This document shows, one piece after another, positions 1-46,014 of a stretch of DNA of 46,014 nucleotides. Position 1 is the stretch's first letter. Each line of letters opens with the position of its first letter. The notes below the pieces were generated by a model. The model was not told the origin of the DNA. It searched no databases and saw nothing but the letters and a program-made list of their open reading frames with translations. The translations under genes were made by a program, and so were the position numbers. This DNA comes from Verrucomicrobiota bacterium (lineage in GTDB: Bacteria > Verrucomicrobiota > Verrucomicrobiia > Limisphaerales > UBA9464): positions 1-46,014 of the forward strand of contig CANIZL010000051.1 of assembly GCA_947471985.1 (NCBI GenBank), read 5' to 3'.

Positions 1-204
1 CCGGAGCACAGACGTTGGGTGAGGGCTTGAGGATACTCCACGCCCTAACTTGGTTCAGGAGGCTCACCAACGCGACAGCGCCAACCAGACGTAAACATCG
101 CCAACGGCAAACACGAGACGGCCCAACAACGCCTCCGTTCACCCCGCAATCCAAGGCAAAACCACCTCGGAAGTATAGCACCAAGAAATGTGGGTAAGGA
201 TGAG

Positions 205-429
205 AGTCCCCTACCGCTTTGGAGTGGAGCGTGACTGGAACCCCGGGGCGTTGAGAGAACTGTGGGCTCACCCGCTTGGGGACTTGGGCGCCGGTCCGGC
301 TCGCACCGTTCGCTTCCAAAGCGTCAGAGGACTGCCGCAGTCCAGGACCTCTCGGAACCCCCGAGCCGCATCAGAAATCGCGCCAGCGTCGTGGACTGCG
401 GTAGTCCCCTACCGCTTTGGAGTGGAGCG
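205..429. repeat. REP-like repeats in a gene-free stretch (1-540)
   Basis: I see no convincing gene in the first 540 bases. The stretch holds a 27-bp direct repeat (agtcccctaccgctttggag plus tggagcg) at 205-231 and 403-429. It also holds two short palindromes: GGACTGCCGCAGTCC at 329-343 is perfect around one central base, and GGACTGCGGTAGTCC at 393-407 has one G.T mismatch. The second palindrome overlaps the start of the second direct repeat, so palindrome and repeat look like one mobile or REP-type unit. Open frames here read through the repeats (PYRFGVERD occurs twice) and do not look like proteins. That this is a verrucomicrobial dispersed repeat is an inference. Confidence 0.6.
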
Positions 430-488
430 GGATGAGACCCCGGGACGCCCCAATAAATGCGCCTGCCCGCCGGAGGCTTTGGGCCTTC

Positions 489-532
489 GCGCGGCCCGCG
501 CCCCTGCCGATGTGGACGGGCGCGGCCGGCGC
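489..532 (-). terminator. GC-rich hairpin downstream of the PfkB-type kinase gene
   Basis: An imperfect inverted repeat (gcgcggcccgcgccc at 489-503, gggcgcggccggcgc at 518-532) lies just past the stop of the minus-strand kinase gene. It could fold strongly in the transcript, but no T-run follows, so an intrinsic terminator is only a guess. Confidence 0.3.
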
Positions 533-540
533 GGCGAGAA

Positions 541-1665
541 TCAGGCCGTCGGCCAGTTTCGCATCAAATGCACCAGATCCGAAACTTGCGGACTTTCCGC
601 GGTGCGGACGTAGTGGCCGCTGGTGCTGACGCCGCAGAGGACCGCCGTGGCGTTGTCGAAGCCCAACAATTTGCCGAGGCAGAAGCCGCTATTGAAATGA
701 TCGCCCGCCCCCGTGGTAATCTTCGGCTTCACACAGGTGGGCCCAGCCACCACCGACGCTTGTCCCTGGGAGACCGCGAGCGCGTAGGTCACCGGATGCA
801 CCACCAACGTGTCGACGGCCAGGCGCTTTTGGATGGCGATCGAGAGCGCAGAGAGCCCTTCCCAATCGTCTGAAGGCGCCGCGAAGCCGAGGACCCGACC
901 GATCTCGATCGCTTCCTTTTCATTGAGACCAAGGATGACGTCGAACGCCGTCTGGAATTTGCTGATCAAATCCAGAGCGTGGCGGATGTCATCGGCGGTG
1001 CGCTTTTCCGGGTCGGCGAGATCGAAGAAAATTTTGCGACGGGGTCCGGTGAGCGTGGGCAGGATCTCGCGCTGCACGGCCGCCCAGATTTCCGACATAT
1101 AGGGCAACATGGTCCAGTTCACGAAACCGACCAGATCCGCGCGGCCGAACTGCGTGGTGAAGGCCTCCTTGCCGAAGCGTTCGCAGATGTTGGCCCAGTT
1201 GACTTCCTTCAACGTGTAATGCTTGCCGACCATCAGCTTGCCGTCCTCGAATTCGAGGGCGTCGGTCAGGCCGGCGCCGCAGATGGAATGCACCTGGGCG
1301 CGCTTTTGGAAGGGCGCGAAGACCGGATGGATGGCGGGATAGCCGAGGGAGCCGAGGTAGGTGACGCCGAGGCCGAGGCTCGCCAGGGCATTGCCCATGA
1401 TCGGGCCGTTGCCGCCGAGTTTGGTCATGATGTTGACCAGTTCGACGTTGGTGGATTTACCTGCGGCGGCGGCCAGACGGGACGCGTAGGCGGCGATCGT
1501 GGGCACCCGGTCGTAGCGCACGGAGTCGTAGCGCTTGTCGACCACGTGCAGGATCTCATCCACGAAGCCGTCGAGTCCGACGAATGCGGTCAATTGCGGT
1601 ACCCGGCCCGCGGCGGCGGCCAATTGGTCGGCGGCGGTGTGACGGAAGGTGGAACTGTCGAGCAT
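541..1665 (-). CDS. PfkB-family carbohydrate kinase
   Basis: A 374-residue cytoplasmic kinase of the ribokinase/PfkB fold, expected to phosphorylate a sugar or nucleoside with ATP; the substrate cannot be told. Seen: an N-terminal VGLDGFVDEI segment, a glycine-rich LGGNGPIMGNALASLG stretch typical of the substrate-side region, and the family signature GAGDHFNSGF at about residues 319-328 whose Asp322 should be the catalytic base. I start at the ATG at 1665, preceded by GAGAG. A longer frame reaches 1764 but would run into the 3' end of the SUKH gene. It is the last gene of a minus-strand run (spermidine-synthase-like, parB, SUKH, kinase) with a gap of about 76 bases before it. Family assignment is firm, substrate unknown. 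Confidence 0.88.
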   Translation of the reverse strand: MLDSSTFRHTAADQLAAAAGRVPQLTAFVGLDGFVDEILHVVDKRYDSVRYDRVPTIAAYASRLAAAAGKSTNVELVNIMTKLGGNGPIMGNALASLGLGVTYLGSLGYPAIHPVFAPFQKRAQVHSICGAGLTDALEFEDGKLMVGKHYTLKEVNWANICERFGKEAFTTQFGRADLVGFVNWTMLPYMSEIWAAVQREILPTLTGPRRKIFFDLADPEKRTADDIRHALDLISKFQTAFDVILGLNEKEAIEIGRVLGFAAPSDDWEGLSALSIAIQKRLAVDTLVVHPVTYALAVSQGQASVVAGPTCVKPKITTGAGDHFNSGFCLGKLLGFDNATAVLCGVSTSGHYVRTAESPQVSDLVHLMRNWPTA

Positions 1666-1741
1666 ACTCTCTTCGATTGCGATCTTGGTTGGTTTTGAAA
1701 AAGGGATTCGGTCGAGTTTGTCGGGACCGGCGGATGCGGCC

Positions 1742-2359
1742 TCAGTCCGGCAGCTTGAATTCAAACGTTTCCCCGGGCTTCGCCTGGGACATTTGCCGGG
1801 CGACCCCGCTCAGAAACTCCAGGTGCTGATTGCGTCCCACGGCTTTCACGGTGAGGCCGTCCGCGGATTGACGCGTGGACACCGGCGGCCAGCAGAGCAG
1901 GGATTGATCGGGAGCGAGTTGGTGGCCTTGTTCCTGGAAACTCACCAGGGGCTGCAGGCCGAGGAAATCCACCGGTCGCGTGGCCAGGGCGCCGAAGAAT
2001 TCCTTCAGGGAGAGGGCGAGGTTGTGCAGCGTGCCGGTTTCGGCATCGAGGTGCCAGACCTTGAAATCGCGCAGCAGGAATTGATCGCCGTAACAATCCT
2101 CCGCGAAGGGAATGTCCGAGGACCGGACGTGGGGGAAAAGGCGGTGGATGGCCCGCGGACCGGTCATCGCGGCCTGCAGGGAATGCCAGTCGGGCATCGA
2201 ACAAATGCCGCGCAGATGAAATCCGCCGGCGCAGGCGATGAAGCCGTTGTTCTGCCGCAGCACCCCGCCTAGGGAGACCGGCAGGGCCTCCAGCAGGGGC
2301 CATTCATTGATTTCCGGACCGGTCCAGGTGACGGCGGGAATGGAGAACGTGGCGGACAT
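1742..2359 (-). CDS. SMI1/KNR4 (SUKH) family protein
   Basis: A 205-residue protein with the pattern of the SMI1/KNR4 (SUKH) superfamily: an N-terminal PEINEWPLLEALPVSLGG helix region, then GDQFLLRDFKVWHLDAETG, the strand-rich core where these proteins usually read 'DqfllrdgkVyhldaETG'. Known members include immunity proteins of polymorphic toxin systems and proteins of unknown housekeeping role. No toxin gene lies next to it; it sits between parB (31 bases upstream) and the PfkB kinase on the same strand, so an immunity role is not supported here. The start at 2359 is an ATG without a clear Shine-Dalgarno sequence. Family call is good, function unknown. Confidence 0.75.
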   Translation of the reverse strand: MSATFSIPAVTWTGPEINEWPLLEALPVSLGGVLRQNNGFIACAGGFHLRGICSMPDWHSLQAAMTGPRAIHRLFPHVRSSDIPFAEDCYGDQFLLRDFKVWHLDAETGTLHNLALSLKEFFGALATRPVDFLGLQPLVSFQEQGHQLAPDQSLLCWPPVSTRQSADGLTVKAVGRNQHLEFLSGVARQMSQAKPGETFEFKLPD

Positions 2360-2390
2360 GCAGCGATGGAAAGGGGAGGCGGGGAACCGT

Positions 2391-3356
2391 TCAATCCAGC
2401 TTCAGCCCGAGAAGATCCAGGATCCGATTTAATTCGTCATCGCTGCCGAATTTCAATTCCAGGCTGCCCACGCCCTGATCGTACTTGAGCGCCACCTTGG
2501 TGGTGAAGCGTTCCCGCAGGCGATTCTCGACGTCCAAGACGTGCGGGTCGCGCGGCGCCGGCGGGGGTGGGGGTGTCTTGACCGGCTTGGGACCGGTCCA
2601 ACGGGCCACCAATTCCTCCAACTGCCGGACGGTCAAACCCTCGTTGGTCACGCGGGCGGCGGCGCTTTCCTGCAGCCCGGTGTCGGCCAGACCGAGCAAC
2701 ACCTTGGCGTGGCCGACGCTCAGCGTGCCGGCGCGTACCAGTTCCTGAATCGTCGGCGTGAGCTTCAGGAGACGCAGCGAATTGGCCACGACCACCCGGC
2801 CCCGGCCCACCTTCTGGGCGATCTGTTCCTGGGTCAGCGAGAATTGCGCCGCCAACAGGGAGTAGCCGAGGGCCTCTTCGATCGGGTTGAGGTTCTCGCG
2901 CTGCAGGTTCTCAATGAGCGCGACTTCCAACAGTTCCCGATCCGTCGCGGCTCGTTCCACGATCGGCACTTCGGTGAGACCGGCCAGTTTGGCGGCCCGC
3001 CAGCGACGTTCGCCCGCGATGAGTTCATAGCGATCCCCCGAGGGGCGGACGACGAGGGGTTGAACGATGCCCTGTTCGCGGATGGAATCAGCGAGTTCCC
3101 GGAGGGCGTCCTCGGTGAAATCCTTGCGGGGCTGCAGCGGACTGGGGAAGACCCGATCCAGCGCCACCTTGAGCACCGCGGTACCGGGGGCGGGTTTCGT
3201 GGGCGTCGGCGGCAGGGAATAGACCGGCGTGGGCAGCGTGTTTGCGGACGGGAGGGCGCCCGGATTGGGGACGGGGACGCCTGCGGGGGACGGCCCAGCC
3301 TTGGTGCCGCCGCCCAACAGCGCACTCAATCCACGTCCAAGTACCGGTTTCGACAT
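2391..3356 (-). CDS. parB: ParB/Spo0J chromosome-partitioning protein
   Basis: A 321-residue ParB. It begins MSKPVLGRGLSALLGG, the conserved N-terminal peptide with which ParB stimulates ParA. A proline-rich linker follows, then the ParB N-terminal (CTPase) domain with GERRWRAA at 115-122 and ENLQRENLN at 149-157, a helix-turn-helix around 173-200 for parS binding, and a C-terminal dimerisation segment. I start at the ATG at 3356 because the 16 extra residues of the longer frame precede the universal MSKPVLGRGL start. No parA gene is in the window, and the upstream neighbour (84 bases away, same strand) is a spermidine-synthase-like gene rather than parA, so this parB is separated from its usual partner. 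Family call is secure. Confidence 0.95.
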   Translation of the reverse strand: MSKPVLGRGLSALLGGGTKAGPSPAGVPVPNPGALPSANTLPTPVYSLPPTPTKPAPGTAVLKVALDRVFPSPLQPRKDFTEDALRELADSIREQGIVQPLVVRPSGDRYELIAGERRWRAAKLAGLTEVPIVERAATDRELLEVALIENLQRENLNPIEEALGYSLLAAQFSLTQEQIAQKVGRGRVVVANSLRLLKLTPTIQELVRAGTLSVGHAKVLLGLADTGLQESAAARVTNEGLTVRQLEELVARWTGPKPVKTPPPPPAPRDPHVLDVENRLRERFTTKVALKYDQGVGSLELKFGSDDELNRILDLLGLKLD

Positions 3357-3440
3357 GCGGGCGACCGTAGAAGGCGTTTCGCAGTGGTGAAGGGGGAATC
3401 GCACGGCGAAACGAAGTCCCTTGCCGGGGGTGGCCTGACG

Positions 3441-6005
3441 TCAGGGGAGACGCTCCAACAGCTGTTTCGCGACCGGAACCTCGGGGCGGGCGGCCACCAG
3501 GGCTTCCAGTAATTGGCGTGCGGCGGCCGGGTTGCGGGGGGCCAGCAGGGAGGCCCGACTGATCAATTGGGCGTAGCCGGTGGTAAAATCGGCACTGGCG
3601 CGGGCGCTGGCCAGGAACTTCGCCTCGGCCTCCGCGCCCCGGCCGGCGGTCTCATGGATGAGGCCCGCCAAGTACAGATCCCGCGCGGCCAAATACGCGG
3701 TGAATCGGGGGGCGAAGGAGTCCGGCCGTCCCGCCGATTCCAGTTCGGTCAGCCAGCGGGGACGACGGGGAGTGTCGGCGCCGGCGGCCAGCAGTTCCTG
3801 CATCAGAGCATAGGTGGGCACGGTGCGGGAATACGTCGCCCGCGGCGCGGCAAAGAGCACCCGGGGGTGATCCTCCGTGTTGAGTGCGGTGCCGTCGGTC
3901 TGCGCCCAGGTCGTTAACCACGGGGCGTCGGCAAACCACAGGCCGAACAGTTGGAAGTCATTCACCAGCCCGAGGGGCCGCAGCGCGTTTCGCAAGTCCT
4001 CCGCGACGACCCGTTGCCGCAGCCAGTCGGCGGAAAAGGCCGATCGTTCGGTCCAGCCGATCAAGCCCAATACCGGTACGTCGGCGTTCAGTCGCAGCCA
4101 GAAAGCGTCGGTTTCGGGAAAGACCGACAGAAAAGTGCGGACGATGCTGCGGAGCGTGGGGGCGTCGAGTTGATACAACGGCAGCCATTGGCAAAAGACG
4201 CCACCCGGGGCCAACGACCGTCGGATGCGGGCAAAGTGTTCCTGCGTGTACAACGCGCCGGCGCCGTCGCGACCCGGATGAAACAGGTCCGCGACGAGGA
4301 CGTCGTAGTGTTCCGGAGTGGTGCGGATGAATCGCCGGGCATCCGCCACCCGGATTTGCTGGCGCGCGGAAAGGCTATTGTGCGGCGCGAATTCGGACTG
4401 CACGGCGGCGACTTCGGGGACCAGTTCGATACCCACGGAATCCAGGTCCGGATGCCGCCCCATGGCGGCGAAGGAAATGCCGGTGCCGACGCCGAGAAAC
4501 AGGGCCTTGCGGGGCTGTGGATGCAACAGCAGCGGCAGATGTGCGTGTCGCTGTTCGGCCGGAGCCGAGGCGGTGCCGCCCATGGTGTAGCGGTTGTCGA
4601 CGCGCAAGGTGCGTTGTCCCGGGGCTGGTTCGAGGACGCAAACCGTGTCCGCCGCCCCTTCGCGCAGTTCCACCAGGCGACCGCTCCGGGGCTGTAGTTG
4701 CAGGTGCAGCGTCGGAAGTAGAAACGCTCCGGCGGTCCACGTTACAGCTGCGACTGCGATGAAGGTCCATCGGCCCGGCACCAGCAAGGCACCATAACCG
4801 GCGCTGATCAGGAGCAAGGTCCAGCGACCGCCGACGGCGGGGAAGATCAGCGCCCCGATCAACACGGGCGCGAGCGTGCCGCCGAGGAGATTCCAGCCCA
4901 CCAACGCACTGGCACCGTCCCGCGTCGTCGCCGCCTGGCCGAGCAAGGCGGTGAAGCAAGCGCCCATGAGGACGGTGGGCAGGCCGAAAACCCCGGCCGC
5001 CAAAACCATTTCGGCGGCCGTCACCGCCAGCGGGGTGTCGCCCCAGTGTCGGCGAAGTGTTTCAAACAGGGATAACGAGTGGTACAGGACCGCGCCTCCG
5101 AGGAGCACGCTGATCACCAACCCAAGCAGGAGCCCTTCGAGGACGCGGCCGGCGGGCGCGTCGGTGTTTGCGGGGCCGCGACCCCAGCGCCAGCGAAGGA
5201 GGGTGGCGCCGGCAGCGGTTCCCAGAAGATATACGGTGAGGATGCCGGCGTAGGTGAAGACCGTTCCCTCCAGCGTTTGCGAGAGCAGTCGGACGCCCAA
5301 CACCTCATACGCCAACCCCAAAAATCCCGTGGCGCCCGCGATGACCGCCATTCGCCGCCCGAGCGGGGTCGGTGTGGCTTGGGGGACGTGCGGGGAGGGG
5401 GTTTCCGTTCGGGAATTCCGGCCGGCGAGCACCCGCAGCGCGATGGCATTGATCGCACTCAGCGTGGCTAGGACGACGGTGGTTCCGCGCAGTCCCAGGG
5501 AAGGCATCATGACCCACACCGCCAGCGCCACGCCGAAGACCGCGCCCAGCGTATTGGCCCCGTACAACGTCGCGACGCGGCGACACGATCCCGTATTGGA
5601 AGCGGTTTCGAGTTGGGCGAGGGCGCGTTCGAAGAACGGCAACGTGGTGCCCATGGCGACGGTGGCCGGCAGCAGAATTACGCCGGCCCAGACTAGGTGC
5701 CCGGTGGCCGGCAACGTAGCCTCCAACCACGGCAGGAGCGGAATCGTGGCCAGGGCCCACAGCGCGATTACGAGTTCGGCCAGCGCGGCCAAACCCAGCG
5801 CGGAATATCGACGCAGCAGCCCGCGCGAAAGTCCGGCGCCCAGGGCCAACCCGGCAAAGAAGCCGGTGACCACGGTGAGTGTGGCCGGGTATTCATGACC
5901 GGCGATCAAGCCCAAGCGCCGCGTCCAGACGAGTTGCAGGCCGAGACTGGCGCAGCCCGACAAGGCAAAGAGCACTGAAAGGACAGTGCTTCGCCCAACC
6001 GGCAT
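3441..6005 (-). CDS. Fused MFS-like membrane domain / spermidine-synthase-like methyltransferase fold
   Basis: An 854-residue membrane protein. The first 460 or so residues are a chain of hydrophobic segments resembling a major-facilitator domain (opening LSVLFALSGCASLGLQLVWT). From about 470 to 720 is a spermine/spermidine-synthase-like Rossmann domain with LFLGVGTGISFAAM near 500, then GIELVPEV, VADARRFI and YDVLVADLF. A roughly 130-residue helical, TPR-like tail follows. Such fusions are common in bacteria, but their polyamine activity is rarely shown. I start at the ATG at 6005. Upstream codons in the same frame encode an ARAS repeat from two 12-bp units (6031-6054) and lack an ATG until the divergent arsR gene. 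An ATT at 6074 behind a GGAGG sequence is a weak alternative start. The gene heads a minus-strand run with parB. Confidence 0.85.
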   Translation of the reverse strand: MPVGRSTVLSVLFALSGCASLGLQLVWTRRLGLIAGHEYPATLTVVTGFFAGLALGAGLSRGLLRRYSALGLAALAELVIALWALATIPLLPWLEATLPATGHLVWAGVILLPATVAMGTTLPFFERALAQLETASNTGSCRRVATLYGANTLGAVFGVALAVWVMMPSLGLRGTTVVLATLSAINAIALRVLAGRNSRTETPSPHVPQATPTPLGRRMAVIAGATGFLGLAYEVLGVRLLSQTLEGTVFTYAGILTVYLLGTAAGATLLRWRWGRGPANTDAPAGRVLEGLLLGLVISVLLGGAVLYHSLSLFETLRRHWGDTPLAVTAAEMVLAAGVFGLPTVLMGACFTALLGQAATTRDGASALVGWNLLGGTLAPVLIGALIFPAVGGRWTLLLISAGYGALLVPGRWTFIAVAAVTWTAGAFLLPTLHLQLQPRSGRLVELREGAADTVCVLEPAPGQRTLRVDNRYTMGGTASAPAEQRHAHLPLLLHPQPRKALFLGVGTGISFAAMGRHPDLDSVGIELVPEVAAVQSEFAPHNSLSARQQIRVADARRFIRTTPEHYDVLVADLFHPGRDGAGALYTQEHFARIRRSLAPGGVFCQWLPLYQLDAPTLRSIVRTFLSVFPETDAFWLRLNADVPVLGLIGWTERSAFSADWLRQRVVAEDLRNALRPLGLVNDFQLFGLWFADAPWLTTWAQTDGTALNTEDHPRVLFAAPRATYSRTVPTYALMQELLAAGADTPRRPRWLTELESAGRPDSFAPRFTAYLAARDLYLAGLIHETAGRGAEAEAKFLASARASADFTTGYAQLISRASLLAPRNPAAARQLLEALVAARPEVPVAKQLLERLP

Positions 6006-6255
6006 GGGTGCGTCAGGCCGCGGGGCGGAGGCCCGGGCGGAGGCCCGGGCGGAGGGTCCGAGGGTTCGGCTAATGGGGACCTCCGCTCCACCCGGCGGGG
6101 TCGGTGAAAAACTGGTTTTGCCCGGCTGACACGGCGCGCAGAGTGCGGACCGCGTTGGGGGTGTCAAGCGCCCCTTCGTTGGGGGCGCGAAGGCCAAGGG
6201 ATGGCCGTGATCCTGGTTGCAAGGGCGCAGTCGCAACCCGATATAGCGTCCGGGC

Positions 6256-6561
6256 ATGACCGGACTCGATTGCATTGCGGCATTGAAGGCGCTGGGAGAA
6301 GAGACGCGTCTCCGCATCCTGCGCCTGCTTTATCAGGAAGAACTCAGTGTGAATGACATCTCCGAGCGTCTGCAGGCCACGCAGTACAATGTTTCCAAAC
6401 ACCTGCGCATCCTGCGGGAAGCCGGCCTGCTGGAATCTCGCAAGCTTGGCAAACAGCGCCTGTACGGAGTGGCCGAAAGCCTGAAATCGCGCGTGGCGGC
6501 CAATAACAACGTCCTCGATCTCGGCTGCTGCACCTTCCGCTTCGAACGGCTGCCCCGATAA
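6256..6561 (+). CDS. ArsR-family winged-helix repressor
   Basis: A compact 101-residue DNA-binding protein with an ArsR-type winged helix: EETRLRILRLL, then SVNDISERLQATQYNVSKHL as the recognition helix region, and LRILREAGLLESRKLGKQRLY as the wing. It contains Cys6, Cys91 and Cys92, the last two in LDLGCCTFRFE. The classical arsenic box ELCVCDL is absent (here ELSVNDI), so any metal or sulfur sensing would have to use the terminal cysteines. It is divergent from the spermidine-synthase-like gene and 35 bases ahead of the Pst-like binding protein, so it probably controls the importer operon and its own promoter in the 250-base gap 6006-6255. The effector is unknown. Confidence 0.88.
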   Translation: MTGLDCIAALKALGEETRLRILRLLYQEELSVNDISERLQATQYNVSKHLRILREAGLLESRKLGKQRLYGVAESLKSRVAANNNVLDLGCCTFRFERLPR

Positions 6562-6596
6562 GCGGCCAATTTTGGCTTGTCGCTTTGGGGTGACAC

Positions 6597-7475
6597 ATGC
6601 ACGTTTGGGCATATATGCATTTCCGTGCGGCTCTGGGGCGGGTGTTGCTGGGGGCCTTGGGGGCCTGGTTGGTGCTGCCCGGCGGGGCCGCGGCGGCGAT
6701 CCTAAAGATTAACGGATCGACCACGGTGAATTTGCCGGTGGCCGAAGCCGCTGAAATCCTGCGGGCGGAGCAAAAGCTCCAGATCACCGTCGACACCCAG
6801 GGGGGCAGTTCCGGGGGCATCTCCATGCTGGGTGACGGTCAGGTGGAAATCGGCATGAGCAGCAAACATGTCGGCGCAGCGGATCGGGCGAAGTTTCCCC
6901 GGGTGAAGTTCCAGGAGACGCACATTGGCGAGGACGCGGTGGCATTGATCGTTTCCCGGGACGTTTGGAACAGCGGGGTCACCAACCTGACCCAGGCTCA
7001 GGTGCGCGAGCTGTACGAAGGCCGCGTGACCAATTGGAAGCAGGTGGGCGGATTGGATCGTCGGATCGCGTTCTTCAACAAGGAGCCGGGCCGCGGCACG
7101 TGGGAAGTTTTTACGCATTGGCTCTACGGCGATTCCAAGAAGGCGCCGCCCGTGAATTTTCCGGAAGTGGGTGGCAATGAGGAAACCCGCAACAAAGTGG
7201 CCTCCACCCGCGGGGCCATTTCGCAGCTCTCGGCCTCCTGGGCGGACGGGAAGACGGTCTTCGCCCTCGGCATCAAAACGGAATCGGGCGACGCGGTGCT
7301 TCCGACGGCCGCCAACATCGCCAATCACACCTACCCGATGAGCCGACCGCTTTTCGTGGTCACCAACGGGGACCCGGCCGGCGAGGCCAAGATTTTCATC
7401 GACTTTTTGCTCAGCTCGCGGGGTCAGGCACTGGTCCGCAAACACGGCTACCTGTCGCTGGATCAACTCAAGTGA
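6597..7475 (+). CDS. PstS-like periplasmic oxyanion-binding protein
   Basis: A 292-residue secreted solute-binding protein of the phosphate (PstS/PBP-like) family. After a signal peptide ending around AAAA at residues 25-35 it has GSTTVNLPVAEAAE, the first ligand loop. TQGGSSGGISMLGDGQVEIGMSSK follows the PstS pattern of a glycine/serine anion loop followed by 'vdigasS', and NKEPGRGTWEVF matches the 'R..gSGT' hinge region. It should bind a tetrahedral oxyanion and deliver it to the permease encoded downstream. The start at 6597 is ATG; a second ATG six codons later would also leave a signal peptide. It is the first transport gene after arsR. The ligand may be phosphate, but the adjacent rhodanese and modABC leave other oxyanions possible. 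Confidence 0.8.
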   Translation: MHVWAYMHFRAALGRVLLGALGAWLVLPGGAAAAILKINGSTTVNLPVAEAAEILRAEQKLQITVDTQGGSSGGISMLGDGQVEIGMSSKHVGAADRAKFPRVKFQETHIGEDAVALIVSRDVWNSGVTNLTQAQVRELYEGRVTNWKQVGGLDRRIAFFNKEPGRGTWEVFTHWLYGDSKKAPPVNFPEVGGNEETRNKVASTRGAISQLSASWADGKTVFALGIKTESGDAVLPTAANIANHTYPMSRPLFVVTNGDPAGEAKIFIDFLLSSRGQALVRKHGYLSLDQLK

Positions 7476-7543
7476 AAACCTCGTGGAACGCTGATCCGGA
7501 AATTCGGTTGGCCACTTTTCTTAACTCACGAAAATCCTCGAAC

Positions 7544-8488
7544 ATGTTCGCCACAACCCGTCATTCCGTGAAATCGCTGATCCTTGGTGCCGCCCTTCTT
7601 GCGTCGGGAGTATTTGCCCGGGCCGACATCGGCATCATCTCGCCCACCGAGGCCAAAAAGCTGATCGAAAACCCCGACGCCAAAGCCCGGCCGGTCGTGC
7701 TCGACACCCGCGGCGGCTACAAGGACTACTTCCGGGGCCATATTCCCACCGCGCATCATCTGGAATTCGATACGCTGCGGGGGACCGATCAGGGGGTTCC
7801 CGTGCAGTATCTCCCGGAGGATCTGACCCAACAGCTCTTGATCCGGGCGGGCGTCGACAAGAAGCGGTTGCACTTGATCTACGCCACCGGCGAAGCCCTG
7901 CCGAATGACGAAATCCTGAGCGCGAGCATGGTGGCCTACGTGCTGGAAAAATTCGGCGTGAAGGACATTCGAATCATCGACGGTGGACTTCCGGGTTGGA
8001 AGGCCGCCGGGTTTGCCCCGACGCAGGAATACTTCGGCAACCCCAAGGGTTCACTTCCGTCGAAAGCGAATCGGGGTATTGCCCTCAAAGTCGACGAAGT
8101 GATTCAGAACAAGGACAAGGCGGGATTCCTCCTCGTCGACGCCCGTCCGAAGAATGAATACCTGGGACAGGACGAAATCTGGCTTCGCAAAGGGCACATC
8201 CCGGGTGCCGTCAGTTTTCATTGGGCGCGACTGATGGAGAAGGACAATACCCACAAGTTCAAGCCGTTCTCCCAGGTGAAAGCCGATCTGGAGGCCGCGG
8301 GGATCACCCCGGACAAGCAGATTTATTGCTACTGCGGCACCTCCCGCGAGGGCAGCCTGCTTCGCTTCTACCTCAAACACGTGGCGGGCTATCCGAACGT
8401 CCGGCTTTACGAAGGGGCTTGGAAGGAATACGTCTGGACGAAGGGCAAGTCGCTGCCGGCCGAGCTCACTGAAAGCAAAGCCCACTGA
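7544..8488 (+). CDS. Exported tandem-domain rhodanese (sulfurtransferase)
   Basis: A 314-residue protein with two rhodanese domains behind a signal peptide (MFATTRHSVKSLILGAALLA...FARA). The first domain carries VVLDTRGGYKDYFRGHIPTA but has YATGEALPND where the active-site loop should be, so it lacks the catalytic cysteine. The second has LLVDARPKNEYLG, KGHIPGAVSFHW and the active loop CGTSREG with Cys264. This is the usual inactive-active arrangement of thiosulfate or mercaptopyruvate sulfurtransferases, which move sulfane sulfur to an acceptor. I start at the ATG at 7544, because the longer frame to 7472 only adds residues before the signal peptide. It lies between the binding protein and pstC-like gene (7 bases before the latter), so it belongs to the transport operon, presumably acting in the periplasm. 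Confidence 0.87.
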   Translation: MFATTRHSVKSLILGAALLASGVFARADIGIISPTEAKKLIENPDAKARPVVLDTRGGYKDYFRGHIPTAHHLEFDTLRGTDQGVPVQYLPEDLTQQLLIRAGVDKKRLHLIYATGEALPNDEILSASMVAYVLEKFGVKDIRIIDGGLPGWKAAGFAPTQEYFGNPKGSLPSKANRGIALKVDEVIQNKDKAGFLLVDARPKNEYLGQDEIWLRKGHIPGAVSFHWARLMEKDNTHKFKPFSQVKADLEAAGITPDKQIYCYCGTSREGSLLRFYLKHVAGYPNVRLYEGAWKEYVWTKGKSLPAELTESKAH

Positions 8489-8495
8489 GTTTTGG

Positions 8496-9431
8496 ATGTT
8501 TTTCAAACCCACTTCCCAGCCGCCGGACGTTAGACGTCGCCGCTTGCCCCGTGTTCCACACACGCGGGTTTTCAGTTGGCTGTGCACGTTTCTGGTGGGG
8601 TTGTTTCTCTTGAGTCTGGTGGCGTTGTTTGGCTGGCAAAGCCTCCCCGTGTGGCGCGACGTGGGGCCGGCGTACGTCACCGGCACGTTGTGGTTCTACC
8701 GACAGCACACGTTCGGCACCTTGCCCATGATCTATGGCTCGGTGGTGGTCAGCGTCGTTGCGCTGGTTCTGGCCGTGCCCGTCGGGGTGGGCGCGGCGAT
8801 CTGTACTGCGGAAATTCTCCCGCCCCGCCTGCGTCTGGCCGTTAAGATCGCGGTCGAACTGCTCGCGGGAATTCCGTCGGTCGTTTATGGACTGCTGGGC
8901 ATCCTGTTTCTGCGCGACTGGGTTTATCGACTGCTTTCTCCTTGGGATCCGTTGAGTGGCGATACGCTGCTCACCGCCGGCATTTTGGTCGGGGTCATGA
9001 TCCTGCCCACCGTCCTGACGCTCACCGATGACGCCTTGCGCGGAGTGCCAGCGCTTCAGCGCCAGGCGGCGCGCGGTCTCGGTCTCACGTGCTCGGAAAC
9101 GGTTTGTTCCGTAGTTCTGCCGCAAGCCTGGCCCGGAATCGTTGCGGCGGTGTTGCTGGCCCTGGGTCGTTCCCTTGGGGAAATGATTGCGGTTTTCCTG
9201 GTTGTCGGACGGCAGGATAACCAGTGGCCCGCCCATCTGCTGTCGCCGCAGCCACTGATGCAGTCGGGCCAAACTCTGGCCAGCAAGCTGGGTGGTTCGG
9301 AGACCAATATTGCCTACGGCGATCCTCTCCATTGGGCGGCCATCCTCGGCCTTGGTCTGCTGCTGCTGTTCCTGGTGGGGACGATTACCGCCATGTCCTT
9401 CCGATTCCTGCGCCAGGACCGTCATGCGTAA
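8496..9431 (+). CDS. PstC-like ABC permease
   Basis: A 311-residue inner-membrane permease of the PstC type. After a basic cytoplasmic N-terminus there is a first membrane helix (FSWLCTFLVGLFLLSLVALF), a periplasmic loop, and then the transport domain. It has IYGSVVVSVVALVLAVPVGV, IPSVVYGLLGILFL, and the ABC-coupling EAA-type loop around LQRQAARGLGLTCSETVCSV, followed by LPQAWPGIVAAVLLALGRSLGEM. It pairs with the PstA-like protein to form the channel. Its stop codon overlaps the next start by 8 bases (ATG at 9424), which indicates translational coupling. It is 7 bases after the rhodanese gene. Family call is firm; substrate as for the binding protein. Confidence 0.9.
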   Translation: MFFKPTSQPPDVRRRRLPRVPHTRVFSWLCTFLVGLFLLSLVALFGWQSLPVWRDVGPAYVTGTLWFYRQHTFGTLPMIYGSVVVSVVALVLAVPVGVGAAICTAEILPPRLRLAVKIAVELLAGIPSVVYGLLGILFLRDWVYRLLSPWDPLSGDTLLTAGILVGVMILPTVLTLTDDALRGVPALQRQAARGLGLTCSETVCSVVLPQAWPGIVAAVLLALGRSLGEMIAVFLVVGRQDNQWPAHLLSPQPLMQSGQTLASKLGGSETNIAYGDPLHWAAILGLGLLLLFLVGTITAMSFRFLRQDRHA

Positions 9432-10275
9432 GGTATTTGATCTGGGCTTCAAATGGGTGACCGGCCTCTGCGCGCTGCTGGCCTGCGGCGTGCTCGCGCT
9501 CATGGTGGGAGCGATCCTGTTCCGGGGATTGCCCGCCGTCAGTTGGCACTTCCTCACCGAGCAAATCCGTCTCGTCGGCGCGGACGGGGGCATTTTTTAC
9601 AATCTCGTCGGCACGCTCATCCTGATCACCACTGCGCTGATCGTCTCTGCACCGTTGGCGGTGGGTGTGGCTCTGCTTCAGGGCATCTATCTCCGCAGCG
9701 CCGCCGGTCGTCGTCGTCTCCTGTTGCTGCTCTATCTGCTCAATGGTGTGCCCAGTCTGCTTTTTGGTCTGTTTGGTTTCATCGTCTTTGTGAAGTTCCT
9801 TGGTTGGGGGAAGTCCTGGTTGACCGGCGGAATCCTGCTCGGCTTGATGATCCTGCCCACGGTTACGGTGGCGTTGATCGAGCGAATCAGCAGCCTGCCG
9901 CGCCGTTACCTCGAAGCGGCCGCTGGGTTGGGGCTGACGACGGAGCAGGTCATCTGGTCGGTCATTCTGCCGCAGAGTGTCGGCGGGCTGATCACGGGCG
10001 CCTTGCTCGGCCTCGCCCGGGCCGCCGGTGAAACGGCACCGATCCTGTTCACGGCGACGATCTTCGCCGGGGCGACCGTGCCGGCCGGCATTCGGGAAAG
10101 TCCGGTGCTGTCCCTGCCGTATCACATCTTTGTCCTGGCGCAGGATTCCTTTGATCCCGCGGTCGGGACCAAGGTCTGGGGCACGGCGGTGGTCCTGCTC
10201 GGTTTGGTGGGGGGACTCAGTCTCATCGCCCTGCCGCTGCGACTCCGCATCCACGAGGAGGCCAACCATGGCTGA
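9424..10275 (+). CDS. PstA-like ABC permease
   Basis: The 283-residue partner permease. It begins MRKVFDLGFKWVTGLCALLA with an N-terminal membrane helix, then LIVSAPLAVGVALLQGIYLR, VPSLLFGLFGFIVFVKFLGW and the coupling loop LPRRYLEAAAGLGLTTEQVI followed by LPQSVGGLITGALLGLARAAGE, a standard PstA arrangement. I start at the ATG at 9424, which overlaps the pstC-like stop by 8 bases; the open frame extends to 9292 but that part is inside the upstream gene. The stop overlaps the ATPase start by 8 bases, so the three transporter genes are coupled in the same way. Confidence 0.9.
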   Translation: MRKVFDLGFKWVTGLCALLACGVLALMVGAILFRGLPAVSWHFLTEQIRLVGADGGIFYNLVGTLILITTALIVSAPLAVGVALLQGIYLRSAAGRRRLLLLLYLLNGVPSLLFGLFGFIVFVKFLGWGKSWLTGGILLGLMILPTVTVALIERISSLPRRYLEAAAGLGLTTEQVIWSVILPQSVGGLITGALLGLARAAGETAPILFTATIFAGATVPAGIRESPVLSLPYHIFVLAQDSFDPAVGTKVWGTAVVLLGLVGGLSLIALPLRLRIHEEANHG

Positions 10276-11020
10276 ATCCCGGTCGGCCCCGGTGCTGGAA
10301 GTTCGCGATCTCTCCGTCTTGGCTGCGACTCAGCCGATTCTTCGGGGCATCAACCTGACCGTCCCGGCCGGCGTCATTCTGGCGCTCCTGGGTCCTTCGG
10401 GCGCCGGCAAAAGCACGTTGTTGCGCTGCCTGAATCGCTTGATTGATCTGACGCCCGGCCTGCGCGTTCAGGGGGAGGTCCGCTTCCACGGCCAATCCAT
10501 TTTTGCCGCTGGCGCGGATCCCGACGCGCTCCGGGCCCGGATCGGAATTCTCTTTCAGCAACCTGCCGTCTTTCCCGCCAGCATCCGCCAGAACGTGCTC
10601 TTCGGCGTCCGCCATGCCGGTCGCGTGCCGCGGGGGGATTGGCCTGAACTCATCGAGCGCGCCCTCGGGGAAGCTTCGTTGTGGGAGGAGGTCAAGGATC
10701 GCCTTGATGCCCCGGCTCTGCGCTTGTCGGTCGGCCAGCAACAGCGGCTTTGTTTGGCCCGCACCCTGGCGATGAATCCCGAAGTCCTGCTCCTCGACGA
10801 ACCCACCAGCGCGCTGGATCCGCGTTCGGCCGAGGCCGTCGAGCATTCGCTCCTCCGGCTGAAGGGTCGGCGCACCCTGGTTTTGGTCACCCACAATCTC
10901 GCGCAGGCCCGACGCCTGGCTGATCAGACCGCGTGTCTCGTCGTTCGCGAGGGCGCCGGAGAGATCGGTCTGCCCGATCCCGATCTCGATCGTCCCGCCC
11001 CAACGGTCGGCGAGATTTGA
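10268..11020 (+). CDS. PstB-like ABC transporter ATPase with LSVGQ signature
   Basis: A 250-residue ABC ATPase powering the Pst-like importer. Motifs: Walker A GPSGAGKST (42-50), Q-loop LFQQP (Gln97-98), signature LSVGQQQR (153-160), Walker B VLLLDEP (173-179), D-loop SALD and switch His209 in LVTHN. PstB proteins normally read LSGGQ; here the third residue is Val, a change tolerated in some ABC families. The sequence is also more compact and less PstB-like than a true PstB, which fits a phosphate-type importer of different specificity. The ATG at 10268 overlaps the pstA-like stop by 8 bases; a longer frame to 10028 is within pstA. A 105-base gap follows before modA with no clear terminator, so read-through into modABC is possible. 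Confidence 0.88.
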   Translation: MAESRSAPVLEVRDLSVLAATQPILRGINLTVPAGVILALLGPSGAGKSTLLRCLNRLIDLTPGLRVQGEVRFHGQSIFAAGADPDALRARIGILFQQPAVFPASIRQNVLFGVRHAGRVPRGDWPELIERALGEASLWEEVKDRLDAPALRLSVGQQQRLCLARTLAMNPEVLLLDEPTSALDPRSAEAVEHSLLRLKGRRTLVLVTHNLAQARRLADQTACLVVREGAGEIGLPDPDLDRPAPTVGEI

Positions 11021-11125
11021 ATTCGTTGACCCGGGATGCAGGCTCCGGCTTCCCGTCCTGATGAGTCTGGATCAGCGCTGGGTTGCGGGTGAGGGAAGGG
11101 CGGGCGACGGTGCGATATCGACGGC

Positions 11126-11902
11126 ATGAAACGACATCTTTTTCGCAGCCTCGGCTGGTGCTGGCTTTTCGCCTTTGGCCTAAGCCTGCACGCGGCGGAA
11201 ATCGCCGTTGCCGCCGCGGCGGATCTCAAGTTCGCGCTGGACGAACTCGCCGGGCAATTCCGCACCAACCATCCGGCGGATCGCATCCGGATCACCTACG
11301 GCTCCTCGGGCAATTTCTACGCCCAACTGCGCAATCAGGCCCCTTTCGATCTCTATTTCTCGGCGGATGTCGAGTACCCGCGCCAGTTGGCCCGGGCCGG
11401 CTTCGGCCTGGATACGAACGTTTTTCAATACGCCGTCGGCCGCCTCGTCGTCTGGGCCCCGTCGTCGTCGCCCATCAACGTGCCGCAGTTGGGCGCCGAG
11501 GCCTTGCAGGCGCCGTCCGTTCGGAAGATCGCCCTCGCGAATCCCAAACACGCGCCGTACGGCGTGGCCGCGGTGGCGGCGTTGAAATCACTGCACCTTT
11601 ACGAGGCGGTGGAACCCAAGTTGGTCTACGGCGACAACGTCGCGCAGGCCGCTCAATTTATCGAGACCGGGGCGGCGGACATCGGAATCATTTCGCTCTC
11701 GCTGGCGGTGGCTCCGACGGGACGCCCGGCCGGGCGGTACTGGGAGATTCCCCTCGACGCGTATCCAAAGATGGAACAGGGTGGCCTCATCTTGAAATGG
11801 ACCCGCGAGCCGGCTGTCGCCCGGGCGTTCCGTGATTTTGTCCTGAGCCCGCCGGGACGCTCCGTCCTGCAGCGGTACGGCTTCTCGCTGCCGGAGCGTT
11901 GA
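11126..11902 (+). CDS. modA: Molybdate-binding protein ModA
   Basis: A 258-residue periplasmic binding protein. A signal peptide (FRSLGWCWLFAFGLSLHA) is followed by the ModA pattern: EIAVAAAADLKFALDELAGQ, then ITYGSSGNFYAQLRNQAPFDLYFSAD split over two ligand loops (GSSG and APFDLYFSAD), IALANPKHAPYGVAA, and GAADIGIISLSLA. It should bind molybdate or tungstate and hand it to ModBC. The start is the ATG at 11126. The stop is 3 bases before modB. It is the first gene of the mod part of the cluster, 105 bases after the Pst-like ATPase. Confidence 0.92.
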   Translation: MKRHLFRSLGWCWLFAFGLSLHAAEIAVAAAADLKFALDELAGQFRTNHPADRIRITYGSSGNFYAQLRNQAPFDLYFSADVEYPRQLARAGFGLDTNVFQYAVGRLVVWAPSSSPINVPQLGAEALQAPSVRKIALANPKHAPYGVAAVAALKSLHLYEAVEPKLVYGDNVAQAAQFIETGAADIGIISLSLAVAPTGRPAGRYWEIPLDAYPKMEQGGLILKWTREPAVARAFRDFVLSPPGRSVLQRYGFSLPER

Positions 11903-11905
11903 CGC

Positions 11906-12580
11906 ATGGATTGGCAAGCCATCGGCCTGAGTCTGCGCCTCGCCGCCAGCACCACCCTGGTGCTCGTCGTGCTGGGGCTGCCGCTCGCGTATTGGCTGGC
12001 CTCCACGCGCTGGCGGGGGCGGTTTCTCATCGAGGCGCTGGTGGCGTTGCCCATCGTGCTGCCGCCCACCGTGCTGGGGTTCTACGTGCTGCTGGCCTTG
12101 GGACCGCACAGCCCGCTGGGACGTTTCTACGAAGCAGCGTTTGGGCATCGCCTGCCCTTCACGTTCGAGGGGCTGCTCATTGCGTCGGTGCTCTATAGTC
12201 TGCCGTTTGCCGTGCAGCCATTCACCAGCGCCTTCGCGGCGGTCGATCCGCATCTGTTGGAGGCGTCGTGGTGCCTGGGCGTGGGGCGGATCGCGACCGT
12301 GTTTCGAGTGGCACTGCCGTTGGCGTGGCCTGGGGTGCTCACCGGTGTGGTCCTGAGTTTTGCGCACACGCTGGGTGAGTTTGGCGTGGTGTTGATGATC
12401 GGCGGGAATTTGCCCGGGGTCACCCGCACCGTGTCGATCTCCATCTATGACGAAGTGCAATCGCTCAACTACGCCGCCGCCAACCAAACCTCGCTGGCGC
12501 TGCTGTTCTTTTCCTTCGCCGTACTGGCCGTGACGTACGGCCTCAAACGCCGCTTCATCGACGTATGGCCGATGCGTTGA
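11906..12580 (+). CDS. modB: Molybdate ABC permease ModB
   Basis: A 224-residue permease of usual ModB size. Seen: an N-terminal helix (LRLAASTTLVLVVLGLPLAYWLA), ALPIVLPPTVLGFYVLLALG, the ModB-typical SLPFAVQPFTSAFAAVD, the coupling loop LLEASWCLGVGRIATVFRVA followed by LPLAWPGVLTGVVLSFAHTLGEFG, and a final membrane helix. Two copies form the molybdate channel. The ATG at 11906 is 3 bases after the modA stop, and the 3' end overlaps modC by 16 bases, showing a tight operon. Confidence 0.93.
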   Translation: MDWQAIGLSLRLAASTTLVLVVLGLPLAYWLASTRWRGRFLIEALVALPIVLPPTVLGFYVLLALGPHSPLGRFYEAAFGHRLPFTFEGLLIASVLYSLPFAVQPFTSAFAAVDPHLLEASWCLGVGRIATVFRVALPLAWPGVLTGVVLSFAHTLGEFGVVLMIGGNLPGVTRTVSISIYDEVQSLNYAAANQTSLALLFFSFAVLAVTYGLKRRFIDVWPMR

Positions 12581-13668
12581 TCGCCCGTTTCACCAAACAG
12601 TTTCCCGGGGGTGTTCGCATCCGCGGCGAACTGGGCGCGGGGGCGTCGGGCGCTTCGGTCACCGTGTTGTTTGGCCCGTCCGGGTGCGGCAAGACCACCG
12701 TGCTCCGGTGCTTGGCGGGATTGGAGCGACCGGAGGAAGGCCAAATCCGTTTCGGTGCGGAAACGTGGTTTGATTCCGCGTCCCGCGTGTGTCGCCGTCC
12801 GCAGCAACGCGGGGTCGGGTTTGTGTTTCAGGATTACGCCCTGTTTCCGCATTTGTCCGTGGCGGAAAACCTGGCGTTTGGATTGAAGTCCCAACCGGCG
12901 GCGGAGGGCCGTCGTCGCGTGGGGGAAATGTTGGAGCGCATGGGAATCGCCGAACTCGCGTCCCAGCGGCCGCGTCAGCTTTCGGGCGGACAGCAGCAAC
13001 GGGTGGCCCTGGCCCGGGCGTTGGTGTGTCGACCGCGATTGCTCCTGCTCGACGAACCGCTCTCCGCCTTGGATGCCGGTTCGCGCGAGGAATTGCGCGG
13101 GGAATTGCGGCGATTGCTGGGCAGTCTGGATTTGCCGGTGGTGCTGGTCACCCACGATCGCAATGAAGCCCTCGCGTTGGGGGATGAACTCGTGGTGATG
13201 AGTGCCGGCGCGGTGCGGCAAAGCGGCCCGGTGTTGGACGTGTTCAATCGACCCGCCGATGCCGAAGTGGCGCGGATTGTCGGCGTCGAAACCCGGCAGC
13301 CGGGAAGCATCGTCGAGCGTGGGGAAGGACTCGCCACGGTGGCGGTGGGGACGGCACGGATCCTGGCGCTCGCGCCGCCGGACGGCGTGCGGGATGTGTT
13401 GGTGTGCATCCGGGGCGAGGATGTGATCCTGCAGCGCGACCGCGGTGCGGTGAGCAGCGTGCGGAATCGGTTAAGTGCCCGCGTGGTGGCGGTGCAGCCT
13501 GGCAGTCCGCTGGTACGGGTGGAACTCGACGCCGGTTTCCCCTTGTTCGCCTTCATCACCCGCCCGGCCGCAGATGACCTGCAATTGCGGCCCGGTGATG
13601 TGGTCAGTGCCTTGATCAAGGCACCCGCCGTGCACCTGATCGGCCGGGAAATGTCGGGCCGAAGCTGA
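12565..13668 (+). CDS. modC: Molybdate ABC ATPase ModC
   Basis: A 367-residue ATPase. Walker A GPSGCGKTT (37-45), Q-loop FVFQDYALFPHLSV (around 87-100), signature LSGGQQQR (139-146), Walker B LLLLDEP (159-165), D-loop SALD and switch His in VTHD (about 195-198). The C-terminal 130 residues form a regulatory TOBE-type domain (VSSVRNRLSARVVAVQPGSP and VSALIKAPAVHLI), as in ModC where it binds molybdate and gives trans-inhibition. The ATG at 12565 lies inside the end of modB. It is the last gene of the plus-strand run; the 61 bases before the convergent GYF gene contain no convincing terminator. Confidence 0.93.
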   Translation: MADALIARFTKQFPGGVRIRGELGAGASGASVTVLFGPSGCGKTTVLRCLAGLERPEEGQIRFGAETWFDSASRVCRRPQQRGVGFVFQDYALFPHLSVAENLAFGLKSQPAAEGRRRVGEMLERMGIAELASQRPRQLSGGQQQRVALARALVCRPRLLLLDEPLSALDAGSREELRGELRRLLGSLDLPVVLVTHDRNEALALGDELVVMSAGAVRQSGPVLDVFNRPADAEVARIVGVETRQPGSIVERGEGLATVAVGTARILALAPPDGVRDVLVCIRGEDVILQRDRGAVSSVRNRLSARVVAVQPGSPLVRVELDAGFPLFAFITRPAADDLQLRPGDVVSALIKAPAVHLIGREMSGRS

Positions 13669-13729
13669 GGCGCCCGGCGGTGCGGGTGCGTTTGAGCCGG
13701 GAAACCCGAATTACCTTCGCGGTTCCCGC

Positions 13730-14638
13730 TTAAAACCAATTCAGCCGGCGTTCATTCACCTTGTAGAGACAGCCCAGGACCCGGGCCACGAAGACGGCTG
13801 ACCACAGGGCGTCGAGTTCGTCGAGCAGATGACCGGCATAGGGGACGATTTGGCTCAGACTGGTCGTAACGATCTGAATGACGACCACGATTCCCAGCAC
13901 CACGAGGGTGAGCAAATAATGGCCCGGTATGGCAAAAATGGACTTCACAACGAGCACGGGATTCAACCCGCCGAGGCTGTCGTACATGGCCACGGAGAGC
14001 AGGGCCATGGGGCAATACACGAAACCCAATAACATCAGCCCCACTCCACCGAAGAACATCGTGGCGTCCTCCTGAGAGCCGCCCCGGCCGGCCAGGAAAG
14101 CTCCCGGACCAAAGCACACCGCCAGCGTGGCGAAAAATTGGAACCACTTACCCAAAAGTTCACCGAACCCATCGAAGTCCGGCCAGTTCGGAACCGTTTT
14201 TTCGCCCGACGCGGTGCCGTGGACGACTTCCTGCAACATGAGCAGCAGGTAACCCCAGCCAGCGATCGTGAGATAAATGCTGAAGGAACCGAGAAAATTG
14301 AGGACGGTGAACAACAGGGTCCCAAGGATCAGGATGAGCAGCCCGTCGCCACGAAACGGATACGCGAGAGCATCCAGAATCAGCCCGGGAAAGGTGACGC
14401 CCCCGGCCGGTGCTCGCTCGACGTAGGTTTCCGCGGCGGCGGTGGCCGTGGCGGCTGGGGAGACAGGGGCGTCCTGCAAATAGGCTTCCACGGTGACCCA
14501 TTCCGGCATCCCTTCCGCCCAAGCGTAATCCGTCGGGCTGATCGATCCGGTCCCCAGCATGGATCGGACGACGTCGGCGGAGAACGGGCCGGCCGTCTGG
14601 CCGTTGATGGAGATCTGAACAGTATCGGGATAGGGCAT
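13730..14638 (-). CDS. GYF-domain membrane protein of unknown function
   Basis: A 302-residue protein. Residues 1-60 are a GYF_2-type domain (VQISINGQTAGPFSADVVRS, then SISPTDYAWAEGMPEWVTVE), often found at the N-terminus of membrane proteins in this group. An alanine/proline linker follows, then a membrane domain with about five hydrophobic segments (for example LILGTLLFTVLNFLGSFSIY, GGVGLMLLGFVYCPMALLSV and YLLTLVVLGIVVVIQIVTTS), like YIP1 or DUF4013-type proteins. I start at the ATG at 14638: the frame is open to 15124, but that extra part overlaps the next gene's 3' end and looks non-coding. It ends convergent with modC. Role unknown; membrane organisation or signalling are both possible. 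Confidence 0.75.
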   Translation of the reverse strand: MPYPDTVQISINGQTAGPFSADVVRSMLGTGSISPTDYAWAEGMPEWVTVEAYLQDAPVSPAATATAAAETYVERAPAGGVTFPGLILDALAYPFRGDGLLILILGTLLFTVLNFLGSFSIYLTIAGWGYLLLMLQEVVHGTASGEKTVPNWPDFDGFGELLGKWFQFFATLAVCFGPGAFLAGRGGSQEDATMFFGGVGLMLLGFVYCPMALLSVAMYDSLGGLNPVLVVKSIFAIPGHYLLTLVVLGIVVVIQIVTTSLSQIVPYAGHLLDELDALWSAVFVARVLGCLYKVNERRLNWF

Positions 14639-14779
14639 GCGGTGTAGGGGTGTTTGGGTGAGGGCGGGATAGGCGGTTCGGGCTGAAGTGGCGCCACGGA
14701 GGGGGCGGGCGTTGCGGTCAGCGATTTTGGGAGATTGGGGCAGGGCAGTTCCGGGTGGTTTCTGGTGCTGGAGCCTCAG

Positions 14780-14803
14780 GAGTGCGAGTACCGGCTCGCG
14801 CTC
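14780..14803. other. Hairpin in the 320-base gap 14639-14958
   Basis: The gap between the GYF-protein start and the secreted-protein stop holds no gene I can support. It contains a 9-bp inverted repeat (gagtgcgag at 14780-14788, ctcgcgctc at 14795-14803, one G.T pair). On the minus strand this could end transcription of the secreted-protein gene, but no T-run follows. The GYF gene promoter must lie in the same gap; I cannot point to -35/-10 boxes with confidence. Confidence 0.3.
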
Positions 14804-14958
14804 TTCTCCTTGGATGCGCGCACTGTTGTGAACGAAGCCCGATAGTGTCAAACCTTTGCGGTAGAGACCTGAACCGGGGGGCGGCCGTCCGGGGAGATGA
14901 TCCGGCTGACGCTGGCCATCCCGGTCTTTTGCGAAGGACGAAGGGCGGGGGACGATGC

Positions 14959-15789
14959 TCAGGGCAGGCCTTGGACCACGCGATAGAAAACGGCACCCGG
15001 GGACGCCGGGCCGGTCCAGGTCGCTTGGTCGGCGGCGAATTGCAACTCGCCCGCGGCGGCGGTCCATGCGGACAGGTCGGCGGTCGATTCGACCCGGTAA
15101 TTGCCCAACGGCGTTACGGGCCATTGGAGAACCACCTTGTTTTCGTCCCGTTTCAGTGTGAGCGGAAATTGGATGGGGGCGACGTGGACGGAATCAAAAG
15201 TGAGGGTGGCGGACCAACTGATGTTCGATTGGAAGATGAGATCACCGCCCGACACTTGCAGCGCGACGCGGGCGCCGAGGTGCAGCGGAGTGCTGCCGGC
15301 CCGATAGCCGTCCGGAAAACGGAGCGCTCCCTCACCTTTCACCCCGCGGGCCACATAGGTGTGAAACCCGCTGCGCTCATAGACCAGAACCGTGGGCCCC
15401 GCCTCAAGCGACCCGCCACTGGATTCCGGGTAGAAGGACGAGCCCGCGATCATATTGCCCATTTCGTTGGAGGCGTTGAGGTCGAAGGTGAAGTGATACG
15501 GGATGGCGGTACCCGGTGGGATATTCAAACCCTCCACCGGACCATTGACCGAGAAGGAGATCGCGTAAAAACCGGTCCCCTTAAAACCTTGGCCCGCGGC
15601 GATCCTGATCCCTTGCACTCCGCCCACGCCCTCCAGCTGGACGCTGCTGCCGTTGCAGAGGGTGACGGGGAGGCACACCATGCCATTGGTAGGCAGGCGG
15701 GCCTCGTCCGCCCGGGCATGGCTGCCCAGTCCCAACGCTAAGCCGGTCGCCACCGCCAGCAGTCCTGCAGGGTATTTCCAAGGAATCAT
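14959..15789 (-). CDS. Secreted protein with FYR-type C-terminal tail, function unknown
   Basis: A 276-residue exported protein that I do not recognise. It begins MIPWKYPAGLLAVATGLALG, a signal peptide with likely cleavage after SHARA. The rest is beta-rich without enzyme motifs: a strand-rich domain containing FYAISFSVNGPVEGLNIPPG, and a C-terminal segment YRVESTADLSAWTAAAGELQ ending FYRVVQGLP. That tail is a recurring end of secreted verrucomicrobial proteins ('YtvE.T.dLs.W' ... 'FYRv'); the PA14 protein at 29976-34220 ends KKFYRAAR. I start at the ATG at 15789 (GGGAGA six bases upstream). The longer frame to 16212 reads through the repeat element at 15916-16165 and is spurious. Confidence 0.72.
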   Translation of the reverse strand: MIPWKYPAGLLAVATGLALGLGSHARADEARLPTNGMVCLPVTLCNGSSVQLEGVGGVQGIRIAAGQGFKGTGFYAISFSVNGPVEGLNIPPGTAIPYHFTFDLNASNEMGNMIAGSSFYPESSGGSLEAGPTVLVYERSGFHTYVARGVKGEGALRFPDGYRAGSTPLHLGARVALQVSGGDLIFQSNISWSATLTFDSVHVAPIQFPLTLKRDENKVVLQWPVTPLGNYRVESTADLSAWTAAAGELQFAADQATWTGPASPGAVFYRVVQGLP

Positions 15790-15915
15790 AACCATTCTCC
15801 CGCGGAGGCCGGGGTTCTGATCGCTTTGGATCACCGGCCTTACCGGAGGGAATGTCGGCGTGGCTGCTGCCGGGAACAGACCCAATCTTGGCGAAAACTC
15901 ACCGGTTGAAAAAAG

Positions 15916-16165
15916 CACGCGGAGGCGCGGAGACGCGGAGGGGGAGAGTTGATTTTTGTCGTTCGCCTTTTCGACGACTTGCGGGGAAGTATATGAACCG
16001 CGGATGGCGCGGATGGCGCGGATAGGGGACGGGGTAGGCAGCGCATCGTTGTTTATCCGCGACATCCGCGCTATCCGCGGTTTAAATCGCTTTTCTTCGG
16101 AAAATGGCTCGGGCTTTCCGGTTACCACCCGCCTCTTCTCCGCGTTCTCCGCGCCCCCGCGTGAG
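15916..16165. repeat. Nested inverted-repeat element, full copy A
   Basis: A 250-base element with two nested inverted repeats. The outer ends are cacgcggaggcgcggaga at the left and its near complement (ctccgcgttctccgcg plus cccccgcgtg) at the right, about 26 bp each. The inner arms are gaaccgcggatggcgcggat around 15991 and tatccgcgacatccgcgcta around 16056. Between the left arms lies a conserved stretch gatttttgtcgttcgccttt. A second full copy sits at 26550-26793 with the same order, and partial copies lie at 18858, 21019 and 26411. No transposase is encoded, so it resembles a MITE or large REP element. It lies between divergent genes, and its translation produces false N-terminal extensions on both. 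Confidence 0.85.
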
Positions 16166-16261
16166 CCCTCCTGTCGCCCCTCGAGTTCGCGCGTGCCAGC
16201 CCCATGCGGCAAGGTTCAACTCCAAGGTGCATTCGGACCGTCGCTGGATTACCTCACCATC

Positions 16262-18709
16262 ATGGCCGCCCGTCCGATGGAGATCGAATACAATGAAGCC
16301 TTGGAGCCGCTGGAAAAGCTGCTCGCGCAAGTTCGTCGTGCAGGTGACTTTCAGTGCCACGGGACGCGGGAATTGCCCATGCCGCGCATCGAAGTCCAGG
16401 GCGTCGGCGTGCTGTCCATTCCGGTGCTTGAATCCCAGGCTCAAGCCTTGATCCGTCAGGCGGTCCAGGCTCCGTATGGACGGGGTACCGAAACCATCGT
16501 CGATCCCAACGTACGGCGGGTGTGGCAGTTGTCGCCGGATCAGGCGCGAATCAGCGGGAAATCCTGGCCCGCAAATTTCGACGCCATTCTCAGTCGTGTC
16601 ACGACCGGGCTGGGATGCGAGGGATGGACGGTCTCGGCGGAACTCTACAAAATTCTGGTTTATGAGGCGGGCGGCTTCTTTGTGTCCCATCGCGACACCG
16701 AGAAGGCCGAGGGCATGTTCGGCACATTGGTGCTCGTGTTGCCGTCGGCGCATCAAGGCGGCGAATTGGTCCTCCGCCATGCCGGACAGGAAGTAACCGT
16801 GGACATGGCGGCGTTGGAGAATTCGGAGATCGGATTTGTGGCCTTTTACGCGGATTGCGAACACGAACTGCGACCAGTAATCGCCGGCCATCGGGTTTGC
16901 CTGGTTTACAATCTCCTGCAGTCACCCGGTGCCGCGGGCGACAGCGCCAAACTTCTGGCGATTCCCGACGAAAGTAGAGCTGCCGAGGCCGCGGCGGGCC
17001 TGTTGGAGTCGGCCTTTGCCGGTCCTGGTGCGCCGGTGAAAATCGCCTGGCTTTTGGAGCATTACTACAGCCCGGACGGGTTGTCGTTTGCCGCCCTGAA
17101 GGCCGCGGATCGGGCCCGGGCGGAGGTCTTGCTCAAGGCGGCCCAGCGGTCGGGTTGTACCGCCCATCTGGGCATCGTCCACCTCGAGCAGTCGGGTGAC
17201 GCAGAACCGTACCTCGCCCCTTCGTATCGTCGGTCACGGCACGCCTACCAGGAAGACGCCAGCGCGAACGGTGCGGCGGGGAAATTTGAGATCCTCGACG
17301 TTTCTTACTCGGATAAATACATCGACCAATGGCGGGACAGGCGGGACCAGTGCGTGGAGATGGATAGAATCCCATTACAACCGGGCGAGCTGCTGCCCGA
17401 TGGTGCGTTGGATGGAGTGCCGCCGGACGAACAACGTCTGACCGAGGCGACCGGTAACGAAGGGTCGCGGTTCGAGCGATCCTATCATCGAGCCGCGATT
17501 GTGATCTGGCGTACCGAAGCCTTTCCCCAAGTGCTCCTTCAAGCCGGGGCCAGCGCGGCCTTGCCCTATCTGACGAATTTGTTGAACCCGGCCGAAGGAG
17601 GAGTCGTGACTGCGGAGGCACGTTCGGCTGCCACGGACCTTGCGCGACGGATGGTGGAGACATGGCCGGCGGCGGTTTTTATACCTTACAGCCAAATGCG
17701 GGTGGGGAAACCGTCCACCCACAGTCTGCTCGAGCAGCTCGTCCGATTGGGCGACGTTGAGTTGTTGGATAGCTTTGTGGAGCGAAACGTGGTGATCGCG
17801 TTCGACGGGCAGGAGACACCAACCCTGATCAAGGCGGCCCGGCTGCTCGGTCCGGAAACCGCCGCCACGAGATTTACCAGGATGCTGATGGAGCACGCGG
17901 GTTATCGACCGGGTCTGAGTATTCAATTTCTCGGGTCCTTCGCCGATTTCTGTGCGTCGCAACACGTCCCGGCCTGGTCCAAGGCTTTTTGTCAACTTGC
18001 TGCGGCCCTGATCACGGGCCTGACCCAACGCGACCTGCCGGCGCGATTTCCATGGGCCAAGCCGGAGCCTGACACCACCCTTGCTGCGGCGGATATGGCG
18101 ACGTTGCTGAGGGTGTTGGAATCCAGCGGGGTCGGAGCGTTGGTGGAACCGTTGATCGAGAAGGTCCGGCAGAACGCGGAACGTTTTGATCCGTTGGAGC
18201 TGCTGACCCCAACCTTGGAGCTCCTGGGGAATTCCGTCCCGTCGAATTCACCCCGGGTGGCCTCATTCCTGGCGCTTTGGACGGGTACGGTGGATTTCCT
18301 GCTTCAGCGCAGCGAGCACCCGCCGGTGGCTCCGCCGGACTGGCGACGGACGGTAAAGCTCAGCTGCAAGTGTGAGGTCTGTGCGGAATTGCAGGCATTT
18401 ATTTTGGATCCGGTGGCCACAGTTCATCGGTTTCGGGTTCGTCAGGAACTTCGCCACCATCTGGATGGCATGATCCAGTCGCGCGGTCTGGAAATGACTT
18501 CCATTACGGATCGAATCGGCTCGCCGCAGACGCTGGTTTGCACCAAAAACCGGCGGGAATACGACCGGCGTTGCCGGCAGTACCAGAAGGACATCGCGGC
18601 GCTCAACCTGCTTGCGGGTTTGGTGGAATCGGACACGCCGAAACCCTTGGCAATCCTGGCGCGAATCTCCGCGGCAGCGGGCCGATCCCAAAAGTGGTCG
18701 CCGGCTTAG
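16262..18709 (+). CDS. Large 2OG-Fe(II) oxygenase-like protein with C-terminal CxCxxC domain
   Basis: An 815-residue protein. Residues 100-220 match a prolyl-4-hydroxylase-type 2-oxoglutarate/Fe(II) oxygenase fold: YKILVYEAGGFFVSHRDTEK gives the HxD iron ligands His143 and Asp145, GFVAFYADCEHELRPVIAGH gives the distal His201, and Arg211 fits the 2-oxoglutarate contact. The remaining 600 residues have no domain I can name, except a C-terminal part near residue 700 with SCKCEVCAELQAFILDP and a later TLVCTKNRREYDRR. This recalls large fungal Fe2OG proteins with a CxCxxC C-terminus (from memory, not checked). The ATG at 16262 is chosen because the longer frame to 15956 is repeat element A. It stands alone on its strand, convergent with the TOPRIM-like gene. 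Substrate unknown. Confidence 0.72.
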   Translation: MAARPMEIEYNEALEPLEKLLAQVRRAGDFQCHGTRELPMPRIEVQGVGVLSIPVLESQAQALIRQAVQAPYGRGTETIVDPNVRRVWQLSPDQARISGKSWPANFDAILSRVTTGLGCEGWTVSAELYKILVYEAGGFFVSHRDTEKAEGMFGTLVLVLPSAHQGGELVLRHAGQEVTVDMAALENSEIGFVAFYADCEHELRPVIAGHRVCLVYNLLQSPGAAGDSAKLLAIPDESRAAEAAAGLLESAFAGPGAPVKIAWLLEHYYSPDGLSFAALKAADRARAEVLLKAAQRSGCTAHLGIVHLEQSGDAEPYLAPSYRRSRHAYQEDASANGAAGKFEILDVSYSDKYIDQWRDRRDQCVEMDRIPLQPGELLPDGALDGVPPDEQRLTEATGNEGSRFERSYHRAAIVIWRTEAFPQVLLQAGASAALPYLTNLLNPAEGGVVTAEARSAATDLARRMVETWPAAVFIPYSQMRVGKPSTHSLLEQLVRLGDVELLDSFVERNVVIAFDGQETPTLIKAARLLGPETAATRFTRMLMEHAGYRPGLSIQFLGSFADFCASQHVPAWSKAFCQLAAALITGLTQRDLPARFPWAKPEPDTTLAAADMATLLRVLESSGVGALVEPLIEKVRQNAERFDPLELLTPTLELLGNSVPSNSPRVASFLALWTGTVDFLLQRSEHPPVAPPDWRRTVKLSCKCEVCAELQAFILDPVATVHRFRVRQELRHHLDGMIQSRGLEMTSITDRIGSPQTLVCTKNRREYDRRCRQYQKDIAALNLLAGLVESDTPKPLAILARISAAAGRSQKWSPA

Positions 18710-18857
18710 AATTTGAAACCTGAGGCGTTTGTCAGTAGCCCACCAATGGTACGAAGAATCAGGATGGGAACTATGGTCATTCCGCGTTTTTTGGTCTCTC
18801 CAATGGTAAGCTTTTCCGTCGCGAAAATCGGTACTGAAAGCCGATTTCGTGGTGGAC

Positions 18858-18946
18858 TTGCGGGAAGGCGATTGAACTGCGGATGGGGTTGATTGGAAGA
18901 GGGAGAGGCTCAGGCCCGTTTCTTGTCCGCGTCCTCCGCGGTTCAG
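18858..18946. repeat. Degenerate copy E of the nested inverted-repeat element
   Basis: In the 294-base gap between the oxygenase-like gene and the TOPRIM-like gene there is a decayed inner part of the element: ttgcgggaaggcgattgaac then tgcggatgggg on the left, and tgtccgcgtcctccgcggtt on the right. Both arms face each other as in copies A and B, with more mismatches. The gap lies between convergent genes, so the hairpin could also end transcription. Nothing else is recognisable in 18710-19003. Confidence 0.55.
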
Positions 18947-19003
18947 TTTGGGGTGGTAGCAGCGGTGACGACGGTCCTCCCAACACGGGGGCATCGGTGT
19001 CAG

Positions 19004-19768
19004 TCAGTCCTGGATTCTGTGGGTTGCTGCCGCATCGGCGGATCCGCTTTCGTCCGGGGAAGTTGGGTCTCCGGGAAGCAAGGCTAAGAACTCTTGGGAA
19101 AACCGTTCGGCTTCGGTGCATCGGGCCCTTATCGCCCGCCACGCTTGTCCGATACCGGCTTCGTTAGCTCGATAGGCGTCGATGAGTTTCTGAGTCCCTT
19201 TGATGAGGCCGTATTTCCGCAACTGCAAGTCGAGACCCCAACGGCATTCGATGTTCGGTTTTGCCACTTGCTCGTTCTCCGGAAATAACCCGACCAGAAC
19301 CCAGGTTTCGATATTCTTGGACGGCGTGCAAAGCACGGCATGGGGCGGCGTTGCCGTTTCGTTTAGCCACCCAAGTATCACGCTTCGCAGCGGATCCGTC
19401 GTGGCGCCCGGGGGCGGACAGGGTTGCTCGCAGGGCAGGTCGTCCTTCGGAGCATCCTTGATTTCGTAGTCGGCATAGCTTCGCCGGGCGATGTCGGCAT
19501 CGACCTGGATGACGATCAATGCATCGTCTGACGCGAAAAGCGGATTCCCAGAAGCCGGACCGCCGGTTTGGGCCACGGTTTGTCGACACCAGAAGTAGAC
19601 TCCGCCCCAGCCGCTGGCACTTTTGGTTCGCAGACTCTCATCGAGTTCGGGCTGGAGGGCGACGGGTTCGAAATCCGCCCCGCCGAGCAAGGCCCGAACG
19701 GCGGCCCGGAGCACGACGTAATCCGTCGGACCTTCCGTCACGAAAGAGATCCGGAGAGGATTAGACAT
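19004..19768 (-). CDS. TOPRIM/RloB/DUF4276-like protein partnered with an AAA ATPase
   Basis: A 254-residue protein. It opens SNPLRISFVTEGPTDYVVLR, a TOPRIM-like first motif with Glu12. Near residue 85 is ALIVIQVDADIARRSY, giving an acidic DxD pair (Asp90, Asp92), and at 150 is SKNIETWVL, the 'E.W' motif seen in DUF4276/RloB-like proteins. TOPRIM folds of this kind act as nucleases in OLD, Gabija, PARIS and Rlo-type systems, so a metal-dependent nuclease or tRNA/DNA-cutting effector is a fair inference. The ATG at 19768 overlaps the ATPase stop by 8 bases (atgtctaa), so the two are translationally coupled. Its own sequence contains no helix-turn-helix or membrane segment. Exact family needs a profile search. 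Confidence 0.7.
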   Translation of the reverse strand: MSNPLRISFVTEGPTDYVVLRAAVRALLGGADFEPVALQPELDESLRTKSASGWGGVYFWCRQTVAQTGGPASGNPLFASDDALIVIQVDADIARRSYADYEIKDAPKDDLPCEQPCPPPGATTDPLRSVILGWLNETATPPHAVLCTPSKNIETWVLVGLFPENEQVAKPNIECRWGLDLQLRKYGLIKGTQKLIDAYRANEAGIGQAWRAIRARCTEAERFSQEFLALLPGDPTSPDESGSADAAATHRIQD

Positions 19769-20942
19769 TTGGTACTCCCCCGATATGCCCCATGACCCAG
19801 AGGCGCGAGAGCGTCCAACCCCGGGCGGCCATTGCGAGAAGTTTTTCATTCACCGTGACGCGGCGAATCACAGACCGGCCCGCATCGGATCGGGCGACGG
19901 TAAAGAGCCGTACGCGTTCATCTTGCAGCGGCAGACCGTCGAGCACTTGCGGGCTGTGGGCCGTGAGCAAAAGCTGTCGCGGCTCCGAGGCGTTGAGAAT
20001 CCAGCCGCACAAATGCTTGAATAAAGCCTGCGCCAGGCGGGGGTTCAATCCGTGGTCTGCGTTATCCACAGCGCAAAATTGCGGGCTGCCTTCGTGGGCT
20101 GCGAGCACCGCTAGAAACAGGACATAGAGTGCGCCTTCACTGGCATCGTAGCCGGACAGAACATTTCGACCCTCCCTCATGTAGCGGTCCACAAAACGGA
20201 TGACTCGCGGGCTGGCACCGGCGGCCGCGGAGATGGGCACTTTGTCGGCCGACTCACAGCGAAAGTCCTTGGCCCAATCAATCAGGCTCAAGGCCTCGGA
20301 GCAGACTTGGGCGGTCTGCGGGTTCTTGTCGGCGCGAGCCAGCAGTTCGCCAACCGCCTCCGGGAGCCGGCCGCCGTGGATTCCGACAGGTTGGCGGGGC
20401 TGGGTTTCCGGGGCGGTGCCCCGAAGCACGGGCGTCGTGGGCGAAAACACCACGTAATTTTGCAGCTGCTGCAGGAGAATCAGCCCGGGAGAGCCCGGCT
20501 CCATCGCGATGGCTTTCGCATTGGCCAGGCCGACTTCGGTGTTGGGATTTCCGTCCAGGGCGGGCCAACGGCTGGCGAGCTTCTTTTTTCCCTGCATCCA
20601 GGATTCCGTCTTATAGCGCCATGGTTTGCCGGATTCATCGAGTGGGTTATGCAGGGCCACTTCGTAGCTGGACTTGTCGTTGTTTGCGCCAAAGAAAATG
20701 TGCTGGGGCTGCCCTTCGGAAAACGCGGACTTGTAGAGTTGCGGCAGCCCTGGCCGCACGCCGCGCTGCAGCAGGACCTGATCGTTTACTTTTCCATCCG
20801 CGGCAGCGGATAAGACACCCACGGCTTCCAGCAGGTTGCTCTTGCCGCTGCCGTTCGCGCCGACAAAGACGTTGACGGAGCCGAGTTCTATCTCGACCTC
20901 CTCCAACGTCTTAAAGGAACGGACGGTGAGCTTGGTTATCAC
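19761..20942 (-). CDS. AAA_21/OLD-like ATPase with altered Walker B
   Basis: A 393-residue SMC/ABC-like ATPase of the AAA_21 type. It starts ITKLTVRSFKTLEEVEIELG, followed by Walker A GANGSGKSN (28-36), a long insertion (50-250), the signature-like SGYDASEGALYVLFLAVLAA (263-282), Walker B AVDNADHGLNP (291-301) and the switch histidine in LLLTAHSPQVLD (His329). The residue after the Walker B Asp293 is Asn294; canonical family members have Glu (D-E-P). That would be expected to slow hydrolysis and favour a long-lived ATP state. The GTG start at 20942 has AGGA eight bases upstream. It is coupled to the TOPRIM-like gene and divergent from the TIR-NACHT gene across a 300-base gap. The ATPase probably senses something and licenses the partner. 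Confidence 0.82.
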   Translation of the reverse strand: MITKLTVRSFKTLEEVEIELGSVNVFVGANGSGKSNLLEAVGVLSAAADGKVNDQVLLQRGVRPGLPQLYKSAFSEGQPQHIFFGANNDKSSYEVALHNPLDESGKPWRYKTESWMQGKKKLASRWPALDGNPNTEVGLANAKAIAMEPGSPGLILLQQLQNYVVFSPTTPVLRGTAPETQPRQPVGIHGGRLPEAVGELLARADKNPQTAQVCSEALSLIDWAKDFRCESADKVPISAAAGASPRVIRFVDRYMREGRNVLSGYDASEGALYVLFLAVLAAHEGSPQFCAVDNADHGLNPRLAQALFKHLCGWILNASEPRQLLLTAHSPQVLDGLPLQDERVRLFTVARSDAGRSVIRRVTVNEKLLAMAARGWTLSRLWVMGHIGGVPNV

Positions 20943-21018
20943 AGGTGGATCCTAGGTTTCTTTGGGCGCATCCCCAAGCCCATTTCAGTTTCGGGTGGCG
21001 CCCGGATTCTCGGCCGGA

Positions 21019-21070
21019 GTGTCAGGAGGCAAATGAACCGCGGATAGCGCGGACAGCGCGGATGGCGTGG
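21019..21070. repeat. Left-arm remnant D of the nested inverted-repeat element
   Basis: In the gap between the ATPase and TIR-NACHT genes the sequence aaatgaaccgcggatagcgc continues as ggacagcgcggatggcg. It matches the left inner arm of copies A and B closely. The right arm is gone or very degenerate, although ttaaatcgttttgac near 21206 resembles the ttaaatcgctttt that follows the right arm in copies A and B. This suggests a decayed full element spanning about 21019-21220. Confidence 0.7.
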
Positions 21071-21188
21071 TTGGGGGCGAGCCGATTCAATGCCTTCCTT
21101 TTCCCGAGTTCTCCGTTGGTCGGCGCGAATGAATCGGTATTCCTCCTGCACGATTCCCTGCGCGGCGAGCTGAATTGAGAGGGGGCTG

Positions 21189-21220
21189 AATCGTTTAAAC
21201 ATCGTTTAAATCGTTTTGAC
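21189..21220 (+). promoter_or_regulatory. Triple TCGTTT motif before the TIR-NACHT gene
   Basis: An AT-rich stretch carries TCGTTT three times (21191, 21202, 21211) in aatcgtttaaac / atcgtttaaa / tcgttttgac, with a gtttaaac palindrome inside. It lies directly upstream of the TTG (21224) and GTG (21251) start candidates and could be a core promoter or repressor operator. Part of it may be the relic of repeat copy D, so the regulatory reading is tentative. Confidence 0.3.
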
Positions 21221-21250
21221 GGGTTGGCTGCTTGTGGCCAGAATCGGCCT

Positions 21251-24200
21251 GTGAGCAAGACTGCGAAGCTCTTTGGCCCGAATCTCCGGAATGCGATCTC
21301 CTCGACCGCACGCTCTAAATCCCTGCTACTTGATGAGTTGGGGGCAACGGACCGCAAGCGACTGGAACAGCTCCTGGACCTTGCCACGGCACCGGAAATC
21401 AATTTCGCCCATTGCCTTCAAACGCTCTATGGCAACACCGCCGACGCTTCACTGACGTCCTTTCGTGGGCTCAAGAAGAAGTTCAACGACGCCGCGAAAT
21501 TTGTGAAGAACCCGGTGCGCCTCTGCACCGACGAGGACAAACGCTCCGCGGCCGCCGAACGAGTGGTCTGGTTCACCGGCCCCGACCCGCGGGTTGCCAA
21601 CGCAGAGCGGATGGGGGCCGAAACCACGGCGCATTTGAAGGGCGAAACCGTGGTGAGTCCGCGCGTGATAGCGACGACCGCTCAGGCAATGGAAGGTGGA
21701 AAACGACCGGTTCGTTTCTTCGTCTCCTACGCCCATGATGACAAAATCCTTAGCGAGGATCTCGTAAAGCGTCTCCGGACTCAGTTCGAGGCCTGTCGGG
21801 GATACAAGCTAGACTTGTGGGTTGATAAGCGAATCGACCCCGGACAAGGTTGGAATGCCGAGATTCAGTCCGCGATAAATCAGTGTGAATTCGGACTCTT
21901 GATGCTAAGTCCGGCATTCCTAGCCAGCGACTACATTACCCAAAAAGAATTGCCGCGTTTTGTCGGCGAAGACGGCGGTCCGGCGATAAAACCGGTCGTA
22001 CCGGTGGGGTTGAAAGTGATCAATTTTCGAGAGCATGACCTCAAAGGTTTGGGTGCTCGCCAAGTATACTTGCGAGATCGGCGGCAATCTGGGGATGGCG
22101 GTTTTTTCGCCAATTGCCATGGAAACGAAGCCAAAGACGCTTTTGCTTATCATCTCTATCTTGCGATTAAGCGCAGGCTCGATGGTCATTTTGCCGATGT
22201 AACTTCGAGGCCTCTGGCTGCCAAAGACTGTGACCGCCACGGCCAGAAGTTAGACGGGGATCCCGCTGGTATCGCCGAAAAGTGCATGGATCAGGCACCC
22301 ACGGAATCCCCTCAGGCGGCTGGCAGCATTCACCGTCGTGAAACGCGCCACCGCAATTTCGAAGCCGCGCAGAACAAGCGATGGAAAGCCGGCCGCAACG
22401 CGAATTACCAGCCCAACCGGGCCTATCCTGCCACATTTGCCGCCCTTGAGAAAAATCGTGACCAGGAAATTCCCCCGACCGATGAAGGAAAGGATGCCCT
22501 GAACGAACTGCTGGAGTGGTCGCGCAGCACCAGCCCGGAGTCCCCGCCATTTTGCGCGGTCCTTGGCGAGTACGGGATCGGCAAGACCACCACCCTGCAG
22601 GTCTTCACGCAGCGTCTCCTCGAGCTGCGTGCTCAGGGCGAGGACGCCCCATTGCCGATCTATCTCGATCTGCGGGACCAAGTCACGGGCCGGGACACCG
22701 TGCCGACACTGGAGGAATTGCTTACCGAATTGGTCCGCCGAAATTCCCATCTTTCCGGACAGGCCGGCTTGAGCGCGGAGGAAATCCTGGATTTGGTGCG
22801 CAACGAGGGCGCCTTGATCATTTTCGACGGTCTGGATGAAAAACTGGTGTACCTGACCACCGCCGATGCCCAAGCCTTTGTCCGCGAACTTTGGCGCGCA
22901 TTGCCCGCCGTCGACCGGCTCAAAGATTTGCCGCCCGGACAACGACCGGGCCGCATGATCTTGTCCTGTCGGAGTCACTATTTTCGCGATGTTGTTACAC
23001 AGAACGCGTTCTTCGCGGGCCAGGATCGACAGGGTTTCAATCGGTCGCGGGATTATCGAGTCCTGTTATTGCTCCCATTCACAGAGGGGCAGATCAAGAA
23101 CTATCTCCGCGAGACCCTGAAGTCGCCCGAACGAGCCGACGAGGTGTGGCAACTGCTCGAGCAGATTTACAACTTGATGGATCTGGCCCGGCGCCCGGTC
23201 TTTCTGCCGCACATCTGCGAGCACATTGCCGAGTTCGAACAACGCCGGGCCGCCGGCGAAGTCGTCAATGCGGCTAGCTTCTACGATTCGATCGTGGGCC
23301 GTTGGTTCGCCCGGGACGACGGCAAACACCAAATCGAGCCGGCGCATAAGCGGCTCCTGATGGAAAACCTCGCCGCCCGCCTCACCCGTGAGGGCATTCG
23401 CGAACTCTCCGCGGAGGATTTGGATGGGTTCCTTGATCAGTTCCTGCTGGACCATCCGGTGATCACCTCGGCCTACCAGCACAAAAAGCGGGAACAACTC
23501 AAGGAAGACCTGCGCACTGCGACGTTTGTCGTGCGACCGGAAGCCGGCAAAGGGAGCGGGCATTTTCGCTTCGCCCACACATCGCTCCAGGAGTTCTTCC
23601 TCGCGGGCCACTTGCTCCGCGGGTTGAAGGAGGGGCGACGCGGGAACTGGGAGCTGATCGAGGATGCGCGAGTATTTCCGCCCCCAAAAGACTCACACCG
23701 CATGGTGAAGAATCGAAACGTCGAAGCCCCGGCCCCGCCCGAGCGCGCTGGATGGGAATTGGCGGCTGTGAAATCGGTGCGCGGCCCCGGTGTTTCAGAT
23801 GAGACATTGCACTTTTTAGGACAACTCCTCGCGCAGCGATCATCGCCGGTGGCTCTGAGGACGTGGTGCGAGGTATTGGGTGCCGGTGAGATTCCGGCGG
23901 CGATTCTCGCCTTTCGGTTTTGGATTCTTTCGCGGGCTAACGGCTGGTCAGAACCGGAACCCGAGCACGTCGATTTGCATTCCGCGTGGTTGGAGGAAAT
24001 AGGCATCGGTAAGAAGGAAGGCCCGGCGATGCGCTTGATGGGGGCCAACTTGTCGGGGACTCAACTCAGTCGCGTGCGCTGGGATAATGTGGATTTATCG
24101 GACGCCGACCTTTCCCGGGCGTCGGTTCGCGACGCGGAGTTTCAGGACTGCCGACTTTCCCGGGTGGACGCAAACGGTGCGGATCTTTCGGGAACCCGAT

Positions 24201-26350
24201 TCCGCGGCGGACGGGCCGAAGGTTTCGAAGCGCCTACGGCCGAAATCGATGGTGTGGACTGGGTTGGAACGACCACGGCGGGCGCGAATTTTCCAGCTGG
24301 ATTCGAGCGGCGTTTGATCCAGATGGAGTCACTACATCCCGTGACTCCATTCCCAAGTGCAGAAAAGTCCGACCATTGCTTTTGCCTCGGTTTCACTGGC
24401 GGCCATGCGGGTACTGTTCGTTCCTGTTCATGGTCGCCGGATGGACGGCACTTAGTGTCGGGCTCTTCCGATCAAACACTAAAGATCTGGGACGCCGAAA
24501 GTGGCCATTGCCTGAGGACTTTGGGATCGCATACGTCTGATGTAAATTCTTGCGCGTGGTCGCCGGATGGACTGCGGTTGGCATCAGGGTGCGACGACAG
24601 AGTGCTTAAAGTCTGGAAGGTTGAGACTGGCGAGTGCCTTCTCACCTGGGAGGCGCATGCAAATTCAGTTGATTCTTGCGCGTGGTCGCCGGACGGACGG
24701 TTGCTTGCGTCGGGATCCTTTGACGAAACTTTGAAAGTCTGGGATGCCCAAAGTGGCAAATGCCTGCGCACCCTCGTCGGTCATACGGGTAGTGTTCGAT
24801 TTTGCGCATGGTCGCCGACCGGACGGCAGCTTGCTACTGGGAGCGACGACGGGACTTTAAGGATTTGGGATGCCGATAGAGGCCACTGCCTTCGTACTTT
24901 GTACGGGCATGTGGGTAGGGTTTCGTGCTGCAATTGGTCGCCAGACGGACGATGGGTGGTATCGGGTGCTGACGACAGCGACTTAAAGGTTTGGGACCCC
25001 GACAGCGGCCAGTGCCTGCGTACTTTGGTCGGCCATGGAGATAGTGTTGTTTCATGCGCGTGGTCGCCGGATGGACAACGGCTAGTATCGGGGGGCTTTG
25101 ACAAAACACTGAAGATCTGGGACGCCGAGAGCGGCCAGTGCATACGCACTCTGATCGGCCATACGCGGATCATTCTCACTTGCAGGTGGTCGCCGGATGG
25201 CCGGCGAATAGTTTCTGGCGGCACCGACTCCACGGTATTAATATGGGATTCTGAGAGTGGTCAATGCCTGCGGAGTTTGTCCGACTTTAGCCATACTCCG
25301 CTGTCATGCGGTTGGTCGCCAGACGGACGGCGTTTGGTGCTGGGGGGTACTGACAAAGCATTGAAGATTTATGACGCCGAGAGCGGCGAGTGCCTGCGTA
25401 ACTTGGACGGGCACGTGTTAAGCGTTGGCTCGTGTGGATGGTCGCCAGACGGGGCGAAGCTCTTGTCGGGATCACTTGATGATACGGTAAAAGTTTGGGA
25501 CTCCCAGAGTGGTAAATGCCTCAAGAGCATTAATTGTACCTCCGACTTTACTGTTTTCGGAGTGTGGTCCCCGAACGGACGCCGGATTGTAGTGGGGGAC
25601 GAAAATTCAAAATTGAAAATTCTGGACCCTCAGAATGGTAAGTGCTTACTCACGTTGAAGGGGCACTATGGCTGCGTTAACTCCTGTGCGTGGTCTCCGG
25701 ACGGACGACGGCTCGTTTCTGGAAGTGACGACCAGTTGATCAAGATTTGGGACTGCGAGACGGGCCAGTGCTTGCGCACTTTGGAAGGGCATGCTGGCTT
25801 CGTTGCCTGTTGCGCTTGGTCTCCGGACGGACATCGGCTAGCTTCTGGGGGCGCAGATCAGCAGTTGAAGATCTGGGACTGTGAGACCGGCCGGTGCTTG
25901 CGCACATTGGGAGGTCATACTCAATGTGTTCAATCATGTGCTTGGTCGCCGGATGGAGATCGATTGGTAGCTGGCTCCTCCGATAATACTCTAAGAGTTT
26001 GGGACTCAGAGAGTGGCCTGTGCCTTCGGTCATTGAATGGCCATACTTATGGTGTTCGTTCCTGTGCATGGTCGCCGGATGGATGCCGGCTCGTTTCTTC
26101 GGCCGACGATAAAACCGTGAGAGTCTGGGACGCCGAGAGTGGCCAATGCCTGTACCGTTGCGAGTATTTGCCCGAGGGAGAACTTGCCACCATCGATGAA
26201 ATTTCTGGCCGTCCCATTTGGGTTTCACCAAACGCGTGGCGCTACCTCTGTTGGCGCGGTTACGACGAGCACGGAAACTGGCGTGTCCTTCCTGCCGAGT
26301 ATTTTGGGCCTCTGCCAACCGGTATCCCGCAGCGCAAGCGTGTGGCATAA
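21251..26350 (+). CDS. TIR-NACHT-pentapeptide-WD40 protein, probable STAND defence sensor
   Basis: A 1699-residue multidomain protein. Residues 1-150 are an unrecognised helical region. About 152-295 form a TIR domain (RPVRFFVSYAHDDKILSEDL, LDLWVDKRIDPGQGW, LLMLSPAFLASDYITQKELP); Glu233 is a candidate NADase catalytic residue. NACHT follows: Walker A GEYGIGKTT (439-447), Walker B ALIIFDGLDE (521-530) and RMILSCRSHYF. A helical arm comes next, then pentapeptide repeats around 927-1000 (ANLSGTQL, VDLSDADLSRAS, GADLSGTRF). Exactly fourteen 42-residue WD40 blades follow (about 1050-1637) and a 60-residue tail. This is the STAND plan: a sensor propeller, an ATP switch and a TIR effector that may deplete NAD+. 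I prefer the GTG at 21251; a TTG at 21224 is also open. Neither has a strong Shine-Dalgarno. Confidence 0.88.
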   Translation: MSKTAKLFGPNLRNAISSTARSKSLLLDELGATDRKRLEQLLDLATAPEINFAHCLQTLYGNTADASLTSFRGLKKKFNDAAKFVKNPVRLCTDEDKRSAAAERVVWFTGPDPRVANAERMGAETTAHLKGETVVSPRVIATTAQAMEGGKRPVRFFVSYAHDDKILSEDLVKRLRTQFEACRGYKLDLWVDKRIDPGQGWNAEIQSAINQCEFGLLMLSPAFLASDYITQKELPRFVGEDGGPAIKPVVPVGLKVINFREHDLKGLGARQVYLRDRRQSGDGGFFANCHGNEAKDAFAYHLYLAIKRRLDGHFADVTSRPLAAKDCDRHGQKLDGDPAGIAEKCMDQAPTESPQAAGSIHRRETRHRNFEAAQNKRWKAGRNANYQPNRAYPATFAALEKNRDQEIPPTDEGKDALNELLEWSRSTSPESPPFCAVLGEYGIGKTTTLQVFTQRLLELRAQGEDAPLPIYLDLRDQVTGRDTVPTLEELLTELVRRNSHLSGQAGLSAEEILDLVRNEGALIIFDGLDEKLVYLTTADAQAFVRELWRALPAVDRLKDLPPGQRPGRMILSCRSHYFRDVVTQNAFFAGQDRQGFNRSRDYRVLLLLPFTEGQIKNYLRETLKSPERADEVWQLLEQIYNLMDLARRPVFLPHICEHIAEFEQRRAAGEVVNAASFYDSIVGRWFARDDGKHQIEPAHKRLLMENLAARLTREGIRELSAEDLDGFLDQFLLDHPVITSAYQHKKREQLKEDLRTATFVVRPEAGKGSGHFRFAHTSLQEFFLAGHLLRGLKEGRRGNWELIEDARVFPPPKDSHRMVKNRNVEAPAPPERAGWELAAVKSVRGPGVSDETLHFLGQLLAQRSSPVALRTWCEVLGAGEIPAAILAFRFWILSRANGWSEPEPEHVDLHSAWLEEIGIGKKEGPAMRLMGANLSGTQLSRVRWDNVDLSDADLSRASVRDAEFQDCRLSRVDANGADLSGTRFRGGRAEGFEAPTAEIDGVDWVGTTTAGANFPAGFERRLIQMESLHPVTPFPSAEKSDHCFCLGFTGGHAGTVRSCSWSPDGRHLVSGSSDQTLKIWDAESGHCLRTLGSHTSDVNSCAWSPDGLRLASGCDDRVLKVWKVETGECLLTWEAHANSVDSCAWSPDGRLLASGSFDETLKVWDAQSGKCLRTLVGHTGSVRFCAWSPTGRQLATGSDDGTLRIWDADRGHCLRTLYGHVGRVSCCNWSPDGRWVVSGADDSDLKVWDPDSGQCLRTLVGHGDSVVSCAWSPDGQRLVSGGFDKTLKIWDAESGQCIRTLIGHTRIILTCRWSPDGRRIVSGGTDSTVLIWDSESGQCLRSLSDFSHTPLSCGWSPDGRRLVLGGTDKALKIYDAESGECLRNLDGHVLSVGSCGWSPDGAKLLSGSLDDTVKVWDSQSGKCLKSINCTSDFTVFGVWSPNGRRIVVGDENSKLKILDPQNGKCLLTLKGHYGCVNSCAWSPDGRRLVSGSDDQLIKIWDCETGQCLRTLEGHAGFVACCAWSPDGHRLASGGADQQLKIWDCETGRCLRTLGGHTQCVQSCAWSPDGDRLVAGSSDNTLRVWDSESGLCLRSLNGHTYGVRSCAWSPDGCRLVSSADDKTVRVWDAESGQCLYRCEYLPEGELATIDEISGRPIWVSPNAWRYLCWRGYDEHGNWRVLPAEYFGPLPTGIPQRKRVA
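24398..26161 (+). repeat. Fourteen tandem 126-bp WD40-encoding repeats
   Basis: The stretch is 1764 bases, precisely 14 x 126, with each unit coding one 42-residue blade of the form GH..xV.SCAWSPDGrrLvSGs.DktLKiWDaeSGqCLrtL. The codons for WSPDG are nearly uniform (tggtcgccggatgga with a few third-base changes). Fourteen blades fit two seven-bladed propellers. Blade 10 (about 25532-25657) is degenerate: it has lost both the GH and the WD dipeptides. Blade 8 has lost GH. Uniform unit length with no indels suggests expansion by unequal recombination under strong structural selection. Confidence 0.9.
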
Positions 26351-26410
26351 ACCCGATCTGCACCGCGAACCTGGCTGCCTATCGGTTGCGTCGGCGAATG
26401 GGATGGGAAG

Positions 26411-26497
26411 CAAATAAACCGCGGATAGCGCGGATAGGGGACGGGAGGGGACGGGAGGGGACGGGCTTGGTTATTTATCCGCGGTATCCGCGGTTGA
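26411..26497. repeat. Partial copy C of the nested inverted-repeat element
   Basis: This copy has only the inner inverted repeat: aaaccgcggatagcgcggat on the left and ttatccgcggtatccgcggt on the right. The loop consists of the 10-base unit ggggacggga repeated about three times, where copies A and B have a single unit. It lies 53 bases before full copy B, so two copies stand in tandem between the convergent TIR-NACHT and nickel permease genes. Confidence 0.8.
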
Positions 26498-26549
26498 ATT
26501 CTTTCGCTTTTTGTGTGCGTCGGTGGAGCGAACGGGGAGGGGATTTTGG

Positions 26550-26793
26550 CACGCGGAGGCGCGGAGGGGGAGAGCTGATTTTTGTCGTTCGCTTTTTCGA
26601 CGAGTTGCGGGGAAGCAAATGAACCGCGGATAGCGCGGATGGCGCGGATAGGGGACGGGAGCGGCAGCGCTTGGTTATTTATCCGCGTTATCCGCGCTAT
26701 CCGCGGTCTAAATCGCTTTTCTTCGGCAAATGGCACTCGGGTTTTCCGGCCACGAGCCGCCTCTCCTCCGCGTTCTCCGCGCCCCCGCGTGAG
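26550..26793. repeat. Nested inverted-repeat element, full copy B
   Basis: A 244-base full copy, collinear with copy A (15916-16165). Outer arms: cacgcggaggcgcggag at the left, ctccgcgttctccgcg plus cccccgcgtg at the right. Inner arms: gaaccgcggatagcgcggat and ttatccgcgctatccgcggt. Conserved single-copy parts are gatttttgtcgttcgctttt and aatcgcttttcttcgg. It ends 23 bases before the stop of the nickel permease gene and lies between convergent genes, so it may act as a bidirectional terminator. Confidence 0.85.
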
Positions 26794-26816
26794 TCCGTCT
26801 TCGGCCCGCCCGCTCC

Positions 26817-27503
26817 TCAGTGCTTCGTGACCAGCCACGTGGCGCCGACCGCAAAGGCTATGAACGACGACGCAAACATCATGCCGCGGTATAGCCGGAG
26901 GTGATCCGTGGCAAACCAGCGGGCCAGCGCCGCCAGCGCCGACGCAAAGCCGCCCATCGCCAGCACCGTGCCCACCGCAAAGGCGAACAGATACGCCAGC
27001 GAATCCGTCAGTCGCGCAAAGCCCAGCGTCGGGAGGATGCCCAGAAAATGGGAACTGCCCGCGAGTCCGTGCAGGGTGCCAATCCCAAAGGCCGCGTGTC
27101 CGTGGCGATGCTCCGTCACGGCCCCGGCCGGGGCCCGATGGTTTTGGTGCGGGGCATGGAAATGCAGGTGGTCGTGCGGTTCACCGTCGTGCACGTGCGC
27201 GTGCAGGTGGACCTGCACCTGGAAGGCTTGTCGCAGCGCCCAGACACCCACCCCCAACAACAAAACGCCCACCAGGCGCTCGCTCCAACCGCTCAATGCT
27301 TCGAGTGGTAAAACTTCGCGGAAGGCCAGCGCCAGCAGACCCACGACCGCGACTCCCGCCGAATGTCCCAGCCCCCAGCGCAGACCGCTGCGCCAGGCGC
27401 TCTGGTGCGCCTTCACGGCCAGCGGCGCCACCGCCGCCAAGTGATCCGGACCACTCAGGACATGGACCGATCCGGCAATCAAACCGGTGAGCGCGGCAAG
27501 CAT
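26817..27503 (-). CDS. NicO/RcnA-type nickel-cobalt permease
   Basis: A 228-residue inner-membrane protein. It has six or so hydrophobic segments with the metal motifs of this family: HVLSGPDHLAAVAPLA near the N-terminus, GLRWGLGHSAGVAVVGLLA, and GTLHGLAGSSHFLG later. Between them is a His-rich cytoplasmic loop (HLHAHVHDGEPHDHLHFHAP). These residues bind Ni(II) or Co(II) during transport; family members include both importers and RcnA-type exporters. I start at the ATG at 27503 (AAGGT seven bases upstream). It is 36 bases downstream of larE on the same strand, which favours nickel supply for the LarE cofactor rather than efflux, although this is inference. Confidence 0.83.
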   Translation of the reverse strand: MLAALTGLIAGSVHVLSGPDHLAAVAPLAVKAHQSAWRSGLRWGLGHSAGVAVVGLLALAFREVLPLEALSGWSERLVGVLLLGVGVWALRQAFQVQVHLHAHVHDGEPHDHLHFHAPHQNHRAPAGAVTEHRHGHAAFGIGTLHGLAGSSHFLGILPTLGFARLTDSLAYLFAFAVGTVLAMGGFASALAALARWFATDHLRLYRGMMFASSFIAFAVGATWLVTKH

Positions 27504-27539
27504 GGGCGGGACCTTGCGTGGCGGATCGCTCGCGGGCAA

Positions 27540-28460
27540 TCAGCGATTCGCCACAGCTGTGCGCTTTAGGGAAATTGTCGTTTCCGCCAGGACCACAGGG
27601 GAGGCGGCAGCGGCGGCGGAGGCCAGGAGCGGGGCACCCGTCACGCCGTTGGTGCTGCCCCGGCGGTAGCCCGCCAGATCCAAAGTCACGTGGGCGTAGC
27701 CCAAACTCCGACAGTGCTCGGTCAGGCGCGCACTGATATCGTCCTGCACCAGGCGGACCAGTTCCGTCGGTCCCACTTCGATCCGCGCCAGGTGTTGCCG
27801 GCTGGTGCCGGCGGTCAATTCGTGGTGCCGGACGCGGACGTCGTGGAAGCCGGCGTCGCGCAGAAAGTATTCGGCTTCCTCGATCATCCGCAGCTTCGCG
27901 GGCGTGACCGCTTCGCCCGTGGGAATGCGCGAGCTGAGACAGGCCAGTTGCGGCTTGTCCGCCGTGGGCAATCCCAGGGCGGCGCTGAGCGCCCGGATGT
28001 CCGCCTTGGTCAGACCAGCTTCTTTCAGGGGCGCGCGCACGGCGAACTCCGACGCCGCCTGCGCCCCGGGTCGGTGGTCGCCGACATCACTGGCATTCTC
28101 CCCGTACGCGATCACCGCAAAGCCGCCGCTCCGGGCCAGGGGAGCGAGTTCCGAAAACAGGGCGTGCTTGCAGAAGTAACAACGGTTCGTCGGATTGGCG
28201 AGGTACTGGTCGTTCTGAAACTCCGCGGTGTTGATCACCTGGACGGGGAAGCCGAATTGCTCGCCGATCTCCAGGGCTTCGCGCAGTTCGCGGCGGGGCA
28301 GGCTCGGGGAATCCGCAATCGCTGCGAGCGCCCGGTCTCCCAGGACGTCGTGGGCCACCCGGGCGAGAAAGACCGAATCCACGCCGCCAGAGTACGCGAC
28401 CAGACAGGAACCGTAGGTTCGCAGGAGGTCTCGCAACTTCGCGTCTTTGGCGGCCAGCAT
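27540..28460 (-). CDS. larE: LarE-type ATP-dependent sacrificial or cluster sulfur transferase
   Basis: A 306-residue PP-loop protein with SGGVDS at 24-29 and the LarE pattern ANPTNRCYFCKHALF (Cys94, Cys97) and ADKPQLACLSSRIPTG (Cys174). LarE activates pyridinium carboxylate mononucleotide by AMP transfer and inserts sulfur on the way to the nickel-pincer cofactor of lactate racemase and relatives. Lactobacillus LarE gives up sulfur from a single cysteine; LarE proteins with three cysteines, as here, are reported to hold a [4Fe-4S] cluster that carries the sulfur. Residue identity of that triad with these three is my reading. Neighbours: a nickel permease downstream, but no larA, larB or larC in the window. 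The ATG at 28460 lacks a clear ribosome-binding site. Confidence 0.85.
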   Translation of the reverse strand: MLAAKDAKLRDLLRTYGSCLVAYSGGVDSVFLARVAHDVLGDRALAAIADSPSLPRRELREALEIGEQFGFPVQVINTAEFQNDQYLANPTNRCYFCKHALFSELAPLARSGGFAVIAYGENASDVGDHRPGAQAASEFAVRAPLKEAGLTKADIRALSAALGLPTADKPQLACLSSRIPTGEAVTPAKLRMIEEAEYFLRDAGFHDVRVRHHELTAGTSRQHLARIEVGPTELVRLVQDDISARLTEHCRSLGYAHVTLDLAGYRRGSTNGVTGAPLLASAAAAASPVVLAETTISLKRTAVANR

Positions 28461-28569
28461 GGAAGGAACATAGCCGGGAATCGGGGGTTTTCCGCAACCA
28501 GTTTTCCGTAATCCACGGCGTCAGGTGCCGGGCTCCGTGAAGAGGAACTGCGGCCAAAGGAGCCCCGGA

Positions 28570-28608
28570 AAAAGAAAAACGGTCGCAGTTCCGAGGAACT
28601 GCGACCGT
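28570..28608 (-). terminator. Intrinsic terminator of rpsU
   Basis: A perfect 14-bp inverted repeat (acggtcgcagttcc at 28579-28592, two-base centre, ggaactgcgaccgt at 28595-28608) is followed on the minus strand by gtttttcttttt (complement of 28568-28579). It is 57 bases past the bS21 stop and ahead of larE, so larE should have its own promoter or rely on read-through. Confidence 0.88.
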
Positions 28609-28664
28609 CTGCGTCAGGTGCCGTCACCAACCCTCAGGGAGGGCCAAGTGAGCGGTTTGCTGAC

Positions 28665-28862
28665 TTACACGTCGGCGTGGCGTCGGGCCAACATCGCCGA
28701 GAACTTCGCCACTTTCATCTTACGGCGGCGCATGGCGCTGGGCTTCTCGTAGGTACGCTTGGCCCGAACATCCTTAAGGGTGTTCTCGCGCTCCACCTTT
28801 TTCTTCAGGCGTCGCAGGGCGCGATCAATAGGTTCGCCCTTTTTCAGTTTGATTTCGCTCAA
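28665..28862 (-). CDS. rpsU: 30S ribosomal protein bS21, TTG start
   Basis: A 65-residue basic protein: SEIKLKKGEPIDRALRRLKK, then VERENTLKDVRAKRTYEKPS and AMRRRKMKVAKFSAMLARRH, a full bS21. It binds the 30S platform near the 3' end of 16S rRNA and helps initiation. There is no ATG or GTG in frame before SEIKLKKG. The codon at that place is TTG (28862-28860), with GGAAGGA 12 to 18 bases upstream, so translation most likely starts at TTG; the longer open frame to 29129 has no bS21 counterpart. It is transcribed divergently from the TPR gene across 242 bases and ends in a strong terminator. Confidence 0.93.
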   Translation of the reverse strand: MSEIKLKKGEPIDRALRRLKKKVERENTLKDVRAKRTYEKPSAMRRRKMKVAKFSAMLARRHADV

Positions 28863-29104
28863 ATCACATTCACATCCTTCCCAGCCACGGTTTCGAGGGA
28901 AAAACCCCCAAACTCCGCGTCTGTCCGCATCATAGACCGGACAGAAGATCCGGCAGTCCTGGTGAGGTCTGCCTAAAAGACGGCCGGTAGTTAGCGGAAC
29001 CCTCCCGCGTGGCAAGTTGATTCCTGAGAGAACCGAGGATGGGGCGCGGCCCGCGATTCCCACCTTCCGCTTGGCCGCTCCCCTTCGCCGCCTAAAAGTA
29101 CCGC

Positions 29105-29890
29105 ATGCTTTCCGTGGTGCTGGCGTCAATTTTGGACCTGTTCCATCCCGAGATCCTTTTTAGCAACCCACTGGTGCTGGCCACGACGGCGTTTCAACTC
29201 TGGATGGGCATCGATGCCCTCCGTCGGCGCGAGTATCTCTGGGCGGCGTTCATTGTGATCGGTTGGGGGCTCAGCGCCGTGCTCTACTTTTTCATGGTCT
29301 ATCGCGTGGCCGGGCCGGTGGGCGGTGGACTGCAGGGCTTCGAACTGCCCGGGGCGGGGAATCGGCGGCGCATCAAGGAATTGCAGGCGCGCATTCATCA
29401 TTTGGACCACGCCCGGCATCATCTCGATCTCGCGGACGTGTATTTTGCCCAGGGAAAACTGGGGCCGGCTGAGGCGAGCTATCGGGAATCGTTGAAGCGC
29501 GATCCGACGGACATCGATGCCATCGCGCATCTGGGGCAATGTTTACTGCGTCAACAACGCGTGGCGGAAGCGAAGCCGCTGCTGGAGCAGGCGTTGCGGG
29601 AGAATGATCATCATGACTATGGCCACACGCTGATGGCTCTGGCGGAGGTTCAAACGGCGCTGGGCGACACGGCGGCGGCGCGCAAGAGCTGGGAAAAAGT
29701 GCTGACGCGGAACAGCTACGCCCGGGCGCGGGTGCAACTCGCCGAATTGTATGTCGCCGCGGGGGACCGGGACCGGGCGCGGCAGGAATTGACCGAGGCG
29801 CTGGCCGACGATGCCCATGTGCCGGTCTTCCAGCGCAATCGTGACAAGGTCTGGATGCGCCGCGCCCGGAAGGCGTTGGCCGCCTTGTAA
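29105..29890 (+). CDS. Membrane-anchored TPR protein
   Basis: A 261-residue protein. The first 70 residues contain two hydrophobic stretches (an amphipathic or membrane segment in VLASILDLFHPEILFSNPLV, and a clear helix in LWAAFIVIGWGLSAVLYFFM). From about 95 to the end are tetratricopeptide repeats (HHLDLADVYFAQGKLGPAEA, AIAHLGQCLLRQQRVAEAKP, TLMALAEVQTALGDTAAARK, ARVQLAELYVAAGDRDRARQ). TPRs serve as docking surfaces, so an assembly or scaffold role at the inner membrane is likely, but no partner is visible. It is divergent from rpsU and convergent with the PA14 gene, sharing a terminator hairpin with it. Confidence 0.78.
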   Translation: MLSVVLASILDLFHPEILFSNPLVLATTAFQLWMGIDALRRREYLWAAFIVIGWGLSAVLYFFMVYRVAGPVGGGLQGFELPGAGNRRRIKELQARIHHLDHARHHLDLADVYFAQGKLGPAEASYRESLKRDPTDIDAIAHLGQCLLRQQRVAEAKPLLEQALRENDHHDYGHTLMALAEVQTALGDTAAARKSWEKVLTRNSYARARVQLAELYVAAGDRDRARQELTEALADDAHVPVFQRNRDKVWMRRARKALAAL

Positions 29891-29922
29891 GCGGAATTTT
29901 CGTAACAATTCAGGCAGCAAAA

Positions 29923-29950
29923 AGGGGCCGGGATAACTCCCGGCCCCTTG
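29923..29950. terminator. Bidirectional hairpin terminator between convergent genes
   Basis: A 12-bp perfect stem (aaggggccggga, loop taac, tcccggcccctt). On the minus strand it is followed by tttttgctgcc, a good T-run for the PA14 gene, which stops 26 bases before it. On the plus strand it is followed by ggcgtttt, a weaker signal for the TPR gene, which stops 33 bases before it. Confidence 0.85.
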
Positions 29951-29975
29951 GCGTTTTAAAGACTTCCGACGGCCC

Positions 29976-32900
29976 TTAGCGGGCGGCGCGGTAGAACTTC
30001 TTCCCGGCTGCGGAGCCGAGCGGGAGGTGGTGCGGACTCGCCGCGGCCTCATCCGTGAAGGGTGTGCCCAGAGCGGTGGAGCTTTGCAGCTTGCCCTTGA
30101 AGGTGAGGACCAGATCCGCGCCCTGAACGGACGCGGTGATCTCGGGAACGACCGACACGAAGGTCCGCGTGCGGTAGCCGGCGAGGCCGCCGTTGGCGGT
30201 GTCATTGAGCAGCACCTTGGTGCCATCGGCCTTGACGGTGAACCACTCGCAATTCGCGCCGCCGCCGCCTTCGAACCAGACCAGGCGCAGCGGATAGAGC
30301 CCCGCCTGCGCGACGTTGAAGGCGAAGATGGAGTCCGTGGCACCGCGTCCGCCGTTGAAGTTCCCGAGGCCCGGGGAGGGATCCGGCGTCACGCCGCCCG
30401 TGGTGGGACCGGCGGCGATCAGCGCCTTGAGTTCCGCGCCCTGCGGCTTGCTGATCATCACGGCGGGGAAGTCCACGAAGGCCCCACCCATTACGATCGG
30501 GAACTTGCCGTCCGCCGAATCCGGATCGCGCGAGTTGACGATGATGGCGCCGATGGCGCCGGCATCCTTGGCGAATTGCACCTTCGCCGAGAAGGTGTTC
30601 ACGCCGCGGTCGATGACGGCGATATTTCCCGCAATGGCGGCGGCGTTGTCCAAGGCACGGTCCGCAATGGCCGGGACGGTGAGGACCAGTTTGCCGACGA
30701 ATGGCTTGGTCAGTGCGCGGAAGGCACCGCCCGATTCCGCGCCGCCCGAGGCCGCGTAGAAGCTCTTGGTCACTCCGCCACTGGTGGCGACGACGGCCCC
30801 GTTGGCCGCGGGCGGTTGATCGCCCACGGTGACGCGGAAGCCGTCATCCGAATTGACCCCCATGAAGTAAATTCCGGGGCTTGGAAATTCGACGTAGCTG
30901 ATGATTTCTGCCGCGATGTTGTCCGTGCGGCGGGGATTCGCATCATCCCCCACGGCAGAGCCAATTCCGGGAATGCCCGGGATCGGTTGATCGGCGTTGG
31001 CCGGTGTGGTCGCCGAGGTGAAGGAACCGATTTCCACACCCGAACCCGCGTTGCCCGTGCCCAATTGACCGACATCCTGGTTCCAGTTGATCACGCTCGA
31101 AACGTTCAGCACGCCGTCCGTAAACAAGGTGAGGTCCGCCGCGTTGGTATCCACCAGGCCGGCGAGTTGTTGTTCCGCCCGGAACACGAAGGTGGGCAGT
31201 CCAGTGCCGCCGATCTGATTGGCTTGGTTGAGGCGCACCTTGAAGCCGCGCGCGCCGCCGGAACCCACCGCCGAGGACACATCCGTCGGCAGGGTCAATT
31301 TCGCGAGGACATCGGGATCGATTGCGGTCGACAAGGTCGAACCCACGGATGCCGGAGAGCCGTTCTCCGGATCCGCGCTGCTGGCCAATTGGAACTTCAC
31401 CGCCCCATGGTCGCCGCCGCCGCCTTCCTTGTAGATCAGCTCCGTGTAGTAGCGCTGGCCGCTGACGAGGCGGACCGGGAGCGAGACGTTGGCCGTGATT
31501 TGGGCGGGGTCGACTTTCGCCGCGTCCGTGCGGCGGCCCCCCGAGTCACCGGTCCATTCCCGCGGATTGCCATAGACGGGTTCCACTGCGATGAGCTTCT
31601 TGGCCGTCTCGGTGTCGTCCGTGCTCAGGTACAATTCGCCACCATCATCCGAGGCCATGAAGAACACGTAATCACCGGTGGTTGCGGGGGTGACGAAGCC
31701 CTTGACCCGGGCGCCGTAATTGTCGGCATAACCATTGGGGCCTTCGAAGGCCGGGAGCAGGCGGACTTCATCGGGCTGGCTGGGATACTTCGCGCTGGCG
31801 CGAAGATCCGCCGGGGTGTTACCGCTGATGCCCGTGAAGGCTTCGAACTTCAGGATGCCCGGCAGGATCACCGGTGCTTTGAAGCTCCGCGTGTTGGCAC
31901 CCGCCACGATGGGATTGCCGGCGCTGTCCTTCACATTGAGGACCGCGACTGTGTAGGTCTGGCCCTCAGTCTGCGCCGAAGTGACGAGGCGCACGGTGGT
32001 CGTGTTGACCACGGTGGCACTGCCCACCGTCAAACCGGCGATCGTATAGTTCGCGGCCACCTTCGCGGTGGTCTCGATGACCGGCTCAGAGAAGGTCAGG
32101 GTGACACCCTTGAGGTTATCGGCCGCCACGGCGTTCGCGATGGTCGGAGCGGTGCTGTCGATGTTAACCGTCAGCGTGGCGGCGACGCTGTTGCTGGAAC
32201 CGCCGGGCACCAGGAAGGTGGCGCGGAACTTGGCTCCATCATCCGTGGCCTGTTTCAGGACGGGCGTCGTGTAGGTTTTGCCCACCGCACCCGGGATGTC
32301 CGTGAAGGTGGCCGAGCCCGGTTCCGCGCGCTGCCATTGCACCACCAGCGGTGCGGGCACACCTGTGCCGGCGGCGGTGAAGGTCGTCGTCGTGTTTTCC
32401 GCCGCGGTCTTGCTCGCGGGCGCACTGGTGATCGCAATCACCGCGGCATCCGGATCCGCATAGGTGCTCAGGAATTGTCCGGGAATTGGCAACAGATTCG
32501 CCGCCAAGGTGGTGTCGCCCTCGAGACGCCAGGCGACCTGACCGTAATCGCCGCCACCGCCCTCCTTGTAGAGGAACTGAACGGCGTACGACGTGTTGGC
32601 CTTGAGCGCGATGGGCTCGGAGGTTTCCGGGGCTTCGGGGTCGTGGAAGGCGTCGCAACAATTGGCTTCTTCGGCGATTTTGCCCAGGTTGGCCGGGCTG
32701 GAATTACTGCTGAGCCAGAGTTCACCGGCGTCATCGGAGCGGACGAAGAAGCGGTAATCCCCCGCCGTGGTCGGCGTCACAAAGCCCGAGATCCGCGCGC
32801 CGTAGTTTTCGTGGTCATCAGCGGGATAGATCGAACGACTGTCGAAGGGCGAGATGAAGCCCACTTGATCCGGCGTTCCGGCTTGGTAACGGGGATCGTC

Positions 32901-34220
32901 GAGCAATTGCTGCACGTTGACCCCGGCGAGGTTTGCCCAGGCCTCGAATTTGAGGAAACCCTTCGCCAGCACGAAGGCCCCGAATTCGCGGGCCGTCGCT
33001 GCGGCGATGGTGTTCGGGGTCGTTGCCGTATCCTGGATGCCCGTGACCGTGAGCGTGTACCGCGCGCCTGGTGTCTGGGTGCCCGTCGCCAGCAACACCT
33101 GCGTGGGGCTGATTTGGGTCACCCCGGAAATGGCGAGGCCGCCCAACGAATAGTTACCGGTGGTGCCCGCTCCAACTGGCTCGGAGAAGGTGACCAGCAC
33201 CGTATTGAAGGATTCCGAGCCCTTCACCGACACCAGCGTCGGGGCCGCGGTATCCGGGGTGACCGTCAGGGTGGCCGGATCCGTGGTGATCGCACCCTGG
33301 TCGTTGGTGAAACGGAGGGAGTACTTGGTGCCGCTCAGACTGGCTGGCACAGATTTGAGGGAGTAGGTCAGGTTCGTCGCCTCGGGGACGACCACGTTGT
33401 CCTTCAACCATTGGAGTGTGAAGGGCGGTGTCCCCGCGGGCAGCGCCGAGAACGTCACGTCGCTGCGTTCGGCGGCGGTCACGGAAGTCGGGGACTTCAG
33501 CACGGTGGGACCCACGGGCGCGGAAGCCTGTTTGGTGGTGAGGGTCAGGTCGTCGACCCAGTGGTTGGCGTTCAAACCGCCGGTGCGGGCACCGATGGCG
33601 AATTGTCCGGCGGTCGGCTTAAAGCCCGGGACGAACAGGTTGGTGAAGACCTGCACCCCTTTGTAGTTGAAGTTGACCGTCCCGTTGGCGTTGAGCTGCA
33701 GGGTGACGGGGGCAAACGTCTCGCTGAGGATGTTGCCCACGGAATACGCCGCGGAAGCCACCACCGCGCCGCCGTAGCGGACATCGATGGATGGACCTTC
33801 GGAATTGCCGTTGTCGTAGGTGTCGATGGCGATCACCAGGCTGGTCGTGTCCGCGGGTCCATCTTCGCCGAAGGGCGCGGTCGGAACGTCCGGGCCGAAG
33901 AACAGCGACATGCCATCGGCGGGCGTGGAGGTGCCGCCGCCGATCCGGAGTTTAAAGCTCAGGGTGAAGCTTTCGATGGCCTTGCCGGCGTCGAGATTGT
34001 CAAAGACGACCGCGCCGTTCAGGCTGTTTTCGGCGTAGGTGATGGCGAGAACGCCGTTGGCGATGGCCGGATAGGGATCGCCATTGGCCCGGGTCCCGCC
34101 GATCAGAGTGATTCCGGTCTGAGCGGGATTGCTGAAATCGCTGGTAAAAGTACCAGCGACGGTAGTCGCAGCCGTCAGCGCGGTGGCGACGCTGCGAAAC
34201 GCAGCAGTTTTAATTTTCAT
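29976..34220 (-). CDS. Giant secreted PA14/Ig/PA-domain protein
   Basis: A 1414-residue exported protein. After a signal peptide (MKIKTAAFRSVATALTAATT) come: an L-type-lectin-like beta sandwich (about 25-230, SLFFGPDVPTAPFGEDGPAD); an Ig-like domain (240-320); a SbsA/Ig-like domain opening DTAAPTLVSVKGSESFNTVL; a PA14 domain with GDYRFFVRSDDAGELWLS; Ig and SbsA-like domains again; a second PA14 with GDYVFFMASDDGGELYLS; a third PA14-like strand set (PGIYFMGVNSDDGFRVTV) into which a protease-associated (PA) domain is inserted (NIAVIDRGVNTFSAKVQFAK); and the tail KKFYRAAR. PA14 domains bind glycans, so surface adhesion or polysaccharide binding is likely. No catalytic domain is visible. The 1460-residue plus-strand frame opposite is a shadow. 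Confidence 0.85.
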   Translation of the reverse strand: MKIKTAAFRSVATALTAATTVAGTFTSDFSNPAQTGITLIGGTRANGDPYPAIANGVLAITYAENSLNGAVVFDNLDAGKAIESFTLSFKLRIGGGTSTPADGMSLFFGPDVPTAPFGEDGPADTTSLVIAIDTYDNGNSEGPSIDVRYGGAVVASAAYSVGNILSETFAPVTLQLNANGTVNFNYKGVQVFTNLFVPGFKPTAGQFAIGARTGGLNANHWVDDLTLTTKQASAPVGPTVLKSPTSVTAAERSDVTFSALPAGTPPFTLQWLKDNVVVPEATNLTYSLKSVPASLSGTKYSLRFTNDQGAITTDPATLTVTPDTAAPTLVSVKGSESFNTVLVTFSEPVGAGTTGNYSLGGLAISGVTQISPTQVLLATGTQTPGARYTLTVTGIQDTATTPNTIAAATAREFGAFVLAKGFLKFEAWANLAGVNVQQLLDDPRYQAGTPDQVGFISPFDSRSIYPADDHENYGARISGFVTPTTAGDYRFFVRSDDAGELWLSSNSSPANLGKIAEEANCCDAFHDPEAPETSEPIALKANTSYAVQFLYKEGGGGDYGQVAWRLEGDTTLAANLLPIPGQFLSTYADPDAAVIAITSAPASKTAAENTTTTFTAAGTGVPAPLVVQWQRAEPGSATFTDIPGAVGKTYTTPVLKQATDDGAKFRATFLVPGGSSNSVAATLTVNIDSTAPTIANAVAADNLKGVTLTFSEPVIETTAKVAANYTIAGLTVGSATVVNTTTVRLVTSAQTEGQTYTVAVLNVKDSAGNPIVAGANTRSFKAPVILPGILKFEAFTGISGNTPADLRASAKYPSQPDEVRLLPAFEGPNGYADNYGARVKGFVTPATTGDYVFFMASDDGGELYLSTDDTETAKKLIAVEPVYGNPREWTGDSGGRRTDAAKVDPAQITANVSLPVRLVSGQRYYTELIYKEGGGGDHGAVKFQLASSADPENGSPASVGSTLSTAIDPDVLAKLTLPTDVSSAVGSGGARGFKVRLNQANQIGGTGLPTFVFRAEQQLAGLVDTNAADLTLFTDGVLNVSSVINWNQDVGQLGTGNAGSGVEIGSFTSATTPANADQPIPGIPGIGSAVGDDANPRRTDNIAAEIISYVEFPSPGIYFMGVNSDDGFRVTVGDQPPAANGAVVATSGGVTKSFYAASGGAESGGAFRALTKPFVGKLVLTVPAIADRALDNAAAIAGNIAVIDRGVNTFSAKVQFAKDAGAIGAIIVNSRDPDSADGKFPIVMGGAFVDFPAVMISKPQGAELKALIAAGPTTGGVTPDPSPGLGNFNGGRGATDSIFAFNVAQAGLYPLRLVWFEGGGGANCEWFTVKADGTKVLLNDTANGGLAGYRTRTFVSVVPEITASVQGADLVLTFKGKLQSSTALGTPFTDEAAASPHHLPLGSAAGKKFYRAAR

Positions 34221-34662
34221 GGGAATACGAACGGAGGTTTTATCCAGCGTGCCGATGACACCGTCGTGTCGACTTGCCGGCCCGCACTGTTGCCGCCCGG
34301 GTCGAACGGTCCGCCGGGTGACAAACGCGTTACGAACGTTTCACCAAAGTTGCGGGCGACAATGCGGAAGGGTTCGATTCAACCGTGGAAATACGCAGGG
34401 CGAACGTGAATGGAACTCATCAAGCACGCGGGCCGGTTTCCTGCGCGGGTTGCGCGGGAGGGATGGAACACGAACCGGCCGGCCGTTCATGAGTTCGACC
34501 GCGATATCGGCGGGGTACGCGTCGCCCCGCACGGTGTTGGAGAGCGGAGCGATCGACCGGTGCAGCGCAGCCCGCCGTCGACCGGTGTGACCGGGGACGG
34601 AAGGTAAGGATTACCGTACTACGGTGAGGCGGGCACGGGCGGACGCAGCGTCCGCGTGCGGC
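34221..34662. other. 442-base intergenic stretch, hairpin near its end
   Basis: Between the PA14 gene and the radical SAM gene, both minus-strand, I see no convincing gene. A 65-codon plus frame at 34410 lacks any family resemblance. The right end carries an inverted repeat (34633-34659: gcacgggcggacgc around agc then gtccgcgtgc with a one-base bulge) just after the radical SAM stop, possibly its terminator although no T-run follows, and a smaller palindrome accgtactacggt at 34615-34627. The PA14 promoter should lie in 34221-34500. Confidence 0.5.
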
Positions 34663-35754
34663 TCAACCCATCCGGAGAAACGCCTTCGCCTTGGAAAGGA
34701 TCGGCGTGGGGCGTTGACAGGTGCGCTGGCAATCGATGGTGCACCCCACCATCACGCCGCGCGTACGGTTGGACTCGTCGCCGTGGTAGATCTCACTCAG
34801 GCTCTGCTTGTACAGATTCCCCACCGGCTTGCGCAGCAGTTCGCAGAGATAGACATCCCCGTTCGGGTAGATGCCCATGGTCCGGTAGCCGATGTCGCAA
34901 TTGCGCTTTCGCCCGCCGAGATCCAGGAAACGCATGTCGCCGTCGAGCGGCGGGTTGCTCAGGTAATCGAAGAAACTGTCGAACAGGTCATCGGCTCCGA
35001 TGATGGGATACCCGGCCGCCTGCATTCCCCGCAATTCGTCCATGACCGACCGCAAGGCCGGCAGATCGCGCACCCAGTGGGGATCGCCCTTTTGCCCGAC
35101 GTAGGGTTGAAAATTGATCTGGACCTTCGAGTCCTTCCCGAAGTGCCGGACCAAGGCGGGCAGGGAGCGGTAGTTCTGCTCGAGGATCGTCGGTTTGACG
35201 ATGATGCTGACCCGTGAACCGATGCGGGCCTTTTCCGCGAGGAGGTTGTCGATGCCGTTAAGGGTTCGTTCCGTGCCGCCGACCATGGGTCGTACCGACT
35301 CATTGATCTTGGGATCGACGGATTCCAGCGAGAGATTGATGTTGAACGGGTCGTAGGCGAGCAGCCGCTGAACGTTGGGCTTGGTGAGGGCGATGCCGTT
35401 GGTGGTGAAGCCGAAATTGACCCCGAGTTTTTGGGCCAGCTCGAGGGTGGAGTAGATCGGCTTGAAGATCGTGGGCTCGCCGCCGCTCAGGGAAATGTTG
35501 AAGCCGCGCTTCGACAAATCCTTCGCCTCACGCACGATGCGGTGCATGATTTCCTCGGTGAGGATGGGCTCGCGCTCCTTGTAGATGGTGCAGAATGTGC
35601 AGGCGAGGTTGCACTTGCCGCTGAAGATGACGTAGTACGTCGAGGGCGTCGCCAAGGTCTGGCCAGTCCGCACGGAAAGGCGGCGGGTGACTTCTTTTTC
35701 CAGGTACGGCAACCCGCGCACCACCTGCTTCGCCATCCGAATAACGTTCGCCAT
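34663..35754 (-). CDS. Radical SAM protein with extra C-terminal cysteine motif
   Basis: A 363-residue radical SAM enzyme. The cluster motif CNLACTFC (Cys48, Cys52, Cys55) begins the barrel, followed by ISLSGGEPTIF (SAM-binding GGE) and FGFTTNGIALT. Near the C-terminus are RNCDIGYRTMGIYPNGDVYLCEL and then GCTIDCQRTCQRP, a SPASM-like pattern that probably binds auxiliary iron-sulfur clusters. Such enzymes modify peptides or lipids; none of the usual peptide substrates is encoded here. It is divergent from gltB with a 282-base gap that must hold both promoters. The ATG at 35754 leads directly into a conserved helical start. Family sure, reaction unknown. Confidence 0.83.
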   Translation of the reverse strand: MANVIRMAKQVVRGLPYLEKEVTRRLSVRTGQTLATPSTYYVIFSGKCNLACTFCTIYKEREPILTEEIMHRIVREAKDLSKRGFNISLSGGEPTIFKPIYSTLELAQKLGVNFGFTTNGIALTKPNVQRLLAYDPFNINLSLESVDPKINESVRPMVGGTERTLNGIDNLLAEKARIGSRVSIIVKPTILEQNYRSLPALVRHFGKDSKVQINFQPYVGQKGDPHWVRDLPALRSVMDELRGMQAAGYPIIGADDLFDSFFDYLSNPPLDGDMRFLDLGGRKRNCDIGYRTMGIYPNGDVYLCELLRKPVGNLYKQSLSEIYHGDESNRTRGVMVGCTIDCQRTCQRPTPILSKAKAFLRMG

Positions 35755-36036
35755 TGGAATGCTTCTGTAGAATCTGCGGGCAGAACCAGCTGACGACGGA
35801 CATTGTTCCGCCCAACCACGCTCTGCTGCTCAATCACGCTAGGGGTCGCCGGGTGGGAGTCAAACAAGCACACGACGGGAGACGCTGGTAAATCTTGGAA
35901 GCCCCTCCGGGTGTGAAAGTTTTTCCTGCGCGGCGGGCGCAAAAATCCGCAACGATCCTTTGCTCATGCCGTCCGGGTTTCCCATCCTCGCCGGGTTTGA
36001 TGCGGCCCGCCGGGGCCGATTGGTTTGTTTTCAGCG

Positions 36037-40671
<4,635 letters not shown>

Positions 40672-40680
40672 AAATCAACC

Positions 40681-40712
40681 GCCGGATGCCCCGGATTCCC
40701 CGGGCGTCCGGC
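40681..40712 (+). promoter_or_regulatory. Intercistronic hairpin between gltB and gltD
   Basis: An inverted repeat (gccggatgc at 40681-40689, gcgtccggc at 40704-40712, one G.T pair, with ccgg pairing inside) lies 9 bases after the gltB stop and is followed by acttataacttt. Without a T-run it is not a full terminator; it could stabilise the upstream message or reduce read-through so that gltD is made in lower amounts. Confidence 0.5.
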
Positions 40713-40748
40713 ACTTATAACTTTCACTTTTAGAAGCGAGTCACTCAC

Positions 40749-42233
40749 ATGGGCAAACCCACTGGTTTTTTGGAATACCTCCGCGAACTGCCACTCGATC
40801 GCAGTGCGCTTAAGCGGATTCACGACTGGAACGAGTTCCATGAGCACATGCCGGAAGGCAAGCTCAAGGATCAGGCCGCCCGGTGCATGGATTGCGGCAT
40901 CCCGTTCTGTCACACCGGCCAGTTGATCTCCGGCATGGCCAGCGGCTGCCCGATCAACAACCTCATTCCCGAGTGGAACGACCTCGTTTATCGCGGTCTG
41001 TGGAAGGAGGCCCTGCAACGGCTGCACAAGACCAACAACTTCCCGGAGTTCACCGGCCGGGTCTGTCCCGCGCCGTGCGAAGGTTCCTGCGTGCTGGGCC
41101 TCAACAATCCGCCCGTCACGATCAAGAACATCGAGTGCACGATCATCGACAAAGGCTGGGACGAGGGTTGGGTGACTCCCGAGACGCCCGAGCACCGCAC
41201 CGGCAAGAAGGTGGCGGTCATCGGTTCCGGCCCCGCCGGTCTGTCCGCCGCCGCGCAGTTGAACAAGGCCGGTCACCTGGTGACCGTCTTTGAACGGGCG
41301 GATCGCCCCGGTGGCCTGCTCATGTATGGCATCCCCAACATGAAGCTCGATAAGAAGGCCGTGGTGGAGCGCCGCATCCGTCTGCTCGAGGCCAGTGGCA
41401 TTGTCTTCCGTTGCAATACCGAGGTCGGCAAGACCGTGACGGCGGAGCAGTTGCGGAAGGATTTCGACGCGATCGTGGTTTGCACCGGGGCCACCAAGCC
41501 GCGGGATCTGCCCATCGAGGGCCGCGCGCTGAAGGGTGTGCATTTCGCCATGGAATTCCTCACCGCCAACACCAAGGCGGTCGTCTCCGGCCACCGGAAC
41601 GGCGAGTTCATCTCCGCGGAAGGCAAGGATGTGATTGTCATCGGCGGTGGCGACACCGGCACCGATTGCGTGGGTACTTCGCTGCGGCACGGCTGCAAGT
41701 CGCTGGTACAGGTCGAGATTCTGCCCAAGCCTCCCGAGCAACGGGCGGCGGACAATCCGTGGCCCGAATGGCCCAAGACTTACAAGCTCGACTACGGTCA
41801 GGAAGAAGCCGCGGAGAAGTTTGGTGCCGATCCGCGTATCTACCTCACCACCGCCAAGCGGTTGATCGGCGATGACGCCGGCAACCTGACCGGCATTGAG
41901 TTGGTCAACATCACCTGGTCCAAGAACGACAAGGGTCAGTTCGTGCCGACCGACGTGCCTGGCACCAACCGCGTGGTTCCAGCCCAGTTGGTCCTGCTCG
42001 CGATGGGCTTCCTCGGACCCGAACAGCCCCTGCTGGAGCAACTCGGCGTGGAGCGGGATCCCCGCAGCAACGTGAAGGCCGAGCACAACAAATACACCAC
42101 CAGCCTGCCCGGTGTTTTCGCCGCTGGCGATTGTCGCCGGGGTCAGAGCCTCGTGGTGTGGGCGTTCAACGAGGGACGCGGCGCCGCCCGCGAGTGCGAT
42201 CGCTTCCTGATGGGCCGCACCGATCTGCCCTGA
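40749..42233 (+). CDS. gltD: Glutamate synthase small (beta) subunit
   Basis: A 494-residue GltD. The N-terminal cluster domain has [12 protein letters not shown] and [15 protein letters not shown] for two [4Fe-4S] clusters. The FAD fold is marked by [16 protein letters not shown] and the NADPH fold by [21 protein letters not shown]. The end [20 protein letters not shown] is the second FAD motif. It passes electrons from NADPH to GltB. The ATG at 40749 follows AGAAGCGAG. A strong terminator lies 25 bases past its stop. With gltB it forms a standard operon. Confidence 0.97.
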
Positions 42234-42257
42234 TCATCGACCCGCAAGGGCCGTCCC

Positions 42258-42286
42258 GACCTCCGCCTCACCGCGGAGGTCTTTTT
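42258..42286 (+). terminator. Intrinsic terminator of gltBD
   Basis: A 9-bp stem (gacctccgc at 42258-42266, loop ctcacc, gcggaggtc at 42273-42281) followed by ttttt. It is 25 bases after the gltD stop. This is a textbook rho-independent terminator. Confidence 0.93.
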
Positions 42287-42347
42287 GTTGGTGTCCCCGG
42301 CAAGGTGTGAAGGATGCCGAAGGCCCGGTACACCGACTCGAAAGTCA

Positions 42348-42372
42348 GCGGTACCGGTACCGCCGGTTTTTT
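42348..42372. terminator. Second palindrome with T-run after gltD
   Basis: The self-complementary gcggtaccggtaccgc (42348-42363) is followed by cggtttttt on the plus strand. It may back up the gltBD terminator. The convergent hydrolase gene stops right next to the T-run, so its own message could also form this hairpin. Confidence 0.45.
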
Positions 42373-43222
42373 AACTGGCGTGACGGGGCTCGTTCCGGCC
42401 GGACCGGCCGGCGGCCTCCGTTACCGCGAAATGCCGTCGCAGCCGTTCATTGATCCACTCCGGCATTTGCAAGGTCACGCCGTGTGAAGCGTCCGCGACT
42501 TCTTCGTACGTGGCTTGGGGAATCAGTTCGGCCAGGCGACGGCCATACTCCGGCCGCGCGATTGGATCGTGCCGCCCGCTGATGACCTGGGTTCGGATTC
42601 CCTTCAGGGCTTCGAGCCGGACCGAGATGTCATGCCGCCCGAGCGCCTGGACCTGTTTCAGGATCACGGGCGGTTGGACAGCAAGGTCGCGTCCGATGAT
42701 GGCCCCCACCTCCGTGGCCAGCGCGTCGAGCTTCGCGGTGGCCAGATAGTCGGCGGGATACAGCATCTCGAGGAAGGCGCGTCGCCGCATCGCTCGCGTT
42801 CCCAGCCGTGTCCGCAAGGTCATCCAGAGCACCCACGGCGTCGGACGGGCCCCATCCTTGCCGCGGGCGAAGGTGGAAATGAGCGACAGGCTCCGAACCC
42901 GCCGGGGTGCGTCGAGCGCGATTTGTTGGGCGATGACTCCGCCCATCGAATGTCCCACGACATGCGCGGATCCCCAGCCGGCCGCGTCCATCAACGCAAG
43001 CGCATCGCCGGCCATGGCTTCGATGGTTACTTCGCCGGTCACGCGGCTTTGACCAATGCCCCGATTGTCGCTGGTCAGGAGTTGATGGTTCGCGGACAGC
43101 CCGGTCACCTGGGGCCGCCAACCGCAACCGAGCACACCGACACCATGAAGGAGCAGAACGGGAGTCCCATGTCCCGCGAGATCGTAATGGAGGCTGCCCC
43201 CCGCGACGGAAAGTTCCGGCAT
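42371..43222 (-). CDS. Alpha/beta hydrolase
   Basis: A 283-residue alpha/beta-hydrolase fold enzyme. Oxyanion hole region LLLHGVGVLGCGW (24-36), nucleophile elbow GHSMGG (90-95, Ser92), acid Asp219 in SGRHDPIARPEY, and His247 in DASHGV. It thus has a complete triad and should act on an ester, lactone or C-C bond; the substrate is not predictable. I start at the ATG at 43222 rather than the longer frame to 43417, since the extra part overlaps the divergent membrane-anchored gene. Its 5' part was copied downstream as a decayed fragment at 44807-44945. Transcription is convergent with gltD. Confidence 0.85.
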   Translation of the reverse strand: MPELSVAGGSLHYDLAGHGTPVLLLHGVGVLGCGWRPQVTGLSANHQLLTSDNRGIGQSRVTGEVTIEAMAGDALALMDAAGWGSAHVVGHSMGGVIAQQIALDAPRRVRSLSLISTFARGKDGARPTPWVLWMTLRTRLGTRAMRRRAFLEMLYPADYLATAKLDALATEVGAIIGRDLAVQPPVILKQVQALGRHDISVRLEALKGIRTQVISGRHDPIARPEYGRRLAELIPQATYEEVADASHGVTLQMPEWINERLRRHFAVTEAAGRSGRNEPRHAS

Positions 43223-43358
43223 GGCGCGAGGATTCCTGTTCGGCTCCCGACGGGCAATACGTCCAAAGGAGGATGGCGCAGGAGCCCCGCGGGGACGTCG
43301 CCGGGATCCCGGGGCGCCGGGGCTGGTTGGTGGATTGACACGGAGAACGCGGGACGCG

Positions 43359-44735
43359 TTGCTTCCGCCTGTGCCCGCCAAGTTTTCGACGTCGCGATTT
43401 CCTCTCCGGCGTCGCACCGTGTTCAGGGCGCTCGCCGCGGGCGCCCTAATGCTGGTCTGGAGCTACCGCGCGGTGTGGTCGACGGATCCGTTTGAATCGC
43501 TGGTCATGGGAGCGCGGGCGCGGGGGTTGCCGGCATCGTGGTCGGATCTGGAACGTCAGTATCCGTTTCAACCGGCGGTTCACTCCAATTTCCTGACGTT
43601 CAATGCCCTGTTGGCTGGATTGCCGGAGCCACTGGCGGGTGCCGACGCTGCGGCGACGGAGTTGCCGATCGGTGGGAGGACGCTTTCCCCGAGGGGGGTC
43701 GCTTGGTTGGAGCGACAGGAAACCATCGTGGCGCAAGTGCAAGAGCGCTTGTCGGAACGTAGGAATTGGGATTTCGGATTCCTGCGGGAGGATGCCGGGA
43801 GGGATTACCCACCATTGGAGAACTATCACATGGCGGCGGCGGCGTTGCTCCGGACGCAGGCGCAATGGGAATTTGAGCGGGGACGATGGGATGCGGGCGT
43901 TGCCGGGTTGATATCGGCGGTGAGACTCATCCGATACAACGGCGGCGAATATAAGTTGATGGGGCTTCTGGTGCGTCACAGTGAGACCGAAAGTATGCAC
44001 GAACCCCTGCGGCACTTGCTGGGGCCGGGCCGGGGTCGCTGCACCGAGTTGCAATTGCGGGACCTGCAAGAAGCCTTCACCCGGCTGTTGGAGGCGCCCA
44101 CGGTGAGTCAGATTTTACGTATCGAGTGGGCCGTCCATTTGGAGGGTTTGCGGTCCACCAGTTTCTGGATCCCCGACGGGCCGGCCGCCACCACTTTGAA
44201 GGATCGCTTCACCAATTTCCTGTTGGGATGCGCCTACGCGCTTTCGGCCTCGAAAACGGCGGATACCTCTGACTACCTCCGAATTGCCGCCGCGCGGTGT
44301 GACGCTTTCGAGGGCACACTGGCACAACGCCAGCAGCGTTCGCAGGCCCTCGTCGCCGAGGTGGCTGTGATCAGGAAGAAGTGGAACCGACCGCTTTTCC
44401 GGATGATGGATGCCAATTTCCCGGCCCTCAACCAATGGGAATTTGGGGCCACCGCTTGGGTGCGAGCCGCTGTCACCACCCTGGCCGTGGAACGGTTCCG
44501 TCTAAAATACGGCCAACTTCCGGTCGATACGGCGGTGCTGGTGCCGGAGTTTTTGCCGGAAGTGCTGCGCGATCCCATCGATGATCTGCCGCTGCGGTAT
44601 CGTCGGGAGGCCGAGGGCTTTGTGGTTTATTCCATTGGGTCCAATGCCCGCGACGATGCGGGTCAATTGAATACCGTGAACGACCCGGTCAATGGAGCGA
44701 AGGCAGGAGGGGACCAGGGAATCCGGGTGCCGTAA
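43359..44735 (+). CDS. Membrane-anchored protein with pseudopilin-like C-terminal motif (paralogue 1)
   Basis: A protein of about 458 residues that I do not recognise as an enzyme. It has one N-terminal membrane helix (TVFRALAAGALMLVWSYRAV) followed by ARARGLPASWSDLERQYPFQ, a conserved region also present in the neighbour at 45067. The remainder is helical. The C-terminus reads KYGQLPVDTAVLVPEFLPEV, then RDPIDDLPLRYRREAEGFVV and YSIGSNARDDAG, the end common to Verrucomicrobiota/Planctomycetota proteins similar to type II pseudopilins. The frame is open to 43221; I favour the TTG at 43359 because the paralogue shares the reading from here on. A GTG at 43371 is equally good. It is divergent from the hydrolase. 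Role unknown. Confidence 0.65.
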   Translation: MLPPVPAKFSTSRFPLRRRTVFRALAAGALMLVWSYRAVWSTDPFESLVMGARARGLPASWSDLERQYPFQPAVHSNFLTFNALLAGLPEPLAGADAAATELPIGGRTLSPRGVAWLERQETIVAQVQERLSERRNWDFGFLREDAGRDYPPLENYHMAAAALLRTQAQWEFERGRWDAGVAGLISAVRLIRYNGGEYKLMGLLVRHSETESMHEPLRHLLGPGRGRCTELQLRDLQEAFTRLLEAPTVSQILRIEWAVHLEGLRSTSFWIPDGPAATTLKDRFTNFLLGCAYALSASKTADTSDYLRIAAARCDAFEGTLAQRQQRSQALVAEVAVIRKKWNRPLFRMMDANFPALNQWEFGATAWVRAAVTTLAVERFRLKYGQLPVDTAVLVPEFLPEVLRDPIDDLPLRYRREAEGFVVYSIGSNARDDAGQLNTVNDPVNGAKAGGDQGIRVP

Positions 44736-44806
44736 GGTTGGGTTTCGGAAGCCCGATCGGCCCGGTGTCGAACTTTGGGGGGGCGAGATTTTGGAACTCC
44801 GTTCCG

Positions 44807-44945
44807 GGAGTTGCTGGTTCGCGGACAGCCCGGCCACCTGGGGCTGCCAACTGCAACCGAGCACACTGGCCCGTCAACAAGCAGAACGGGAGTTCCGGGT
44901 CACTCGAGTTCGTGATGGAGGCTTCCCTTCGCGACGGAAAGTTCC
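44807..44945 (-). pseudogene. Decayed 5' fragment of a second alpha/beta hydrolase gene
   Basis: Reading the minus strand gives MLGCSWQPQVAGLSANQQL, matching VLGCGWRPQVTGLSANHQL of the intact hydrolase at 42371-43222. The DNA from 44807 on is collinear with 43079 on, including gttcgcggacagcccgg and gcgacggaaagttccggc. The start codon equivalent has changed (ccggcatgg became ccggctttg), frame is lost, and everything downstream of about codon 48 of the enzyme is missing. It is a relic carried along with the duplicated neighbour gene. Confidence 0.78.
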
Positions 44946-45066
44946 GGCTTTGGGCCGGCAACACGTCCAAAAAAGATGGCGCTCCCGAGCTCAGGTCATC
45001 GCGGTACTTCTGGACTGTTGGGGCAATGCTGGCCGCAGCGCCCCGGGTTGCGGATTGACAAGGAGA

Positions 45067-45900
45067 ATGCCGGGCACGTTGCTGCGGCCTGTGTCCGCCA
45101 AGGTGTCGATATCGGGATTACTCTTCCGGCGGCGCGTCCTGTTATGGGCCCTCGTAGCCGGCGTCCTGGCGTTGGTCTGGAGTTATCGGAATCTCGTGTC
45201 GACCGACCGGTTGGAGCAGCTGGCCAGCGATGCGCGGGCGCGGGGGTTGCCGGCATCCTGGTCGGATCTGGAGCGTCAGTATCCGTTTCAACCGGCGGTT
45301 TACTCCAACTATCTCGCCTTCCACACCCACTTCAGCGAGTTGCCGCAGCCACCGGCGAGTGCGTACGCCGCGGCGACCGGGATGACAAACAGTGGGCGGC
45401 CCGTTTTGCCGGAGGTGGTTGCCTGGATGGAACGTAATGAGGCCACGGCGACGCAGTTGCAGCAGCTTTTGCTGGATGGGGTGAACGGGGATTTCGGGGT
45501 CCGGCGGGCGGCGACGGGGGTGGATTTTCCTCTGACTGCTTCGGACCATATGGCGGCGGTGACCTTACTGCGGACGCGGGCGGAGTGGGCGTTTGAGCGA
45601 GGACGAATGGATGTGGGCGGTGCTGCGTTGATTGCGGTGGTGCGACTGATTCGTTGCAACGGCGGTGACTATTCGCTGATCGGCTCTATCGTGCGTCAGG
45701 GCGAAATTAAAAGTACGCATGAAACCGTACTGAATTTGTTGGCGGCCGGACTGGGGCGGTTGACTGCCCCACAATTGCGGGACTTGCAGCAGGCCTTTGC
45801 CCAGTTGTTGGAGGCGCCAACGATGAGCGTGGTACTGCGCATCAACTGGGCCGCGCAATTGGACCGTGTTGCTTCGGCAAGCGTGCGTGCGTTGGGATAG
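45067..45900 (+). CDS. Truncated paralogue 2 of the membrane-anchored protein
   Basis: A 277-residue frame homologous to the first 270 or so residues of the gene at 43359: a membrane helix (VLLWALVAGVLALVWSYRNL), ARARGLPASWSDLERQYPFQ, the MAA.TLLRT.A.W.FERGR segment and PTMSVVLRINWAAQLDRVAS. Similarity stops near 45885, and the frame ends four codons later in RALG and TAG, whereas paralogue 1 goes on for another 180 residues with the pseudopilin-like end. The ATG at 45067 sits only one base behind AAGGAGA, so a TTG at 45079 is also possible. It may be a non-functional remnant. The gene after it starts within 25 bases. Confidence 0.6.
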   Translation: MPGTLLRPVSAKVSISGLLFRRRVLLWALVAGVLALVWSYRNLVSTDRLEQLASDARARGLPASWSDLERQYPFQPAVYSNYLAFHTHFSELPQPPASAYAAATGMTNSGRPVLPEVVAWMERNEATATQLQQLLLDGVNGDFGVRRAATGVDFPLTASDHMAAVTLLRTRAEWAFERGRMDVGGAALIAVVRLIRCNGGDYSLIGSIVRQGEIKSTHETVLNLLAAGLGRLTAPQLRDLQQAFAQLLEAPTMSVVLRINWAAQLDRVASASVRALG

Positions 45901-45924
45901 GTGAGTGGCAGGGTGAGGGCGTTA

Positions 45925-46014
45925 ATGAACACGCCCACCTTTTGCTCGACGGATCTTACCCAGCTTGAACGCCAATTGGATCGGTGGCGTGGGCGACAGT
46001 CCGGTCGGGTACGA
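45925..46014 (+). CDS. Start of a possible IS-associated HTH protein, cut by the window end
   Basis: An ATG at 45925 opens a frame of 30 codons that continues past the window: MNTPTFCSTDLTQLERQLDR followed by WRGRQSGRVR. The pattern LERQL..WR..Q.GR is like the N-terminus of small helix-turn-helix proteins that precede transposase genes in PVC bacteria (memory, unverified). It begins right where homology of the truncated paralogue ends, which fits a mobile element having joined there. Confidence 0.4.
   Translation, partial: MNTPTFCSTDLTQLERQLDRWRGRQSGRVR

What the first reader, a model, noticed from the sequence alone, without database searches (positions are those of the whole stretch)
43079..45885. 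1.1-kb segmental duplication: 43079-44155 copied as 44807-45885
The copy is collinear from inside the hydrolase gene to the middle of the membrane-anchored gene. Both genes are cut: the hydrolase is a 5' fragment without a start codon and paralogue 2 lacks 180 C-terminal residues. The boundaries thus ignore gene limits, typical of a DNA-level duplication rather than gene family growth.
Basis: seen in the sequence. Interest (0 to 1): 0.5.

Follow-up and report, generated by a model that had tools for sequence, protein, structure and literature searches.

The report
Tandem gene duplication, copy IS-interrupted
A 1.7-kb stretch of a bacterial genome was copied head to tail long ago, giving two complete related genes, and one of them was later cut by a jumping element, which is why it looked truncated; this is ordinary genome evolution.

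Summary
The repeat is real but longer than reported, and one of its two 'cuts' has another cause. The window is one whole contig (C51) of a draft genome, probably verrucomicrobial. The unit is 43078-44806 (1729 bp). Copy 2 starts at 44807 with no spacer, so this is a head-to-tail tandem duplication. It carries the first ~48 codons of an alpha/beta-hydrolase gene and the complete anchored gene with its downstream stretch. Copy 2 of the anchored gene is not truncated by the duplication: at 45866 it meets the end of an IS66-type insertion sequence (22-bp terminal repeat), and the contig ends 149 bp inside it. The other IS end and the missing ~200 residues lie on contig C172, with the same 8-bp target duplication beside each end. 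Across the empty site copy 2 reads as one open frame of 463 residues, aligned to copy 1 over 462 codons; dN/dS is about 0.39. Order of events: tandem duplication, long divergence as two constrained genes, then a recent IS knock-out. The lost part includes a segment that looks GspG-like. The process is ordinary; interest is low.

The parts
43078..44806 (+). copy 1 of the tandem unit (1729 bp): 5' part of the hydrolase gene, intergenic stretch, complete anchored gene, downstream stretch
   Evidence: alignment with 44807-45865 and with C172:147 to about 808
44807..45865 (+). copy 2 of the unit, left part (1059 bp), up to the IS; the right part is on contig C172
42371..43222 (-). intact alpha/beta-hydrolase gene (283 aa from the ATG at 43222); its first ~48 codons are in the duplicated unit
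   Evidence: PF00561 E 1.5e-23; ORF
44807..44950 (-). hydrolase 5' fragment in copy 2: start codon changed, frameshifted, no 3' part
43359..44735 (+). anchored gene, copy 1 (458 aa from TTG 43359; start uncertain, the base triplet matching copy 2's ATG is ACG at 43347); C-terminal ~90 residues look GspG-like
45067..45865 (+). anchored gene, copy 2, 5' part up to the IS; then out of homology to a stop at 45900
45858..45865 (.). 8-bp target-site duplication, left copy; the right copy is C172:139-146
45866..45887 (+). 22-bp terminal inverted repeat of the IS; exact reverse complement at C172:117-138
45866..46014 (+). left end of an IS66-type insertion sequence, cut by the contig end
   Evidence: 71% identical to six other IS ends in the same genome and 70% to a complete IS66-type element in G011
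45925..46014 (+). first 30 codons of the IS's first ORF (runs off the contig); 17 of 30 residues identical to orf1 of the G011 element

Best explanation
A 1729-bp stretch was duplicated once, head to tail. The left breakpoint fell inside the hydrolase gene and the right one downstream of the anchored gene, so the event left an intact hydrolase, a useless hydrolase 5' fragment and two complete copies of the anchored gene (shown by alignment). The two gene copies then diverged to 61% protein identity while both reading frames were kept, so copy 2 was probably a working gene (inferred from dN/dS about 0.39, no gap in 462 codons and equal rates). Later an IS66-type element jumped into codon ~267 of copy 2, made an 8-bp target duplication and split the gene (shown by the two IS ends and the duplication). 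The assembler did not bridge the element, so the 5' half ends contig C51 and the 3' half begins contig C172 (inferred). Copy 2 is now most likely a knocked-out gene. The protein itself is probably a surface or envelope protein with an N-terminal anchor and a GspG-like C-terminal segment; its function is inferred only weakly.
For: Collinear alignment over the unit, zero spacer between copies. C172:140-733 matches residues 259-455 of copy 1 at 68%, just what copy 2 (residues 2-266) lacks. The 22-bp terminal repeat at 45866-45887 recurs exactly, inverted, at C172:117-138. The 8 bases before one end and after the other are identical, and no other length from 1 to 15 matches. The flanks read on in frame: 463 residues, no stop inside. 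The C172 side carries a typical IS66 transposase end (16 residues before a stop), similar to the end of the G011 transposase. The homologous complete element in G011 encodes TnpB_IS66 (1.5e-28) and DDE_Tnp_IS66 (7.1e-45). Differences between copies by codon position are 110/108/181, P 2e-6 against equal shares; NG86 dN 0.27, dS 0.71; YN00 0.26 and 0.93. Relative rates against the C88 paralogue: 21 against 29 columns, P 0.32, so copy 2 was not decaying faster.
Against: Contigs C51 and C172 are joined by inference; no reads or long-read contig were available. The middle of this IS is not in the assembly (the only transposase relatives in the genome are 48% and 27% identical), and its left end occurs only once at 100% in the genome, whereas a break caused by a repeat should show other copies. 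The terminal repeat begins GTGTTGC, not the GTAAGCG given for IS66. The related element in G011 (L062) shows no 8-bp duplication at its flanks. Identity is uneven along the unit (hydrolase fragment 56 of 60 and 65 of 80 bases; intergenic ~53 of 100; gene 71-74%), which a single event followed by even divergence does not explain.
Confidence: 0.9

Rival explanations
1. One reading: a 1.1-kb segment was duplicated and its right boundary truncated the anchored gene of copy 2.
For: Within the window alone the homology does stop near 45865 and an in-frame stop follows at 45900.
Against: The stop of homology coincides with an IS end; the continuing gene half lies on C172 behind the matching IS end and the same 8-bp duplication; beyond the IS the homology with copy 1 goes on past the stop codon.
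Confidence: 0.04
2. C172 is the 3' end of a third, independent copy (or of another strain in a mixed bin), and copy 2 of C51 really is truncated.
For: C51 and C172 are separate contigs, and the genome is a 180-contig draft with estimated contamination of 0.74%.
Against: It would need the same element inserted at the same base in the other copy: identical 8-bp duplication, opposite IS end, and restored reading frame. No third N-terminal half was found in the own genome.
Confidence: 0.05
3. Independent gene pairs that decayed separately, not a segmental duplication.
For: The family is widespread (55 of 58 genomes searched, own included) and forms arrays in relatives.
Against: The copies abut with no spacer and are alike in the hydrolase fragment and the intergenic edges as well as in the gene. 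No other hydrolase plus anchored-gene pair was found: the next hydrolase is on C9, the next near-full-length anchored gene on C88.
Confidence: 0.02

Closest known systems
Head-to-tail tandem gene duplication in bacteria (general kind; papers seen only as a search listing)
   Same: Direct orientation, copies abut, left boundary ignores gene limits, one whole gene gained.
   Different: Copies are old and diverged (about 70% DNA identity) instead of near-identical and unstable; one is now IS-inactivated.
IS66-family insertion sequences
   Same: Inverted terminal repeats of 22 bp, 8-bp target duplication, first-ORF start and transposase end alike to an element with TnpB_IS66 and DDE_Tnp_IS66. In PMC11946415 (passages seen) IS66 insertions in Frankia had 8-bp repeats and 23-bp terminal repeats.
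   Different: Terminal repeat starts GTGTTGC, not GTAAGCG; related complete elements (G011 L062, own C66) are 3433 bp and carry a DruA-family ORF between tnpB and tnpC. Whether the copy in this gene does is not known.
GspG / T2SSG major pseudopilins of type II secretion
   Same: C-terminal ~90 residues: profile of 15 relatives finds GspG 2kep at E 4.9e-4, and 5 of the 7 PDB sequences listed up to E 10 are GspG/EpsG; PF08334 is matched by 7 of 15 members, best 1.1e-4.
   Different: The window's own segment matches no Pfam family and the proteins are three to four times longer with a long unassigned middle part.

Membership tests
Tandem segmental duplication | two direct copies, head to tail, adjacent | tested here: met
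   43078-44806 and 44807 onwards, no spacer
Tandem segmental duplication | homology extends beyond gene limits and includes non-coding sequence | tested here: met
   hydrolase 5' fragment and stretch past the stop codon are included
Tandem segmental duplication | unduplicated state in a near relative | tested here: inconclusive
   no near relative held: in 80 gltD neighbourhoods of named genomes neither gene lies nearby (0 of 80, flanks up to 6 kb where stored); best hits in 57 relatives are 28-55% over part of the protein
Tandem segmental duplication | microhomology at the junction | tested here: inconclusive
   left site and junction share GGAGTTG, but the present right end on C172 shares only GG/GGG with it
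IS66 family | 8-bp target-site duplication | tested here: met
IS66 family | inverted terminal repeats of 20-30 bp | tested here: met
   22 bp, exact
IS66 family | terminal repeat begins GTAAGCG | tested here: not met
   begins GTGTTGC; rule taken from PMC11946415. I therefore write 'IS66-type'
IS66 family | TnpB and DDE_Tnp_IS66 transposase in this very element | not testable with these tools
   interior not assembled; met in the related G011 element, and relatives of its ORFs are in own C66
GspG / T2SSG | match to the T2SSG model above its cut-off | tested here: not met
   0 families for the window protein and its C-terminal segment; support is through relatives only
GspG / T2SSG | N-terminal hydrophobic helix | tested here: inconclusive
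   Kyte-Doolittle peak 1.33 in copy 1, 1.74 in copy 2, 1.58 in the C88 paralogue; fold model of low confidence, mean pLDDT 42

The most novel reading that the evidence does not exclude
The two tandem copies have exchanged sequence by gene conversion since the duplication. That would explain the patches of very high identity (56 of 60 bases at the hydrolase edge; the stretch 44517-44606 with dS 0.17 against 0.71 for the gene) beside nearly saturated intergenic sequence, and the pair would be a living diversification unit of a GspG-tailed paralogue family until the IS broke one copy. Synonymous identity is unevenly spread (P 0.008), but the longest run is not unusual (P 0.31).
Probability: 0.25. 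Interest if true: 0.3.

Novelty: new member of a known kind. Interest (0 to 1): 0.15.

Why it matters
It shows how a contig edge can disguise an IS knock-out as a truncated duplicate: reading the window alone gives a duplication with two arbitrary cuts, while the genome shows one complete tandem duplication and a later, separate insertion. For this lineage it is a clear step in the growth of a family of anchored proteins with a GspG-like tail. It changes no general idea.

Tried and rejected
A 7-bp microhomology (GGAGTTG) as the cause of the duplication: the left site and the junction share it, but the right end on C172 does not, so I do not claim it.

Naming the anchored protein by sequence: no Pfam match except DUF5372 at E 0.17 for the 5' part of copy 2, and no NCBIfam match near cut-off. 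A fold prediction from the two window copies was poor (pLDDT 42), so no fold search was made. A first C-terminal alignment (14 rows) mixed in five rows read on the wrong strand (L012, L014, L026, L025, L009); it was dropped, and a new set of 15 + strand rows was chosen, not all relatives.

Finding close named relatives with the anchored protein: 26 pattern matches, none confirmed. gltD as anchor gave 80 loci, none with these genes.

Literature: 1 paper listed; 1; 12; 8 of 38 listed; 12 of 14 listed; passages of one paper were seen (PMC11946415); the others were seen only as listings.

Full report
What is there. The window is contig C51 of a 6.38-Mb, 180-contig draft genome, from its first to its last base. 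By gltD the organism is probably verrucomicrobial: the best named matches of its GltD are labelled Verrucomicrobiales (82%), Pedosphaera and Verrucomicrobia (80%). Downstream of gltB/gltD lie a hydrolase gene (42371-43222, minus strand; PF00561 E 1.5e-23) and, divergent from it, a gene of unknown family (43359-44735, plus strand).

The duplication. Positions 43078 and 44807 start two collinear copies (five blocks at 71-93% identity; E 3.1e-133 for the second place). Since copy 2 begins at 44807, the unit is 43078-44806, 1729 bp, repeated head to tail without spacer. Before 43078 there is no alignable similarity. The unit holds about 48 codons of the hydrolase 5' end, the intergenic stretch, the whole anchored gene and the bases after its stop. 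In copy 2 the hydrolase fragment has lost its ATG and is frameshifted.

Why copy 2 looks truncated. A protein search of the own genome gives, besides the two window copies, a match on contig C172:140-733 to residues 259-455 at 68% identity; copy 2 of the window matches residues 2-266 at 55%. A search with the last 154 bases of the window returns C172:117-138, minus strand, 22 of 22 bases, plus six places at 71-72% of which five stop 144-148 bases inside the same kind of element at contig ends. So 45866-45887 and C172:117-138 are the two inverted ends of one kind of insertion sequence. The eight bases before 45866 equal the eight bases after C172:138; lengths 1 to 7 and 9 to 15 do not match. 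Removing the element and one of the two eight-base repeats in a script gives an open frame of 463 residues that aligns with copy 1 over 462 codons, 281 residues identical. After the stop codon the similarity of C172 to copy 1 goes on to about C172:808 and then ends, so copy 2 is complete (1059 bases on C51 and about 660 on C172).

The element. Its interior is not in the assembly. A homologous complete element was found in a relative of the same family (G011, locus L062, 3433 bp between terminal repeats) and one in the own genome (C66, locus L154, also 3433 bp). The G011 element encodes TnpB_IS66, a DruA-family protein and DDE_Tnp_IS66. The first 30 residues of the ORF at 45925 are identical in 17 of 30 to its first ORF, and the last 16 residues before the stop at C172:50-52 resemble the end of its transposase. 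Against a plain IS66 label: the terminal repeat does not start with GTAAGCG (rule from passages of PMC11946415), and L062 shows no 8-bp duplication at its own flanks. Against a repeat-caused contig break: the left end of this very element occurs once only in the genome.

Age and constraint. NG86 gives dN 0.27 and dS 0.71, YN00 0.26 and 0.93. Differences by codon position are 110, 108 and 181, P 2e-6 against equal shares. With the C88 paralogue as outgroup, 21 columns favour copy 1 and 29 copy 2 (P 0.32; in the C-terminal part 3 against 11, P 0.06). So the duplication is old, both genes were kept under selection, and copy 2 shows no sign of faster decay before the IS came in. The exact terminal repeats and the exact target duplication suggest that the insertion is recent. 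Identity is uneven: the hydrolase edge is 56 of 60 and then 65 of 80 bases, the intergenic part ~53 of 100, and the stretch 44517-44606 is 82 of 90. Shuffling identical and different synonymous codons gives P 0.008 for uneven spread but P 0.31 for the longest run. Gene conversion is possible, not shown.

The protein. Copy 1 has no Pfam or NCBIfam match. A profile of 15 relatives' C-terminal segments finds GspG of type II secretion (2kep, E 4.9e-4; 5 of 7 listed PDB sequences up to E 10 are GspG/EpsG), and 7 of 15 members match T2SSG, best 1.1e-4, the window's own not. The N-terminal hydrophobic stretch is weak in copy 1 (peak 1.33) and clearer in copy 2 (1.74). The family is common in relatives (55 of 58 genomes, own included, many matches covering only the C-terminal ~75 residues) and forms same-strand arrays in three of them in the listed rows. 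My reading, an envelope protein whose tail folds like a pseudopilin, is inference; the IS removes that tail from copy 2.

Verdict. A tandem duplication followed by an IS66-type knock-out explains the anatomy. It is an ordinary case of known kinds of event.

Noticed in passing
L062 (G011:C4), L154 (G000:C66:34000-37833), L155 (G000:C92), loci L148-L182: A DruA-family ORF (PF14236, named after the Druantia defence system) sits between tnpB and tnpC of IS66-type elements. Of the 30 loci returned, 7 have relatives of both tnpB and tnpC around it, in that order, and 10 have at least one (tblastn with the G011 proteins, loci with 1.5-kb flanks that contig ends often cut). Searches for IS66 together with DruA or DUF4338 in the paper library (listings only, 57 listing 12 of 14) showed no paper on this link; that is not proof of novelty.
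   Followed up: partly
L041 (G000:C172), 809-2958, minus strand: Two overlapping ORFs in different frames (389 and 338 aa) look like one gene split by a frameshift or a sequencing error; from its repeats I would guess a parallel beta-helix protein (recalled, not searched).
   Followed up: no
43078-43222 against 44807-44950: The hydrolase fragment in copy 2, with no evident coding role, is more alike to its source (56 of 60, then 65 of 80 bases) than the intergenic stretch beside it (~53 of 100); unexplained (gene conversion or some constraint).
   Followed up: partly
G022:C31:234509-240438, G019:C24:53669-59608, G020:C130:141-6390: Same-strand arrays of 5, 4 and 4 matches to the anchored protein family in relatives, suggesting repeated local duplication.
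   Followed up: no
43347-43361 and 45067-45081: The start codon of the anchored gene differs between the copies: ATG in copy 2, ACG at the same place in copy 1, with TTG downstream in both.
   Followed up: no
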